DNA of 64,000 nt from a virus, in the IMG/VR virus record IMGVR_UViG_3300048997_000225, positions 62,001 to 126,000 of that record; one strand, written 5' to 3'. The notes below the pieces were generated by a model. It was not told the DNA's origin and made no database searches. It saw only the letters and a program-made list of their open reading frames with translations. Below, one piece after another: positions 1 through 64,000 of the stretch; within the stretch, counting starts at the first letter, position 1; each line of letters starts with the position of its first letter. Both the position numbers and the translations under genes were made by a program.

Positions 1-85
1 TATCTTCACTTGCGAATTGCCCACCAGCACTTGTATCATGCGGGTTCTGACTGACCGAAATTCCGTAATCTTTGAATCCAGACAT
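1..85 (-). CDS. Hypothetical protein, partial (first 28 codons)
   Basis: The frame starts with ATG at 85 and runs off the left edge of the window without a stop. The visible N-terminus begins MSGFKDYGISVSQNPHD and is rich in Gly, Ser and Gln. It follows the fibre and adhesin genes in the same orientation, so it is probably another virion or fibre-associated gene. The spacing to the preceding gene is about 110 bases, the longest gap in this part of the operon, and may hold a promoter. No family can be assigned from 28 residues. Confidence 0.5.
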   Translation of the reverse strand, partial: MSGFKDYGISVSQNPHDTSAGGQFASED

Positions 86-195
86 TTCAAAATTCCGAAC
101 AAATCGTATATATATTTAACATAATAGGTTGATTCATATAAAAAATCATACCAATACAGTTATTATTCCAATGAAGATTGTATTATCAGATACTT

Positions 196-879
196 TCAAT
201 ATGTAAGTCGCCACGTCCAAGAGAGAGAGCTCGTAGCTGGCTTATTGATTACTGGAAAGGTTAAATAATTAATAAGCATATCCAATCCCACTAAATCAAC
301 CGTTGGATCATATATTCCATTGGCAGGCAATACAGGATTTCTGATAGCCATATTAGTATCCACATCTCCACCTAACAAACCCATTTCTGTGAGAGGACCA
401 ACGGCTTCAGATTCAGCAAATATTGTAGTAAAGTCAACAATATTTGTAGGGATTCCGCTGACCGCTCCAGCACTAGTAATGAAGTTCGAAGAAGCAATTT
501 GCTTCCGGGCGAGTTCATTATATAATGAACGCTGTGATATAGTAGCTATCGGTGGATTCATTGGATCCCATCCAATATCACCAGTCCCAACGGCCAATAC
601 GAATACACCAAATTTTGATTCGGAAACGTTTGGGGTTGGAGGGCTCTTCATAAGCCTCGCTACTAATATACTAGCATCTAGTGTAACAATATTTGAATAA
701 TGCCCGCTATCTTGCAATGCTCCGGTCTTCCCATCGCGGAGTTCCCAAAAAATTTCACCTGAATATGGAATTAATCTATCTTGATGATGTCCATTGAATC
801 CCATGGACATCGATGGTTTTCGAATCCCATCATTTGCTTTATTTAATCGTTCTTTCCCACTTGGCATATTCATATCCAT
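196..879 (-). CDS. Putative virion structural protein (fibre region), 227 aa
   Basis: The protein has no recognised domain. After a polar N-terminus it reads as a beta-rich segment (residues about 40-75, with a motif around GEIFWELRDGKTG) followed by a Gly/Pro-rich C-terminal half ending in aromatic residues. It is the penultimate gene visible in the long minus-strand tail operon, downstream of two giant adhesin-like proteins, so a tail-tip or fibre-associated role is inferred from position only. The ATG at 879 is preceded by a GGTAAG-like ribosome binding site. Confidence 0.6.
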   Translation of the reverse strand: MDMNMPSGKERLNKANDGIRKPSMSMGFNGHHQDRLIPYSGEIFWELRDGKTGALQDSGHYSNIVTLDASILVARLMKSPPTPNVSESKFGVFVLAVGTGDIGWDPMNPPIATISQRSLYNELARKQIASSNFITSAGAVSGIPTNIVDFTTIFAESEAVGPLTEMGLLGGDVDTNMAIRNPVLPANGIYDPTVDLVGLDMLINYLTFPVINKPATSSLSWTWRLTY

Positions 880-918
880 ATCTTACCAATCAATGATCCA
901 TTATTGATTGGTTGAAAA

Positions 919-1359
919 TTAAGTGATTCGAATAATTACTGTTGGACCTGGTGGTGTAGTCTGAATTAACGTAGCAATAGCTATATATTCTTTAGGTTGA
1001 GTCCTGTGTAGTGAATTATTAGTCCGAGACGTCCCAGTCGGACCACATCGAAAAACTCGACTCGATTGCTCTTGAGGACGAAAATATCTATCGCTAGCAA
1101 TAGTCGAAACTTCAATTAATACTATATCAATTTCGTTGATTGAACTTGGAGCAAGCAACGATGGAGAAAAAAATATCCCACCATTAAATCTGGCTAATGG
1201 CCCGCTAGTTGGTTCACCTGTAAATCGTTGCAAATCCGATCGGCCAAGAGGAACTCCAAGAGGTATTGGATATATCGGGGAAGGAGGTGGGGCCGGGTGA
1301 GGTCCGGGACCTCCCCAAATAATACTCCAACTTCTACCCCATCCACCACGGCTTGGCAT
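919..1359 (-). CDS. Hypothetical protein, 146 aa, Pro/Gly-rich N-terminus
   Basis: A small protein with a Trp/Gly/Pro-rich N-terminus (residues 1-35) and a beta-type C-terminal part ending in TTPPGPTVIIRIT. It sits 8 bases downstream of the stop of the 2270-residue adhesin-like gene and has a good AGGAAT ribosome binding site ahead of its ATG, so it is probably translated. No family is recognised. Position suggests a small structural or fibre-associated component. Confidence 0.55.
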   Translation of the reverse strand: MPSRGGWGRSWSIIWGGPGPHPAPPPSPIYPIPLGVPLGRSDLQRFTGEPTSGPLARFNGGIFFSPSLLAPSSINEIDIVLIEVSTIASDRYFRPQEQSSRVFRCGPTGTSRTNNSLHRTQPKEYIAIATLIQTTPPGPTVIIRIT

Positions 1360-1367
1360 TCTATTCC

Positions 1368-4300
1368 TTAATTGTCAATAACAAGGCGGAAGGAATTAGT
1401 TAGATTATCTCGAACTAAACGATATGTGTGGAATTGACCGTCTGTCCATTCAAATGGTGCTCTGAATACCGGGACATTTGCGTTAACATCTTGAATTTTT
1501 ACATATGGTATCCCACTCAACGTATCGAAACCGATCGCTGCTGCAGCGCCAATGCCAGCGTTACTTAGCAATCCAACATAAATACCGGTATCAATATTAG
1601 GACCTGCGGTGAATTGATTCACTCGCATCGTCACTCGCATTTCAAATTTAAGTGATGGCGTGTCCGGTAGTCCGGTAGCTAATCTATATGCTGTTTGGAC
1701 GCCTGGCGCGGAAGTCCCGTATCTGAAAGCTGAAATAGGACCTTCAGTAATTAATGATTCAGTAACAGTTCCGAGTCCATTATTGTAAATAGTCCATCCA
1801 TTATTTTGGACAGGTGATGGATCTTCAGCATTCACAATATTGTGAATATCGGCCAATGGATGGAATTCGGCTGACGCTTCATGTGCTGTCAACTTTAAAC
1901 GAAGTTCAACCGCCAAAGACGTCGCGGTTTTAATTTCGGTAGGAATATTAACTACTGATTTATCTAGAGTATCATTGATGGTGTGGATTCCTAACGCAAC
2001 TAAATGTAGATTAAATTGCGTTTGAATATCAAGTAATAACATGATTGCTGATGCCAAATCGGTAGCATCAACAGCAGTCACTATATTTATAATATCATCA
2101 GTTACATGGACTCCAGTTTGAGTCCGATGCGCATTATATTTATCTTTGATGTTATTGGCTAAACCAATGATTTTAGCTTCTGCATCATTATTTGGAAGTA
2201 CTGATCCTGAATAAGATCGAGAAATGGTTTTGGTGTTAGATAATGAACCATCCCAATACAGTGTTTCGTCATCTGAAAATGGAGCAATTATTGCAGTATT
2301 ATTGCCCTCTTCAGTAATCCAAAATTTGATACTATCATATAGTACTCCATTTGGAACGTCCAGTCGAATAAATAATGAAGATCCATGGACACCAGTTTGA
2401 GTCCGATGCGCATTATAACTTGTTAAAATTGCTTGAACTAAATCGACAAATGTCGATAAGTCAGTAGCATTGGGTGTATTAATAATATTGACTGAATCAT
2501 CATTAGAGTGGACTTTTTGATTTTCTTTTATTCGAGCAACATAATGTAGATTCAATATTTTCTTAATATGATTAGCTAATATAATGCCTGATGCCAAATC
2601 GGTAGCTTCAGCAATTGTTATTGTATATTTAATGTCATCAGCCAAATGAACTCGATACGAAACGATATGTTTCATATAAGCCATTCGGACATCATTCAAT
2701 ATTTGGATTGAATTTTGTTCGGAATCAGCAATTGATATAATATTCAGATTATTAACGACATCAGATATCTGATGGAACACGAGTCCTGATAAATGAATAT
2801 TAAAAGCTGCTTTCACAGCAGTCAATATTCCATAAGCATCAGCGATTGAAACGGCCGCGTCTAATGCAACTATATTAATAATATCATTAGCCAGATGAAC
2901 GTTTGTAGCGTCTAAATGCGAATTGAATCGTTGAATAATATTATTAGCAGCAGCAATAATATTAGCTGGATCAACTCCGACACTGCTCGGATTCCTGATT
3001 CTTGTCATACTTCTGACGTTAAGATCAGGAGTGAAAAGATCAGGAGTTATTGTAAAATTATTGGCGTCGGCAAAAGAAATAACCATCCTCTCTTGCCCGG
3101 CATTAGGACCATCCAAAAACATGATGGTGTCCCCGTATTGCACAGGGATTGGAGGGTCAGTCATTCGAATTGTGCTGATATCAAGCACTTGAGCCTGTAC
3201 CAATGCATGAAATCCTAACCGAACAAATTTACTGCCAATAGAATCATTGGCAGTCAAGTTTGGTATTAATTCATATTCATTATTAGATATCTGACTTCGT
3301 ACGTACCGAGCTTGCCCGGCATTGGGACCGTTTAAAAATTGAATTAACTGACCAGGCGATATATTACTGTCTGTTATGATATTTTGGAATAAGACGATTT
3401 GTCCGTTACCGACACCAGGAATGTTATGAGCAAAGTTCCCATTAATTATATCAGATGCAACATGATATGTAGTATTTTGTGTATGATTTGAAAATTTATC
3501 GATTAATATTGAAGCTAATAATGCCGCACTACTAATATCAGTCGGATTGGCTTCATTTATAATATCGATATTATCAGATACTAGATGGAATTGTCCATGC
3601 TGCAAATGAAGCTGGAACTTTTGCAGCACGTCGTTTATTAATCTAATTGCCGTTATAATATCAATAGCATCCGATGCCGTTATAATGTCGAGTCCATCGT
3701 CAGGAGTATGGACTCCTGCCTGTGCTAAATGCAAATTGAATTTAGTTTTAATATCATTCAATAAAACACAGGCGGTTGGAACATCAGTAGCGTTAGATGC
3801 TACAATAGTATTGATTGAATCATTGATATTATGTACACCTATCTGGACACGATGCGCAGTATATTTATTTTTTAAATTATTTGAAGTAGCAATAACTAAG
3901 TTGCTGACAGATGTTATTGATTGAATATTTCCAGACACCGCATTAATATCGTCATCTATCAAATCAGTTATAAAACCATCGGAATTGATGATATCCGACA
4001 CGGATATTCCGTTCAAAGGATCGGATGTCTTTATTAATCCGTAACGAGATTCCAAATTCTGAGTTGCTGGAACAGGTGGCGTCCCGGCGCCTAAAACAGT
4101 GTAGGCTGGAACTTCGGGATTCGACATGAATTCATCAATCGGAGTCCCACCAGAATAAACTCGGAATCCAGCATGTTGATGCGGTTGATTAGTATATAGA
4201 TGTTCTGGTGAAGCCACGACGTTAGATTGATTCAAAATTTGATGTGGAGGAATTAAATTATCAGTTAATGTAATTTTCCCTAAAGAATATTTGACATAGT

Positions 4301-7300
4301 CCCATCGCGAACGAGCTAATTCTGTCGGATTAAATGATCCGAATGCAATGGCTGAATTGGTACCAGTTGCTGCTCGTAAAAAGCTCGATGACACAGGCGG
4401 CAACGACAAAACGTCATATGATATAGATATTATCGGGATCGTTCCTCCATCTATATAAACTGACACACCTGACACAGGATCTCGTACAATTCGATATATA
4501 TGTTGAATACTCCAATCAACATTATGCAGATAATATGAATTCAAATCCTCAACAGATCCACCGCGATATACGCCAATATATCGGCGACTGGCTGCAGTAA
4601 CGTCTCCGATTTTACTATCTCTAAATATGGCAACTGAATGCCAATCCACGACTGATTGTGCAACCCTTAAATCGGCAGCAGTTACGGATTCAGTACCTGA
4701 TCCAAATGCAATTTCCGGACCTGATATGCCAGTGTTCAAACTGGAATACATAGGTGTAGGACCAGCAAACGAAGTTAAAGTCTGTCCATCGGCCAAAATA
4801 AAAATTGAATTTGAAGCTTTCGATGTATATATATTATATGTATGGATTCTTCCATCATTCCAGTTGAATGCATATTGAGAAATGACATCCAAAGATCCAG
4901 TGGTTGAATTATAAGATAATAGATTAATGAATGGAACTCCAGACGCGTTTACAGCTAACTGGAGTTCGACTTGTTTCCCGGATGGACCTTCATCGACAGT
5001 GATTAATGCTCCGATAAAATTCAATATTTGATAAGGTCCGGAAGCTGGGATAGCAACGCCTGGATCAAACGATAAAACCCGAAGTCGAACGTCAAGCTTC
5101 CAGTCCACGACCGGATTAAACGCCTGATTTGTAATCAATAGATCGCGTATTTTATATACTACATAATCATCGATTGCTACGTCTGTAATTCGCAATACGC
5201 GACCCAGCAGTTCTGTTGTTTGGTCGCCCGTTCTAGTCCATTGCGGATTGTCCTGGTCGGGGAAGTTGGCTCCGAACCAAGATAGTTTAGGCTCCGGATT
5301 GGAATCCGATCCAAAATACATACCAGGACTAAACCCAAGTTTAGCCAGAGCGCTGCCAGATATTATAGAAAATTGCGCATCAGCACCTAATGTAGAAGTT
5401 ACAAATTTCAATTTCCCGAATTCATCAGAAGCAAACGGGAATCCAACGACAGAATTGATTGTAGCAGCTATTCCAGAAGCAGTATTCAAATTTGGAGGAA
5501 TTGAAAACACAACATTATGTGGATTGGCTCCATCAATAGCTAAAACTAAATTATCATTAGTGACTAATGTAAATGGTTCTGTTATTGAACCAGTAGCCAT
5601 CGCAGGACTTGGTGAAAATTGCAAGAATGACAACTGGATACTAAAATCACTATCATCCAGTACCACTGTCATGGCAGTATTAGTCAGTCCATGGGTCCAG
5701 TAATCTGCGGATGCAGCAAATTCTAAAGCTATTGAAGTGTTAGCGGTCAGAATAGGTTCGAATCGAATAAAGCCTCTATAAGCACCGGAGACTAATCCAA
5801 GTTCAGCAATCTCGGCTTGCCCGGCATTGGATGTGGAATCTAGAACCAATTTATTGGAACTTATTCGCTCTGTCCCACCTTGTCCATATGTTATCCAGGG
5901 AGCTAATGGATCTAATTCCGGAACAATTGATCCATCGTATGTTATTTGTTTATTATGGCCAATTAAATTACTATCTAACGGCTGAATATTGGCTCGAACA
6001 AATTGCCAGTCACTAGAATTTTTAGCTTCGCGACTAATAGAACCAAAAAATATTTGTTGAATCAAATCAAATCGAGCTTCTAAATCCGATAGATTAGGTA
6101 ATAATAAATATTCAATTGTAGCTGATGGTTGAACATCGCCACTTAAAAATAAATCTCCGTTCCCATCTTTGTCTATAAAGATACGGAATGTCCGATAATC
6201 TGTCCAATCTACTGCAGTTGATATCCATGATTCTGCGAATTCAGGAAAGTCATGATTAGAAAGCAATCCGATTTGACGAACCAAATCTACTGAATTCGCA
6301 GAATCATTTATGAAATGGATACCAGATTGGACAATGTGCAAGTTATATTTATCATGCAGTTCATTAGCTAATAGGACTGCGGTCTCTAAATCAGTAGCAT
6401 CTGAATATATAATAGTGTTCGTTCCATCAACAATATTATGAACTTGTCCTGATCCACTGCCTTTGGAAATATGATTAATATATTTAGTTCTTAATTTATT
6501 AACTAATACAATCAATGAAGGCAGATCAGTAGCATCAACAATATTTACGATATTTCCAATATCATTAGGTTCGTGGACAGCAATACTGGTTAAATGTAAA
6601 TTGAATGCTGACTTTAATTGATTGACTAATACTTTAGCCGAACTTAGTCCGGTCGCATGCGTCAATAATAAACCGGCTACAACAACTTTTTGGCCGTCTG
6701 AAATTCCAAATGCTACTCCACTAAATACTCCATCAGTACTAAATACTGTCGGATCTGGAGACATTCGGACCCGGAATGCTCCAGATATAGTACTAAGAGT
6801 TTGAATTTCTAAACCATGATAGAAAAATGGTGGTTTACTATCTACGCCCGATTGGATATGGGGATCTAATATAGTTAATTGGCTGCCACCAGCTGCTAAT
6901 GAAAACAATCCATCACCGGACAATTGCCAAGCATCAATAGCATTCTGAGGTAAAGTTACTGGATCGTATCGAATAGTTGTTTCAACAACTTTATCGAATA
7001 AAATCGGATAAGCTAATTTATTGGTTGGAACATTTAATAATAATGTGTTAGGATCATTGAGAACAGCAGTATAAGCTCTTTCAAGAGCTTTATATTTCCA
7101 AGCTCGCTTCATAGGTTGAACAGGAGCCATATAATCTGGTCCTGGACCAGGCTGCAATAAATATGAACGGGCCCGGTATTGATGTTGAGGAAATCCAGAA
7201 TGAGCTCTACTACCTATTTGATTAAATACGAACTCTGGAGCATTTAAACGAAGGAATCTAGATGGCGGATTATTAATATAATCGTAACTAATGCTGACAG

Positions 7301-8180
7301 AATCCGATCCAGAAGGTTTTTGAGATAATACTACTGCACCTAACGCACCAAATACAGCATCAACTGCAACAGGAGATCCATTTACAATGACTTCTACATC
7401 ATAAGGATCATCGGCAACAATTCCAGAACGAGGATCTTTCAAAATCCAAGTTAGAGGCCCGATTAGGGCATGTGGAAATACAGCTCGAATAGCTCGAATA
7501 GGATTTATAAGTATACGATCGACAGTATCTGCGTGTTCATGGACAAACCGATTTTGTCGATGCAGTTCAAATAATTTACGGACATCATTAGCCAATAGTA
7601 TGGCACTGGCTAATTTATCAGCAGCAATAAAATGAGTTTGATATTGGATGTCTGAATTAGTGTGAACGGATAAATCAATAACATGTGCATTAAATTGCAC
7701 CATAATATCATTTAATAAGGTGATGCAACTATTTAAATCGGTAGCATCCGGAGCTGTTACGATATTAGAAGAATCACCGATAATATGAATACCTTGTAAT
7801 TCGGCGTCAATAAGGATTTCGCTAGTCCTATGTAAATTATATTGTTTTTTAATGTCATTAGCGAGAATTATTGCGCTGTCGTTAGTTTTGATTTCATCGA
7901 TCGTATTGAAGCTCGCAAAATCTAATTGCAATCTTTGAGATGAAATAACATTTTTAATTGGAAACGTTCCATCATTCCTTCCATTCAGACTTCCAGATAT
8001 AGCAAGTAATTTACCAACGTCAGATATTGAAAAATTCCCGGAATTTATTAAAATAATATCAGACGATAAAATCGTTAGATCGTTTCCGGTCAATAACTCC
8101 AAAGGACGCTTAATAATAGGTCCTTTGTCTGTAAACAAAGTCCTGTCTACGACAGAATTTATACCAACAAAAGATACCAT
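1368..8180 (-). CDS. Giant adhesin-like fibre protein with His-flanked helical repeats, 2270 aa
   Basis: The largest gene of the window. It mixes two kinds of module. The first is a helical repeat of about 41 residues with consensus D..N.I...ATDL..AI.L.NDIK.K(F/Y)N.H......H. I count about 18 units in five clusters (residues roughly 95-220, 505-630, 1420-1570, 1740-1925 and 1995-2115). The second is beta-rich segments that look like concanavalin/LamG-type domains, for instance residues 2130-2270, where FEWTDGQFHTYRLVRD recalls the usual W.DG..H.Y strand. Two FLNGPNAG / FLDGPNAG motifs lie near residues 1610 and 1690. Size and position after the gpJ/gpI-position genes suggest a host-binding fibre or adhesin; this is inferred. 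It lies 7 bases downstream of the 815-residue gene that carries the same repeat. Confidence 0.8.
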   Translation of the reverse strand: MVSFVGINSVVDRTLFTDKGPIIKRPLELLTGNDLTILSSDIILINSGNFSISDVGKLLAISGSLNGRNDGTFPIKNVISSQRLQLDFASFNTIDEIKTNDSAIILANDIKKQYNLHRTSEILIDAELQGIHIIGDSSNIVTAPDATDLNSCITLLNDIMVQFNAHVIDLSVHTNSDIQYQTHFIAADKLASAILLANDVRKLFELHRQNRFVHEHADTVDRILINPIRAIRAVFPHALIGPLTWILKDPRSGIVADDPYDVEVIVNGSPVAVDAVFGALGAVVLSQKPSGSDSVSISYDYINNPPSRFLRLNAPEFVFNQIGSRAHSGFPQHQYRARSYLLQPGPGPDYMAPVQPMKRAWKYKALERAYTAVLNDPNTLLLNVPTNKLAYPILFDKVVETTIRYDPVTLPQNAIDAWQLSGDGLFSLAAGGSQLTILDPHIQSGVDSKPPFFYHGLEIQTLSTISGAFRVRMSPDPTVFSTDGVFSGVAFGISDGQKVVVAGLLLTHATGLSSAKVLVNQLKSAFNLHLTSIAVHEPNDIGNIVNIVDATDLPSLIVLVNKLRTKYINHISKGSGSGQVHNIVDGTNTIIYSDATDLETAVLLANELHDKYNLHIVQSGIHFINDSANSVDLVRQIGLLSNHDFPEFAESWISTAVDWTDYRTFRIFIDKDGNGDLFLSGDVQPSATIEYLLLPNLSDLEARFDLIQQIFFGSISREAKNSSDWQFVRANIQPLDSNLIGHNKQITYDGSIVPELDPLAPWITYGQGGTERISSNKLVLDSTSNAGQAEIAELGLVSGAYRGFIRFEPILTANTSIALEFAASADYWTHGLTNTAMTVVLDDSDFSIQLSFLQFSPSPAMATGSITEPFTLVTNDNLVLAIDGANPHNVVFSIPPNLNTASGIAATINSVVGFPFASDEFGKLKFVTSTLGADAQFSIISGSALAKLGFSPGMYFGSDSNPEPKLSWFGANFPDQDNPQWTRTGDQTTELLGRVLRITDVAIDDYVVYKIRDLLITNQAFNPVVDWKLDVRLRVLSFDPGVAIPASGPYQILNFIGALITVDEGPSGKQVELQLAVNASGVPFINLLSYNSTTGSLDVISQYAFNWNDGRIHTYNIYTSKASNSIFILADGQTLTSFAGPTPMYSSLNTGISGPEIAFGSGTESVTAADLRVAQSVVDWHSVAIFRDSKIGDVTAASRRYIGVYRGGSVEDLNSYYLHNVDWSIQHIYRIVRDPVSGVSVYIDGGTIPIISISYDVLSLPPVSSSFLRAATGTNSAIAFGSFNPTELARSRWDYVKYSLGKITLTDNLIPPHQILNQSNVVASPEHLYTNQPHQHAGFRVYSGGTPIDEFMSNPEVPAYTVLGAGTPPVPATQNLESRYGLIKTSDPLNGISVSDIINSDGFITDLIDDDINAVSGNIQSITSVSNLVIATSNNLKNKYTAHRVQIGVHNINDSINTIVASNATDVPTACVLLNDIKTKFNLHLAQAGVHTPDDGLDIITASDAIDIITAIRLINDVLQKFQLHLQHGQFHLVSDNIDIINEANPTDISSAALLASILIDKFSNHTQNTTYHVASDIINGNFAHNIPGVGNGQIVLFQNIITDSNISPGQLIQFLNGPNAGQARYVRSQISNNEYELIPNLTANDSIGSKFVRLGFHALVQAQVLDISTIRMTDPPIPVQYGDTIMFLDGPNAGQERMVISFADANNFTITPDLFTPDLNVRSMTRIRNPSSVGVDPANIIAAANNIIQRFNSHLDATNVHLANDIINIVALDAAVSIADAYGILTAVKAAFNIHLSGLVFHQISDVVNNLNIISIADSEQNSIQILNDVRMAYMKHIVSYRVHLADDIKYTITIAEATDLASGIILANHIKKILNLHYVARIKENQKVHSNDDSVNIINTPNATDLSTFVDLVQAILTSYNAHRTQTGVHGSSLFIRLDVPNGVLYDSIKFWITEEGNNTAIIAPFSDDETLYWDGSLSNTKTISRSYSGSVLPNNDAEAKIIGLANNIKDKYNAHRTQTGVHVTDDIINIVTAVDATDLASAIMLLLDIQTQFNLHLVALGIHTINDTLDKSVVNIPTEIKTATSLAVELRLKLTAHEASAEFHPLADIHNIVNAEDPSPVQNNGWTIYNNGLGTVTESLITEGPISAFRYGTSAPGVQTAYRLATGLPDTPSLKFEMRVTMRVNQFTAGPNIDTGIYVGLLSNAGIGAAAAIGFDTLSGIPYVKIQDVNANVPVFRAPFEWTDGQFHTYRLVRDNLTNSFRLVIDN

Positions 8181-8187
8181 TCAATCC

Positions 8188-10635
8188 TCAATATAGTGAA
8201 TTGCCAGCGACATCAGTTAATCCGACAATCGTGACGTTATATGTCATGATTTGCATTTTAGCGACAACAACTGATGCAGCACTGTCTGATGTCCACTTTG
8301 AATCCTTTTGTTGGAGATCGCCCCCCGTTAACTGGATATTGGAAGAAGTTAATGGAACTTTATGCATGGACTTAGAAAAAAATATATCAACAGAATCCGG
8401 CTCTAACTTTAATTCATTATTTTCAAACACTACTCCTGATTTAGGAACAGCAGATGCTAAAGACGGGCGTATGGCAATGCCAGTCATATTAATATTTACA
8501 GGAACATTAGATATTGTATCGTGTTTTATTACTGGAAATTGTAAGCCATTCCATTCATAATGGCTCCTTAAATTCCCTACAATATTATATTGTGTTCCAT
8601 CTTTAACATCTGCTAAATTGGATTGATACCGGTTAAATAATGGAGCAGATATGATTTTTGGCGTTGCAACAGAATGAGGCCCGACACGCTGCGTATGAGC
8701 ACTCAATACTCTTTGGATATCAGATACTAAAGCTATAAAGCTTACCATATCAGTTGCTATTGGATATCTAATTAAATCCATATCGGCAAAATAATGGAAC
8801 AAACTATTAGACATATGATTAATAATTTTAGCGCGAATACTATTAATCGAATCTAATATTCCAGAAAGCGGTAATACCGCATAATCTGTCGGAATTACTG
8901 TGTTAACATAATCAGGTTGTTGGTGTCCAGTAAACACAATATGACGATTGAAAGCCTCTACAGCGTTATTATATGCCCACAACACAAATGGAAAACTAGA
9001 ACTTAATGAATGTTGAGATGATAATTCAATATTAGTAGGCCCAATATATTTAATTGATACATCAGATATCAAAATCAGTTCTTTATCAAAATCTAAATTT
9101 ACCGATCCTGACGGATTAGTTAAAATCGAAGTTAATAGAGCTCGAGTAGATGCAGATCGAGCGATAATAGACCCTGTAAAATCTGATGGATTGGTAGAAC
9201 TACCAGAATCTTCACTTTGTAAATTAGCAGTGATGTGGATATCTGGAATATCCACATCCAATATTACATGTAGATCAGCAAAATATGTGAATGGACCAGA
9301 TACATCGAATGCAGAATCAGGGATGATTTCTGATGCATAAGAAGTTATAGGTCCGAGTGGAGCCCCATATTCATTAGAAAATTCTAATGAATATTCAGGT
9401 AGCAAATGAGAATTTAAAGCCGGCTTTAAATTCTCATTTGCTACCTGAATAGCTAAGATCAAACTTTGAGGACCGGACGTCGGAATACTAACCACATTAA
9501 ATTTATTTATTGTATCATTATATAAATGAATTCCAAAAGCTGCTAAATGCGTCAAATATTTGATTTGTAATTCAGTCAATAGATCAATAGCAGTCAATAG
9601 ATCACCAGCATCAGGCGATAAAATCTTAGATTTCACGTCATATTTATTATGAACTTGTTCAAGGACTAGATGTGCATTAAATGTAGCTTTGATATCATTG
9701 ACCAATGATATCAAAGATGCTTCATCATTAGCATCCGGGAATGTAACGTAATTGATTATGTCCGATCGAGGATGAGCTCCTAAAGCCGCTATTGTCCAGT
9801 TCAATTCATTGACACTATCTAAGACTGGACAATTAAAATAAACTCGGATAGTAGAAGTTCGTAGATAATCACTACTGACATCTGTTACATAAGCATCAAT
9901 AAGTTGCAATTGAGTGAGATTTGAATATGAATACGGCGTAGAAGAACGTAATTTTAAAGTGAGCGGGATAGACTCTGAAGAAGAATTTAAAGAAACATCT
10001 ATCACATCAGTAAAATCAATAATATAGGCTTCAGCTATTGGCATCCCGGTCGGTAACTGAATGCGTAAGATAGTATCTAAAATATCTTCTGGACCCCATG
10101 AAGCTTGAATCATGGGTACGCCAGGACCACCAACGCTATCACGAATCTCAAAAATCGCAGCTCCAGAATTTTGACCAACAGCTTTATCAAATAATATGTC
10201 AATAAAACCGCGTTTAGATAAGAACGCTCCAATAGCCCGTGGAGGATCCAACACATTGGCAGTAAAATTGCGAGCTGCATTGATAACGGTGTCGCCAGTT
10301 TCTAATACAACGTCAGTTATAGATAAAGAATAATCTTTTCCTGAAGTTAAAGTATTGAAAAATCGAATTAATACAGAATCATGTTTTTCATCATAAAATT
10401 CGATAAATTCCATTGCAGGAACAACAGTATCTGATGGATTGATAGCAATCAATCCGTAATCCGCTAATAACAAAGCACTGCTAGTAACTCGGATTCCAAA
10501 GAAAACGCGAATTGTCCGAGACGTTAATTGATGTACAAAACAGTTAATTCCTACGGGGAATCCATCGACTTCAGCTAATACTATTTGGCCATATAAACTA
10601 TTGGCCGTTCCAAATCTTCCAGTAAATACTGTCAT
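8188..10635 (-). CDS. Adhesin-like fibre protein with Ig-like domains and His-flanked repeats, 815 aa
   Basis: The N-terminal part (residues 1-250) and the extreme C-terminus look like SbsA-type Ig-like domains: the end reads DSVDIFFSKSM followed by YNVTIVGLTDVAGNSLY, the usual closing strand of that fold. Two stretches (residues about 290-410 and 560-660) carry about six copies of the same 41-residue His-flanked repeat as the downstream 2270-residue protein. ATG at 10635 has an AGAGGAAA ribosome binding site. The coding sequence contains a perfect 60-base palindrome at 9392-9451 and two further hairpins, all without breaking the frame. A structural fibre or adhesin role is inferred from domains and position. 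Confidence 0.78.
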   Translation of the reverse strand: MTVFTGRFGTANSLYGQIVLAEVDGFPVGINCFVHQLTSRTIRVFFGIRVTSSALLLADYGLIAINPSDTVVPAMEFIEFYDEKHDSVLIRFFNTLTSGKDYSLSITDVVLETGDTVINAARNFTANVLDPPRAIGAFLSKRGFIDILFDKAVGQNSGAAIFEIRDSVGGPGVPMIQASWGPEDILDTILRIQLPTGMPIAEAYIIDFTDVIDVSLNSSSESIPLTLKLRSSTPYSYSNLTQLQLIDAYVTDVSSDYLRTSTIRVYFNCPVLDSVNELNWTIAALGAHPRSDIINYVTFPDANDEASLISLVNDIKATFNAHLVLEQVHNKYDVKSKILSPDAGDLLTAIDLLTELQIKYLTHLAAFGIHLYNDTINKFNVVSIPTSGPQSLILAIQVANENLKPALNSHLLPEYSLEFSNEYGAPLGPITSYASEIIPDSAFDVSGPFTYFADLHVILDVDIPDIHITANLQSEDSGSSTNPSDFTGSIIARSASTRALLTSILTNPSGSVNLDFDKELILISDVSIKYIGPTNIELSSQHSLSSSFPFVLWAYNNAVEAFNRHIVFTGHQQPDYVNTVIPTDYAVLPLSGILDSINSIRAKIINHMSNSLFHYFADMDLIRYPIATDMVSFIALVSDIQRVLSAHTQRVGPHSVATPKIISAPLFNRYQSNLADVKDGTQYNIVGNLRSHYEWNGLQFPVIKHDTISNVPVNINMTGIAIRPSLASAVPKSGVVFENNELKLEPDSVDIFFSKSMHKVPLTSSNIQLTGGDLQQKDSKWTSDSAASVVVAKMQIMTYNVTIVGLTDVAGNSLY
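9367..9394. repeat. Inverted repeat inside coding sequence (13-base arms, 2-base loop)
   Basis: Perfect arms 9367-9379 and 9382-9394. It abuts and overlaps by three bases the 60-base palindrome that follows. It lies inside the 815-residue adhesin gene, so it is not a terminator. Confidence 0.9.
9392..9451. repeat. Perfect 60-base palindrome inside coding sequence
   Basis: Both halves (9392-9421 and 9422-9451) are exact reverse complements with no loop; the centre is AAAGCC/GGCTTT. The reading frame of the 815-residue adhesin gene runs through it, at the end of one His-flanked repeat unit (ANENLKPALNSHLLPEYS). Confidence 0.95.
9686..9715. repeat. Inverted repeat inside coding sequence (14-base arms, 2-base loop)
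   Basis: Arms 9686-9699 and 9702-9715 pair perfectly. It encodes the conserved VNDIKA helix of a His-flanked repeat unit in the 815-residue protein. Confidence 0.9.
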
Positions 10636-10704
10636 TTTCCTCTATTAACTATATCAATGCAGATTTAATTACATCATCAATCTGACATCATAAGTTATAG
10701 GAAA

Positions 10705-13623
10705 TTAGAATATTATATATCCAGTACCAATGCTTTTATACTTGCGTGCAGCTCGAGCTGCAGTAATAACTTCGGTAGTAGCATTATCTATCAAAGAAGA
10801 ATCGACAGTAGCAACTGTGACTGCATTAACTGAACTGCTGACATTCTTTATACCAACTTCTAAATTAATATTACCGCTAGCAACTGGCAATAAAATACTG
10901 AATGTGGCTATACTTGGATTATAAAGGACTACTTCTCCAAATTGTGCACTATAAGTGGCTGTTTTAATGACCGGATTAATATTCAGAGGAGGACCAACCG
11001 GACCGGTTGGTCCTCGAGGTCCGGTTGGTCCGGTAGCGCCAGTTGAACCAACCGGACCGGTTGAACCTTTCGGACCAGTAAGACCGATTACGCCGGGAGA
11101 TCCCTGTTGACCTTGAGGTCCAGTAGGACCGGTAGCGCCAGTTGAACCGATAGGACCGGTTGGTCCTCCAAACGGACCGGTAGCACCTTGCGGACCAATA
11201 GGGCCGGTTGGCCCAGTGACACCCTGTGGGCCTGTTGGCCCAGTGGCGCCAGTCAGACCTTGAACACCCGTAATTCCTTGAGGTCCAGTGACGCCGGGGG
11301 ATCCTTGAGGTCCAGTGATACCATCAAATACCGACCCAAGAGTCCTGTTGAATTCATCTAAAATTGCAGATGGCGGAAGTAAAGTCGGAACGATTTTGAC
11401 CGACGCAATAATAGACCCTCTTGGGATAACACTAGTTACTGACGGATCTGAACCAATTCGGAAAATTCCTGCTTGACCATTATCAGGACCAGTAGCAAAT
11501 CCTGTCGCAGCACATCGGCCATTGAAATAATAACTTAGATCTGTTCCTGACGGATTCCTAGTAAATGCAAAATGGAACGGTTCATTAAGAGGAGCTTTGA
11601 TGCCTGTTGCGGACTGCGTTATATCTATACCTGATGCAGTTTCAGCCGAATAACGTGGATATAAAGTATTACTATCAAAATCTAAATTATAAAGAATATT
11701 TTGAAACGGTGATTCAGAATTCCCACCACCATAACTAATTAATCGATAAGTACCAGTGACTGCACCGGGAGTATTTGTATTGGGAAGATTGACAATCATT
11801 TCAATTGTCAATGCACCGGTAGCTTGTAATTGCGGATCAACTATTGATCGATATAGATGTTCTCCACCGTCAAATGCAAATCCACGTATCCCTACGCCAA
11901 TTTCCGAATAATTAGGAATACCACCCGTAACGCCTAAATTCAGATTATTAGCAGTAGTATCATTTAAATTACCATCCAATTGCCATAAAGCCGCCGGATT
12001 ATAATTTAAATCATGTTGTCGGAATTTATATACTCCGACAGGACCCGCTGTACCTACAGGACCTTGGACTCCCGTAGATCCCTTCGGACCAGTGGCACCT
12101 GTAGCGCCGTTAGGACCTGTGTTCCCAATAGGACCGGTTGAACCCTTTGGACCGGTAGATCCTGTAACACCAGGACTTCCCTGTACGCCTTGAGCTCCAG
12201 TTGAACCGGTAACTCCAGCTGGCCCACCAAACGGGCCAGTAGCGCCTTGCGGGCCAGTATTACCTGTTACGCCCGGTGATCCTTGGATGCCTTGCGGGCC
12301 AGTTGGGCCAGTAGGACCGATTTGACCGACTGGCCCTGTCGGACCGGTCGCTCCTGTAATTCCTCTAAGACCAGTCGGGCCTTGAGGTCCAGTAGGACCC
12401 GTCGAGCCTTGAGGTCCAGTAGGACCCGTCGAGCCTGTTAATCCTTGAGCTCCAGTAGGGCCTTGCGGACCGGTAGATCCTGTTAATCCGACGGGGCCTG
12501 TAGGTCCCTGAGATCCTTGGAGCCCTTGAACCCCGGTAAGCCCTTGAACCCCGGTCGATCCTTTTGGACCGGTCGAGCCGGTGACGCCCGGATTTCCTTG
12601 TGGACCAGTAGCTCCTGTAGACCCTGGAGGACCACCAAATGGGCCCGTGGCGCCTTGTGGACCTGTGTTCCCTGTGACTCCTGGGCTTCCTTGCGCGCCT
12701 TTGGGTCCAGTTGGCCCAGTAACGCCAGGGCTTCCTTGCGCGCCTGTAAATCCAGTTGATCCACGAGGTCCGGTAGGACCGGTGGCACCTTGAGGACCGG
12801 TGGCACCAGTAGTTCCTTGAACTCCCGTGGCGCCTTGCGGGCCAGTATTGCCAGTGACGCCCGGAGATCCAAGATTACCTGGAATACCTTGAATACCAGG
12901 AGGACCTATTAATCCAGTAACTCCAGGTACGCCAGGGCTTCCTTGTAGACCAGTTGAACCTTTAGGTCCAGTAGACCCAATTATTCCTGGGCTTCCTTGT
13001 AATCCTTGTGGACCGGTTGAGCCAGTAGCTCCAGTAGCTCCAGGCGGGCCTCCAAACGGGCCAGTAGCGCCTTGTGGACCGGTCGAACCGGTGACGCCTG
13101 GAGATCCAAGATTGCCTTGCGGGCCCGTAGCGCCTTGCGGGCCCGTAGCGCCAGTAGTTCCGAAAGGACCGGTAGGTCCTTGTACACCTTGAAGACCCAT
13201 AGGGCCAGTGAAACCAACGTCTCCTTGAGGCCCAGTAACTCCATCAACTCCATCGTTGCCTGCAGTCCCTTGTGGACCTTGTGGACCATCCAATCCAGGT
13301 GATCCTTGGATTCCTTGCGGACCGGTTAAACCTAATAAATTGAATGCAAATTGTGATAATGCACCAGCCGTCAAAACATGCGTGACAGTAGTCCCGAATG
13401 CATGTGTAGCAGCTGTTGTATTTTCAACCCCACGAATTACTGTAAATGTTGTGCCAGAGACTCCAATCACAAGCAGGAGTTCGTTATCAATTCGAATCCG
13501 GAATTGAGGAGAACTAGGAAATAAAGCAGCACTCGCAATATTAAGAGTAATAGCAACAGGCGAAATCCCGCCTGGAGTGGATAGTGTAGTCTGAGCTAAG
13601 TTAGAGAATCTCTCTATCGCCAT
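10705..13623 (-). CDS. Collagen-like tail fibre with an internal LamG-like domain, 972 aa
   Basis: After about 95 N-terminal residues the protein has a very long Gly-X-Y collagen-like run (residues about 98-525, mostly GPTGPQG and GATGPQG triplets), then a globular beta domain of the LamG/concanavalin type (about 535-770, [11 protein letters not shown] and later SYYFNGR), a second collagen-like run (about 775-885) and a C-terminal beta tip containing GIKNVSSS. Collagen triplets imply a trimeric fibre; the LamG-like domain could bind sugars. The gene follows the gpI-position gene, the classical location for tail fibres. Start ATG GCG has GAGG upstream. Confidence 0.9.
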
Positions 13624-13687
13624 CTAACCAGTGCCTCATTACCTATAATCGGTTGCTAATCGGATTGGCAATCAGACGGCTAACGTT

Positions 13688-14509
13688 CTAGAAAGAACGC
13701 GAGTGATCTTCATTGATTATTTGAATCGGTTTCTTAAATCCTAATTCATCAACACCATAAATACCTTCAATGAATCTTCTGAAGTCTTCATATCCATAGT
13801 TAGATAATATAGATTGGAAGGAATCTATCATTTTAGATTGATTTGGATTATCCGGGTCAGGACTCTTTTGACCAGGCCAGTCATCTTGCAAAATAAATCC
13901 TAGACGATATAAAGTGTGAGCCGGCCTAATAATATTCAATAAAATCCTGACATTCCTGTCAGCCAAAAACACATCAGTAGATCCAGGCGAATCTAATATT
14001 ATATCAATAATGAATGCAAATTGATCAGAAATATCAAATCCAGATCCAGGTTGACGAGCTTCTAGAAATGCTTCGGTTACACGGATTTTCCCGTTTACAA
14101 ATAAAGCTACAGCTTTACTCATTGAATCCGGAATACTGCCTTGGAAATATATATCCAGGACTTTTAACAGGAAATCTTTAAAATCCAAATCTGAAAAGTT
14201 TGGATTGGGAGCTCCAGGGTCTTTTTTGGGAAATAATACAGAAGTTACGATTTGATAAAGAAAGTCCGAGCGAGTTTTAGAATATTGAGTATCAGTCCTG
14301 ATATCTTCAAGCCCTAATTTTAATCGTGCGAGTTCTAAAGATATTGCTTTAATTTCTCGTACATAGTTAGGACCATCAATAGAACTGGTCCAATATGATG
14401 ATAATAAATTGAGGAAAATCTTTAAAATCCGATTGGCTTCGTCAATGAGCCGGTTCCGATATTGCTCACCTTCTTCGAAGTTATCAAATGAAACTCGGAC
14501 TATTGCCAA
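13688..14509 (-). CDS. Putative baseplate/tail protein in gpI position, 273 aa
   Basis: A mostly helical protein beginning MAIVRVSFDNFEEGEQYRN. It lies directly between the gpJ-like wedge gene (11 bases upstream) and the fibre genes, the place occupied by gpI in P2-type tails. No sequence motif proves homology to gpI, so the assignment is positional. The start is TTG at 14509 with a GAGG ribosome binding site six bases before; no ATG fits better. Confidence 0.6.
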   Translation of the reverse strand: MAIVRVSFDNFEEGEQYRNRLIDEANRILKIFLNLLSSYWTSSIDGPNYVREIKAISLELARLKLGLEDIRTDTQYSKTRSDFLYQIVTSVLFPKKDPGAPNPNFSDLDFKDFLLKVLDIYFQGSIPDSMSKAVALFVNGKIRVTEAFLEARQPGSGFDISDQFAFIIDIILDSPGSTDVFLADRNVRILLNIIRPAHTLYRLGFILQDDWPGQKSPDPDNPNQSKMIDSFQSILSNYGYEDFRRFIEGIYGVDELGFKKPIQIINEDHSRSF

Positions 14510-14519
14510 TTGATCCTCA

Positions 14520-17500
14520 TTATGAACGATATGTTAAAGTGAGACTACCTGGGGTCAAATACTCGATCTGAGAAGTCTCGATATCTTTTACTCCTCTATC
14601 GCCTTGAACTACATAAGAAGCTGCAAATGCGTGATTAGTCGGAACATCAGCGGGATTTAATCCACCATTCAATGACACTATAATTCTATTAGCGGTTCTT
14701 CGGATTCGTTCCGCTGCTATAGCAGATTGTATAAAAACTATAGGCAACAGAGTTGCATCATCAGAATAACCAGGAATGACAGCTCCTAGTCTTCCAATTA
14801 TCCATGCCCTATTCATCCCATTACTGACATCTTCTAACGATGTGGCTAAATCAATAATGAGCTCGTCCATGAACACGCCATGATGGATATTAGAAGTTCC
14901 TCCTCCATCGATAGTATCGAATGGCAACGCTTGGCGTAATAAATATACAGCATTAGCAAATTTATTTAGTGTTGGAACGGGAATATAATCGGATGGAATA
15001 ATATCGCGAATGCGTTGCGCTCCATCAGCTAATGTAAATCGAGTAAATGGCTGGACTACGTAGTCTACTCCTGCAGAATTATCGATTTTAGATACCATAT
15101 CTGATTGTCGCACGGATCCACCAACGCCACGTGAATCTGTAAGAATGGTCACATTGGTTCGAATATCAGTGTCTGTTGCCGATTGATCGGGATTGGATGA
15201 TAATTGAACCGTAGCTTCAGTGCTGAGCGGGTTTTCTAGTGCTTGTTTACACAGCACATCAGCAGTTGCGTGTCTTTGTTTCAGAACTTTTTTCTGTAAT
15301 GATTGCAATACATCATTTATCACATAAGTGACAGTAAAATTTTCATCATGTTCATAATCGACTGATATTGTTTGTCCACTAGTTATATTAGAATTGGACG
15401 TCCGAATTAAACTGATTGGTTTGGTCTTATTGCCTTGAATTATTAAATAATCCGGATCTATTTGATTAGGACCTTTAAATTCAAGAGATCTATCTTGACT
15501 AAAAACGCGAACAGTAAAAGTATTTATCCCAACTGAATTCAATAATTCTTCAAATTCACCGATCATAACATGATTCTCATCATTTATAATCAGTGAATTT
15601 CCGGCAGGAATACCATTCACCTGATTGATCTCAACATAATCTTGAGCAATTGTGCTCTCACCATTCAATAATGGGTCTTCCAATTTGAATAAAGTAAATC
15701 CATCATCAGCATCAAGAGGACCGGAGACTTCTCCGATAACTGAAGTGATTCGACGAATCGGCTGGAAACTGGCTATAAATCGGTTGTTACTTCTGAATCG
15801 ATAATCACCTTCAATAAAATCATCTAAATTAGTGATAGATTGTGGTATTGAAGTATTGAGTCGAATGGTTCGAAAATCGACAATCTCTACACCAGTCAAA
15901 TCGTAAGAAGTGGTTGGAAGATTGGAATGATTCCGGAGTCCCAAACCTTGAGATGGATTGAAAAGCATTCCATTTATGGGATTCGATTCAGACAGTCTTG
16001 AATCTCGAGCTCGGAATGTAAGATTCACTGGATTTATGACATCAAATCTAATATTTTTAGCAATGGAAAATTGGAATGCAAAGCTTTCAGTAATAGTCCT
16101 TTCAATGACTCCTTTAATCCAGATATCAACTTTCCCGCCGATATGCTTCATACGTACAGAATCATAATCTCGCATCATTGATGGATCACCAGATAAGACA
16201 ATCCTGACTTCTATCAGTCCAGGCGTGCCAATAGCCGTCAGATAATATCCACCTTCAGTACCAGTATCTAATGCAGATAACTTACGACTTGAAACAACTG
16301 ATAATTCAAGATTACTTTGCCTATCACGTCCAAAATCTGCTGCAAATTCGTTAATGGTCTGCAAACCGTCAGCACCACTCACCACAGTATTCATGGTATT
16401 TGCTGGAACATTGCCTATAGCGCCAGGAGTTTCAGCAATCATTTGTACTCGGATCTCATAGCGCCGAGTGGTTGGGTTATAGAAAGCTCGAGCGTTATCA
16501 GCAGTTATTATGACTGACCCATTAGTCTTGAATCGCGGCGCTGTAGGATTATTAGAAGAAGATATTATGGCACCTTGAATAACTACTAAATCACGAGTAG
16601 GGAGTGACGTCGTATAAAATGTTTGAAGTACTTGAGCAGGACGACGCCCGAGCCTTGGCGTCGTGAAATTTGCTGCTAATGAATCGAATGCTCCATCAAT
16701 GAGTGATTGAACAGCTGCGTCACTGCTTAAACTCAATGCAGAACGTAAATTTTGTTTATAAGTTGAATTGGCTACTGATATACTAGTCCCTGTGAATCCC
16801 GGATCGTCAATTTGCAAGAGTGCAGAAAATGATTTTGCGCGATGAACAAAATCCATGAGGAAATACATTTTCTGCGCTTCGTTCGCGAAAGGTTCAATAT
16901 GAACTTCGCGAACGGTAGATGCTGGAATCAAAGCTAACGTTGGTTGAGCTTGGTTGACCTCTTGAATATAATCTTGAGCTATTTTGTTTTGTTCGCGGAT
17001 CCGGATACCACGTACTGTCGTATCGAGTGATAACGGAGCTCCGCCAATTTCGTTGGAAAAACGACTTTCTTGGAGTTGGCCGGTTAATTTATCAAAATAA
17101 ACTGCAGTTATTACATAGAATAAAGGATCTTCAGGAGAGATTACCGAAAATGAATCACTATTGAGTATGCCATTAGTTATTCCGTCATTTCTATTATGGA
17201 TGAATTCAAAAAAAGCGGTTTGCCGAATAGCCTTTAAGCTAAATTGGACCTTATATTTGGGATCAGCTCCTAAAGTCAATCGATTTATTGAGGCCGTACC
17301 GAAATCTGCATTATTGAAAGCGTCTTTTAAATCAGCTTTCAAAATTAAATCAGCTACTATTACGTCGGATACATCTGCTGCACCACCAAATGATCCAATA
17401 GTGCCAGGATTATCAAACACATAATTCCCATCAGCAACGTCAAATTCTTCTTCAACGATTTTGGTCGGAGAAGTAGATGGGATAACGTCTTTATTTAATC

Positions 17501-17987
17501 TCAGATATCCAGAACTGGACCCTCCAGCTCCACTAGATGCATAAATATTATATCCCGATATGTTAGCATTAATATCATCTGACCATTCCAACTGGATGGT
17601 CTGAGCATTGCGTTGAAGTAATACTCCAGTCGGAGGAGCTAATATTGAATTCAAATCAGTGTCGGCTATAACAGTTACCGTTATTATTGATATCGGACTG
17701 AAATCTCCTGAAATATCAATAGCCCGGAGTCGGATAGTATTTAAACCTCGCTCCAGCTCCAACCCCTGTGGGAACACTAATGAATTAGGAATACTAAATT
17801 TCGGAAGATCCAACTCTATTAATGATGGATCCGATATAAATCCGGCTCCATTAATATCTATTTGAATATCAATGATATTGGAATCTACTATCCCAGTGAA
17901 TAATAAATTCACTTGATTGGTGGAAACGGTCAGAGATGTCGTAACCCCTGATCCATCAGGAAAATTGAGTTTCGGGGCGTTTGCCAT
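14520..17987 (-). CDS. Baseplate wedge protein, gpJ-like, with fibronectin-III-like domain, 1155 aa
   Basis: The middle (residues about 460-600) carries the gpJ-type signature: an extended beta region with ETPGAIGNVPANTMNTVVSG followed by INEFAADFGRDRQSN, matching the usual G.IGN.PA.TI ... GG.D.E pattern. Upstream, residues about 115-160 look like a fibronectin type III strand set (PTGVLLQRNAQTIQLEWSDD...GYNIYAS). The protein is more than twice the length of P2 gpJ, as is common in large phages. gpJ proteins form the wedge that links the baseplate to fibres during contraction. Its neighbours (gp25-like upstream, gpI-position downstream) support the call. Confidence 0.85.
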   Translation of the reverse strand: MANAPKLNFPDGSGVTTSLTVSTNQVNLLFTGIVDSNIIDIQIDINGAGFISDPSLIELDLPKFSIPNSLVFPQGLELERGLNTIRLRAIDISGDFSPISIITVTVIADTDLNSILAPPTGVLLQRNAQTIQLEWSDDINANISGYNIYASSGAGGSSSGYLRLNKDVIPSTSPTKIVEEEFDVADGNYVFDNPGTIGSFGGAADVSDVIVADLILKADLKDAFNNADFGTASINRLTLGADPKYKVQFSLKAIRQTAFFEFIHNRNDGITNGILNSDSFSVISPEDPLFYVITAVYFDKLTGQLQESRFSNEIGGAPLSLDTTVRGIRIREQNKIAQDYIQEVNQAQPTLALIPASTVREVHIEPFANEAQKMYFLMDFVHRAKSFSALLQIDDPGFTGTSISVANSTYKQNLRSALSLSSDAAVQSLIDGAFDSLAANFTTPRLGRRPAQVLQTFYTTSLPTRDLVVIQGAIISSSNNPTAPRFKTNGSVIITADNARAFYNPTTRRYEIRVQMIAETPGAIGNVPANTMNTVVSGADGLQTINEFAADFGRDRQSNLELSVVSSRKLSALDTGTEGGYYLTAIGTPGLIEVRIVLSGDPSMMRDYDSVRMKHIGGKVDIWIKGVIERTITESFAFQFSIAKNIRFDVINPVNLTFRARDSRLSESNPINGMLFNPSQGLGLRNHSNLPTTSYDLTGVEIVDFRTIRLNTSIPQSITNLDDFIEGDYRFRSNNRFIASFQPIRRITSVIGEVSGPLDADDGFTLFKLEDPLLNGESTIAQDYVEINQVNGIPAGNSLIINDENHVMIGEFEELLNSVGINTFTVRVFSQDRSLEFKGPNQIDPDYLIIQGNKTKPISLIRTSNSNITSGQTISVDYEHDENFTVTYVINDVLQSLQKKVLKQRHATADVLCKQALENPLSTEATVQLSSNPDQSATDTDIRTNVTILTDSRGVGGSVRQSDMVSKIDNSAGVDYVVQPFTRFTLADGAQRIRDIIPSDYIPVPTLNKFANAVYLLRQALPFDTIDGGGTSNIHHGVFMDELIIDLATSLEDVSNGMNRAWIIGRLGAVIPGYSDDATLLPIVFIQSAIAAERIRRTANRIIVSLNGGLNPADVPTNHAFAASYVVQGDRGVKDIETSQIEYLTPGSLTLTYRS

Positions 17988-18027
17988 ACCTGCCCCACCA
18001 TACTCAATAAAGCCTTGGAATAAATTA

Positions 18028-19212
18028 CTATCCTTGAGAACTAAAAGACCCGCCAGAGTCGAATTTCAATATTTGATTAGGACTGCTGCTGGTTAAATTA
18101 AATGGACTGGGATTCCCGATAACCCGTTTAAGTTCGATATTTTCACGGCTACGACTAACCACTGTTGCAACGACAATTGCAACAGTGGGATCGTCTGGAA
18201 GAGTTTGAACACTAATATTGGCCAATGACAGCGGATATTCAGCATCAGACACTTGTTGTTGCGGGAATCCTGAATCTTGTAATTGTTTAATATTTTGATA
18301 TGTAGAAAATGATTGATTAATATCTATCGTTATCAACGCGTTGACATTGACTGTTCCAGTTTGACCTTTTCCACCAATTTTGTCTATTAAGCCACTGCCT
18401 AACCAACTCCATTTCCAATGTGATCCAATTTTCGTAACCAAGAATTTATCGAATTCCTGAGATAATAAATCGGTATCACGCACCACATCATAAGTATCAC
18501 CAGTTATGGAATAATCATGTTCTAACTGAGTTCCGTTACATCGCCTGCAATATTGAGCTGATGTAATATAATTAAGTTCTATGATTGGATCTGCATTGGG
18601 AATAGACCTGGAAAAAGTAAGGATTTTGTCTGCAATCAATGGTGATTGAATATCTCGTTCAATTTTCCAATCAGGAAAAATATCTTTCCCAATTGCAGCT
18701 CTGCCAGGTATTATGCCAACAGATTTATAAGCGGCGAGTATTCTTGCAGTGTTCGGCAAGGAACTAGTTTTATCAGTCCAGCGTGGATCGTGAAACTGGA
18801 ATGCTGTTCCTTTCAAAGGTTGTCGTGATTTAAATAACACATGCTTATTCAAAATAGTAATTAGTAATTCAGGAAATTGTCGCTGGAGATCTAAAGCCAA
18901 ATCCTTGGCTCGAACGTTGGGACCAGGAGTGAGTTGTGCATATCTAGGAGGATCAAATCCAATACTAATATATAATAAATCGTTGACTCCTTGTCGAATA
19001 CGATATGGTTCAGGATTGGAGAATGGTAACTGTGCATATGACAATAAACCATTCCGGGGAATCGGGACTCTGTCTACATAAACTGCCACATCTGAAGTGT
19101 TGGAAGGAGGCCTTGGGAATTTAACCGAATTATTCCGGATAGCATCCAAATCAACTTTTTCAAAGAACACTTGATGCGGGCATACACGCCATGTCGCAAA
19201 ATCGAATGACAT
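18028..19212 (-). CDS. Putative gp25/gpW-like baseplate wedge protein, 394 aa
   Basis: The protein has an N-terminal beta region, a Cys pair motif YCRRCNGT near residue 220 and then a segment DTDLLSQEFDKFLVTKIGS followed by WSWLGSGLIDKIGGK. That arrangement (early variable strand, then a helix leading to a W.G..L turn) resembles gp25/gpW-type wedge proteins, and the gene lies just upstream of gpJ as gpW does. The YCRRC motif could bind a metal, which is not typical of gp25. Start ATG at 19212 has GGAG upstream. The family call is tentative. Confidence 0.55.
   Translation of the reverse strand: MSFDFATWRVCPHQVFFEKVDLDAIRNNSVKFPRPPSNTSDVAVYVDRVPIPRNGLLSYAQLPFSNPEPYRIRQGVNDLLYISIGFDPPRYAQLTPGPNVRAKDLALDLQRQFPELLITILNKHVLFKSRQPLKGTAFQFHDPRWTDKTSSLPNTARILAAYKSVGIIPGRAAIGKDIFPDWKIERDIQSPLIADKILTFSRSIPNADPIIELNYITSAQYCRRCNGTQLEHDYSITGDTYDVVRDTDLLSQEFDKFLVTKIGSHWKWSWLGSGLIDKIGGKGQTGTVNVNALITIDINQSFSTYQNIKQLQDSGFPQQQVSDAEYPLSLANISVQTLPDDPTVAIVVATVVSRSRENIELKRVIGNPSPFNLTSSSPNQILKFDSGGSFSSQG
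18159..18188. repeat. Inverted repeat inside coding sequence (12-base arms, 6-base loop)
   Basis: Arms 18159-18170 and 18177-18188 pair exactly. It encodes TVAIVVATV in the gp25-like protein. Confidence 0.85.
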
Positions 19213-19252
19213 GTTCTATTACTCCAATCCCATTAATTTATTAGAATGGAAA

Positions 19253-19982
19253 CTATGGAATCCGCTGATTAAGACCTTTAGAATCATCAACTCCATCCGC
19301 AAATGCCAAGTCACCAACTCGACCAATCGAAAGCCCGAATAAATCTTCAGTGCCTTTAACAATATTCATAGCCCCTGAAGTATTCATTTGGATTTCAACT
19401 TCAAGGATTTGGTTTTCTACAGATCCTGCAATAGTCTCATCACCCAGTAATTGAATTATTAAATCAATTTCCTGTTGGAGTTGATCGGAATAATCCATTG
19501 CACGTTTTATTTTATATTCTAAGCGTTCACGTTTGAATTTGATAGATTCCAATTGCCAATATTTTAAACGTTCAACACGAAGCCCAAGATCTCTATCAAA
19601 CCGTTGATTGCCGCGTTCGCGCCGTCCATTAGAATATATATCAGAATAACCGCCAGTCGCACCAGAATCTTGGCTCTGGGAAAGAGCCGGCCCTTTAGTC
19701 TTGAAAACTGGTTGGTCTCGAGTACGCAATAACATATCGAATTCAGGAGTCCCGCCTAAAATTCGATATGCATTTAATAATTTTGCCGCATAACTGCCAG
19801 CTGAAGCTGAAAATTTAACTGGATTGGGACCAACATATTCAGTGATGAATATGCCATTCATCGACAGTTGCTTTTGCAACCATTGCTTGCGCATATTCAA
19901 TTCTTTGGCTTGAATACGAGCAAAAGCACGAAAAGATTCCCATTGCTTATCAGTAAATGTTCCGAAAAAAGTTAAATGCCAT
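19253..19982 (-). CDS. Baseplate-region protein with apparent frameshift at a T6 tract, about 242 aa
   Basis: The main frame is open from 20002 to 19253, but it has no ATG, GTG or TTG start until a TTG at 19900 (followed by AATATG). The upstream part is clearly coding-like (FFGTFTDKQWESFRAFARIQ). An ATG at 19982, with AGGTG upstream, starts MAFNFF in another frame. Removing one T from the T6 tract at 19965-19970 joins it to the main frame as MAFNFFGTFTDKQWESFR. The rest is helical, with a coiled-coil-like stretch near residues 130-175. It lies between an 85-residue gene and the gp25-like gene, so it is probably a baseplate component. Either a sequence error, a broken gene or programmed frameshifting explains the junction. 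Confidence 0.65.
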
Positions 19983-19988
19983 GTTGCA

Positions 19989-20246
19989 TCACCTATCCCT
20001 TCCTACATTAGTCCTAGGAAGAATCCTGTCTCCAGTTCCTACAGCACAATCTACCATATCTAATGACAGCGGAGCACTAGGAACTGAATAAACCACGGCT
20101 TCAATTTCAGATTGTTCTTTTGCAGTCAATGTATCCCAGAGAATATCTAGTTCTGCACATCGAATAGATTCTTCTAACTGTGATAATGGTCTATCGATCA
20201 TAAATTCTATAAATTTTGGATAATATTGATTAGTCATATATTTCAT
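19989..20246 (-). CDS. Small hypothetical protein in baseplate cluster, 85 aa
   Basis: An acidic, mostly helical protein starting MKYMTNQYYPKFIEFM. Its start overlaps the stop of the preceding 757-residue gene by four bases and the next gene starts within a few bases of its stop, both signs of translational coupling. No family is recognised; a small baseplate or assembly role is inferred from position. Confidence 0.6.
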   Translation of the reverse strand: MKYMTNQYYPKFIEFMIDRPLSQLEESIRCAELDILWDTLTAKEQSEIEAVVYSVPSAPLSLDMVDCAVGTGDRILPRTNVGRDR

Positions 20247-22516
20247 CCTAACGTAAGTATAAATTTCAAAGCATTGAAAGCGGCTATGGAACCGGCACCC
20301 GGGCCTCCGAACGTCATGACCATTCCAGAGTGTAAACCAAAAGGCGATTGACTTGGTTTATCTTTGGATTGTAAGAGCTCTTGAGCTAAGCTTTCAGCAC
20401 TACCATTGGCGGAACTGGCAACCAATACGCTAACTGTCACATTAATATTAAATAAGCTCAGGATTTCATCCAAAGTCTGCAAAATTTGGATGAGAGCATT
20501 TATTTTTTGGATCAATGTTTCAACTATATCTTGGATTTCCTTAATAGCACTTTCCAGAGCTTTGAGCAATGATTTTAAGAATTGTTCGAAATCAAACAAT
20601 GATGGAATAAGTGCTGGAAACAAATCTCCAACAGTAACTGAATACCATGCTAGATATGAAGTTTGAGAACTTACTACTGAGAGTGCAGACTGAATGAAAC
20701 CAGCTAATGCTAAACGTTCTTCTACAGTTGCGAATGGTTTTAAATATGCTATGGAAGTTAACGGGACTGGACCGGTAATGGGGCCGCTGGCTATATAATT
20801 ATCTTCTTGAGCCAAATAATCATCGATTTGAAGAGCAACATTAGGAGTTATCCCACCAATAACTCCTATGAAACTCCATGGTTCTTCCTGTAAGAAATCC
20901 GCTGATAATAATCTATCAACGACACTTTGTACTCCACCAGAAACCCATTGCTTAGCTAATAAATCCACTAGAGCAGGATTGGAGAACAAAATCGTGGCTA
21001 CTGAATTGGCTAATCGGCGAGCCGCGGCTTGGAATATTATATTAGATATTAATTCATTTGACTTATTAGAATTGGCTTTAAGAGGTCCTAATTGGCCACC
21101 CAGCATAGAAAGCGTCCCCCAGCCTGTTCGCTGTTCATTCCGAAATACAGTATTGGGAACTCCACTAGATAATGGATAAGCCGAAGGCAACTCAAAATTC
21201 AGAAGGATTCCAGCTTGTATTGCTCGGAATATATCATTATATATGTTAAAAGCAATGGATTGACCGCTAGCATCAACTAATTTCCGCGGTACGAAGCCTT
21301 TAACAATCCGGCTTGGACGACCTAAAGTTAACTTGGGCAGAGTTCTAAGAACACGCGAATTCCCTGATACAACAGTAAACGATTTAACTGCATCAGGATG
21401 GTTCGAAGTTAACTGCAGATAACTGGTGGCATCTCCAAAGAAAGCGCGAATCCTATAGTAATATGTCTTTCCTGGAATTAATTCGGGATCAGCATCTAGA
21501 TATTTATAAATGCCAGTTGCAAGCCCGGTTATTAAAGTTGTAGTAGCATTGCTTGAACTACCTTGCGGAACGTTCGATTCAGCTGCGCCATTAGATCCAA
21601 ATCGAATAGCTATTTTAGTAGGGAAGTTCTTATAAATTGATCCGTCATCTTCACGAACTACAGATTTGGAGCTTACAGATGGAAAATCATATTTAGCGAT
21701 GATTCCATCAACCACTCCTTTACCGATGGTTTGTGAACTGGTTTCAATATAAATTGCATCGCCTTGAGTCGATAATTCTGATGCCCCTTCATCTTGAGGG
21801 AATGGACCGGTTCGTTCAATAATGAAATTTGGGAAACGAAATTGATTATAGAATGACACCAATTGACCAGCAAAACCCGGAGCATTCAATCCAGAAGGTG
21901 ATTGCGGCATGCGCCATTCCAATTGAACTGCTTGATTTAAATCTGAATCAAATAATCGTCGAAATTGGGAAATAGAACTCCCGCTTTTATTAACAGGCAA
22001 TGCCTTTATATCAACAGGAGCTGGCAATCCAGTTAATTGTATAGGATGTCGAATAAGAGCTAATAATGAAAATAATAATCCAAGAAGATCACCGGGCGCA
22101 TCAGCTCCTATATATAAGACCAATAACGCAACAGATGATCCTGGTGGATATTGAGGTCGAAATGCATCAGCTGTATCGAAAAATTTCGCGATAACTTTAG
22201 ATTCGAATCTCGGATAAGCCCCGCTTACTGAATGCAATACGCCAGCGAAGTCTGGTTGACTAAAATCAGGATGAACCAATAATATCGAAAATCCTGAAGA
22301 TCGAATTTGATTAATAATGGCGCGTACGGAAGCCAACAATAATGCAATTATGGCTCGTAATGGATTCAATAAATCAAGGAAAAATGGTTTTAAAATATCG
22401 AGTATGGCTTCAAGAATGGCTTCAATAGTCTCTAGAATTTGAAGAGTATTTTGAATCGGAGGCCGGATGGGCTCAAATATATCAAATTTAATACTGATTT
22501 GAGTCCAATTAGCCAC
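20243..22516 (-). CDS. Large tail/baseplate structural protein, 757 aa
   Basis: The N-terminus (residues 15-75) and C-terminus (about 615-690) each contain long amphipathic or hydrophobic helices (for example FFLDLLNPLRAIIALLL; ALESAIKEIQDIVETLIQK), framing a beta-rich middle with a fibronectin-like segment near residues 350-380 (GKTYYYRIRAFFGDAT). The start is GTG at 22516. It belongs to the run of structural genes between spike and gp25-like wedge. No specific family is recognised; residence in the baseplate is inferred. The helices could be membrane-active or simply packed inside the baseplate. Confidence 0.65.
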   Translation of the reverse strand: MANWTQISIKFDIFEPIRPPIQNTLQILETIEAILEAILDILKPFFLDLLNPLRAIIALLLASVRAIINQIRSSGFSILLVHPDFSQPDFAGVLHSVSGAYPRFESKVIAKFFDTADAFRPQYPPGSSVALLVLYIGADAPGDLLGLLFSLLALIRHPIQLTGLPAPVDIKALPVNKSGSSISQFRRLFDSDLNQAVQLEWRMPQSPSGLNAPGFAGQLVSFYNQFRFPNFIIERTGPFPQDEGASELSTQGDAIYIETSSQTIGKGVVDGIIAKYDFPSVSSKSVVREDDGSIYKNFPTKIAIRFGSNGAAESNVPQGSSSNATTTLITGLATGIYKYLDADPELIPGKTYYYRIRAFFGDATSYLQLTSNHPDAVKSFTVVSGNSRVLRTLPKLTLGRPSRIVKGFVPRKLVDASGQSIAFNIYNDIFRAIQAGILLNFELPSAYPLSSGVPNTVFRNEQRTGWGTLSMLGGQLGPLKANSNKSNELISNIIFQAAARRLANSVATILFSNPALVDLLAKQWVSGGVQSVVDRLLSADFLQEEPWSFIGVIGGITPNVALQIDDYLAQEDNYIASGPITGPVPLTSIAYLKPFATVEERLALAGFIQSALSVVSSQTSYLAWYSVTVGDLFPALIPSLFDFEQFLKSLLKALESAIKEIQDIVETLIQKINALIQILQTLDEILSLFNINVTVSVLVASSANGSAESLAQELLQSKDKPSQSPFGLHSGMVMTFGGPGAGSIAAFNALKFILTLG

Positions 22517-22522
22517 GATTTA

Positions 22523-22684
22523 TTATTTCTTAGTTACTGACTTAAGGATTTGTTGATATTTAACTAATTCTTTTTGAGCGTCCAATAATGCTTGATGAGT
22601 CGAATCACGTGTCTTTTGAACAGCTTCCCGGATGATCCCTGGTCCAACTTGTTTATTATGTTCCCATTTATTAGAATCTTCCAT
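22523..22684 (-). CDS. Small helical protein, 53 aa
   Basis: A short gene between two large structural genes: ATG at 22684, stop TAA at 22523-22525. The product starts MEDSNKWEHNKQVGPG and continues as a Lys-rich helix (ALLDAQKELVKYQQILKS). It begins 11 bases after the stop of the 1733-residue gene and ends 6 bases before the GTG of the next, so it exactly fills the gap. No family is recognised. Confidence 0.6.
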   Translation of the reverse strand: MEDSNKWEHNKQVGPGIIREAVQKTRDSTHQALLDAQKELVKYQQILKSVTKK

Positions 22685-22694
22685 CGGATTCCCT

Positions 22695-25600
22695 TCATAG
22701 ACTTTCTGAAATCAATAGTTTCTGTTGATCTGCTATTAATTTCCTTAAATTGTCTTTTCTACGTGCTTCAGCTTGTTTCTGTTTAGTTAAATTCCCGTCT
22801 TTTTTATCTATTCGTTGCTCTATAAATAAAAATCTTTGATCATATAAACTATCGTTAGTTAACACGTCAGTAATTCGCGTTATATTATTAAATATTTGGG
22901 TTTGACGAGCTTCAATATTGATAATCCGTGCAGTTTTTCCTGCGACCGAAATTGTAGATTGCCAAATCAAGGTATTAACTACAAACAACACCAATTCGCG
23001 CAAGAATTGAGCTGCTACACTAAATTGGTCGGTAGCTAAAAACGATTCTGGTTGAATCAATTGATAAATTGATTCTCCAGGATTTGGGAATGACGCCCAT
23101 GGCAAAGTCCCGTCCACGGTTAATGTCGTTGAAGTCACATTAACAATTTTATATAATCCGACATTAGGACCAGAACCCACATAGAGCAAAGTCTGAATAT
23201 TTACTCCGGCTAATGTGAAATTGGCATTCATATCAGTTAAAGTATTGGATGATATTGATCCTAAACCTGTACCAATTGTCCGTCCATAATATTGAATAAT
23301 TGATATAATCGTCTTCAATTCCGAATCTAGAGATGCAATCAATGCTGGACTTATAACAGATCCAGCAGAATTAGTATTCAACACTTCGAGTTCTAGACCA
23401 ACTATCGACAGAACGGTAGGTAATGATACTATTTGGACGTCATGTCCAATAGTATCAGAAAATGGCCACGGTGTATCTACTGAAAATGAAGAAGGAGATA
23501 AAATAGTATTAATGGTCCGAATCGATCCAGCGTTCGGACCATTTAAAAATGTAACATCATCGCCTGGTGATACTATCAATGACGATTGAATACAATGCAA
23601 TAAATCGGTAGACACTCGACAAGTTCCTAGTCTACTCATAGCATCGAGTTCATCCAATAATAATTCAGATTCAGAAATCCTTTTCAATCTAGGGACAGGT
23701 GGATATCCATTATCGTTCAATTCCAATCCATCAAGAACAGGGATTCGACGCGGTTGTATATCAGAGTTCCCAAATCCGATAGATGATTCTATAATTTCGT
23801 TCCCAACAATTGGAATTTGAAGAGTCCCCGGATTCACTGTGATATTAACAATTTGGCCATTTTCGGTATTTACAGCTAAGTCCCGACCAGCAGTATAAAA
23901 ATGATTATGAGGATTGACTGGATCGGATATGTTTTGAACTAAATTCCCTCGTCTTACAGACGTACCGCCACTTAATGTGACAGTCGTATTTGTAACAGCA
24001 ACTACGGTAGAATTACCAACCAGAGATCCATTATTAGCATATATATTAATATCTTGTCCAATAGAAAATGGTGGAATCAAGAATTCTGGATCACCATTCT
24101 GGATTATAGTATAAACAGCACCAGATATTGATGAAAAAAATTGACTCGCAGGACTGCTATGGAAAGTCCCTATTGAACGAATATCATCAATAGCCAAACT
24201 TCCAATGATTTTCCCAAAATCACTAGGATTGACTAAGTCATTGAGAGCGGCTTTTTGCAACGTAGTAGTAGGAAATAATCGAGATAGATTATTCGGGACA
24301 GCCATGGTCCCGAATACAGGCACGTTTTGAAATGTGAAGAATCCAGTAATCTTTAATTTATCATACAATTTGATCTTATCATCAATATCATTAGTTATAT
24401 CAATATAACCATTGCGAGGAGGATTATCAAACATATCATCGAATCTGAAACGGCCAGATATTCCACCAACAATTCGTCCATCTAAATTGGATAAAATGTC
24501 TTCATAATAATTAATCAAATCGTTATAGAATTTAATCAATCTAGCCATTACAACATCAAGATTGTGTTGATGTTGTTCATCAAACCATGGGCTAGAAATT
24601 CCAAAGTCCTTATTACTTTGCCCAGTCGCATCTCCAATATTAGGGCCCGATACACCACCTGATTGTGATGATTGTTTCAATGCATCTTGAACTTCAGGCA
24701 AAAAAGATGTGATAGTTTCTACTCTATAAAAAAAAGTATCTGGAGCATATAAATTATATGTTGATTGCAATCGTTGTCCGAGCAATCCATTATTGAGTCC
24801 GGGTGCAATTACATATGAATAATTCATATGTACGATAGTCCCGATAGGTTGAATGGTCCTTGCAACATATAATGCAGATAACGTATTACCAAAACCAATT
24901 GGGGATTCTAAATTGATATCACCACCATCAGATAATGAGAAATCAATATCACGAGTAAGAATATGATTAGAATCTCCGTTTAAAATTAATGTAAACGGAA
25001 AAGATAAATTAATCGGATTGTTAGTATGGAACGATTTCCCAGCATATTGGATGGTTCGAACCGAATAAGCCAAATCAGGGATTATGTAATTCCGTCGGGC
25101 TGGAATAGAAGTGAAAATTTTGGTTCTATTATTGGATTCTAATTGCGAATTAGATATATAATATGGATCATTATTTATTGTTATAATAGTCCCCGTTTTA
25201 TATTTAAAGGTTGCATCACCAGCTACATAAAAGAAATTAGTCCCATCAACAAATGAACTAATAATAGCCGTTTCTGCGATAAAATAGCTAGAACTCAATG
25301 ATCCACATACCAATAAATCTGAACCATCGGAATCGGATACAATTGGTGTTATAAATGTTAAATTACTAACGTCTAAATTACTGTCATATGAAATAGTGTC
25401 AACTAATATTACTTCAGTTCGATCAATCAACATTGCAGAAGCAGTCGATATAAGATCGGTTTGATCCCCATTCAAGGTTAAAGTTTGAACACCTGCTTTT
25501 ATCTGTGGTGTATCTAAATCAATTGTTGTGGATAATAAATTAAAATTAGTATTCCCGCCTGGTGCATTTTCAACCCAGTAATCTAAAACAACTAATTCAT

Positions 25601-27896
25601 TTTGAATGGGGTTCGCGAGTTTAATAGTCCCGGGACCATTAAACTCGAATGAATCGGCACTTAGTATAATTCCATTAACATATATAATTATCGGGCGAGT
25701 CGTATTAACAACATTATTATCTGGATTGAACGTAACAACAGTAGAACCGGGAACCGTTGAAGCTGTTTCCTGTCGGATTTTAAATAATGATTTCTCGATT
25801 TTATTAATAGGAGTATATGTTGCTCCGTCATCAGTGGTTTCCAAAGCAACGTACATAATTTGGAAAGATTGATTGGCTTGGGCTGGATCAGTTAAATTAA
25901 CTTGTCCCGTATTCGGAAATACTTCATACTCCGAAGTGGCCATCGTAACATATTGACCATTTGGAGCATCAGCTCGGGCCAAAGAGAATTTCTTGTACGG
26001 GAGATCTAATTTAGTCCAAAATTTATCGACAATAATATCAGCTTGAGAATGTAAATCAAATACAACGATTCCAGTCGATTTAAATATAGAAGTAATTGTT
26101 ACTGCAGCAGATGATTGTAAATCTCGGATAACATAAATACCAAGATTGGCTCCGGTCGATATTACAATATATCGACCTATGTCAGAATGAGAAAATATGC
26201 CAGATGATGCCACTAAAGTGGATGGTAGAATTATAGATCCTGACATTCCGATCTTGTCATTTGGATCGTTATGGCCAAACGGTCGAATAAATTCGACCAT
26301 CCCAGTATTAGCATCAAAATCAAAATCCACATCAGGCGTAATTGAAGAACCATTGACTGTAATTTCAAATCCACGTTCGCTTACAGCAGAATCCGCTAGT
26401 TTTAAATTAGTCGTTGCTTTAGCAAGCACAACATCAGCAATTTTCCGATTCGAAAAATTAAATTGATGAGTATCTAAATTCAGAATATATCCGAGTCCAA
26501 TTTGAGAAGGATTTATTCCATCAACCAATTCGCCAGTGAAAGTTCCGCTCGATGCGGGTCCTTGGACGACTTCATATTTAAGAGTGGAATCTATGATTGG
26601 ATTCGTTGGAAGCATAACGAACGGGAATGACTGCAAACCATTAACGATTATCTGGTCTTCAACATTATATAAGATAGTAAAGTCCGGGACTTTTTCTGGA
26701 CCCGATCCATTAACTCCACTTCTATATAGTTGGATTGAAATCCCATGTTCAATGGATAGTAGGCTATCTAAATAGAAAAAAGACCAGTCTGCAAATTTAT
26801 TAATATCAATTGCTGAAATATAAGCATTGCCAGTCGAAATATCTATTATGATCTTACCTGGAGCCGGCGGACTTGTCGGAGCTGTATTCCGAAGAATAAT
26901 AGTCCAATAATTCCGATTGTTATTGATCTTCTCAGCAAATATTATAAATCGCTGCGTATCCGATAAATTTATTGCCGCTGGAATATTAAATGCAATTGTC
27001 GGCCAACTAAATACCGGGATAGAATGTCTCACATATTGTGCAGATCCAATTATTACACCATCATAATAAATAGTTTCTCCAAAATTCGATATAACATCAA
27101 TCGTTGAAAATCGGACGCGTCCAGTATCAAGTGACCAAGTAAAAGTACCAGATATTGGAGAACCTAGTACAGATTCATTTGCTACTTGTATTGGAGTCAA
27201 ATACCTACGATAACCAATTCGAACTCTTGGAATTTGTCCAGTAGCGGGTTTAGGATTAAGACATAAGTGATAATCGATTAAAGACAGCGGAAAAGTCCCG
27301 ATAGCACCTGTAGAAGACGCTCTATCAAAAAAACTTTGTCGCAGTCCAAATATTGTTTTCCCAGCGTAAGAAATTAAATCATTATGACAAAAATTGAGTT
27401 TCCCGTCCGCATTCGAGAGCTGGACGGTCCCTGCTGATAACAAATTAGGATCTGTGAAATCAGCCTCAGTACCAACTAATTGGATATTGAAAGTGATTAA
27501 TCGGACAGGATCTCCGATATATATAGCAAAGGGGGCATTAGTAACAGAATTATCCGGAACAGGAAAAATTAATCGTGGATTATTAGATATCACACCAAAT
27601 GAATCAGGAGCGTTCCCCGGAGACGGAAGCCATCTTTGTGAAAAGTTATCATAACTAAATCGTGTTATAGTAGATTGATTTTTAGTCCATAGTATTTGGA
27701 GATTTGGATCAGCAATTTCCAAACTGGACTGGACTGGATTAGTACTATTTATTATTAATACATATTCTGCACGATTAATTATTGAATTAAATACTATTGG
27801 ATCAGAAACAACACTGCGACTAGGAAATGTTAATGGATTATTTCCACTACTAACTCGGATTCCTTCAAGTAATGCACCAGTGGTATCTAACGGCAT
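22695..27896 (-). CDS. Giant virion structural protein with C-terminal coiled coil, 1733 aa
   Basis: A long series of beta-rich modules of about 90-120 residues, then a central helical part (about 1060-1120, with FDEQHQHNLDVVMARLIKFYNDLINYYEDIL), more beta modules and a C-terminal coiled coil (last 70 residues, very Lys/Gln-rich). GP/GA-N-G motifs recur: STGANLGIYVIRDL (near residue 585), FLNGPNAG (near 1447) and GSGPNVGLYKIVNV (near 1570); the FLNGPNAG form also occurs in the 2270-residue adhesin. It lies between the spike-associated gene and the wedge genes, so it is probably a major baseplate or tail-tip scaffold protein. No named family is recognised. Confidence 0.7.
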   Translation of the reverse strand: MPLDTTGALLEGIRVSSGNNPLTFPSRSVVSDPIVFNSIINRAEYVLIINSTNPVQSSLEIADPNLQILWTKNQSTITRFSYDNFSQRWLPSPGNAPDSFGVISNNPRLIFPVPDNSVTNAPFAIYIGDPVRLITFNIQLVGTEADFTDPNLLSAGTVQLSNADGKLNFCHNDLISYAGKTIFGLRQSFFDRASSTGAIGTFPLSLIDYHLCLNPKPATGQIPRVRIGYRRYLTPIQVANESVLGSPISGTFTWSLDTGRVRFSTIDVISNFGETIYYDGVIIGSAQYVRHSIPVFSWPTIAFNIPAAINLSDTQRFIIFAEKINNNRNYWTIILRNTAPTSPPAPGKIIIDISTGNAYISAIDINKFADWSFFYLDSLLSIEHGISIQLYRSGVNGSGPEKVPDFTILYNVEDQIIVNGLQSFPFVMLPTNPIIDSTLKYEVVQGPASSGTFTGELVDGINPSQIGLGYILNLDTHQFNFSNRKIADVVLAKATTNLKLADSAVSERGFEITVNGSSITPDVDFDFDANTGMVEFIRPFGHNDPNDKIGMSGSIILPSTLVASSGIFSHSDIGRYIVISTGANLGIYVIRDLQSSAAVTITSIFKSTGIVVFDLHSQADIIVDKFWTKLDLPYKKFSLARADAPNGQYVTMATSEYEVFPNTGQVNLTDPAQANQSFQIMYVALETTDDGATYTPINKIEKSLFKIRQETASTVPGSTVVTFNPDNNVVNTTRPIIIYVNGIILSADSFEFNGPGTIKLANPIQNELVVLDYWVENAPGGNTNFNLLSTTIDLDTPQIKAGVQTLTLNGDQTDLISTASAMLIDRTEVILVDTISYDSNLDVSNLTFITPIVSDSDGSDLLVCGSLSSSYFIAETAIISSFVDGTNFFYVAGDATFKYKTGTIITINNDPYYISNSQLESNNRTKIFTSIPARRNYIIPDLAYSVRTIQYAGKSFHTNNPINLSFPFTLILNGDSNHILTRDIDFSLSDGGDINLESPIGFGNTLSALYVARTIQPIGTIVHMNYSYVIAPGLNNGLLGQRLQSTYNLYAPDTFFYRVETITSFLPEVQDALKQSSQSGGVSGPNIGDATGQSNKDFGISSPWFDEQHQHNLDVVMARLIKFYNDLINYYEDILSNLDGRIVGGISGRFRFDDMFDNPPRNGYIDITNDIDDKIKLYDKLKITGFFTFQNVPVFGTMAVPNNLSRLFPTTTLQKAALNDLVNPSDFGKIIGSLAIDDIRSIGTFHSSPASQFFSSISGAVYTIIQNGDPEFLIPPFSIGQDINIYANNGSLVGNSTVVAVTNTTVTLSGGTSVRRGNLVQNISDPVNPHNHFYTAGRDLAVNTENGQIVNITVNPGTLQIPIVGNEIIESSIGFGNSDIQPRRIPVLDGLELNDNGYPPVPRLKRISESELLLDELDAMSRLGTCRVSTDLLHCIQSSLIVSPGDDVTFLNGPNAGSIRTINTILSPSSFSVDTPWPFSDTIGHDVQIVSLPTVLSIVGLELEVLNTNSAGSVISPALIASLDSELKTIISIIQYYGRTIGTGLGSISSNTLTDMNANFTLAGVNIQTLLYVGSGPNVGLYKIVNVTSTTLTVDGTLPWASFPNPGESIYQLIQPESFLATDQFSVAAQFLRELVLFVVNTLIWQSTISVAGKTARIINIEARQTQIFNNITRITDVLTNDSLYDQRFLFIEQRIDKKDGNLTKQKQAEARRKDNLRKLIADQQKLLISESL
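24810..24832. repeat. Inverted repeat inside coding sequence (10-base arms, 3-base loop)
   Basis: Perfect arms 24810-24819 and 24823-24832, within the 1733-residue structural gene. Confidence 0.8.
25616..25647. repeat. 32-base near-perfect palindrome inside coding sequence
   Basis: Fifteen of sixteen base pairs match with no loop; the centre is GTCCCGGGAC. It encodes FNGPGTIKLANP in the 1733-residue structural protein. Confidence 0.85.
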
Positions 27897-27903
27897 ATTA
27901 TTC

Positions 27904-28488
27904 CTATAAAATCCGACCTGATCCTAAGCCTCCACCAGGAAACGGTGAAGAAGGACCAACAATTATTATTTGGCCTTTGGCACTCGGCAAAGCTTGATCT
28001 ATTCCCTGAGCAATCGCTGTTGCTAAGTTAGCAGACATAACACCAAGCAATCCAGAACCAATGAAATTTTGAATCATGAGTGAAATTGACATCGTTGGGA
28101 CTGGTGTAATATTAACGATAGTTCCAGTTCCTACACCTGTACCTGCATGCGCAGTAATGATCTGAGCAAAAGCTAAAGACGCCGATAAAGAAAAAGCTAA
28201 AGCTCGGATTAATGATGATCGCATTTCTCCATTTATACCTTTACCGGCAAATGTTGATTGGAATGCATTTATGAAAATCGGGGGTGGAATAATAATACCT
28301 AAACCGGAACCCGCTCCGACGCCAGCTGTTCCAACATCTAAAGTGTTCACTATTGGTGAGGATAATAAATAAGAACAAAATCCATTGGCTACAGCTAATG
28401 AAAATTGATTACAAGACAGTCCAAAAATGGATTGTCCAGTCATTTCACTTCGAATTCTAAGGAATATGGCTGATGGAATTAGAGCCAT
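27904..28488 (-). CDS. Small virion protein, Gly/Ala/Ser-rich, 194 aa
   Basis: A hydrophobic protein rich in Gly, Ala, Ser and Ile, with stretches such as SLIRALAFSLSASLAFAQII that might be buried helices. It lies 1 base after the spike gene and 7 bases before the 1733-residue gene. The composition suggests a compact assembly component near the spike. No family is recognised and a membrane-interacting role cannot be excluded. Confidence 0.6.
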   Translation of the reverse strand: MALIPSAIFLRIRSEMTGQSIFGLSCNQFSLAVANGFCSYLLSSPIVNTLDVGTAGVGAGSGLGIIIPPPIFINAFQSTFAGKGINGEMRSSLIRALAFSLSASLAFAQIITAHAGTGVGTGTIVNITPVPTMSISLMIQNFIGSGLLGVMSANLATAIAQGIDQALPSAKGQIIIVGPSSPFPGGGLGSGRIL

Positions 28489-28489
28489 A

Positions 28490-30763
28490 TTATCCGATAG
28501 ATATCGTTGGGATACCTAAGAGGGGTAGCCCTGTCACGTAATCACGAGCTATCGAAGGTGGTCCTGGAGCACCGGCTACTGCGAACCCGATAGATATCAA
28601 TCCGATTTTAGTAACTGGAGCAGCAATATTAGCTACGCCACTAGAAGCCATAGTAGCAGAAGCTCCACCAAGCATAGTAGCTGTACCGGCACTTGCCATG
28701 AGTGATAAATTCCCTGCTCCAACTGTAGCAGCAAAGTTTCCGGTTCCAACTGTAGCAGCAATATTCCCAGCTGCTGCTGTCATAGCAATATTCCCAGCTG
28801 TTACAGTATCTGCAATCCCAGTACCGGCAACAACTGTGCGAGCAATCCCGCCAGCCAATACTGTAGTACTATCAACACCAGCCAACATTAATTTAGTATC
28901 ATTCAATGCAAATGTTGATTGACGGAGCTGCCCATATAATTCGGTAGTTTTACCGAGTGTAGTCCGATTGGCATCACCAGCCACTTTATGTTTATATCCA
29001 CCAAATCCTATATTATGCGTAATCGAAAATGCCTCGACCGCTTCTAATCCACCAACGCTCCGGACAATATTCCCGCCAATTATGTCAATTTTAGAACCAC
29101 TCACTCCAGTATAATCAGATCCACCAATAGTCGTTTCACGACCATGCGTTCCGGCGTAAGTTGTCTTGATTTTTCCACGCAGTATCAAATCAACTGACAC
29201 TGACTGTGGATCATCAGAATTGGAGCGATCTTGGAAAGATCCAATATCGAGTTTTACTCCACCTAAAGTACGAATATCCAGACTAGTTTGCGTGTTTTCA
29301 TCAATACCAATTATAGCTTTGATTAAACCAAGTATATTAGCATCAATCGATTTACCTTTATCTTGCGGCGTAGTAGACTGGGACTTTGGAACATGTAAAA
29401 ATACACGGCCTTCTTTAGTAATCCCAAATGCAAATTGATTACTAGAAGTTGGACTTTGAATCCTGAATAATCGAGCCAACGCTTTGGTGTCGGCTTCAAT
29501 CTGGCTTGTTATAATATCGACCGGTTCAAATATTGGAGCAGGGGAGTTAGATCCTTGATCTGGATCATCAAACACTCGCATCGTAAGGATTTTCTTATAT
29601 AGAGCTCGGCCGGATTCCGTATAAGCATCATTTCCAACTACTGTCCCATGGACATCTTCTATATATAATGGCGGAATAAGATCGATTTGGACTCCATCAC
29701 CATCTTCTGTTACAGCCATAACTCCGTCATGAGTATGACGGAGTTCCATTCTATCTTCTACGTAACATTGATCTGTATCGGTAAATGATAAATCAGACTC
29801 CCCCATAACAATATGGCTAGTACGTTGTCCGTCTGGGAGAATTGAAAATGGATATAGTAAATTATCTGGATCGATCCCAACCGCTTCTATCGGTGTTCCA
29901 TCTTGATTGATAAGGCCAAATTCTAATAGTTTCTGATATGCAGGAGACCCAATATCAATCTTAGTAACCATCGATCGAAGATCGGTACCTGATTCATCGG
30001 TATTAGTTATGAATTTATTTTCAATTTTAACATCGAAATCATCAGTAATAGGATTAAATCCAGAAATTGCTAAATCCGGCAGAAAATTGAAAGAATTCCG
30101 GCGAATTAGACCTCGTCTATAATAACCAGCCGAATTACTAGTAAATTCATTTATGGTTTGTAAGATAGCTGTTTGATCTGAATCTCGCAATAAATACTCA
30201 TTACCAGCCCGATTCATCATATGAATATTTCTATCCATTAATGAATCGGCACCAGATGAAGAACTAGCTATCCAATCCCCAGCATATCCTTTCCGAGATT
30301 TCAGACGAATGACATCTAGATTAATATGTGGATCATTTGCTAATTCCGGAAGAGTCCGTCTAACTTCTTCAGCATCTGACGGATCAACTGTAGAAAATGG
30401 TTCAAATTCACGACTTGGATAAACACCAACTGTGACAAATTGAACAATATATGGGGCGAATGCACGATTGCTATATCGGCGCCATCCTATGACGACTTTG
30501 GAATGTCTCTCAGGTAAATTCCCAGACCAAGATCGAGGTCCACATCCACCAGGAGCTGGAATAGGAACATCAAATCTTTCCCCAGTTCCGGATTCTAATT
30601 GAATGGAACATACCATAGTTTCGGAATCTACATGTAAAATCCGACCCATCCACAAGAGACTATGAGCAAAATCTGTATCTTGAGATTGCGCTCGAGCTCC
30701 ACCTATAAATTTGGGATCCGAGGTTAAGGGTAATTCTGGTCTAAATTTAGGGTCTCGGACCAT
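28490..30763 (-). CDS. Baseplate spike/needle protein (gp5/gpV-like), 757 aa
   Basis: Residues about 35-110 look like the OB-fold of phage spikes: MGRILHVDSETMVCSIQLESG followed by a Pro/Gly loop and SKVVIGWRRY. The C-terminal 130 residues are short, regular repeats (TVVAGTGIADTVTAGNIAMT, then AAGNIAATVGTGNFAATVGAG), which fits the trimeric beta-helix needle of gp5C/gpV. The gene follows the hub in the operon, the expected order. The spike pierces the outer membrane on contraction. The protein lacks an obvious lysozyme domain; a glucosaminidase-like domain is found instead in the 564-residue protein. AGGAG precedes the ATG. Confidence 0.8.
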   Translation of the reverse strand: MVRDPKFRPELPLTSDPKFIGGARAQSQDTDFAHSLLWMGRILHVDSETMVCSIQLESGTGERFDVPIPAPGGCGPRSWSGNLPERHSKVVIGWRRYSNRAFAPYIVQFVTVGVYPSREFEPFSTVDPSDAEEVRRTLPELANDPHINLDVIRLKSRKGYAGDWIASSSSGADSLMDRNIHMMNRAGNEYLLRDSDQTAILQTINEFTSNSAGYYRRGLIRRNSFNFLPDLAISGFNPITDDFDVKIENKFITNTDESGTDLRSMVTKIDIGSPAYQKLLEFGLINQDGTPIEAVGIDPDNLLYPFSILPDGQRTSHIVMGESDLSFTDTDQCYVEDRMELRHTHDGVMAVTEDGDGVQIDLIPPLYIEDVHGTVVGNDAYTESGRALYKKILTMRVFDDPDQGSNSPAPIFEPVDIITSQIEADTKALARLFRIQSPTSSNQFAFGITKEGRVFLHVPKSQSTTPQDKGKSIDANILGLIKAIIGIDENTQTSLDIRTLGGVKLDIGSFQDRSNSDDPQSVSVDLILRGKIKTTYAGTHGRETTIGGSDYTGVSGSKIDIIGGNIVRSVGGLEAVEAFSITHNIGFGGYKHKVAGDANRTTLGKTTELYGQLRQSTFALNDTKLMLAGVDSTTVLAGGIARTVVAGTGIADTVTAGNIAMTAAAGNIAATVGTGNFAATVGAGNLSLMASAGTATMLGGASATMASSGVANIAAPVTKIGLISIGFAVAGAPGPPSIARDYVTGLPLLGIPTISIG
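29720..29745. repeat. Inverted repeat inside coding sequence (11-base arms, 4-base loop)
   Basis: Arms 29720-29730 and 29735-29745 pair exactly, with loop GAGT, inside the spike gene (MELRHTHDGVM). Confidence 0.85.
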
Positions 30764-30797
30764 CTAGTACAGTACTCCTATATGAGGCAGAAATAAA

Positions 30798-31181
30798 ATG
30801 GCATTGATTCGAGCAACAACTATTGATGGACGTTGGGTAGAACCCGCCCGATGGGATGTTAATCCCGAAATAATCCTTAAAGAAGGACAAGAATTTAACA
30901 TATCATTTCCAGTTCAAAATGATGTTTTCTTTAATTTCATATCTAAAAGCCAAAAGCAAGATTTTAGTGTTGATATAACAGACAAAATAAAAACTGTCAC
31001 ATTGATATTCACGATTAAAAACATCAAACATTTGCTCGATACAGAGAATATTAAACCTGAATTGGAATCATTGATAATATTAGTCCCGAACAATCGAATG
31101 GTAGAAAATATATTCCTATTCTTAATGTCGCCAGAAATGTGCAGTCCTAAATTTATTGAGATTATGAAGGAGAAAACTTAA
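30798..31181 (+). CDS. Small plus-strand hypothetical protein within the tail operon, 127 aa
   Basis: The only plus-strand gene between 1 and 46.4 kb that looks real. It starts with ATG at 30798, preceded by GAGG ten bases upstream, and its stop overlaps the stop of the hub gene tail-to-tail by four bases. The product alternates beta strands with a helical C-terminus (DTENIKPELESLIILV). No family is recognised. The gap it fills would otherwise be an unusual hole between hub and spike, supporting its reality. Confidence 0.6.
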   Translation: MALIRATTIDGRWVEPARWDVNPEIILKEGQEFNISFPVQNDVFFNFISKSQKQDFSVDITDKIKTVTLIFTIKNIKHLLDTENIKPELESLIILVPNNRMVENIFLFLMSPEMCSPKFIEIMKEKT

Positions 31182-34100
31182 TCGGTAGTGAATCCGGGAT
31201 TGATGGTCTCTCCTATACGTGGCGATCGGCCTGGCGGTTGGAATTGCGGTTTAATATGAATTGGCTTCGGACTAGATGAATTGGATGAAACACTAATCCC
31301 AGGAGTCACTAACCCGCCTTTGGCTGCATCAAAAATAGAACCTGGTAAGTTGATTATAGATTGTCCTAACTGGTCAGTTGGACCACCACTTTTAAATTGA
31401 TCTTTAAAATTCTGCAAAGATCGTTGAGTTTGTCCGAATGAAAATTGCGCGTCGCCTTGTAGGGCTTGTAGGGCTTGTGGATCGCCTAATGCTGCTCTAT
31501 CGAACAATGTGTTCTTAGGATCGCCTATAATATTATTAGATTCTTGCCCTTCATTCGGCCGTGTTATAGTTCTGCCACCACCAATTGCATATTGTTCGCG
31601 TTTAGTGTTTTCTTGATATTCAGTTGTGAACTTACTGATCAAGAAATTGCGTAATACTTCAAAAAATCCTTGTGGTCCAGATAATGTAAAATTATCGCCT
31701 TCTGACACATTAGAAGATTGAGAAATTCCAGAACTCGCCGCGGCGTCAGCAGCAGCAAGATTAGTTTCATCAGTAATCGTCGGATCAGAGTTTATGGACT
31801 GAACAGGATTTAAAAGTTGCCTAATTAAAGTCTGTGGAAGAACTGATAACCATGATGTCTTCCCGAGATCACATTGGCAACGATTAAATCCAACAGCACC
31901 TAAACCATTATTAGTAGTCGGTTGCATTTCTGCTAAAGAAACCGCTCTTCGAATCGCGTCAGCTTCGGCAAATACAGCTTTCCCAGAATTAGATACAGAC
32001 GAATTGATAGCATCCGTATAAGTTTGTTGCCCAGTCGGACTGACATCTTGGAAACTATTGGATTTCTGGTAATTCGCACCTTTGAATGAAGCTCCAGTCA
32101 TGTATTCATCAGGACCCATTTTCTCGAATGCTTCAGCAAACGTCGTAGATTGTGGTCCTAAATTATCTTGGATTGGATTATCAGTCAGTAATCCGCCATG
32201 AGCTGCAAATTGAATATTTAATTGATTAACTGTGGTTTTAGGATTTTGATCAATCTCATTAGGGTTAGGTATTTGGACTTTGCCACGATCAATAAAAGCA
32301 CCACGACCATATCTATAATGACCAATGACTTCAAAGCCGAATTCATCGGATACTGGTCTGATCATTATGTTAATAGATGTTAATTTCCGAATAGCAGAAC
32401 TACTGGTTTGTAAAGCTGCTTTCTGGGTTCGAATATCGTCCAAAGAAAATTGTGCGGTTTTGACAACGGCTTTCGCTCTATCAACTATAGCTTTACGTTG
32501 TTTAGCATCTTCGGATAATTCTCCATTTACAGGAGGATTTTTCTTAATGAATATATCATACTCAGTCTCAGCGTGTTTCTGATCCTTAATTGCCGTTTTA
32601 GTATCTTTCAATAATTGTTTTTCTTGATTAGATAACTCGGTTATTTTGACCGAGTTTGCATCAAATTTTTTCTTATTAATAATAGTTTGATCATCGGTCC
32701 CACTTGTCGAAATAGCGCCTTCCGGGTCTTGCGTGCCTGAACCCCATAAAATGGAATCCGCTGGAATTATAGATAGTTCCTTAAATACACCATCAACATC
32801 ATGAGCATAATCATATGCTCCAGCGTTCGTCATCCCGGCTTCATATCTACGAGATCGTAATCTGTCGATGACTTCCATACGTTTTTCATTCTGCAACATA
32901 GTAAATGTTGAACGAACGGTTTGATCGTACGAAAAGTCTGGGCCTTCCGGTTTATTTTTATCTTGGGTCTTAGGATTATGAGATTTAGTAGATCCGGTTT
33001 GTTCAAGAACTCGTGATAATACTTGTCCGTTTAAAGTCTGTCGATACACCATAACGGCATTAGGAAATCCTAATAATTTCCCAGTCTTCGTATCTCTTAA
33101 AACAGCAGGACCACCAAAATCTGCATCTTGTCCAGTATGAGTAAGTCCACTTGTCCCACCAACATTAGATGGAAAATCAACTTGATATGTAGATTCAGAT
33201 CTCACTTCAACTTTCTTAGTAACAGGATCTTTAGAAGATACAGATCGAGATTTGGAATGAGTTATTCGTCCGATGTTCTTTGGTGCAATAAATTTGGAGC
33301 GCTTAGCTGTTAAAGTTAGAGTTGTTGTTGCTTGCGAACCCGGTGAGAAATTGTGTGATATGCCTTGAACATAAAAGAAAGCGTCGAATCTAGGGATCCA
33401 AACCGGAAAACCCATACGGAGTTCTGGTCGCATTGGGATGGTGATAGTCCCTTGTATACGTTTGGAATTTATTTTATCGATTTGATCAAGTAAATGATAA
33501 AATAATCGTTTAGCATTTCCAGCCCATTCAACTTGAACATCTAATCTACGCCACCCATAACGCTTCAATAAATGCCAGTCAATAACGCCTGTTCGAGGAG
33601 TAGTTATATCATCATTCAATCCCCAATCAGTCGTTCCTCCGAATGCATTGCCATGTGATGTGACGTGAGTATAAACTTCTTGTTCAGAATCAGTTATACT
33701 TTCGTCAATAATTTCAAAATCTTGAATCCAGGATACTGGTTTATTCGGAATAACATTTAAATTATAAAATGGAGGCTTGAATACAATATCGCCAGTAGTA
33801 TCGCAATAGAATTCATATCCACCAGCTTGATCTCGAGCTGTCAAAGCAATAGACAATTTGCTTTGAGTTTCATTTTGGAAAAAATCTATATCACCAGCGC
33901 GAGCCATTTCTACTTTGAAAGCTGCTATCTCATGCGGTTGAATTTTAAATAATGATGTTTCGCTATTCAGCGATAAACTTTGAGCTTCCTGTTCAAAGAT
34001 TTGTTGAGAAATTTTCAACGGGGAGACATTCCCGGAGTCTCCTGAAAATGTGTAAGCTTGTCCGCTAGTGCCATATAAAACTAAACTATTCCAAATATTC

Positions 34101-34786
34101 CCAAATTTGAGCTGCCAATATGCCATTATATCTTTAGCATATGACGCCACAACTTTTTGTTCAGGTCCAGTTTCCGGTCTAAATGATAAAAACGATCCGG
34201 TAGTTATCGAAAAATCTCCCATTGCCTCCTTAGCTAGTGCAATAATAACAGTATATGGATTCATGCCTGCAAAATAATTACCGAATAAATTATAATTGCT
34301 TTGCGATTTTCCAATATCTAAAAATGCTGGATTAGTAGTGAAGTTAGTGAGTTCCCACCAACGCAAAATGTCACGACATTGAATAGATACTGTAGTGACC
34401 CCATTAGACCAATTTTTAGTAACTGAAGAAATCAATCCCCAAAATATCCTGTAATATTGTGGGAATCCACCAATAGTATAATAGCCTTTTGCAAAAATCT
34501 CGACTTCCATCATTGGAATGATGACGAATTGTCCATCCGAATAAAATTCGTTTACATCAGTATCAGGAATGGACAACGTAAATGAAGCACTGGATGGTGG
34601 AGAGTCCACTGACCCATCATATTGAACGCCAGTTATATATTTATTAACATCAATCGTTCTTCGACATTCACCACATGCCACGACAGTGGTCTCGCCTTGT
34701 ATTGATACATATACATCCGGAGTCAGTGTCAAATAAGGACGTTTGTTTGGTTGCCAGCTTCCTCTAAACGCTGATATTCTAGGCAT
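31178..34786 (-). CDS. Baseplate hub protein (gp27/gpD-like), 1202 aa
   Basis: The first 450 residues read as a hub of the gp27/gpD class: SSASFTLSIPDTDVNEFY, FWGLISSVTKNW and then TVSIQCRDILRWWELT, with the later hub strand GFPVWIPRFDAFFYVQGISH. A motif ACGECRR near residue 37 could bind metal. The remaining 700 residues are an extension with a Lys/Gln-rich coiled coil (about 700-800) and Gln/Ser-rich low-complexity stretches, not found in small phage hubs. The hub sits under the tube and carries the spike, whose gene is the next minus-strand gene. Confidence 0.8.
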   Translation of the reverse strand: MPRISAFRGSWQPNKRPYLTLTPDVYVSIQGETTVVACGECRRTIDVNKYITGVQYDGSVDSPPSSASFTLSIPDTDVNEFYSDGQFVIIPMMEVEIFAKGYYTIGGFPQYYRIFWGLISSVTKNWSNGVTTVSIQCRDILRWWELTNFTTNPAFLDIGKSQSNYNLFGNYFAGMNPYTVIIALAKEAMGDFSITTGSFLSFRPETGPEQKVVASYAKDIMAYWQLKFGNIWNSLVLYGTSGQAYTFSGDSGNVSPLKISQQIFEQEAQSLSLNSETSLFKIQPHEIAAFKVEMARAGDIDFFQNETQSKLSIALTARDQAGGYEFYCDTTGDIVFKPPFYNLNVIPNKPVSWIQDFEIIDESITDSEQEVYTHVTSHGNAFGGTTDWGLNDDITTPRTGVIDWHLLKRYGWRRLDVQVEWAGNAKRLFYHLLDQIDKINSKRIQGTITIPMRPELRMGFPVWIPRFDAFFYVQGISHNFSPGSQATTTLTLTAKRSKFIAPKNIGRITHSKSRSVSSKDPVTKKVEVRSESTYQVDFPSNVGGTSGLTHTGQDADFGGPAVLRDTKTGKLLGFPNAVMVYRQTLNGQVLSRVLEQTGSTKSHNPKTQDKNKPEGPDFSYDQTVRSTFTMLQNEKRMEVIDRLRSRRYEAGMTNAGAYDYAHDVDGVFKELSIIPADSILWGSGTQDPEGAISTSGTDDQTIINKKKFDANSVKITELSNQEKQLLKDTKTAIKDQKHAETEYDIFIKKNPPVNGELSEDAKQRKAIVDRAKAVVKTAQFSLDDIRTQKAALQTSSSAIRKLTSINIMIRPVSDEFGFEVIGHYRYGRGAFIDRGKVQIPNPNEIDQNPKTTVNQLNIQFAAHGGLLTDNPIQDNLGPQSTTFAEAFEKMGPDEYMTGASFKGANYQKSNSFQDVSPTGQQTYTDAINSSVSNSGKAVFAEADAIRRAVSLAEMQPTTNNGLGAVGFNRCQCDLGKTSWLSVLPQTLIRQLLNPVQSINSDPTITDETNLAAADAAASSGISQSSNVSEGDNFTLSGPQGFFEVLRNFLISKFTTEYQENTKREQYAIGGGRTITRPNEGQESNNIIGDPKNTLFDRAALGDPQALQALQGDAQFSFGQTQRSLQNFKDQFKSGGPTDQLGQSIINLPGSIFDAAKGGLVTPGISVSSNSSSPKPIHIKPQFQPPGRSPRIGETINPGFTTD

Positions 34787-34788
34787 GA

Positions 34789-36483
34789 TTACAATGCGGC
34801 TCCTGGAGGACCAATAACTCGGCTAGACACGACCGATACTTCAAAATCTGTTAATCGATTATCATTATTGACCGGAATATCATATCGGACGTTGAATTTA
34901 AAACTGTATTCGAGATTAAATGGCTTATTGCCAGCGTCCTGAACTTCGAAGGAATCAAACGAGCCAATATATAGATGATTGTCGTAATAGATAAATATAC
35001 TATAACTTAAAATAGGGATCCCCGGATCGGCTTCTGATCCAGCATATAAAACGCCGTTATTTTTATATATTAATTGTAAAGATAATAAATTATGATAGCT
35101 GGCACTAAAAACTCGCAGTTCGTTAGTAATACCGCCTGACCCGTCAGAACCTATAACATATTGACCAGCAGTAACTCCGGAACCAGAAATCGGGAAAGGT
35201 TTTTCAAGCCATGTATGAACAATATTTCCATAACGTCCCTTGGATCCACTATCCACTGATTGTTCATAACTGCGAGAAATCTCACTCGGATTTACCAGCA
35301 ACAACAATGCCGGAGTCCGTCTTATCATCTCAATTTGCCGTTGCAATGCAGCAGTCTGTTTATTAATGACATCTAATCGATTAGTATCAATTTTTAAATT
35401 CTTCCCTATTCTATCGCCAGCAGGATCTACTTCAGCTTGTGTTGAATCGCCAATATTAATCACAAATTCATTAGATTGAATAGGCGTAGATTCTTGGACT
35501 GGAGGAGCAGAGCCATCATCACCTATGACACCACCATATCTACCTTGCGCGATTCCACTATTTAAGTCGTTAAGTTGAGTCGTTAAGTTTTTAGTATATC
35601 GGGCTGGACTAGCACCAAAATACGGGGCTCGACCTGTTGATGAATGCAATAAGCCATCAACATAAACTTCAGGCGTAGTTGCTGCAGCGGACTCGGGCCA
35701 ACCACGCAATAATTGATTGACTTGATAATTTACTGCAGAATCTAAATTAGTAAAGGCAGAATAATAAGTAACATATGCGGAATTATCTCCCCTATAACCA
35801 TCACCTAAATAATAAGTACCTCCACTTGGAGGATTTGGCATTTGAGCAACGCCAACTTTGGGACTATTAAATACTAATTTTTGAGCTTTCCTGTCTTTAA
35901 AGTTATCATATCCCGGTGCATATACTCCCTTATGACCCGGGATTTCTGTATTGCCTAAGTTAAAATTATTGGTTGGGAAACTATTAGTCCCAAGCGCCCG
36001 GCCTTGCTCAAGCAATATTTGAGCAGTAATTAAATTTAAAGTTGGTTCGGATGGCGCTGTATTAGCCTGTTTTACATAAGCATTATAAACAGATTTCCTA
36101 AGATCTGCAATCATCACTCCTTTTTTAGTCAGGGGTAATTCTCCGGCATTCTCAGTTCCAACTCGGACTTTAGTCGTAACAGATTGACGGGGAGTAGCGC
36201 TAGTTAGTGGTTTATTGTTGGTTGGGACTCCAGTCAATTGATTACCAATCGATTGCACTGGAATAAAATTAACTGCGTTATCTGGAGGAATTAATCCAAT
36301 TATGAATGGTTTGGGATTCCGTTTAGCAGATACAATAGTTCCGAAAAATTCACCATTAGATTCAGAATCGCCAGCAGCATCAGCGGTCTTAATATTGATA
36401 GCAGTCTGTAGATATTCCAGGAAACCAAGAATATTATGAACTGGAAAATTAAGTTTGCCAGCTATATCTGGAGGTAATGGCAT
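34789..36483 (-). CDS. Baseplate protein with glucosaminidase-like domain, 564 aa
   Basis: Residues about 140-330 resemble the mannosyl-glycoprotein endo-beta-N-acetylglucosaminidase family: LITAQILLEQGRALG followed by FPTNNFNLGN, later SAFTNLDSAVNYQVNQLL, with EQG taking the place of the usual ETG around the catalytic Glu. The C-terminal 170 residues (LLLLVNPSEISRSYEQSV ... ILSYSIFIYYDNHLYIGSFDSF) are clearly related to the downstream 242-residue protein. A tail-borne peptidoglycan hydrolase anchored in the baseplate is therefore likely. The gene lies between hub and tape measure, the usual position for such enzymes. Confidence 0.7.
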   Translation of the reverse strand: MPLPPDIAGKLNFPVHNILGFLEYLQTAINIKTADAAGDSESNGEFFGTIVSAKRNPKPFIIGLIPPDNAVNFIPVQSIGNQLTGVPTNNKPLTSATPRQSVTTKVRVGTENAGELPLTKKGVMIADLRKSVYNAYVKQANTAPSEPTLNLITAQILLEQGRALGTNSFPTNNFNLGNTEIPGHKGVYAPGYDNFKDRKAQKLVFNSPKVGVAQMPNPPSGGTYYLGDGYRGDNSAYVTYYSAFTNLDSAVNYQVNQLLRGWPESAAATTPEVYVDGLLHSSTGRAPYFGASPARYTKNLTTQLNDLNSGIAQGRYGGVIGDDGSAPPVQESTPIQSNEFVINIGDSTQAEVDPAGDRIGKNLKIDTNRLDVINKQTAALQRQIEMIRRTPALLLLVNPSEISRSYEQSVDSGSKGRYGNIVHTWLEKPFPISGSGVTAGQYVIGSDGSGGITNELRVFSASYHNLLSLQLIYKNNGVLYAGSEADPGIPILSYSIFIYYDNHLYIGSFDSFEVQDAGNKPFNLEYSFKFNVRYDIPVNNDNRLTDFEVSVVSSRVIGPPGAAL

Positions 36484-36489
36484 TAGTAA

Positions 36490-37218
36490 TTAAGGAATAT
36501 CTTCCCCGTTTTTAGCAAAATCACCAGTCCCGGATATGAGATCTGCTTCTAATTGACTCGGACTTTTAGTAGGCCCTCCAGTTACGTCACCCGGACGAAT
36601 GAGACGATTATTGGATAATGGGAACAAATAAACTCGTTCCTCTATTTTAAATTCCCAATCCAAATCGAATGAATAGGCTTTCTCGTCAGTTTCTTTAACT
36701 GAAAATGTTGTGAAATGTCCCATATAAATGCCGCGATCATAAATTATCATGATCCGGCCGCGAAGAATCGGGACTCCATTGCCATTAAATATTTGTCCAT
36801 TTCCGCGAAATAAATCGAGTAAGTCTTCTTGCCTCTCCCATGCCATAGTGGCATGACGTCCGGGATCGCCTGCTGCAACAGACGGCCCTTGATTATTGGA
36901 AGACGTGCCATCACTCCCGGCAGTTAAACCAGTGTTAGGTCCAATAAACGCACCTGTACTAGCAGTAGCAGATAAAGTATCTAGTTCTTCTGGCCAGTTA
37001 AATTCAACAAATCCTCCAACAGTCATAACGACTGTTTTGGATTTTGTCATAGATTCGCTCAATGACGAAGGATTAATATGTAAAGCGAGTAAAAATGGAT
37101 AAAGTGGTTGTTTTAATGGATCAGTGACTTGAAAAAGTATGGGTCGGCCTTTTTTGGTTGAATATGTGAATGATTCACCAATTTTAGGATTTGGAATATT
37201 GGGTAACTGAATGGGCAT
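36490..37218 (-). CDS. Baseplate protein, paralogue of the upstream domain, 242 aa
   Basis: The sequence has the same plan as the C-terminal domain of the 564-residue protein: ALHINPSSLSESMTKS against LLVNPSEISRSYEQSV, and GRIMIIYDRGIYMGHFTTFSV against SIFIYYDNHLYIGSFDSFEV, then a Phe/Asp-rich strand. This points to gene duplication. Proteins of this shape often connect hub and tube in large myovirus-like tails; here the role is inferred from the neighbours, with the tape measure 3 bases upstream. Confidence 0.65.
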   Translation of the reverse strand: MPIQLPNIPNPKIGESFTYSTKKGRPILFQVTDPLKQPLYPFLLALHINPSSLSESMTKSKTVVMTVGGFVEFNWPEELDTLSATASTGAFIGPNTGLTAGSDGTSSNNQGPSVAAGDPGRHATMAWERQEDLLDLFRGNGQIFNGNGVPILRGRIMIIYDRGIYMGHFTTFSVKETDEKAYSFDLDWEFKIEERVYLFPLSNNRLIRPGDVTGGPTKSPSQLEADLISGTGDFAKNGEDIP

Positions 37219-37221
37219 AAA

Positions 37222-40200
37222 TCAAGGCCTGCGTGCTAATTTATCCATGGCACCATATACAGCGCCTTCCAATTGTTGCTGAGTAAGACTCGTGCCATGA
37301 ATATTAATATTGGCATGAACTGTTGGGCGATTGCCACCATTTTTATCTCCAGCGGGCATGGCAGGTACTACATACTCGCCTCGATGGAGTTTATATGATC
37401 CAGTGTCATGCACAGGACCTCCGATTAATTTACTACCACTATAATCTTTATTTTTATCTCTAAAAGTCTTCAATAACGCATTAGGATCGTCCACATCACT
37501 AGGCAATTCAAAAAGCGAACGCAAAGCTACTGCAGGATCTCCTCCCGCAATTTCTTGTCCATAACTAGATAGCATCTTGCTTATACCTGGAGAATTTTGC
37601 ATTTTAGCTTGAATTATAGCAAATTCAAGCAAAGCTTCTCGGAATGAATCTAGCGTAGCTGATTTTAAAATTCCAGCATATGGTCCACGAAGAAATGATG
37701 ATTCGAATCGAATACCTTTTTTCAAAATATTCAAAGTATCATTAATGCCATCGTAGACATCTTCAGTAGCATGAATTTGAGCATCAGAAGATTTTTCATG
37801 TGAAGAAACAACTTCTTTAGTTTGTTGCTCAGTTTGCTCCACATAAGCTTTTTGCGATATCGTACGATTTTTTTCTGGCGGAAGCCCAGCGGATTTAGAA
37901 GCCCCGGCTGGCCCGGTTGCCGTCGCATTTCGGCCTGTAGCTAAAGGAACCATATTTCGGTCAATATCTGCAGCGTCAGCCTGAGCTTGTATGAATTTTT
38001 CATACTCCGCTTTAGTCTTAAATGATGATTTAACTTCAGCACCAGGCCTGCGAACGGGACCACCACTTGCATTGTTCTTATCGGCATCGGATAAAACTTG
38101 TGGCAAAATATTTTGGCCAAATTGTAACAAATTCGTTTCAATGTCGCCCGGGATAGCAGCTAGTTGTCCGAAAGCATCAGAAACGTTGCCTTCTTTCAAA
38201 GCGGCTAAAAAATTATCTTTAATATATTGAGCTTGAGGACCACTGCCACGAGATTCCGCGAACTTGCTGACTTTCTCAGCAATTGCATCAGCATTGGCCT
38301 GCAACATCTTGGGATCATATACACCACTAGCAATTTTAGTCATCTGACCGCCAGAAGCTCCGGACTTAGCTCCAGTCATCAGAGCGTCAGCAAGCTGCTT
38401 CATTTTTCCTTTTTCAGCAGCCCCATATCCAGAAGCTTGAATACCAGAACTAAATTTATCAATCTTCCCTATAGACTCTTGAGTTTTTTTACTACCGACT
38501 AACCATTCCCAAACATTATCTATGATTTTAAGAATAGGGTCCAAAACCCCGTAGATTTTCTCGAGTAAATATGCGATAATATTTTCTAGTTTATCGCCAA
38601 CGGAAGTCGTAGCCTCAATTTGTTGAACCGCCAAATCTTCTGCAGTCAATGACGTTTTCTTGTCAACATTAGATTGCTCGGCCGCATAGAATAATTGCTC
38701 ATCAGAAGCTTTAGCCATCATTTCTGAAGTAACTTTGCTTTCTTCAGTATTCTTCTCTTGAGCAATTAAACTCCGCAAAGACTTATTCATAGAAATGGAA
38801 TTGGTTTTTCCGAACATTTGAAGTTGAGCACGTTGAGCCTTTAGAGATTGGCTCATAGTGCGCATGGCTTCATATTGTTCTTCTGATACACCGAGTTGTT
38901 TAATTACATGCTCAGACAGACCATCAAATCCCTTCACAAACGTTTGTGAGAATTTCTCCATGATTTTATAAGTAGCAAACATTCCGCCACCACGCATGGC
39001 AGTCGCCGTATTGAGCGGACCGCCTTTTTGACGAGCGGATTCATAGCTGGCCAATTTCATAGCGTTAGTGATTACAGTTCCAGATAGCTGCTCGCCTTGT
39101 TCTGCTGCTCGCCCTTGAGCTTTAGCAATGAGCTCGGCCATGGATTTTTCCCCACCTTTATAAGCTTTCTCGAATTCATCCGAATTGATTCCATATTTAG
39201 AAAAATTTTCCGCCATAGTTTTGGCTTTAAGCGAAAAATCTTTATCTAAAGTTTTACTCACGAATCCGGTGCCAGCAACTAAAGCAACTTTCAAGCGTTG
39301 CTTGAAATCCATGCCTTTAAAGCCGTTAGTAAACGAATCCATGAAATTCTTCACATCTTTAGGACTCATAGTCTTGGAAAGAAGCTTTATAGTGCCAGTC
39401 AATTCTTCCAAACGATTTTGATAAAGTTCGACGTCAGGCAATACTTGCCTAAATATACCCATGAATTTAGTCATTGGCATGTTGGCTGATGCAGCGGCTT
39501 TTACAGCCATACCCATTACGTTTTGTATTTGTTCTGCACCATAACCAGCATCACTCTGGAGTTGACCCATCATAGTTCCGACTTCAGTCGCTTCCATATT
39601 CATGGCTTTGCCATATGCTATGGCATTTTTAGCAAGTAAGGCCATGCCTGCCTGGACATCTCCTTTTCCAAGTTCAGCCAAAGTCGAACGAGTCTTAAGT
39701 AATGATCCTGTAGATTCAACAGCAAATCGATTGACGACTTTCAAAGCCTGTTCGGAATCTCCACCTAATTTCAAAAATTCACCGGCAGAATCACGAGCCG
39801 CAACTCGAAGTTCATCTACAGTGTCTCGATAAGTCTCCGTAGCTGTTGTAAAATCGCCAGCTGTTCCGAGACCTTCAAGCATTGCTTTATTGAGTTTGGT
39901 TTGATGTTCGCTGGCAGCTTTAATAAGCTGCCAGAGTGCTGTCATGGCAGTGACTGCTCCAGCCAGTACTGGAACAGCTTTGGACAGACCGGTAATAGCG
40001 CTAGACATAGCGCCCATTTCACCGCCTGAGGAAATTGTAGCTCGAGCAGCTACGCCTTTAGCATATTTAGAACCAGCACTGACTGATTGGCCGATTCCAC
40101 TGATGGCTCCTCGAACTCCGCCAGAACGAGCTTTATGAATAGCCCCTATCATTTCCTTACTAAAATTTTTCCCGGTATAACCAGCTGCCTTTTTTAGAGT

Positions 40201-40686
40201 GTCTTGATATTGTTTTTGGGCCTTAATAACATTTTGCAATTCTCCGAGATATTGTTTGTTCCCCTTCCTTAAATCGACGAATTGTTTTTCTAAGCCAAGA
40301 ATATCTTTCTTGGCACCAGATAATTTCCCTTGAACCGCTTTTTTCTCGGTTGGAGACTTGGCATCGTTATATTTTTTCTTTAAATCTTCGGCTTTTTTCC
40401 TGGCATCTTCAAGTTGCTTGCCAAGTTCAGACAGTTTCTTGAATGAAGAGCGAGCAGCACTAGAAAGCTCTTTAGTGAATTGAGACGCAGCTGTGGACAC
40501 ACCTTTGATGGAACGAATTGATGATAAAGAATGCTTGGATATATCTTTCCAATCGACCTTCATCGCAGTCATTTTGCGATGCAGATCCTTGGCGTCTTTC
40601 ATGGCCTGAGAAGCGGCTTTAGGATCCAGCTTAGGCTGGATCAACATCTGTATGCCGACTTTTTCCTTACTGGCCTTAGTTGCCAT
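37222..40686 (-). CDS. Tail tape measure protein, 1154 aa
   Basis: The N-terminal 170 residues form Lys-rich coiled coils (KKLSELGKQLEDARKKAEDL). A hydrophobic Ala-rich segment follows (about 225-255, VPVLAGAVTAMTALWQLI), then a long Ala/Lys/Gln helical body. The C-terminus carries the tape-measure closing motif GGPVHDTGSYKLHRGEYVVP. Tape measure proteins set tail length and are ejected with the DNA. At 1154 residues a tail of about 170 nm would be expected from the usual 1.5 Å per residue rule. The gene lies between the two chaperone-position genes and the baseplate genes, as in other tailed phages. Confidence 0.92.
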   Translation of the reverse strand: MATKASKEKVGIQMLIQPKLDPKAASQAMKDAKDLHRKMTAMKVDWKDISKHSLSSIRSIKGVSTAASQFTKELSSAARSSFKKLSELGKQLEDARKKAEDLKKKYNDAKSPTEKKAVQGKLSGAKKDILGLEKQFVDLRKGNKQYLGELQNVIKAQKQYQDTLKKAAGYTGKNFSKEMIGAIHKARSGGVRGAISGIGQSVSAGSKYAKGVAARATISSGGEMGAMSSAITGLSKAVPVLAGAVTAMTALWQLIKAASEHQTKLNKAMLEGLGTAGDFTTATETYRDTVDELRVAARDSAGEFLKLGGDSEQALKVVNRFAVESTGSLLKTRSTLAELGKGDVQAGMALLAKNAIAYGKAMNMEATEVGTMMGQLQSDAGYGAEQIQNVMGMAVKAAASANMPMTKFMGIFRQVLPDVELYQNRLEELTGTIKLLSKTMSPKDVKNFMDSFTNGFKGMDFKQRLKVALVAGTGFVSKTLDKDFSLKAKTMAENFSKYGINSDEFEKAYKGGEKSMAELIAKAQGRAAEQGEQLSGTVITNAMKLASYESARQKGGPLNTATAMRGGGMFATYKIMEKFSQTFVKGFDGLSEHVIKQLGVSEEQYEAMRTMSQSLKAQRAQLQMFGKTNSISMNKSLRSLIAQEKNTEESKVTSEMMAKASDEQLFYAAEQSNVDKKTSLTAEDLAVQQIEATTSVGDKLENIIAYLLEKIYGVLDPILKIIDNVWEWLVGSKKTQESIGKIDKFSSGIQASGYGAAEKGKMKQLADALMTGAKSGASGGQMTKIASGVYDPKMLQANADAIAEKVSKFAESRGSGPQAQYIKDNFLAALKEGNVSDAFGQLAAIPGDIETNLLQFGQNILPQVLSDADKNNASGGPVRRPGAEVKSSFKTKAEYEKFIQAQADAADIDRNMVPLATGRNATATGPAGASKSAGLPPEKNRTISQKAYVEQTEQQTKEVVSSHEKSSDAQIHATEDVYDGINDTLNILKKGIRFESSFLRGPYAGILKSATLDSFREALLEFAIIQAKMQNSPGISKMLSSYGQEIAGGDPAVALRSLFELPSDVDDPNALLKTFRDKNKDYSGSKLIGGPVHDTGSYKLHRGEYVVPAMPAGDKNGGNRPTVHANINIHGTSLTQQQLEGAVYGAMDKLARRP
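39911..39934. repeat. Inverted repeat inside coding sequence (10-base arms, 4-base loop)
   Basis: Arms 39911-39920 and 39925-39934 pair exactly, inside the tape measure gene. Confidence 0.8.
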
Positions 40687-40694
40687 ATTTCATA

Positions 40695-41873
40695 TCAAGC
40701 TTTCTTGGTCCCAGGCGTATCATCAGAGGTTTCTTCATCTCCAGGGATTTGACGATGAAAATTTTGTAACTGCAACATTTTTAGTCTATTAGAACGCTCT
40801 AATAATGCTTCAGCTTCTTCTTTCCCACCTAAAATTTGAGCGCCAGCTGACATTTGATTCTTATTGGAATCAAATATAGGAGCTCGATATATATTAGTTT
40901 TAGTGGTTTCAATTTGAGCGGCCCGATCCCGTAGTTGATCAACCTTGGCTTCAACGACTAAATCGTGATGGTCTTTTTCACCTGAAAGCGCCGCAGACAA
41001 TTGATCGGCAAGTTCATAAACACTTTCAGCTTTGAAACGGCCAGATACGGTTGCCATTCTCCCATCAGGCAAAGCCACTTGATTATTGGGAGCTTCTTGA
41101 GTTGATGATTGTCGATTTAAATATGCATGCAAAACTTGGATTTTTTGATCTTCAAGCTCAGTTCGCTCGCGCTCTTTACGAGCTCGATCTCTTTCATCGA
41201 CGGTCCGAACACCTTTACCAGCGAAACATGAACCAATGAATTTGGCATTGGTCCAGTCTCTTTCCATTCTGTCTCTATCGTCAACAAGTCGATTTAGAGC
41301 TGTCCAAGCTTGTTGACAGTAATTCATTCCTATTTCATCAGTTCCAGATATTCCTGTATTAATCGGAGAATGAATGGGAGCTTGTTGAATATGCATCCAT
41401 TTGAATCGTGAACGATTCTCATGAATATAAATTTCAGTTAGCGGATATAAACGTGTTGCACGCCCGTTAAGAGCGGACAAACCGTCAATAATTTTTTCTT
41501 GAATGTTGTGATCAATTTTAGATATAATTTTAGATAATCGATTAACGTATCGAGCCCTTCCAGTTAAAGTATTTTCTCCATCAATTAAGAAAATACTATG
41601 TGCTATAAAATTGGATCGGTATTGGACTCGTATATCAGGCGCTGATGTCTTCAGAGGCTTTAGTAACTGAATATAGCGTAGTTCATTATGATTTAATGTT
41701 TTGAATACAAAAGTTTTTTCATGTAAGAAAATGGAAGTAGTTAAAAAACCCTGATATAAATATAATTCAAGATCATCCCATACATCGTCAATGACAGGTT
41801 TATATTGCTCCGGGACTTGGATATGGATCCGTCTCGGAGTCGTATTTTGGCCGGTATGTGAAGAATCGGCCAT
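40695..41873 (-). CDS. Protein in tail-assembly-chaperone position, 392 aa
   Basis: A mixed helical protein with a highly charged segment (DERDRARKERERTELEDQK, residues about 225-245) and an acidic tail. It starts MADSSHTGQN and lies 8 bases upstream of the tape measure gene, the place of tail assembly chaperones that coat the tape measure during tube assembly. No frameshift site linking it to the preceding gene was seen, and no motif proves the role. Similar positions in large phages are occupied by chaperone-like or baseplate-hub assembly proteins. Confidence 0.55.
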   Translation of the reverse strand: MADSSHTGQNTTPRRIHIQVPEQYKPVIDDVWDDLELYLYQGFLTTSIFLHEKTFVFKTLNHNELRYIQLLKPLKTSAPDIRVQYRSNFIAHSIFLIDGENTLTGRARYVNRLSKIISKIDHNIQEKIIDGLSALNGRATRLYPLTEIYIHENRSRFKWMHIQQAPIHSPINTGISGTDEIGMNYCQQAWTALNRLVDDRDRMERDWTNAKFIGSCFAGKGVRTVDERDRARKERERTELEDQKIQVLHAYLNRQSSTQEAPNNQVALPDGRMATVSGRFKAESVYELADQLSAALSGEKDHHDLVVEAKVDQLRDRAAQIETTKTNIYRAPIFDSNKNQMSAGAQILGGKEEAEALLERSNRLKMLQLQNFHRQIPGDEETSDDTPGTKKA

Positions 41874-41881
41874 AATATAAC

Positions 41882-42814
41882 TTAAGTTCTACGAATAAAT
41901 CTCGGATTGATACTTTGAGCTCTAACGTCCGGATTTATGACCGGAGCGTTAATGGGAATTTTGGAAATTGGAGTCTCAATCGTATTATCTTCAACGGAAG
42001 GTTGGGCTTTATGTGCTTTCCTTCGAATTATTTCTAATTCGTCATCAGAAGGTGAAATCGAAGGTGGACGTGGAACAGGAATAGTTGAAGATACGTGAGT
42101 ATCAGGCCATGGCACATCTACTGACGCAGTATCTGGTACGGGAGGAGCTACGGGAGGAGCTACGGGGGCAGGCTCTTCCGTTTTTGGAGATTGGAAAGGA
42201 TTGAATTCATTAACAGTATCAGATTCTTCCTCTAATCGTTCCCTATCTTCAGCATCAGAACTCGATGATCCGATCGGAACAGGAACTTCAACTGCCTCAA
42301 TTAATGGCGGTAGATTCATCTGTTCACGCAATTCTGCAACGCGTGATTCCAGTTCCAAAAGTTCTTGGCGAGGCTCTTTCAAATTATCGAAATGGACGTC
42401 TGATAAAGTTTCTTTTTTATGAGTTTCCATTAAATCTGCGAATACATCAAATGCGACATCAATAAAATCATTATCCCATCTGGCCATTTTATGATGAATA
42501 AACCCGGCCAAATCAACTAATGATTTCTTATTGTCTCTACCGATGACAGGAAATGCTTTGCCTGCATATCGATAATCACGCAGATCAAAATCGTCAAAAC
42601 CAACTAATGCGTTGGATAGTGTGACGCGCTTAGTCTCAAATAATGTGTTCGGACCAAGCTCTGATTTAGTGAGTATTTCATTAATAAGAGATTGCTGAGT
42701 AAAATCAACAGGCGAATACCATAATACAATATTTCCGACCTTGCGTTTCCAATGCTTGTCGGTATTAATATTAGATATGTGTTTGTCGAGTTCACTTAAA
42801 AATGCTTCGTCCAT
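41882..42814 (-). CDS. Protein in tail-assembly-chaperone position, acidic Pro-rich C-terminus, about 310 aa
   Basis: An N-terminal globular half (to about residue 145, with AGKAFPVIGRDNKKSLVDLAG) and a disordered acidic and Pro-rich C-terminal half containing VAPPVAPPVPD. The ATG at 42814 is chosen; a TTG at 42835 that immediately follows the stop of the upstream gene would add MVLFIIP. Neither has a clear ribosome binding site. Its place two genes ahead of the tape measure suggests a tail assembly role. No family is recognised. Confidence 0.55.
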   Translation of the reverse strand: MDEAFLSELDKHISNINTDKHWKRKVGNIVLWYSPVDFTQQSLINEILTKSELGPNTLFETKRVTLSNALVGFDDFDLRDYRYAGKAFPVIGRDNKKSLVDLAGFIHHKMARWDNDFIDVAFDVFADLMETHKKETLSDVHFDNLKEPRQELLELESRVAELREQMNLPPLIEAVEVPVPIGSSSSDAEDRERLEEESDTVNEFNPFQSPKTEEPAPVAPPVAPPVPDTASVDVPWPDTHVSSTIPVPRPPSISPSDDELEIIRRKAHKAQPSVEDNTIETPISKIPINAPVINPDVRAQSINPRFIRRT

Positions 42815-42835
42815 CGGGATGATGAACAATACCAA

Positions 42836-43666
42836 TTAATAACTCATAACTACTTTATTGTTCCAAGTATCAAGCTCTTGTCGTAAGTTCTTATATAATT
42901 GTTCAGGATCATTTTCAGACAATCCTGACATAGAACCGTCATTAAGCTCAATAACTATCCAATCTCCAGAAGCGGTCTCGGCAACATCGATTACATAGAA
43001 ATTAATATTATCTTGGATTCTCCCAATCACCTCTGCTAGAAAATCAAGAGGGACAGATTCGGGATCAGGTGAGATATTAAGGTCATGAATTTCTTCAATA
43101 TGACTAGACCAATAATATCCACCACTCAAAATTTGAGAACGATAACAAAAAAATCTATATTCATTAGTTATCGGCAAACCTTGAATACCTATCATGTAAG
43201 TCTTGAGCGGAACGAATTCACGAATATAAATATGTTGATTGGAAATCAGGGAATCTGCGTATAAGCGAGATTCGACTTCAATAGCGTCTTTTTTGTTCTT
43301 GGCAAACATATGAGATTGCCAAAGCTGTTTCTTCGAATTAGTCTCGCCTTTAAGAACAAAAGATGTATTTTCAGGTAAATCTTGAGTACGAGACCAAGTT
43401 TTAGGAGTGAGATCAGATAAATCAGTCACCCAATTCTGCAAATCTGCAACATATAAATGTTGTTGATAACTATTTATTAACTTAGCCCCAACGAATTGAA
43501 CATCTGATTCAAGTTCGCGATAGAACGGAAGCGCACTATATCGCGGAATCACCAGCGAGTCCGGTTGGATTCGCATCCGAGTCCCGATGATTGGGAAATG
43601 ATGAGCAGCGGCAACTTGTTCTTGCTGCCAGTCTTGACCGTCTCGGAATAATATAATAGGCTCCAT
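42836..43666 (-). CDS. ATP-grasp domain protein, R2K clade, 276 aa
   Basis: The sequence follows the phage R2K ATP-grasp pattern: a Lys-bearing strand FVLKGETNSKKQLW (about residue 105), YIREFVPLKTYMIG with the conserved Arg, NEYRFFCYRSQILSGGYYW, and the metal/ATP motifs VIDVAETASGDWIVIELNDGSMSG near residue 235. ATP-grasp enzymes of this clade are thought to ligate amino acids or peptides to an acceptor, probably modifying a protein. The enzyme lies inside the tail assembly operon rather than among metabolic genes. The acceptor is unknown; modification of a tail or host protein is speculation. Confidence 0.75.
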   Translation of the reverse strand: MEPIILFRDGQDWQQEQVAAAHHFPIIGTRMRIQPDSLVIPRYSALPFYRELESDVQFVGAKLINSYQQHLYVADLQNWVTDLSDLTPKTWSRTQDLPENTSFVLKGETNSKKQLWQSHMFAKNKKDAIEVESRLYADSLISNQHIYIREFVPLKTYMIGIQGLPITNEYRFFCYRSQILSGGYYWSSHIEEIHDLNISPDPESVPLDFLAEVIGRIQDNINFYVIDVAETASGDWIVIELNDGSMSGLSENDPEQLYKNLRQELDTWNNKVVMSY

Positions 43667-43774
43667 CGATAAAAGACCTTACAAACCGGGGCAGGCGTAA
43701 AATCCTATATCGATGAATGGCCCGATTAAATAGTGTATCAGAGGGTTAACAATCAGTCATCATGAAATGGGAAT

Positions 43775-44281
43775 CTATATATCTACAGAATCAACATCTA
43801 CTGGATCTTTTCCAGAGGATATTTGAGAAGAATCGAAATCGTGAATAGCGCGTTCGACTGAAGACCAGTCACGATGTTGTAAACCCCCGATGCGAATCCG
43901 ATCTAAAGCGGCCTTTGCATTTTGACATTCAATTTTAATTAATTCCAAACGAATGTCTAATTCATGCAGCTCTCGAGAGCTTTTCCGGAGAGCTTGTCCA
44001 TTCAACTGGAGTTGAGATTGCAAAGTCTTAATAGATGAATTGGACTGCATTGTTTTTTCATAATATTGACCAGCTTTATCAGCTGCTTGAGTCAAATTTT
44101 GAAAACGAGTCTGCATAGCATCACCTAGACATGCAAGTCCAACAGTAATAGATCGTTGAAGATCTTGTCTATCAAGCTTCTCGGCTTGTAACTGTTTTAC
44201 TTGATCTTTCAAACGATTCCGTTCAGCAATAAGATCTGATACGTCCGTAGCATCATATTCTATTGAATCGGAATTTTCCAT
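43775..44281 (-). CDS. Coiled-coil protein, 168 aa
   Basis: Almost entirely helical, with heptad-like stretches (LIAERNRLKDQVKQLQAEKL, SRELHELDIRLELIKIE) and an acidic Ser/Asp-rich end. Its ATG overlaps the stop of the upstream endonuclease gene as TAATG, so translation may be coupled to it. It may be a structural or assembly factor of the tail. A gap of about 108 bases separates it from the next gene, in which no clear gene or strong terminator was seen. Confidence 0.6.
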   Translation of the reverse strand: MENSDSIEYDATDVSDLIAERNRLKDQVKQLQAEKLDRQDLQRSITVGLACLGDAMQTRFQNLTQAADKAGQYYEKTMQSNSSIKTLQSQLQLNGQALRKSSRELHELDIRLELIKIECQNAKAALDRIRIGGLQHRDWSSVERAIHDFDSSQISSGKDPVDVDSVDI

Positions 44282-45555
44282 TATTTAGATAATACAATCA
44301 CCCAACGTTTTTTGCCCAGATCCCAAATTTTATGGTATCCTTGCGCCGTCCGGAGTTCAGTTTCTGTAAACTCGGACAAACGTTCGATGCCGCGCTTGCG
44401 AAGTCCTGATTTATGGAATCGTCTATTATCTTTAACCCAAAAATAATCAGGAGCCACGTCTCCATCGAATTTGAAACCAATCTTCTCATAAACTGCTCCG
44501 GAAAACAGCCTGTTATCAGAAAATGACACAATTGATGAAGGTTGGAAATCTGCAATGAACTTTTGAATGAGTTTCGACCAAATCCCATGCACTCGATAGT
44601 CAGGATGCGATACCATCCGAAGAAGTTCCCAAGGATGTTTAGACTGGCGAGTCGGAATGGAAAAAGAGGCGCAAGCCATGAGTTGGTTCTCGAAAAACAC
44701 TCCGTAGTGAACTTTAGCTGTACAGGTTCCAATATAATGATGGGCGTTATAAAATCCGTCGCACTCTATTTTTGGAATTGGCCGAATTGTGCATTGCGAC
44801 GGGCGAAGGTTTCTCGGTTTAGAAATTATTAAACGATTCCGGAATAAATTCTCAATTTTAGAACGATTCCGGAGCCATTCATCTTCAAATATTGAAATAT
44901 GAGAACATCCAGCAGCAATAGCGGCTTTATATTTAATAAAATCTCGTTGTCTAGAACCAGGAAAATTATGCCACTTTAGTCCATTATATCCAATTAGTAG
45001 ATTATGAGAGGGAACAAACATATCATATTCCAAACCATTAACTAAATATTCTTGAACAACTTCAAGTCCGAGACTCCGAATAAATTCGACAATGGAAACA
45101 GAGGCCGAAGGAATCTTATCGGAAAGATGTTGAATGTTAGATTTTGTACGAATCTTTTTAATATGCCTGCTAGATTTCTGAAAGCATTTCCCACATGATG
45201 TAGTATGACCAGTTGTAACTGATAATGGCTGGCATTGAGTTTCATTCCCACAATCACAAAGCCATATCACTTTGGTTCGAGAACCCGGGAGCAAATCAAC
45301 AGGGGTCTTGATTCGGAGTTTCCCAAACTTCCTTGTTCGAAGCTCTTCAGCAGAAAGTTGATTACATTTCCGGCAGGAAGAAGTGTTTCCCCTTACAACT
45401 GTGCAGACAGATAAATTAGTTGTTTTTCCACAATCACAAATCCAGTCCACTTTCTGATGGGAGCCACTTGTGGAATCTTGTGGCTCCAACATTCGGAGCT
45501 TTCCATAGTTGGTTAATCGAAAATGGTCAGCTGATAAGAATGTGGATGAGTCCAT
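44281..45555 (-). CDS. Homing-endonuclease-like protein: two zinc ribbons, Vsr-like nuclease, GNAT-like C-terminus, 424 aa
   Basis: Two CDCG...C.KC zinc-ribbon motifs lie at residues about 36-60 and 95-122. A Vsr/EDxHD-like nuclease region follows (about 145-235: IRSLGLEVVQEYLVNGLEYDMFV, LIGYNGLKWH, FEDEWL). The last 170 residues resemble the Mom/GNAT-like module (HYIGT, GIWSKLIQKF, SFSDNRLFSGAVYEKIGF). The related plus-strand protein at 46432 has IEYNG where this one has IGYNG, so a likely active-site acidic residue is missing here. It sits inside the tail operon between tube and coiled-coil genes, as expected for an invading homing element. Confidence 0.75.
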   Translation of the reverse strand: MDSSTFLSADHFRLTNYGKLRMLEPQDSTSGSHQKVDWICDCGKTTNLSVCTVVRGNTSSCRKCNQLSAEELRTRKFGKLRIKTPVDLLPGSRTKVIWLCDCGNETQCQPLSVTTGHTTSCGKCFQKSSRHIKKIRTKSNIQHLSDKIPSASVSIVEFIRSLGLEVVQEYLVNGLEYDMFVPSHNLLIGYNGLKWHNFPGSRQRDFIKYKAAIAAGCSHISIFEDEWLRNRSKIENLFRNRLIISKPRNLRPSQCTIRPIPKIECDGFYNAHHYIGTCTAKVHYGVFFENQLMACASFSIPTRQSKHPWELLRMVSHPDYRVHGIWSKLIQKFIADFQPSSIVSFSDNRLFSGAVYEKIGFKFDGDVAPDYFWVKDNRRFHKSGLRKRGIERLSEFTETELRTAQGYHKIWDLGKKRWVIVLSK

Positions 45556-45650
45556 AAGTTTTGTATCTTACAATACAAAACTTAAATATCTACTAGTATT
45601 AATCCAAAATGATTTTAATATCTGACATTACAACGTTAGATTTATATATC

Positions 45651-45690
45651 TTATTTATCAGGAAGCCTTCGAAGGCTTCCTGATAAATAA
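45651..45690. terminator. Perfect 40-base palindrome between genes, possible terminator
   Basis: Halves 45651-45670 and 45671-45690 are exact reverse complements with no loop (centre GCCTTC/GAAGGC). It lies 12 bases after the stop of the minus-strand tube-like gene and about 95 bases before the start of the endonuclease gene. It can fold as a strong hairpin, but no run of T follows the stem on the minus strand beyond mixed A/T, so intrinsic termination is plausible rather than shown. Confidence 0.55.
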
Positions 45691-45702
45691 GCACGATCTT
45701 TG

Positions 45703-46374
45703 CTAACCAAAAAGACGCGATCCGCTGCCAGGCTTGAGCAATGGGTTGTTCCCAGAATCCAATTGAGAACCATAATTATCTGGGCTAGTACCATAAAAGC
45801 TACTACCATCAGTCACATCAGTACATGTTGCCGCTGCATCTTCCATGACTATAGCAGAATCACTTGGGAAGCTTACGCTAACAGAGTTTAGCCAACAAGC
45901 TTCGAAATATGTAATAAGTGCAAAATTAGGATCATCAGTTGCCAAAGTCTTGATTAAAATCGAAGCTTGATCACGCACCGTGACAAGTTCGGAAAACACT
46001 AATTCTGAACGCAAATCGAATGGCCAACGATGATGCCTGAGTGAACGAACTAGACCGTCCACGCCGCCCCGATAACCAACTTCTTGAACAATACCTGCTG
46101 TATATAGCAAAGTCCGGTTCAAAGTGATAGCCATGGGCTCTGTCACATTCGGGACAAGCTCTTGAATCTTATCGCCGAACCCAACGCCGCGGACTGGGTC
46201 TATTCCTCTACTTTCACTATAATCAAATGTCGAAAGCACTCCAATTTGTTTATCACTTGGTTGTTGGACCGTGAATGGACGAGAAAAAACGCGATTCTTC
46301 TGTGAAATCGCGACTCTAGTATTCGGTGAAGAACCACTTCTATAGATATACGAATCCGCTGCATCTCTAGACAT
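45703..46374 (-). CDS. Putative tail tube protein, 223 aa
   Basis: The middle carries FGDKIQELVPNVTEPMAITLNRTLLYT followed by a conserved-looking stretch with SLRHHRWPFDLRSELVFSE and then ITYFEACWLNSVSVSF and MEDAAATCTDV. This plan (short beta core with HH.WPFD and Y.E.CWL.S) matches tube proteins annotated in other large myovirus-like phages, and the gene lies at the head of the tail operon before the tape measure. Tube subunits stack as hexamers inside the sheath. The sheath gene itself is not in the window. Confidence 0.65.
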   Translation of the reverse strand: MSRDAADSYIYRSGSSPNTRVAISQKNRVFSRPFTVQQPSDKQIGVLSTFDYSESRGIDPVRGVGFGDKIQELVPNVTEPMAITLNRTLLYTAGIVQEVGYRGGVDGLVRSLRHHRWPFDLRSELVFSELVTVRDQASILIKTLATDDPNFALITYFEACWLNSVSVSFPSDSAIVMEDAAATCTDVTDGSSFYGTSPDNYGSQLDSGNNPLLKPGSGSRLFG

Positions 46375-46392
46375 TTGAATCTCCTATTACTG

Positions 46393-46420
46393 TTGTAAAT
46401 TGAAGATCCAACAATATAGT
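46393..46420 (+). promoter_or_regulatory. Candidate promoter for the plus-strand endonuclease gene
   Basis: TTGTAA (46393-46398), a 16-base spacer and TATAGT (46415-46420). The start codon at 46432 follows so closely that the transcript would have almost no leader, and no ribosome binding site is visible. Weak match at -35. Confidence 0.35.
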
Positions 46421-46431
46421 TATATACAATT

Positions 46432-48384
46432 ATGATCCAATTGGCCCCAAATCAAAATATTCCAGAACATCTTCATACTAAGAAAAAATTCCAATTCATA
46501 TGTGATTGTGGGAATATATTTTGGACGTTATGGGCAAGTTTTAAAACTGGTCAAGCAAAAACTTGTGGAAAATGCAAAATATTTAAATGGAAACAATCCG
46601 GACGAATCCGATTCGGAAAATTAGAATTAATTGATCCAATTAATGATATTAAACGATTGACCGACAAACATCATTGGAAATGTGATTGTGGAAATCAAAA
46701 ACTAATTCAAGTGATAAACGTCTTAAATGGAGATACGAATAGTTGTGGCTGTATATGTAAACAATCAATACGTGGTTTACAACCATATCATCCAGTCAAA
46801 TCAAAAATCATATGGCTACAAGAATTATCAGAATTAATAGATAGAGGATTACCAGATAACTGGAGTACTGGTGCTAATCTAAAAGCCAGTTTTCGATGTG
46901 CTTGTGGTAACGAATATATCAGAAAATTTTCAAAATATGATTCAGTCAAATCAACATGCGGAAGATGCAATGAAATATCAATAATACGAGGACATCAAAT
47001 CAATCAATTCACATATGATGATGAATCTGGAATAATAAACACTAAATCAACAGTTCAAAAATATTTCATATGTAAATGCGGTAAACGCACATTATTGAAC
47101 ATCCGAGATATATTTTCCGGAAATAAAAAAATATGTAGTAAATGCAATGAAATAACAGCACAAGAAATAGCCAACAAGAGATTCGGAAAACTTATTATCA
47201 AATATCCGGAAAATATTAAACGTTATTCCGGAAAAAAGATATGGTGGAATTGTGAATGTGGAGGAGAAATATATACGGGCATATATAGTGTGTTATCTGG
47301 AAAAACTAAAACTTGTGGGAAATGCCGACAACCAATCCAAAATTGGTATATTCAAAATCGTGAAGAAATACGAGCATTAAAATGCCCTATCCCAGCTGGA
47401 ATCATTTTAAATGGAATACAAGCATTAGAAATTATCAATACAGTATCTGATCCATTTAAAGCTTTATGTCCGGTATGTGATAATATTTACTTTCCACGAT
47501 TACATGGTATTAAAGATGGTGAGTCAATTACCTGTGGATGCACATCTAATTTATTAATTTCAACCGCTCAGAAAGAAATTGCGGAATTCATACAGAATTT
47601 AGGAATAAATGTAATACTGGAATATCCAATCAATGGACTACGATATGATATCTGGGTAGCAGCTTCAAAATTGGTTATTGAATATAATGGACTATTATGG
47701 CATAGTAATATTGACGCGCGTAGAAGAGAATTAATTAAATGGCAGAATGCGATAAATGAAGGTATGCACTGTTTAACAGTATATGAAGATGAATGGAAAT
47801 ATAAAAGGAAATGCATTGAAAATATTATCAAAAATAAATTACAGATTGTCAGTCCAAAACGAACGATTTTAAGACCGAAGTCATGTGAAATACAACAATT
47901 AGAATCAAAAATCGTCAATAAATTATATGAAACATATCATTATATTGGAGGAACTGCATCGAAGGTAAATTATGGTATATTCTATCAAGAACAATTGATT
48001 GCTTGTATTTCTTTCAAAAGGCCGACCAGACAATCAAAATATGATTGGGAACTTGCCAGAATGGTCGCCCATCCAGATTTCCGTGTTCATGGTATTTGGA
48101 GCAAACTCCTCCGGAAATTCATAAAAGAATATTCTCCAAAATCGATTGTTTCGTTTTCAGATAATCGATTATTCTTTGGTGGAGTTTATGAAAAACTCGG
48201 CTTCCAATATGACGGTGATGTAAATTCTGATTATTATTGGACAAAAGGTAAACGAAGATATCACAAATCGTCTCTGCGCAAAAAACCTGGAGAAATCGGA
48301 ACAGAATTTGAGCTCCGGACAGCTCAAGGTTATAGACAAATTTGGGATCTGGGCAAAAAACGTTGGGTGCTCCATGTCAAGTGA
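46432..48384 (+). CDS. Homing-endonuclease-like protein with six zinc ribbons, Vsr-like nuclease and GNAT-like C-terminus, 650 aa
   Basis: Six C.CG...C-x2-C-type ribbons occur at about residues 24, 84, 156, 213, 273 and 345, each with intervening RFGKL/KYPENI-type linkers. The nuclease part (about 380-455) has LEYPINGLRYDIWV, VIEYNGLLWHS and YEDEW. The C-terminal module (from about residue 495, HYIGGTASKVNYG, GIWSKLLRKF, SFSDNRLFFGGVYEKLGF) is nearly the same as in the minus-strand 424-residue protein. The ribbons probably read DNA and the Vsr-like fold cuts it. It is transcribed opposite to the tail operon, directly next to the tube gene, and is much more AT-rich than the two genes that follow. 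Confidence 0.78.
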   Translation: MIQLAPNQNIPEHLHTKKKFQFICDCGNIFWTLWASFKTGQAKTCGKCKIFKWKQSGRIRFGKLELIDPINDIKRLTDKHHWKCDCGNQKLIQVINVLNGDTNSCGCICKQSIRGLQPYHPVKSKIIWLQELSELIDRGLPDNWSTGANLKASFRCACGNEYIRKFSKYDSVKSTCGRCNEISIIRGHQINQFTYDDESGIINTKSTVQKYFICKCGKRTLLNIRDIFSGNKKICSKCNEITAQEIANKRFGKLIIKYPENIKRYSGKKIWWNCECGGEIYTGIYSVLSGKTKTCGKCRQPIQNWYIQNREEIRALKCPIPAGIILNGIQALEIINTVSDPFKALCPVCDNIYFPRLHGIKDGESITCGCTSNLLISTAQKEIAEFIQNLGINVILEYPINGLRYDIWVAASKLVIEYNGLLWHSNIDARRRELIKWQNAINEGMHCLTVYEDEWKYKRKCIENIIKNKLQIVSPKRTILRPKSCEIQQLESKIVNKLYETYHYIGGTASKVNYGIFYQEQLIACISFKRPTRQSKYDWELARMVAHPDFRVHGIWSKLLRKFIKEYSPKSIVSFSDNRLFFGGVYEKLGFQYDGDVNSDYYWTKGKRRYHKSSLRKKPGEIGTEFELRTAQGYRQIWDLGKKRWVLHVK

Positions 48385-48682
48385 TTATATTGCTAAGCGC
48401 CAACAATCACGACGCATGAACGTTGTCCGACGCCGGTTTTTTGCTCGGGAACTCATCATTCAGCTCAAATCGCAACCTTGTGCGGATTGTAAGCTCCCTT
48501 ACCATCATTGCCAAATGGACTTCTGGCATAAGCAACAAAACGGCGTCCCATTGGCCAGGTTGCTTCTGAAATCCAAAGACCGGATCATTTTAGAAGTCCA
48601 AAAATGCGATTTGCTATGTGCCAACTGCAGTCGGCTGCGCACTTGGAAATTCGAACGCCAGCAACGCTCGAGCGACACTTAA
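48374..48682 (+). CDS. HNH-endonuclease-like protein with altered metal motif, 102 aa
   Basis: The pattern CADCKLPYHHCQMDFWHKQQNG ... EVQKCDLLCANCSRLRTW is that of the small phage HNH family (C..C, DF.H, then C.NCHR.RT). The last His of NCHR is Ser here, so catalytic or zinc-site function may be changed. ATG at 48374 overlaps the end of the endonuclease gene. The codons are GC-richer than those of the preceding gene, suggesting separate origin. Confidence 0.65.
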   Translation: MSSDYIAKRQQSRRMNVVRRRFFARELIIQLKSQPCADCKLPYHHCQMDFWHKQQNGVPLARLLLKSKDRIILEVQKCDLLCANCSRLRTWKFERQQRSSDT

Positions 48683-48683
48683 C

Positions 48684-48944
48684 ATGTTCGTTTTGCTATT
48701 GTTAGCAGAAAATATCAAATTCGCAATGCATGAATCCGAAATGCAAAATTCAAGGCGCGTTCAAAAATGTCCAACTTGCGAAACCACTTTAAATCAATTT
48801 GAAGTTTTCTACAGAGAATGTAAAAATTGCAGATTGGACAAAATTCGAAGGAACAGTCTCACTATTCAATTTTGTAAACATAACAAAAATATTAAAATTT
48901 GCCAAGACAATGAATGCGTCGTAAGTCACATCATGAGCAGTTGA
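48684..48944 (+). CDS. Small Cys-rich protein, 86 aa
   Basis: Begins MFVLLLLAENIKFAMHESEM two bases after the HNH-like gene stop (TAACATG). It carries CPTCETTL and CKNCRLDK, a plausible zinc ribbon, and later FCKHNKNIKICQDNEC. It may continue the same insert-like block. An internal ATG (MHESEM) is an alternative start. Its end overlaps the stop of the minus-strand gene at 48926 by 19 bases. Confidence 0.5.
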   Translation: MFVLLLLAENIKFAMHESEMQNSRRVQKCPTCETTLNQFEVFYRECKNCRLDKIRRNSLTIQFCKHNKNIKICQDNECVVSHIMSS

Positions 48945-49162
48945 GGCTTGCCTGTAAGTTCGGTTGCACAAAACGGACAGAATTTAATATTCACCAGCCA
49001 ATACAAGCCGCGTTCACTTATCGCAACGTCGCTAATCATCACCCATCCGGGAACGTTCCCATTTTGGACTTGCGATTCCCACCAAATGGATTTTGCTGCC
49101 GCAGCGCAACATTTAGGGTGGAATTTATCACAATGCAAATCGGAATTCAGAAACGAATCCAC
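48926..49162 (-). CDS. Small zinc-ribbon-like protein, 78 aa
   Basis: Ends with the segment GLYWLVNIKFCPFCATELTG, a typical small phage zinc-ribbon ending, paired with the Cys residues of DLHCDKFHPKCC in the N-terminal half. The best start is GTG at 49162. It lies 23 bases downstream of the 49185 gene in the same orientation and probably belongs with it. No specific function is known. Confidence 0.55.
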   Translation of the reverse strand: MDSFLNSDLHCDKFHPKCCAAAAKSIWWESQVQNGNVPGWVMISDVAISERGLYWLVNIKFCPFCATELTGKPQLLMM

Positions 49163-49184
49163 AAATCAATGAAGCTTAATAATT

Positions 49185-49787
49185 TTATTGATCCATAACG
49201 ATTTGCAATTGATCAAGCAGTTTATTCCAATTCCCAGTGACGTCTCGTTGCAATTGAATAAGTCCTTGACTGTTGTGTCGCTTATAATAGTCAGTGGTTT
49301 GGAACAATTCAAGAATTTTAGGAAAGTTTTTATCAACTTGGAAAGTCAGATATGGATCCATCCATTCGTCCACGTCTTCATATTTAGTTCCAGGTGGATG
49401 TCCGGCGCAAGAGCTATGCGTTTTGAATCCATTCCCATTCAAGAAATGCAATACTTCTAGAAAATCCGCATCATCATCCATGTCTTCTTCAGGACCAAAG
49501 ATATTGAGCTTGCCATGAGAAGCCACGATTAAACGCGCAGCAATTTGTTCCAAAATTTCATGAGCCGCGTCATCTCCTTTTGGGCTTGGAGTCCCAGGAG
49601 CTTTTTGAGCCCAAGTGTCACCAGACTTAGTAATAAACACCACTGCTGGATATCCGCGGATCTTAATTGATCCTGAATATTCAGCTTCTTTCAACACCAT
49701 GTCTGGAAGCTTCTGAACGTCCCATTTTCCATCCCCCTCGAGATGGAAAGCAGGACCCGGAACTAATTTTGGAAGATCATTACTCAT
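49185..49787 (-). CDS. Hypothetical protein with SCxGH motif, about 200 aa
   Basis: The second half contains FLEVLHFLNGNGFKTHSSCAGHP and then a Trp/Asp/Tyr-rich strand (DEWMDPYLTFQV), a pattern seen in phage proteins of unknown function with a GF.T..SC.GH core. The Cys/His pair could bind metal or be catalytic. ATG at 49787 is chosen; a TTG twelve bases upstream is possible. The gene is in the accessory region downstream of the 170-residue protein. Confidence 0.55.
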   Translation of the reverse strand: MSNDLPKLVPGPAFHLEGDGKWDVQKLPDMVLKEAEYSGSIKIRGYPAVVFITKSGDTWAQKAPGTPSPKGDDAAHEILEQIAARLIVASHGKLNIFGPEEDMDDDADFLEVLHFLNGNGFKTHSSCAGHPPGTKYEDVDEWMDPYLTFQVDKNFPKILELFQTTDYYKRHNSQGLIQLQRDVTGNWNKLLDQLQIVMDQ

Positions 49788-49811
49788 TAAAGCGGTCAAA
49801 AATAAGGGAAA

Positions 49812-50324
49812 TTATTCCTTAGTGTGATGACCTTTACCACGAGCATCAATCATATATGTATGATTATCGCTCTGATCTCCATAGAGCGAATGGACAGCTT
49901 TCTCAATTTGCTCGAGTGGCTTATCTAAATCTTGGACCGTATCCACTTCCGCAAAAATCCCGGCAATAGTTTTAATAGCGGAAGCCACTTTGGGCCGCAT
50001 CGCAACATTTTGTGGACGAGACGCCACAGCCCAAGCCTTCTCGAGGCTCGACAAAATCGTATAAATTCTCCGGTAATTGGCCGCTGGAATAGCTGAAGCC
50101 GCTTTAAGCTTCTTGATTTGATCGCCAATGAAAGCCGCGTCATCTTTCATTGACTGCGCACCCCAAGGACTATTTTTATCTTCCCTCGCCTGCTCGTTGA
50201 GCAAAGACACCTGAGATTGTAACTCAGCTACCGTCCTATCAATAGCTTCGCCTTGCGGATCCGTTTCGGCAAGTCGGCGAGAAGTTGCAAGAACATGATT
50301 GACTGCGGTTTCTGTGCTGCTCAT
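49812..50324 (-). CDS. Hypothetical helical protein, 170 aa
   Basis: An Ala/Gln/Lys-rich, mostly helical protein (SAIKTIAGIFAEVDTVQDLDKPLEQIEKAV), starting MSSTETAVNH. It lies between the AAA+ ATPase and the SCxGH gene in the same orientation and has GC-richer codons than the tail genes. No family is recognised. Confidence 0.55.
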   Translation of the reverse strand: MSSTETAVNHVLATSRRLAETDPQGEAIDRTVAELQSQVSLLNEQAREDKNSPWGAQSMKDDAAFIGDQIKKLKAASAIPAANYRRIYTILSSLEKAWAVASRPQNVAMRPKVASAIKTIAGIFAEVDTVQDLDKPLEQIEKAVHSLYGDQSDNHTYMIDARGKGHHTKE

Positions 50325-50362
50325 TCTAATAGTCCTCTTAAATGCGTGTGGGCATCAATAGT

Positions 50363-51862
50363 CTATGAATTCGGTTGTTCCAAATCTGATGTATATTTGG
50401 AATGATGTTGCCGGGCCCGTTTGCCGATTTTATAATTACGAATTTCTTGTTCGGCAGCGGTCGTTAAATCGTCAGCAGTAACCACTGCTTGGCCGTTTTG
50501 GACTCTGCCTGCAGCCGCCGATTTTATGACCGCGGACTCGGCCAGTTTCTTGATATAATCACCAGTGAATCCGGCGCACAAATCAATAACGGTCTTGACG
50601 GATTCGCGAGTCATTGAAGCATCACACTTTACATTCAATGCTGTGAGAAAAGCTTGCAGCATCAAACTGCGATCGTCCGCATCAGGATATGGAATTTCAA
50701 CTTTAACACTAAATCTGCCAGGCCGAGCGACCAAGGCTTCGTCCATCGATTCCAAGTCATTGGTTGAAGCCATCACAACAATTCCGGAATTGGACTGCGC
50801 ACCATCCAGTTGCGCCAAAAATTCGTTCAACACCGAACTGTCGCGCCCGGCGGTCGTTCGTTCGCCACCAAATAAATCCATGTCTTCAATGAAGATGAGA
50901 CATGGAGCCAGACCACGAGCCGCTTCGAACAAAGCTGTCACATGGTCTGGATATACAATAGATTTACCAGTACACCAAATCCGAGTAGCTTGCCCATTGA
51001 CCTCATTGGAGGTTGCCCGAAAAATAGTAGTTTTAGCCATTCCAGGTGGCGAAATCAACATAACATTCCGATTAGGACACATTCCAACCGATGCTAAGGA
51101 TTCCATATTCTGAAGGATTCCAACAGAATTGTTCCTGATTTGAAGTTTGATATCATCTTTTAAGATGATATCATTCCAAGACGTTGGAATGATACCGAAA
51201 AATCCTAAATTCCCCTTATTGAACATCAAACATTTTTGAAAATAAATATCATTCTCTCGCAATGAAGTCTGATAATCTTGGAAGAATCGTTCGGCCTCCA
51301 CTAAATCTTCCGGCCGTGACATAATTTGAATGCTGCAGTTACTATCATAATAACAAAAATCAAAGCGCATTATGAAACGGCAGCCAGTAACTCGATGCTG
51401 AACGAAAAACGTACCTGAAACAGGCAAAGAAACTGATTGATTTAGACTTATCTCAATAGATTCAGATTGAATACGAAATTGTTGTCCACTTTTTACATAT
51501 TCTTTATATTCATAGGTATCGATGAATGGAATAATATCATATGGAGATTCAGGAACGTAATGACTAAATAACCGAGAAAATGCCCAGGCATTTAAACTCT
51601 TAGCATAAGCCGGGTATGATCGGGACAGATTTGAACATAGATGAATTTCACAACCTAGCCATAGTTCTTTGATATGGGTATCAAAGTCCCCAGGCATAGG
51701 TTTGCTCTTAAGCCGGCTACTCTCTATTCGTTCATCGATCTTTGCGAAATAAGAATCAATGAGATAATTAAACGCCGAAGCTAATGGCCTGGATATTCCA
51801 TATCCAGTTTCAGGAAGAGAATTAAGATAAGATGAGATTTTGGTGGTTAGGCCGGTGCCCAT
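50363..51862 (-). CDS. AAA+ ATPase, 499 aa
   Basis: The C-terminal half is a classical AAA+ module: Walker A PPGMAKTT (about residue 272, with Ala in place of the usual Gly), Walker B CLIFIEDMD (about 319), sensor-1 MASTNDLE, arginine finger ARPGRF (about 375) and a helical lid (SVKTVIDLCAGFTGDYIKKLAE). It is closest in style to CDC48/proteasome-type AAA proteins. The 250-residue N-terminal region has no recognised domain and may select substrate. Two hairpins lie within the coding sequence upstream of the Walker A part. Confidence 0.85.
   Translation of the reverse strand: MGTGLTTKISSYLNSLPETGYGISRPLASAFNYLIDSYFAKIDERIESSRLKSKPMPGDFDTHIKELWLGCEIHLCSNLSRSYPAYAKSLNAWAFSRLFSHYVPESPYDIIPFIDTYEYKEYVKSGQQFRIQSESIEISLNQSVSLPVSGTFFVQHRVTGCRFIMRFDFCYYDSNCSIQIMSRPEDLVEAERFFQDYQTSLRENDIYFQKCLMFNKGNLGFFGIIPTSWNDIILKDDIKLQIRNNSVGILQNMESLASVGMCPNRNVMLISPPGMAKTTIFRATSNEVNGQATRIWCTGKSIVYPDHVTALFEAARGLAPCLIFIEDMDLFGGERTTAGRDSSVLNEFLAQLDGAQSNSGIVVMASTNDLESMDEALVARPGRFSVKVEIPYPDADDRSLMLQAFLTALNVKCDASMTRESVKTVIDLCAGFTGDYIKKLAESAVIKSAAAGRVQNGQAVVTADDLTTAAEQEIRNYKIGKRARQHHSKYTSDLEQPNS
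51148..51194. repeat. Two overlapping hairpins inside coding sequence
   Basis: The first has 12-base arms (51148-51159, 51162-51173) with a 2-base loop; the second has 11-base arms (51169-51179, 51184-51194) with loop GACG. They share five bases and lie within the AAA+ gene, encoding IILKDDIKL and neighbouring residues. Confidence 0.9.
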
Positions 51863-51934
51863 GTTAACCCTTCATCAAAGGAAGTTTAAAAATCCGAACG
51901 AAAATCCAATAGGGACGTACGTAGGGGATAATTA

Positions 51935-52258
51935 ATGGATCATCGACATAAACTCAAATGTAAATTTCTGCGTCTAAAAATATCCAATACGTTACGAGAA
52001 ATCATAACAATCATACCGATTCATAATTTGGTTGAATATCAGAATGTTGGATATGTATATTCAGGGACAGGCACATATAGAGACGGATGTGGTAAGTTCC
52101 CAGCTTCAGTCAAAGTTTTGATAAAAGAAAATGATATTATGTTCCAAATGATATCTGAATCCGGCAGATTATCATTCTCGCATCGGCTCAATACTGATGA
52201 AGACAAACAAGCTCTCTTGGAGTCTATTCATAGAATAAATTCCCGATTATTGAACTAA
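51935..52258 (+). CDS. Hypothetical protein, 107 aa
   Basis: Starts [16 protein letters not shown] with AGGGG nine bases upstream of the ATG, divergent from the AAA+ gene, and ends four bases past the stop of the fibre gene coming from the other side. It has a beta-rich middle ([24 protein letters not shown]) and a helical end. No family is recognised. Confidence 0.6.
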
Positions 52259-53358
52259 AATTGTCTATCGATTTGAATCCCAATATAAGCTATGGCAACA
52301 CCGTTGGATGTTCCAGCGCTCAACAAAACTTCATAGACTTTGGAAGCAGTAGGTAATATTACCGGGCCAGATGATATTTTGGCAATAGTATTACCACCGA
52401 TTCCGATGGAAGCTACTATGACTCCGCCGTCGGATACGTTCCGGATGACAGCTAAACCAGTTCCAGCGCTTTCACGCCTACCAATAACAACGAATGATGT
52501 GTTTAAAACTGCGCCGGAAAATTGATAATCAAGCGGATTATATGCTTGCGCGCCAATGATATATGGTCCGGTTCCAGCAGGAATCGTGACTCCAGCAGCG
52601 CGCAATGGCAAATCAGATCGGAACAGTTGGCCCGATCTGAATCCAGGACCTGCTGGACCAATCGCTCCAATTGGTCCAGTATTTCCTTTAGGTCCTGTTG
52701 TACCGACGCCACCCGTAGGACCGGTCGGACCAGCAGGCCCGGTAGGTCCACCACCAAGAGGCCCGGTAGGTCCAAGAGGCCCTGGAAGACCCGTCGAACC
52801 TCTAGGACCGGTTGGACCGGCTGGTCCGGTTAGACCAATTGGGCCTATAGGACCAGTAAATCCTGGAGATCCTTGAGGCCCTTGCGTACCCGTAGGACCC
52901 AAAGGACCGGTTAATCCCCGTGGACCAGTGGGTCCTGTTGGCCCAACCGGTCCACCTGCAGGTCCAGTTGGTCCAGCAGGCCCTTGAGATCCTGGGACTC
53001 CAGGAGGTCCTTGGAAACCTCCCTGTCCATCTGGTCCTCGTACGCCTTGCGGACCAGCCGGACCAACAAATTGATTAACTTGCGGGTCCTTAGTTCCAGC
53101 TTTCAACAACCGAATATTGAAAGAATAAGCAAAAATATGAGTAAATGGTTGAGTAACAGCAGCCATAGTAATTTGGCTGATAACCCATTCGTCCGGATGC
53201 AGTTCTAATGTAGAAAATATCTGGGAAAATATCTCAGGTTGATTCAAATAGACAATCGGATTAGGAAGAATAATGTCAGTATTAACTAAAACATAAGCAT
53301 TGATAATATTACTGACGTTAGATGCCAGTTTTTCAACACCGACTGTCGTTGCAGGCAT
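52255..53358 (-). CDS. Collagen-like fibre protein, 367 aa
   Basis: An N-terminal non-collagenous domain (residues 1-90), a Gly-X-Y region of about 135 residues ([20 protein letters not shown] onward) and a C-terminal beta domain of about 140 residues ending [12 protein letters not shown]. It is a second, shorter collagen-like fibre outside the tail operon. A trimer with a receptor-binding tip is the usual role of such proteins in tailed phages. Confidence 0.82.
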
Positions 53359-53376
53359 GACAGACCATACAGTTTA

Positions 53377-53754
53377 TTAAAGGCGCCGCGATACCATTAA
53401 ACATCCGTGAGACATTCCAAATTGAATGGAATTTATAGTCGCGGATATTTCTAGGAGTTCTTTCTCTAAATCGAGAATGTCTTGAGAATGATTAACAATA
53501 AGTGATCTCAATCCATTTCGAGCGGATTTATCAATTTCACGAACAAATTCCAATTCTTGCCTCCAACATATGTCTGCAAGAACAGCTAACTGCTCAATAA
53601 TATTATTACGTCTCGAGTCCCATTCATCAAGTCTTATATGTTCATCGCATTGTGGATAGTCACACACCCAAGCCACGTCGCCACAATAAGAACACCATTT
53701 CAGGCATCCATGACATTTGTGTTGTCCAGGACATTCTTCCGAGTCTGAAGTCAT
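53377..53754 (-). CDS. Cys-rich zinc-binding-like protein with coiled coil, 125 aa
   Basis: The first 45 residues hold eight Cys and two His in CPGQHKCHGCLKWCSYCG and VCDYPQCDEH, a double zinc-site pattern. The rest is helical (DILDLEKELLEISATIN). It overlaps the stop of the upstream 181-residue gene by four bases (ATGA). The function is unknown. Confidence 0.6.
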   Translation of the reverse strand: MTSDSEECPGQHKCHGCLKWCSYCGDVAWVCDYPQCDEHIRLDEWDSRRNNIIEQLAVLADICWRQELEFVREIDKSARNGLRSLIVNHSQDILDLEKELLEISATINSIQFGMSHGCLMVSRRL

Positions 53755-54296
53755 GATTCCATGACTTCGTTTATTACTTTTTTATTTATAACATCTTGCC
53801 AGACAGCAACTACGTCTTGCTTCCTCAAATATTTAGCCCATACCTGAATTATCCGACGAAGTTCCCCCTTGGCTCGATTCCGATTTTGTTGAATATTCTT
53901 AGATTTTAGTCGTTTAGCAATAGCCGGCTTATTTACATAACTACGTGCTGCTGCTGCAATTTGTTTTTGAATGAGAGCAGCAACTTCCCAATACAGGTGT
54001 TGGAATTTATCATTCTCAATAATTTTATTGGACTTGGTGCGATGCAGTCCGAGTTTCTTTTCACCACCGAGAAACTTAACGATTTCTCGGTGAATATCAG
54101 AAGTATATTGACGCTTAAAATCTTCCATATGATTGAAGTTAAGTGAATAAATTTGCCGAGTTCGAGTCCTCCCGTCAAGTTCAAATGTAATCTTTACAAT
54201 TAAACTATCTTGGGATCTAGATCGCATTCGGAATTCAATATTTGAAACTTGAAGTCGAGACGTAAGATATTTAAGTTCTGTGGTGCTCAGTGCCAT
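53751..54296 (-). CDS. Hypothetical basic protein, 181 aa
   Basis: A basic protein with an N-terminal mixed fold (MALSTTELKYLTSRLQVSNI, LIVKITFELDG) and a Lys/Arg/Gln-rich C-terminal helix set (RLKSKNIQQNRNRAKGEL). Translation is coupled to the Cys-rich gene downstream. A 10-base-arm hairpin lies at 54065-54092 in the coding region. No family is recognised; nucleic-acid binding is possible from charge alone. Confidence 0.55.
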   Translation of the reverse strand: MALSTTELKYLTSRLQVSNIEFRMRSRSQDSLIVKITFELDGRTRTRQIYSLNFNHMEDFKRQYTSDIHREIVKFLGGEKKLGLHRTKSNKIIENDKFQHLYWEVAALIQKQIAAAARSYVNKPAIAKRLKSKNIQQNRNRAKGELRRIIQVWAKYLRKQDVVAVWQDVINKKVINEVMES

Positions 54297-54335
54297 ATTT
54301 ATTTTAGATATACACTAAGAAGAATCAGATTTTCG

Positions 54336-54590
54336 TTATTCTTCCATAATATCTTGGATTTGTTTATAATCGCACGTAAATTTTGGTTCTTTGAAATTTA
54401 TGGATTCTTGACCACAGCGAACACATCTTCTAAGGTTTTCTATATCAACCCAGTCAGTAATAAATTGGATGTATATCGTGACTTGCGAGCCATCTTTATC
54501 AAGAAATGTTGAATTAGATTCGGAATCCTTAGATAATTCAACATTTTCCCATTGATGTTGGTTATCATTGACTGAATGGGATGCTTTCAT
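54336..54590 (-). CDS. Small CxxC protein, 84 aa
   Basis: An acidic N-terminus and a single CVRCG...TCDYK ribbon-like C-terminal segment. ATG at 54590 lies 26 bases inside the end of the preceding 115-residue gene, so the two probably form a coupled pair. No family is recognised. Confidence 0.5.
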   Translation of the reverse strand: MKASHSVNDNQHQWENVELSKDSESNSTFLDKDGSQVTIYIQFITDWVDIENLRRCVRCGQESINFKEPKFTCDYKQIQDIMEE

Positions 54591-54912
54591 ATTCTTGAAT
54601 TATTTTACCTGCTTCATATAAAACTTCCAAAGTGGCTTGCTTACCTTTAAACCAACAACCTACGCGGGCTGTCATAGCTACGTCTTCCAGTCCATTGCGA
54701 ATAACGACAAAATCTTTCAAACAGCCGTCATCAAACCAACCACTAATAGTTAAATCGGTATTAGGAATAATGTAGACTATATCTGGCCGTGGGAAATATT
54801 CTAAAGATTCGAATATAGATATAATTAAACATGCACGAGATTCGGCAGCTAATCTTTCATCAGATGAGATATTATATATTATTGGGAGTGATAGTCCAGA
54901 CATCATAAACAC
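54565..54912 (-). CDS. Hypothetical protein, 115 aa
   Basis: Starts MFMMSGLSLPIIYNIS; a beta-rich protein with PDIVYIIPNTDLTISGWF and a helical C-terminus (LEVLYEAGKIIQEY). One of the internal Met codons could be the true start. A strong palindrome lies directly upstream (54919-54956). No family is recognised. Confidence 0.55.
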   Translation of the reverse strand: MFMMSGLSLPIIYNISSDERLAAESRACLIISIFESLEYFPRPDIVYIIPNTDLTISGWFDDGCLKDFVVIRNGLEDVAMTARVGCWFKGKQATLEVLYEAGKIIQEYESIPFSQ

Positions 54913-54918
54913 TATACG

Positions 54919-54956
54919 GGGATTAGATATTATGGGATCCCATAATATCTAATCCC
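54919..54956. terminator. Perfect 38-base palindrome between genes, possible terminator
   Basis: Halves 54919-54937 and 54938-54956 are exact reverse complements (centre GGGATCCC). It lies just after the stop of the minus-strand 113-residue gene (54966) and just before the ATG of the next gene. It can fold as a hairpin without a T tract, so the terminator role is a guess. Confidence 0.5.
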
Positions 54957-54965
54957 ACGATAATT

Positions 54966-55307
54966 TCACTCGCCGACTGACTCGGCTATAATAGTAATAC
55001 GTGCAACTCGGCCATTAAAATCAGGGCGTTTACTAGCCACATGTTCAATAGCTTTAGAAACTGTCGCTATATCGAATTTCCCTTTGAAACTGATTTTTGC
55101 CGGAGCAACTGGATCAGCAGCCAATGTTGTATTGCCAACTACAGACATAATCCGCGATTGTGCTTGTTCGTTACCTTCAAGAGCATCCATAGCACATTTC
55201 AGATCTGCCGCAACCATCTTCCGAACAGGTTGCTTGGACTTATCAATCCCAGTAGCTATAGCTAACAGGAATGATGCGACATGACTAGGCGAAAATTTAT
55301 TATCCAT
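54966..55307 (-). CDS. Hypothetical protein, 113 aa
   Basis: Starts MDNKFSPSHVASFLLAIATG and ends with a beta segment (GRVARITIIAESVGE). The ATG is preceded by CGAGGT five bases upstream. It is divergent from the lipoprotein gene at 55352 with only 44 bases between. No family is recognised. Confidence 0.55.
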   Translation of the reverse strand: MDNKFSPSHVASFLLAIATGIDKSKQPVRKMVAADLKCAMDALEGNEQAQSRIMSVVGNTTLAADPVAPAKISFKGKFDIATVSKAIEHVASKRPDFNGRVARITIIAESVGE

Positions 55308-55351
55308 TGGGTACCTCGAAAATTTGGTATGTAGACTAATATTTATGTTAC

Positions 55352-56074
55352 ATGAAAAGTTTGATAATTATGATAACATCGTTGTTAGTTGGATGCGCCA
55401 CCAGCGCATATCCTCTATCGCCAAATGTTGTACAATCCAATTCATCGATCGTAATAATACCGCCATCCCCAATAAATATCATAGTAATATTGGATAGAAA
55501 TGATATTGAAAATTCAATTCGATATAAAGATCATGATGAATCCAGCTTATTGAATCAAGCGTTCCCTAATCGAATGTTGGACCCTGCAGAATGTGATATT
55601 GATGACTCCAGTTCCATGCGAGTGTTACCGGAATTTATCAATATGATCCATGGATCGTTCATGAATGGTCGTGCTACTAAAGTTTATACAGCAATTGTCC
55701 ATAATTGTGAATCAATTAAACAAAATATTGTTGGCGTCTGGGTAGCAGTGTTTGTTAATGACAATAACGAAGTATTAAATAAATCAACGCTTCCAGCGCC
55801 AGCCATACGAGCGGTGACAATCGATACTGAGAGCGGTGATGATTATATAATTGCCACCAGCATGAATTGCATGTCTGGAACGTGTTCGGCCGATGCTTGG
55901 TTGTTAAGGTTAGAATATAACGAATTGACGATTCGATTGTTTAAACCTCATGTTTATTCATCGGATTGTGGAAAAACTAATGGAAAAATTGTGTGGACAT
56001 CTATTCATTATAAAATTCAAAACCAAGAACTTAATATAGAAGAAAAAATTAATTCTGGATCATGCAAACATTAA
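55352..56074 (+). CDS. Putative lipoprotein, 240 aa
   Basis: The N-terminus is a lipoprotein signal: MKSLIIMITSLLVGC with a lipobox LVGC at residues 12-15. The mature part is beta-rich with several Cys (for example ECDIDDSS, NCESIKQ, SMNCMSGTCSADAW). A lipoprotein made by a phage would sit in the host cell envelope, where superinfection exclusion is one known role; that is inference. It ends four bases into the end of the converging FGE-fold lipoprotein gene. Confidence 0.7.
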   Translation: MKSLIIMITSLLVGCATSAYPLSPNVVQSNSSIVIIPPSPINIIVILDRNDIENSIRYKDHDESSLLNQAFPNRMLDPAECDIDDSSSMRVLPEFINMIHGSFMNGRATKVYTAIVHNCESIKQNIVGVWVAVFVNDNNEVLNKSTLPAPAIRAVTIDTESGDDYIIATSMNCMSGTCSADAWLLRLEYNELTIRLFKPHVYSSDCGKTNGKIVWTSIHYKIQNQELNIEEKINSGSCKH

Positions 56075-56946
56075 TGAATATCTGCGCAACAGCGAGTCCC
56101 AGTCACATATAAATGATCGTCAGGAGGATGAGTTTTGGTCATCGGACGACATTGATTCCGAGCACTCTTTACCCAATGTCCGCCTTTTAAAATACTAATC
56201 TTTCGACTAGATGAACGAACCCATTCATTACGAACCCATTCATCAGCATTGGCTACTAAATCATGGACTCCAAATACTGATGAACATGATTCAAAAGCGC
56301 CGGACGCAACGCTCTGATCAACTTCTGATATAGGTCTATTACCAATAGCTAACTTAGTTCCAGGCCTCATATACCAAGGATTTATCCATTGGTGGCCTGA
56401 ATTACAAGCATTGAAATCACGATGATATCCATCACCGTATGAATACGGATGCATATTCTCGCCTTCACAAGCGAATGTCCATTCGGATTCAGTACATAAT
56501 CGCTTCCCAATACCTTCACAGACTGCTTTAGATTGATTCCAACTCATATCTAAAGCAGGCTTCTGGCCTTTCCGATTGGGCCATTCATATATATCAATGC
56601 AAAAATGCTTACTGTGTTTAGTTGAGCTCAAACACTGGCTTGGATAAAATTCAGCACACATACGACATTGGCTACGCCAAGGTGGAGGTCCCTTTTTCCC
56701 GGCGTCCAAACAAGATAAACAAATTTGGTGAACTAATGGACAATATAATCCTTGGATTTCTACCATGTCTATTGGACAAGATGTAGAACGTTCAATCGGT
56801 AAAGAATCTAATGATATTGCCGATTCTGGTTCAGCAATAATAGTAACTGCGTCCAGCATTGCTATAGAATGGCGTTGGGAATTATCATCATTCTGACATC
56901 CAATCAATAACAAACAAACAATGAGTCCAATTTTATGCTGTGGCAT
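56071..56946 (-). CDS. Lipoprotein with formylglycine-generating-enzyme-like (SUMF1) fold, 291 aa
   Basis: The signal peptide MPQHKIGLIVCLLLIGC ends in a lipobox (LIGC). The later part follows the SUMF1/FGE family: MSWNQSKAVCEGIGKRLCTESEW, YSYGDGYHRDFNACN, FGVHDLVANADEWV and a closing LKGGHWVKSARNQCRP followed by GTRCC. In oxidase-type FGE two Cys are expected in that closing region; only one is present here (a Lys appears at the other), so true FGE activity is doubtful. Cys-rich spacing in residues 60-110 suggests disulphides in the periplasm. Such lipoproteins are frequent in some Gram-negative bacteria, so host-to-phage transfer is plausible. Confidence 0.75.
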   Translation of the reverse strand: MPQHKIGLIVCLLLIGCQNDDNSQRHSIAMLDAVTIIAEPESAISLDSLPIERSTSCPIDMVEIQGLYCPLVHQICLSCLDAGKKGPPPWRSQCRMCAEFYPSQCLSSTKHSKHFCIDIYEWPNRKGQKPALDMSWNQSKAVCEGIGKRLCTESEWTFACEGENMHPYSYGDGYHRDFNACNSGHQWINPWYMRPGTKLAIGNRPISEVDQSVASGAFESCSSVFGVHDLVANADEWVRNEWVRSSSRKISILKGGHWVKSARNQCRPMTKTHPPDDHLYVTGTRCCADIH

Positions 56947-56975
56947 ATGAAATACCTCAACATAATTTTACCGAT

Positions 56976-57386
56976 TCATTGTGGGACTTTTATATATCGA
57001 GTTGGAATATTCAATGCTTGAGCTTTTCGAGCACAATCATAAGTTCCAATACTTCTAGGCCCTGGAAATGCTAAACATTGGATTGCGCAGTCCAGTTCTT
57101 GGGCTTCAACATGAGCTGCTTGAACCATTTCGGAATTGCGAATAGGGCCCGCTCTATCACCAAATAAGTTCCATCGAGCAGCATGTCTTCGCTGAATCCA
57201 GCTGCCATGCTTATTTACAAAATCATAAGCATGAGTATCCACTCCAGCTAAATTATCGCCATGATATAAAATGACCATGCGATTTATGTATTCAGACAGT
57301 ATCATTATTACAGGTTCCGGATCCACTAAATATCTAGAACCTGTAATAATGATTACTAATTTATCGGAACTAAATTCTGATTTCAA
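56976..57386 (-). CDS. SLOG-fold protein of the YspA/DUF2493 type, 136 aa
   Basis: The N-terminal strand LVIIITGSRYLVDP, then LYHGDNLAGVDTHAYDF, RWNLFGDRAGPIRNSEMV, CLAFPGPRSIGTYDCARKA and IPTRYI match the DUF2493 (YspA, cpYpsA-related SLOG) family almost motif for motif. These small Rossmann-like proteins are thought to bind nucleotide-derived ligands. The gene overlaps the end of the vWA gene by 17 bases. An inverted repeat (57301-57353) lies inside its first codons. Confidence 0.85.
   Translation of the reverse strand: MKSEFSSDKLVIIITGSRYLVDPEPVIMILSEYINRMVILYHGDNLAGVDTHAYDFVNKHGSWIQRRHAARWNLFGDRAGPIRNSEMVQAAHVEAQELDCAIQCLAFPGPRSIGTYDCARKAQALNIPTRYIKVPQ
57301..57353. repeat. Inverted repeat with 17-base arms inside coding sequence
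   Basis: Arms 57301-57317 and 57337-57353 pair exactly around a 19-base loop. It covers the first beta strand of the SLOG-fold gene (VIIITGSR ... EPVIMI), so the two arms encode different residues on the same strand. Confidence 0.9.
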
Positions 57387-59715
57387 CTTCTTTAGGTGTC
57401 ACAGTACCAATAATTTTCTGGCCATCCAATTGAAGTTCCATAGAGTTTTCTTCAATAGATTGGAATTCACTGAACCAAACTTGACCGACAATGATTGCAA
57501 ATTTGATTTGAGCCTGCTCGAACAAAAGCCTGCGAACAACATTCTTAGCATTTTCCTGTTGTGCTTTGAGCCAAGTTCCGAAGGTTTGAACAGGATCGGG
57601 AGAAGTTAAATAAATAGGGCTTACCAAAAAATCTTCAACAGCTTGAATAGAAGGAACCATGAGCGAGGCCGCTGGCGTGAGCTTACCTTTCACCATGCGA
57701 TCTTTTACATCCTTCAATGAAGGCAAAGAAGAAAATCCTTTCAAAGCCACATGGAGTTCCTTCCCAAGATAAAAGTCCTTAGATTCAGCTTGAACAGTCT
57801 TAGGACTGAATCCGGAATAATCAGTCAGGCCTTGTTCTTTTAGCCAAGCGGAAGCTGCTTCTCCATATTGAGCTGTAAATCCTACGCTCTCGCGTGGGAA
57901 ATGTTCTTTTTGATAAGAATTATATACTTTTTGAGCCGCTCGAGCTTTGCATAATTCATATTCCGTTATGAACAATTCTCGAGCACTGACGGACTGCACC
58001 ATCTTCCGGTTTACGACGGGAAGATTACGAAGGTTCAATAACGAGACTCCTTCCGAGTCTTCAGACAACGTACCGGCAGGAAGATTCTCCTTATACAACA
58101 TTCCTAACGTAGCATCAGATAGTTTAACTGGTAACACATCAATATTCACTAAACCATCTCGAACAATGGCATAATTTCGATAAATAAATGTTTCGAATTC
58201 AACAGGAACCTTTGGAGTATCATTCGTAAGCCGCTCAGACAAATCAACAGATCCGAGCTTTTTCACTAATACAGAGATATTCGGCCGGTCTTCATTAAAT
58301 ACTAAATGAGAAATGGAGTATCCATCAGTTGCTGGTTTAGGCTTGAATATCAAGCCCGGGACTTTTTTGGCAGTCATATTGGCAAGTTGATGTTGTAGCT
58401 CCTTGAGCTTTTTAACATCACGTTCAGCCGCGATTTGCGCAGTAAGCATTTGCAATTCTTGGACTTCATCCGTGTTCAAACGTTCGCCAGCATCAACCCG
58501 ACCGCGTGAAATCCGGCCATATCGGAAAGCTGGATGATCCAAGAGCAAAGTGTTGTTGTCTTCGTTAGCCAAAATATCTAGCAAATCTAGAACCGTAAAG
58601 GCATCATCAGGCGGAACTCGAGTGGGATCCCATCCTTCAATAAATCGCACGTTGGGATCCACAGCCGCGTTTTTAGCAGCCATCATGAAATCTGAATATT
58701 TTTGTTTCCCGAAGCAAGTAGAGAATTGATTTATCAATGCAACGTCGCCAAGAGCTTTCAAAAGTGGATAAACCACATCGGGCTCCATGCGAATGCTAAA
58801 CAAACTGACTGCTGCATAAATTGCCGCAATAGGATTCAGAATATCCGAACAAACATCTCCGTTAGCTTCAGTTTCAGAATAAGATTGCACAGTCCGCTGT
58901 TCTGCACCGAGCAAAGTTGGATTCAGAAAATAAACTTCAGAAAAATCTTCCGGAACACGAACTTTTCCAGAAATTATTTCAAACGTAACAAGTTCATTAT
59001 CACGAATAGCGTATACGAATTCTCCAAAAGGATCGCCCGCGATATCAAGTTCAATCTTCGGGGCACCAGAAAGCTTGCGTTGTAAAGATGATTCCAAAAC
59101 CGGAGCATAGGAATCAAAATCTTCAGAAAAAATAAGTGTTCCGCCGGATTTCTCCGCCATAGCAGTCAGAAGTGGCCTGTCTGCATAATATCCATATTCA
59201 ACATAGGTCGCAGAGGCGAATTGTAAAGCCGAATTCTCTAATGCTTTTAGAATATCCGAACGCCTAGAACAATTATCGCAACCATCACTCATGAAAAATA
59301 ATGAAAATAATCTATCTTTCGATTTCTTCTTTACTCTTTCTATTAATTTGCTAACTTCTTCCAAAGGTTCCTTAAAACCAGTTAAACCAATAGGTCGAAG
59401 CCAACGATCAATAGCAAAATTCATATCTTTCAACTCAATCAAATTCGAAATCTGCTGAGATTCAACCAAAACTCCAAATTCACCTCTTCCACTAAACCAG
59501 ATTATGGATATTGTATCTTCTTCCCGAAGAATTTTCGGCAATTTGTTTTTCAGCTGTTCACGAATTCTTGGCAAATCACCGGCCATTGAACCTGAACAAT
59601 CAATAATCAAAATATGATCAACAGGATTGGCTATTGGTGGAGAAACCAATTCCTGGTTAACTTCTTGACGAACGAGGAACAATGAACTAGAAATTTGAAA
59701 AGATGAGACAATCAT
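57370..59715 (-). CDS. von Willebrand factor A domain protein, 781 aa
   Basis: Residues about 35-220 are a vWA domain with a MIDAS: DCSGSM at residue 39, the Thr of GLTGFKE, and the Asp of MSDGCDN, all on expected strands. The remaining 560 residues have no recognised fold, with Pro/Asp-rich and helical parts (QLMLTAQIAAERDVKKLKEL-like). ATG at 59715 is chosen because GGGAG stands five bases upstream; a longer frame starts at 59754. vWA proteins in bacteria often work with AAA+ ATPases, one of which lies 6 kb away, but no operon links them here. Confidence 0.8.
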   Translation of the reverse strand: MIVSSFQISSSLFLVRQEVNQELVSPPIANPVDHILIIDCSGSMAGDLPRIREQLKNKLPKILREEDTISIIWFSGRGEFGVLVESQQISNLIELKDMNFAIDRWLRPIGLTGFKEPLEEVSKLIERVKKKSKDRLFSLFFMSDGCDNCSRRSDILKALENSALQFASATYVEYGYYADRPLLTAMAEKSGGTLIFSEDFDSYAPVLESSLQRKLSGAPKIELDIAGDPFGEFVYAIRDNELVTFEIISGKVRVPEDFSEVYFLNPTLLGAEQRTVQSYSETEANGDVCSDILNPIAAIYAAVSLFSIRMEPDVVYPLLKALGDVALINQFSTCFGKQKYSDFMMAAKNAAVDPNVRFIEGWDPTRVPPDDAFTVLDLLDILANEDNNTLLLDHPAFRYGRISRGRVDAGERLNTDEVQELQMLTAQIAAERDVKKLKELQHQLANMTAKKVPGLIFKPKPATDGYSISHLVFNEDRPNISVLVKKLGSVDLSERLTNDTPKVPVEFETFIYRNYAIVRDGLVNIDVLPVKLSDATLGMLYKENLPAGTLSEDSEGVSLLNLRNLPVVNRKMVQSVSARELFITEYELCKARAAQKVYNSYQKEHFPRESVGFTAQYGEAASAWLKEQGLTDYSGFSPKTVQAESKDFYLGKELHVALKGFSSLPSLKDVKDRMVKGKLTPAASLMVPSIQAVEDFLVSPIYLTSPDPVQTFGTWLKAQQENAKNVVRRLLFEQAQIKFAIIVGQVWFSEFQSIEENSMELQLDGQKIIGTVTPKEVEIRI

Positions 59716-59771
59716 TAGAACTCCCAGGTTACAATTAATTTGATAAAAATACATTCAAACGGATTGATTTG

Positions 59772-59777
59772 TATAAT
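59772..59777 (+). promoter_or_regulatory. Candidate -10 box (TATAAT)
   Basis: A perfect TATAAT six bases upstream of the plus-strand start codon at 59783. The expected -35 region is poor. If used, the message would be leaderless, consistent with the lack of a ribosome binding site. Confidence 0.3.
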
Positions 59778-59782
59778 GATGA

Positions 59783-60061
59783 ATGATGAAGCCATTCCCG
59801 AAGCCTACATATATTGTATGGAAAGGTTTAATTCTTCGGAAAGATCGAACGTATAAATATTATGCTTGGCAGACTAGACATTTAGGGCAGACTGTACGAG
59901 TGATTCGAGGAGCTTTCGATAACTGGGTTGGAATGATTGGTCCTTCGCACGGTATCGGGAAGACTCCTGCTATAGCTTTATCAAATGCATTCCGGAATTT
60001 AAAAACTCAAACTCAATCATATCGAAATTTAGTTTCGGATTTAAATCGAAGATTGAGTTAG
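59783..60061 (+). CDS. Hypothetical protein, 92 aa
   Basis: Begins MMKPFPKPTYIVWKGL; a basic protein with a beta-rich middle (YYAWQTRHLGQTVRVIRGAF) and a helical C-terminus (AIALSNAFRNLKTQ). It is divergent from the vWA gene. No family is recognised. Confidence 0.5.
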   Translation: MMKPFPKPTYIVWKGLILRKDRTYKYYAWQTRHLGQTVRVIRGAFDNWVGMIGPSHGIGKTPAIALSNAFRNLKTQTQSYRNLVSDLNRRLS

Positions 60062-60328
60062 TTTAAATCTCCAATCGACAGAATCGAATAATATGTTCCA
60101 GCCCAGTTCTGTCAATTGATATTCATAACTATAATTTATTGTTATCATTTGATTCTTGATCATTTTAAATAATTGATCACTGATCAAATTCTTATTGGCT
60201 GACGAACCGTTCTTGATGATAAATCGATACAAATCTGGTCTAAATACTCCAGATTTGAAATTCAATTGATGCGTCGCTATTGCAACAATCAATTCTATTT
60301 TAGTTCGACATAATTTTAACATAAGCAA
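60041..60328 (-). CDS. Hypothetical protein, winged-helix-like, 95 aa
   Basis: The pattern of three helices (KIELIVAIATHQL, DLYRFIIKNG, LISDQLFKMIKNQ) followed by a YSYEYQLTELGW hairpin resembles a winged helix-turn-helix, so DNA binding is possible. The end overlaps the plus-strand 92-residue gene by 21 bases. Confidence 0.45.
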   Translation of the reverse strand: MLMLKLCRTKIELIVAIATHQLNFKSGVFRPDLYRFIIKNGSSANKNLISDQLFKMIKNQMITINYSYEYQLTELGWNILFDSVDWRFKLTQSSI

Positions 60329-60347
60329 AAATGGGACAATACCAATA

Positions 60348-60560
60348 TTATGTATACATTACGGATATTATCATATATTCATCAAAACTAGTTGGACGGA
60401 ATTGCCAATAATTCCATCGGGTGATTGCACATTGGCATCCGCGTCGAGTCTTATATCGAAGTGCATATCGGATATTGGACATTTCCGATGTCCAAGTTAT
60501 GGTGTAACAATGTGTGTTCCCATATCGGACTACAAATTCGCCGGTGTTCCAGTTACACAT
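60348..60560 (-). CDS. Small protein of a tandem paralogue set, about 70 aa
   Basis: Starts MCNWNTGEFVVRYG (ATG at 60560; a GTG at 60587 could extend it). It carries the shared motif RYKTRRGC seen as YRSRQAC and FKTRQQC in the two upstream genes, and the same order of short beta strands before it. No function is known. Confidence 0.5.
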   Translation of the reverse strand: MCNWNTGEFVVRYGNTHCYTITWTSEMSNIRYALRYKTRRGCQCAITRWNYWQFRPTSFDEYMIISVMYT

Positions 60561-60570
60561 TATGAAGTAG

Positions 60571-60834
60571 TTATTGAAAGTGAACACCGGCTACCGTAAG
60601 GTATTTAATTAATTCATCCATCAGTATACCAGTCATATCATGACTTGCAAAATATCGCTTAGCTATATCAATACAAGCTTGACGACTACGATATAAAGCA
60701 ACATATTGAATGTCGTCAATATATTTACTCCAGCTAACACTAGAATAAGATACATAATTCCTTCGAGTTAAATATGTCCCGGTAGAATTGGAAAAAGGGA
60801 CATATATTCGAGGATTATTATTAATAAATAGCAT
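60571..60834 (-). CDS. Small protein of a tandem paralogue set, 87 aa
   Basis: Contains the order Y.S.SW..YIDDIQYVALYRSRQACIDIA. It matches the neighbours on both sides by the [YF][KR][ST]RQxC motif and by a preceding Ile/Tyr strand. It starts at the ATG immediately after the stop of the upstream paralogue (TGAATG), so the genes are translationally linked. Confidence 0.55.
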   Translation of the reverse strand: MLFINNNPRIYVPFSNSTGTYLTRRNYVSYSSVSWSKYIDDIQYVALYRSRQACIDIAKRYFASHDMTGILMDELIKYLTVAGVHFQ

Positions 60835-61083
60835 TCAAGATTCCATTATCAATAATACTTGAAGTTCCCGGAATCGAATTGGACTACAATAATCGGAAAG
60901 TATATTATTATTAATATAAGCTATACATTGTTGTCGAGTTTTAAATTTCCTTATTTGATTGAGGCAGTTAATTTCTCCGGTGAAATATGTGCTTCCAGCA
61001 AATTCAGCAACAAACAACCGAGAAACTCTAGAATAAATCACCCAATTTTTTCGAGATTTATCGAATCGTTCTTTACTTTTCAT
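60835..61083 (-). CDS. Small protein of a tandem paralogue set, 82 aa
   Basis: Starts MKSKERFDKSRKNWVIYSRV and holds the shared motif RKFKTRQQCIAYI near residue 50. First gene of the three-member set. Its start codon is separated by only two bases from the divergent plus-strand start at 61086, so their promoters must overlap each other's coding ends. Confidence 0.55.
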   Translation of the reverse strand: MKSKERFDKSRKNWVIYSRVSRLFVAEFAGSTYFTGEINCLNQIRKFKTRQQCIAYINNNILSDYCSPIRFRELQVLLIMES

Positions 61084-61085
61084 GA

Positions 61086-61454
61086 ATGATTAATAATATG
61101 GGAAATCCCAAAGACATCATAAATGAAAGGGGTGACAATCTACAACTGGATGAAATCGATTGGTCAAATCCAACAACTACCATACACCCAAATGCTCCAA
61201 CTGGAGTGACAGAAGACAATAAAACTGAACAAAGACTTCTCGAGAGCGTTATTATTGGTGGATTATCAGAAGCTATTCAAGAAATGGAAAAAGCTACGCA
61301 AATCGTGAGTGAATGCGAAAGTGTTATTCTGCCTCAAACTCGTAATGAACTGTTCAAACTCATATATAGATCACAAAAATCGTTGGGACAAATTGTAAGA
61401 CTGTTAAATGGTCAAACAACTTACTCGGTCAAAACGAATAAAGAAAACGTATAA
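61086..61454 (+). CDS. Hypothetical acidic helical protein, 122 aa
   Basis: Starts MINNMGNPKDIINERGDN (the second Met, at 61098, is an alternative), with a helical C-terminal part (LSEAIQEMEKATQIV, ELFKLIYRSQKSLGQIV). It precedes the plus-strand fibre cassette by 71 bases. No family is recognised; a fibre assembly role is only suggested by position. Confidence 0.55.
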   Translation: MINNMGNPKDIINERGDNLQLDEIDWSNPTTTIHPNAPTGVTEDNKTEQRLLESVIIGGLSEAIQEMEKATQIVSECESVILPQTRNELFKLIYRSQKSLGQIVRLLNGQTTYSVKTNKENV

Positions 61455-61525
61455 TCCGATGATTCGGAAAAGTGATATGATATGATTGACTTTATGATAG
61501 AGGTTCAATTAAGAGAATCTTATAA

Positions 61526-62119
61526 ATGACAATCGCATCACAAGCATTCGGTTCCATATTCAATCAGGCCATAGGGTCTGGTATTGCAGGGTTCACCGGT
61601 CCACGTGGAAACACCGGGCCTCAAGGTGCGACCGGTCCTTTTGGTGGTCCAACTGGGCCTCAAGGTGCGACCGGTCCTGTCGGGAACACGGGTCCTATTG
61701 GAACGACCGGTCCACGTGGGAACACGGGTCCTGTCGGAACCGTTGGTCCAACAGGTCCTCAAGGCGTACAAGGTGTTACTGGAGCTCTTGGACCGAGTCA
61801 GAAATATACTTATCCCAGCCCGGCCACACCGCGAGTGGGAAGTTATATGGCATCGGTCTTCGAGCGAGTCATTTACGATCCGTCGTCTGGCCCATTCACT
61901 GTTTACGCTCCAACAGGTTCAAGCGTCGGAGACCAATTCGGAGTAAAGAATGTATCCTCTTCCACTGGCCCAATCCAGGTGAATGGTGGAGGCCGCGGAA
62001 TTGAAAATCCGGCCGTCAGTTACACATTGGCGAATGTGATCACAATGGTCGGGGCAGCATTAGGTGTTACTTGGGAACGCGGTTCAACAGGCTGGAATGC
62101 TGTGGCGAGGACTCCATGA
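61526..62119 (+). CDS. Short collagen-like fibre protein, 197 aa
   Basis: After 23 residues there is a Gly-X-Y run of about 70 residues ([20 protein letters not shown] ...), then a C-terminal beta tip with [13 protein letters not shown] that resembles the tip of the 972-residue fibre ([14 protein letters not shown]). Its stop overlaps the start of the next gene (ATGA). It forms a plus-strand cassette separate from the main tail operon, with a possible chaperone or tip gene behind it. Confidence 0.8.
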
Positions 62120-62541
62120 AAATTAAGAATATCACAACCGGCAAAATTTATTTGGGTGATCTCAAGCTGGCCCCAGAATCTCAAACTGTTGGTCGGAGGG
62201 GTGAAGACAGATATCTGGCAGCTGGCGATTCTATGTATCTGCCAGACACAAGCGAGGTCCTTCGTAGTGCTCATTACGGAACGCTGAAGAAATGGAAAGA
62301 CGCTGGGGTGATAGAGATCAATGACAAGACCGATCTCACGGCTTCTCCAGGACCAGGCAATTCAGTTACGATAGTTCATGGTCTTGGCTATCTCCCGCTT
62401 GTGACTATCTTCAAGAAAGTCGGAAGCACTTGGGTGGATGCGATGGGCACTTATGATTTGGTACATAATGCCAATTTCACATCTACGACCGTTACGAACG
62501 CGTCGTTATCTGCTATGACGTACATGATTCGTATCGGGTAA
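62116..62541 (+). CDS. Fibre-associated protein, 141 aa
   Basis: Starts [20 protein letters not shown], coupled by ATGA to the collagen-like gene. A beta-rich protein with [23 protein letters not shown] in its second half and [19 protein letters not shown] at the end, a frequent style of fibre tip or fibre-assembly protein. The codons are GC-richer than in the main tail genes. No family is recognised with certainty. Confidence 0.6.
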
Positions 62542-62566
62542 AACCACGTACGATTGTCATTAATCG

Positions 62567-62596
62567 TGAAGGCTGACCAGATCTGGTCAGCCTTCA
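62567..62596. terminator. Perfect 30-base palindrome between converging genes
   Basis: Halves 62567-62581 and 62582-62596 are exact reverse complements (centre CCAGA/TCTGG). It lies between the stop of the plus-strand fibre cassette and the stop of the minus-strand nucleotidyltransferase, an ideal spot for a bidirectional terminator. No T tract follows. Confidence 0.6.
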
Positions 62597-62602
62597 AACG
62601 TT

Positions 62603-62995
62603 TCAACCTCCAGCGTCATATTGAAGCCAAATTCCAAGCGGGTGCCTTGATTGATTTGGATATTCAGAATTGGCTTCAGTTTGCCGTTGAATCTGGAAAT
62701 CTACAGGAAGTCCAGATGCTTGAGCAAGCCAAAGTGAAATTGAAGAACACATGATTGACCATAACGCATTATATTGTGATGAACTATTACGTTTTCCATC
62801 TTTAAATAAGCCTGGGAACATTCGGTCGTATTCAACATCGTCGAGAATGCATCGAACATCAACATCACGATAATCACGTCGTTCTATTGCCGAACCAACC
62901 AAATAAATAGTATGACCGAAAGCAGCCGTCAGTGTTGAACAAGCTTGATTTAAATTAAAAATTTGTGGAGCTCCAATAAAATTGGCCCGCTTCAT
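62603..62995 (-). CDS. Nucleotidyltransferase-like protein, 130 aa
   Basis: The sequence GHTIYLVGSAIERRDYRDVDVRCIL carries the GS...D.D pattern of the nucleotidyltransferase fold, followed by ISLWLAQASGLPVDFQIQRQTEAN and NQSRHPLGIW as in a phage family of this kind. Such proteins add a nucleotide to an unknown acceptor. The start overlaps the end of the SemiSWEET-like gene by four bases. Confidence 0.75.
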   Translation of the reverse strand: MKRANFIGAPQIFNLNQACSTLTAAFGHTIYLVGSAIERRDYRDVDVRCILDDVEYDRMFPGLFKDGKRNSSSQYNALWSIMCSSISLWLAQASGLPVDFQIQRQTEANSEYPNQSRHPLGIWLQYDAGG

Positions 62996-63264
62996 GTGAA
63001 TAATCGATGGCGTTTGGTTAATTTAATAACAAGCATGACGCCGTATGCACCACCGTTACAAATATAATTGATAACTAAAGGGATGGAAGGCTTATCGGCC
63101 AACAACACATGCGAAAGCATGCTGAACATGCCGATTTCTAGAATTACTAAAAATCCGAGCGAAACGCCGTCACAATGTCCATCTCTAAAAGTTTTGAAGA
63201 GTTGTGGCAGTACAGACAACATTAAAGCTATGGTGCCAATGTAACCTAGCCACTGAGCTATCAT
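62992..63264 (-). CDS. SemiSWEET/PQ-loop membrane protein, 90 aa
   Basis: Three membrane helices are evident (about residues 5-22, 36-56 and 60-82) and the first carries the PQ motif in LSVLPQLFKTFRDGHCDGVS. This is the half-unit form of SWEET sugar transporters that works as a dimer in bacteria. In a phage it may have been captured from a host, and could alter uptake of sugars or other small molecules. It is coupled to the nucleotidyltransferase gene. Confidence 0.72.
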   Translation of the reverse strand: MIAQWLGYIGTIALMLSVLPQLFKTFRDGHCDGVSLGFLVILEIGMFSMLSHVLLADKPSIPLVINYICNGGAYGVMLVIKLTKRHRLFT

Positions 63265-63294
63265 AACAGAACTGTACTAAAATTCTGAATTATG

Positions 63295-63441
63295 TTACAA
63301 ATGCATACGCATAATGTTTCGAATTGGAACGATGCTAAATAGAATAGAAATAATCATGACTGACTGAAAATTAAAGCAAAAACCGATAATAAATAGCCAA
63401 AGTATCATGCTCAAATTGAGCGCGTGCGTGGCTAACATCAT
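63295..63441 (-). CDS. Small membrane protein, 48 aa
   Basis: ATG at 63441 overlaps the stop of the preceding gene (ATGATG), and the frame closes at TAA 63295-63297. The product has two hydrophobic stretches (SMILWLFIIGFCFNF and SVMIISILFSIVPI). It is probably a small membrane protein of the same set. No family is recognised. Confidence 0.55.
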   Translation of the reverse strand: MMLATHALNLSMILWLFIIGFCFNFQSVMIISILFSIVPIRNIMRMHL

Positions 63442-63626
63442 CGAACATGTCGCCTGATATAGAGAGCCATGAAAATGGCGGACGCGCCATTTAAAAAAGC
63501 TGAAGTCACCATGACTGGAATGGATTGCAATAAATGACCAATAGCGAAAGAGATTATCATACTTAAAGTGAATACTGCATTCATTAAAATAATTTTATCC
63601 GGATTCCCGTTAAATCGTAATACCAT
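63438..63626 (-). CDS. Small membrane protein, 62 aa
   Basis: Two membrane helices are predicted by eye (about residues 13-32 and 36-57), ending in a basic RRHVR tail. It is similar in style to the 48-residue product after it and to one SemiSWEET half, but has no PQ motif. It lies 9 bases after the Mom/GNAT-like gene. Confidence 0.55.
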   Translation of the reverse strand: MVLRFNGNPDKIILMNAVFTLSMIISFAIGHLLQSIPVMVTSAFLNGASAIFMALYIRRHVR

Positions 63627-63635
63627 CCATATACA

Positions 63636-64000
63636 TTACACTTCAATCACCCACATAGTTTTTGGTTCTTCTTTTACATGCGCCAAACCAGCTTGAATCG
63701 CGAATTCAGTTTCATTCATATGATTGGATCGAGCCATATCCCATACTGTCTTCTTATGAATTGGTCGATTAGTTTGAGGATCTAAATAATGATATGATGG
63801 CAGTGTATTTGATAATTGCTTCCATTTAGATACTTCATAGATAGTCCCGTGATCATCCACGGAAGTGTCTGAAAAACTCAGTATAGCACGAATTCCTGGA
63901 TTGTCTTGAATATATGTAACTATGGAATGTTCTAAACAATGACTGGCCAAATTGAATGATTTGATATTCGGTCTAATACAAAATCGTCTAAGTTCTCGAA
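63636..64000 (-). CDS. Mom/GNAT-like protein, partial (N-terminus outside window)
   Basis: The frame is open to the right edge and reads ELRRFCIRPNIKSFNLASHC at the visible N-terminal side, then ILSFSDTSVDDHGTIYEVSKW and PSYHYLDPQTNRPIHKKTVWD. This follows the pattern of phage Mom-like GNAT-fold modification proteins and shares the SFSD and Y.Y.D features with the C-terminal parts of the two zinc-ribbon endonucleases of this window. A TTG-led short version would start at 63950, but the coding-like sequence continues. It may modify DNA bases or another acceptor; unproven. Confidence 0.65.
   Translation of the reverse strand, partial: RELRRFCIRPNIKSFNLASHCLEHSIVTYIQDNPGIRAILSFSDTSVDDHGTIYEVSKWKQLSNTLPSYHYLDPQTNRPIHKKTVWDMARSNHMNETEFAIQAGLAHVKEEPKTMWVIEV

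Follow-up and report, generated by a model that had tools for sequence, protein, structure and literature searches.

The window analyzed in this study is a 64,000-nucleotide stretch of the viral record IMGVR_UViG_3300048997_000225 (positions 62,001 to 126,000). Within it, two related endonuclease genes, ENDO1 on the minus strand and ENDO2 on the plus strand, lie one on each side of a 223-aa gene encoded on the minus strand. The features of the locus, numbered from the first letter of the window, are as follows.

42836..44281, minus strand: a 168-aa ORF and an R2K ATP-grasp gene, between ENDO1 and the gene that comes after the tube gene in relatives
44281..45555, minus strand: ENDO1, a Hef-type endonuclease of 424 aa with two zinc ribbons, an EDxHD nuclease domain and a Mom-like GNAT domain
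44284..44790, minus strand: Mom-like GNAT tail of ENDO1
44815..45108, minus strand: EDxHD nuclease domain of ENDO1, with E169, D178, H196 and D205 kept and G at the E189 position
45184..45438, minus strand: zinc ribbons 1-2 of ENDO1 (aa 40-124), from the cysteine pattern
45556..45702, minus strand: tube-ENDO1 intergenic region with two hairpins
45703..46374, minus strand: putative tail-tube-like virion protein gene between the two endonuclease genes
46432..48384, plus strand: ENDO2, a Hef-type endonuclease of 650 aa with six zinc ribbons, an EDxHD nuclease domain and a Mom-like GNAT domain
46501..47541, plus strand: zinc-ribbon array of ENDO2 (aa 24-370)
47563..47856, plus strand: EDxHD nuclease domain of ENDO2 (aa 378-475), with E397, D406, E417 and H424 kept and E at the D433 position
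47881..48381, plus strand: Mom-like GNAT tail of ENDO2
48374..48682, plus strand: small HNH endonuclease gene with an 11-bp overlap at the ENDO2 stop

An earlier note on this DNA had described two related genes on opposite strands around a tube-like gene, and the coordinates agree with it. The span it gave to the element, 44281-48384, holds for the genes it placed but ends too early: the small HNH gene adjoins and overlaps ENDO2, so the element reaches past 48384. This HNH gene, 3' of ENDO2, is an almost constant neighbor among relatives. On the other side, the 168-aa ORF and the R2K ATP-grasp gene are possibly cargo or a separate insertion. One hairpin of the tube-ENDO1 intergenic region has a 19-bp stem, and the second, with a 12-bp stem, touches the ENDO1 start codon (z = -8). 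A scan for promoters and terminators yielded no excess.

Judged by their sequences, ENDO1 and ENDO2 are unambiguous paralogs. They share 42% identity in BLASTP (353 bits), a likeness that is not due to chance given its E-value of 1e-120, and their nuclease and C-terminal parts can be aligned along the full extent, in line with the parallel arrangement noted earlier. Pfam recognizes DUF4379 ribbons, an MTES_1575 REase domain and Acetyltransf_1, with Mom below cut-off, and PHROG assigns both to homing-endonuclease families (PHROG 559/3339, E = 1e-56 to 6e-76). Among the closest described counterparts are Hef58-60 of Campylobacter phage NCTC12673, which also combine zinc-ribbon repeats, an EDxHD-type nuclease and a GNAT domain in one chain and match ENDO1 and ENDO2 chain-wide with E-values of 2e-31 to 2e-39. 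They too occur as several divergent copies per genome and adjoin a structural gene, the tail sheath gene gp18, as the ENDO genes adjoin the tube gene; the identity is about 25-32% over long BLASTP segments, and the genome context is different. The hef enzyme of the T4-type phage U5 cleaves nrdB, according to a review (PMC2988022); the likeness reported here was measured on Hef58-60. The F-LimVIII gene of Dickeya phage LIMEstone1, also Hef-type, is divergent from an adjoining tail-tube gene, a layout like that of ENDO2 (PMC3296691). Its product is homologous to the ENDO proteins in the nuclease and tail (E = 5e-18), whereas the N-terminal part is a DUF7487-type region instead of a ribbon array.

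A regular-expression count confirmed two ribbons in ENDO1 and six in ENDO2, spaced by about 60 aa. Among 33 loci, a pattern search found up to seven ribbons, which follow each other at steps of about 60 aa. The ribbon number thus varies, as had been proposed; the intact orthologs at the ENDO1 site have five ribbons, compared with two in ENDO1. The arrays are specific to the insertion site: their likeness is 0.44 within a site versus 0.29 between sites (normalized BLAST score; label permutation p = 0.0002), whereas for the nuclease plus tail the two values barely differ (0.557 versus 0.541, p = 0.04). This pattern fits a role of the ribbon array as the site-reading part of the protein. The number of ribbons might also set the length of the DNA target, as the earlier note suggested.

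The nuclease part had been proposed to adopt the Vsr/EDxHD fold, and two comparisons bear this out. The nuclease-domain profile built from 30 relatives matches I-Bth0305I (3r3p) with E = 5e-7, and the AlphaFold2 model of ENDO2 (pLDDT 88.7) superimposes on the same structure with a TM-score of 0.73 by target length. I-Bth0305I is an intron-associated enzyme, and 3r3p bears the name "mobile intron protein" in PDB; its solved catalytic domain carries neither the GNAT tail nor the ribbon array of the ENDO proteins. The E, D, H, D motif is complete (4/4) in ENDO1 and has its last D replaced by E in ENDO2; these residues were assigned by family conservation rather than from a solved complex. A weak match of Hef60 to the Vsr family (E = 0.0018) was below the cut-off.

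The C-terminal tail is, on profile and fold comparisons, a GNAT domain of the Mom clade that retains the Mom residues examined. Among PDB structures, the ENDO2 model matches Mom of phage Mu best (8bv8, E = 4e-7), with the next GNAT protein about 200-fold worse in E-value. In direct profile comparison the tail and Mu Mom gave an insignificant match (probability 0.6). The link rests on the fold search and on bridging HNH-Mom fusion proteins, whose profile matches the ENDO tail with a probability of 96.6 (E = 5e-10) and Mu Mom with one of 95.0 (E = 4e-8). The Pfam Mom scores of ENDO1 and ENDO2 are 23.3 and 24.2, compared with a gathering threshold of 27.1 (hmmscan), and a genome profile search gave 28.3 for ENDO1 with neighboring pieces. 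At the positions aligned with H58, Y59, E108, R111, S124, D149 and Y159 of Mu Mom, both ENDO proteins and nearly all homologs have the Mom residue. The S124A substitution is named in the title of 8bv8 as an inactive Mom mutant. Besides S124, we assume that R111, D149 and Y159 are essential for Mom catalysis. Mu Mom is a free-standing enzyme of 241 aa, unlike the fused tails of the ENDO proteins. A search of six related genomes gave 18 matches to the Mom profile, none of them in a stand-alone gene. Each match shares an open frame of 428-627 aa with a nuclease or zinc-ribbon part; these frames carry HNH or EDxHD-type nuclease parts, not all of them scanned singly, and varied N-terminal arrays. 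The GNAT-like tail had earlier been considered unusual for a homing enzyme. This view finds no support here, the tail being standard in Hef-type enzymes of other phages.

The tail probably remains able to act on DNA or to bind it. We give slightly less than an even chance to the possibility that it has lost its enzymatic function and only adds one more DNA-contacting domain to an ordinary homing endonuclease. Such a role would agree with a family relative in the same genome as the two ENDO genes (G000:37951-39291), a protein of ribbons and nuclease that lacks the GNAT domain; therefore the tail is not obligatory. It would also agree with the L or I found at the Mom Y59 position in Hef58-60 and F-LimVIII; Hef58-60 have HL at the H58-Y59 position, where the ENDO proteins have HY. 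On the other hand, the positions matching E108, R111, S124, D149 and Y159 are the ones retained in nearly all homologs, and the tail has 37 invariant columns (29 homologs), compared with six in the nuclease domain (30 homologs).

The 223-aa gene between the two endonucleases has no match in Pfam, PHROG or PDB sequences. Its structural model is of low confidence (pLDDT 55), and the matches of this model are mostly tail-tube and Hcp proteins. They nevertheless count, because tube proteins recur so consistently among them. The label "tube" given to this gene earlier is thus favored by fold and lacks a counterpart in these sequence searches; the assignment as a tail-tube-like protein, made from the model, is plausible rather than established.

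Relatives of the tube gene provide about 14 syntenic genomes, all of them metagenomic contigs and often partial. A scan of viral contigs with ENDO2 as a single protein found no match, and the family was found by an alignment query. Both positions beside the tube gene show turnover of the inserted genes. The contents of the slot downstream of the tube gene are listed below.

Ribbon-EDxHD-GNAT gene: the window, L009, L012, L100
GIY-YIG gene: L006, L011, L100
Unrelated 112-aa ORF, no endonuclease: L005
Decayed endonuclease remnant: L104
No insertion: L007, L008/L010, L013, L014, L050, L102, L058

The empty slots have a short spacer alone between the tube gene and the next gene, usually with a hairpin. 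At the opposite extreme, the L100 slot holds a stack of three homing genes, one of them without the GNAT tail. The upstream slot, that is, the region between the tube gene and the small HNH gene, is occupied as follows.

Six-ribbon enzyme: the window, L006, L014, L102, L104 (one L104 ribbon escapes the regular expression)
HNH-EDxHD-GNAT fusion: L009
HNH-Mom fusions: L012, L013
Small HNH gene only: L005, L007, L008/L010, L050

Relatives in which both genes were always in place, with no empty site, would have spoken against mobility; the relatives instead include empty sites and GIY-YIG or HNH replacements at the two positions. Together with the remnants and tandem stacks, these make the homing interpretation well supported, as the earlier note had anticipated. 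Divergence between relatives with filled and with empty slots is too great for an exact junction to be placed. A tree of the C-terminal part, computed for 31 members, has a star-like shape, and the lineages of the two slots are poorly resolved in it.

We conclude that ENDO1 and ENDO2 are very likely free-standing Hef-type homing genes, which became established to either side of a conserved tail-tube gene within a lineage of jumbo phages. REase-fused Mom domains of jumbo phages, which have a domain pairing like that of the ENDO proteins, have been interpreted as restriction-modification systems in a publication where the word "homing" is absent (PMC7824862). Accordingly, the genes studied here might encode fused restriction-modification enzymes. 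Their Mom domain would then mark the genome of the phage, and DNA of the host or a rival that lacks the mark would be destroyed by the nuclease; the conservation of the examined Mom residues would suit such a function. Homing, rather than genome-wide restriction-modification, predicts the patchiness seen site by site beside one structural gene, with GIY-YIG and HNH replacements, relics and stacks. The family also has several divergent copies per genome, and three genomes of the clade (G001, G003 and G008, records that may be fragments) have no family or Mom match. Since the site-by-site turnover and the site-specific ribbon arrays favor homing over restriction-modification for these genes, we regard the latter as improbable. 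Turnover of gene classes is also known from HEG islands, where interchangeable homing genes bracket essential structural genes; those islands have been described mainly for the T5orf172 and IPA-HNH families, unlike the tube slots (PMC10448857).

The two copies in the window differ in their state. ENDO1 retains the first two ribbons and is 174 aa shorter over the array than its counterparts at the same site in L009 and L012, which have five ribbons each. That it is merely a short variant was considered and set aside in view of these five-ribbon orthologs, and ENDO1 has probably lost three ribbons. Further, residue 189 is G in ENDO1 and E in the remaining 30 of the 31 aligned homologs. ENDO2 looks intact except for D433E, most homologs having D at this position. 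Because of G189 and E433, either enzyme could be inactive, and ENDO1, which combines the ribbon loss with E189G, may be decaying. We give even odds to the view that ENDO1, at any rate, has ceased to be an active homing gene and is now an immobile copy in decay: the 174-aa deficit and E189G point to decay, and similar relics occur in L104, L100 and L118, while nothing interrupts the ENDO1 reading frame and the E, D, H and D motif residues are retained. At the contig end, 127 nt are identical to nt 969-1095 of ENDO1, after which the sequences diverge. A match of this length is typical of assembler k-mer overlap; hence ENDO1 is placed at a fork of the assembly, and its sequence is provisional in detail.

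For the homing genes on both sides of the tube gene, we suggest the following mechanism. The N-terminal ribbon array would read the DNA at the tube-gene border, and the EDxHD nuclease would cut the allele lacking the gene in a co-infecting relative. Recombinational repair would then copy the endonuclease gene together with its flanks. One possible role of the Mom-like tail would be to mark the carrier's own target. Taken further, Hef-type enzymes could be self-protecting homing proteins, in which the ribbons read the site, the nuclease cuts the unmodified allele and the Mom tail marks the own copy; we consider this rather unlikely. If true, a self-protecting Hef would be a single-protein homing device resembling restriction-modification.

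In these phages both EDxHD and HNH nucleases bear a Mom-type tail. The names Hef homing endonuclease and Mom-nuclease fusion appear to have been given to one and the same kind of gene. No published link between Mom and homing was found in the literature searched, though one may still exist. The observations join two literatures, that on Hef homing and that on phage Mom-nuclease restriction-modification, with the distribution of the genes favoring homing. They also reveal a natural series of enzymes that have two to seven ribbons and occupy defined sites; across this series the putative DNA-reading part varies by site and the catalytic parts remain constant.

In one relative (metagenomic locus L100, 1524-5029), a single insertion slot beside the tube gene holds three homing genes in tandem, encoding a GIY-YIG protein, a ribbon-EDxHD protein without the GNAT tail, and a one-ribbon ENDO, that is, a zinc-ribbon EDxHD nuclease with a Mom-like GNAT tail. 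Decayed endonuclease remnants were found at L104 (2056-2573) and L118 (3971-4312), where the C-terminal tail is fused to the early ribbons or lies close behind them.

The tail also occurs in other domain combinations. Locus L009 (6037-7800) encodes a 587-aa protein, a triple fusion in which a pair of HNH domains is joined to an EDxHD nuclease and the GNAT tail, and in the EDxHD-Mom proteins of L155, L159, L164, and L166-L168 the zinc ribbons are replaced by an N-terminal array of 'W..PEYR..QS'-type repeats. Window positions 63636-63950 encode a portion of an additional ribbon and Mom fusion protein (571 aa), which continues beyond the window end.

The start codon of ENDO1, the probable homing gene on the minus strand (44281-45555), is adjoined by a hairpin with a 12-bp stem (within 45556-45702), possibly limiting translation of this gene. 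ENDO1 also has as a neighbour an R2K ATP-grasp ligase gene (42836-43666), relatives of which were found at other places in genome records G007 and G010. Outside the window, the contig (G000:C1) terminates in a further copy. Over its initial 127 nt (132377-132503) this copy is identical to nucleotides 969-1095 of ENDO1, probably reflecting an assembly-graph fork or a recent gene conversion.
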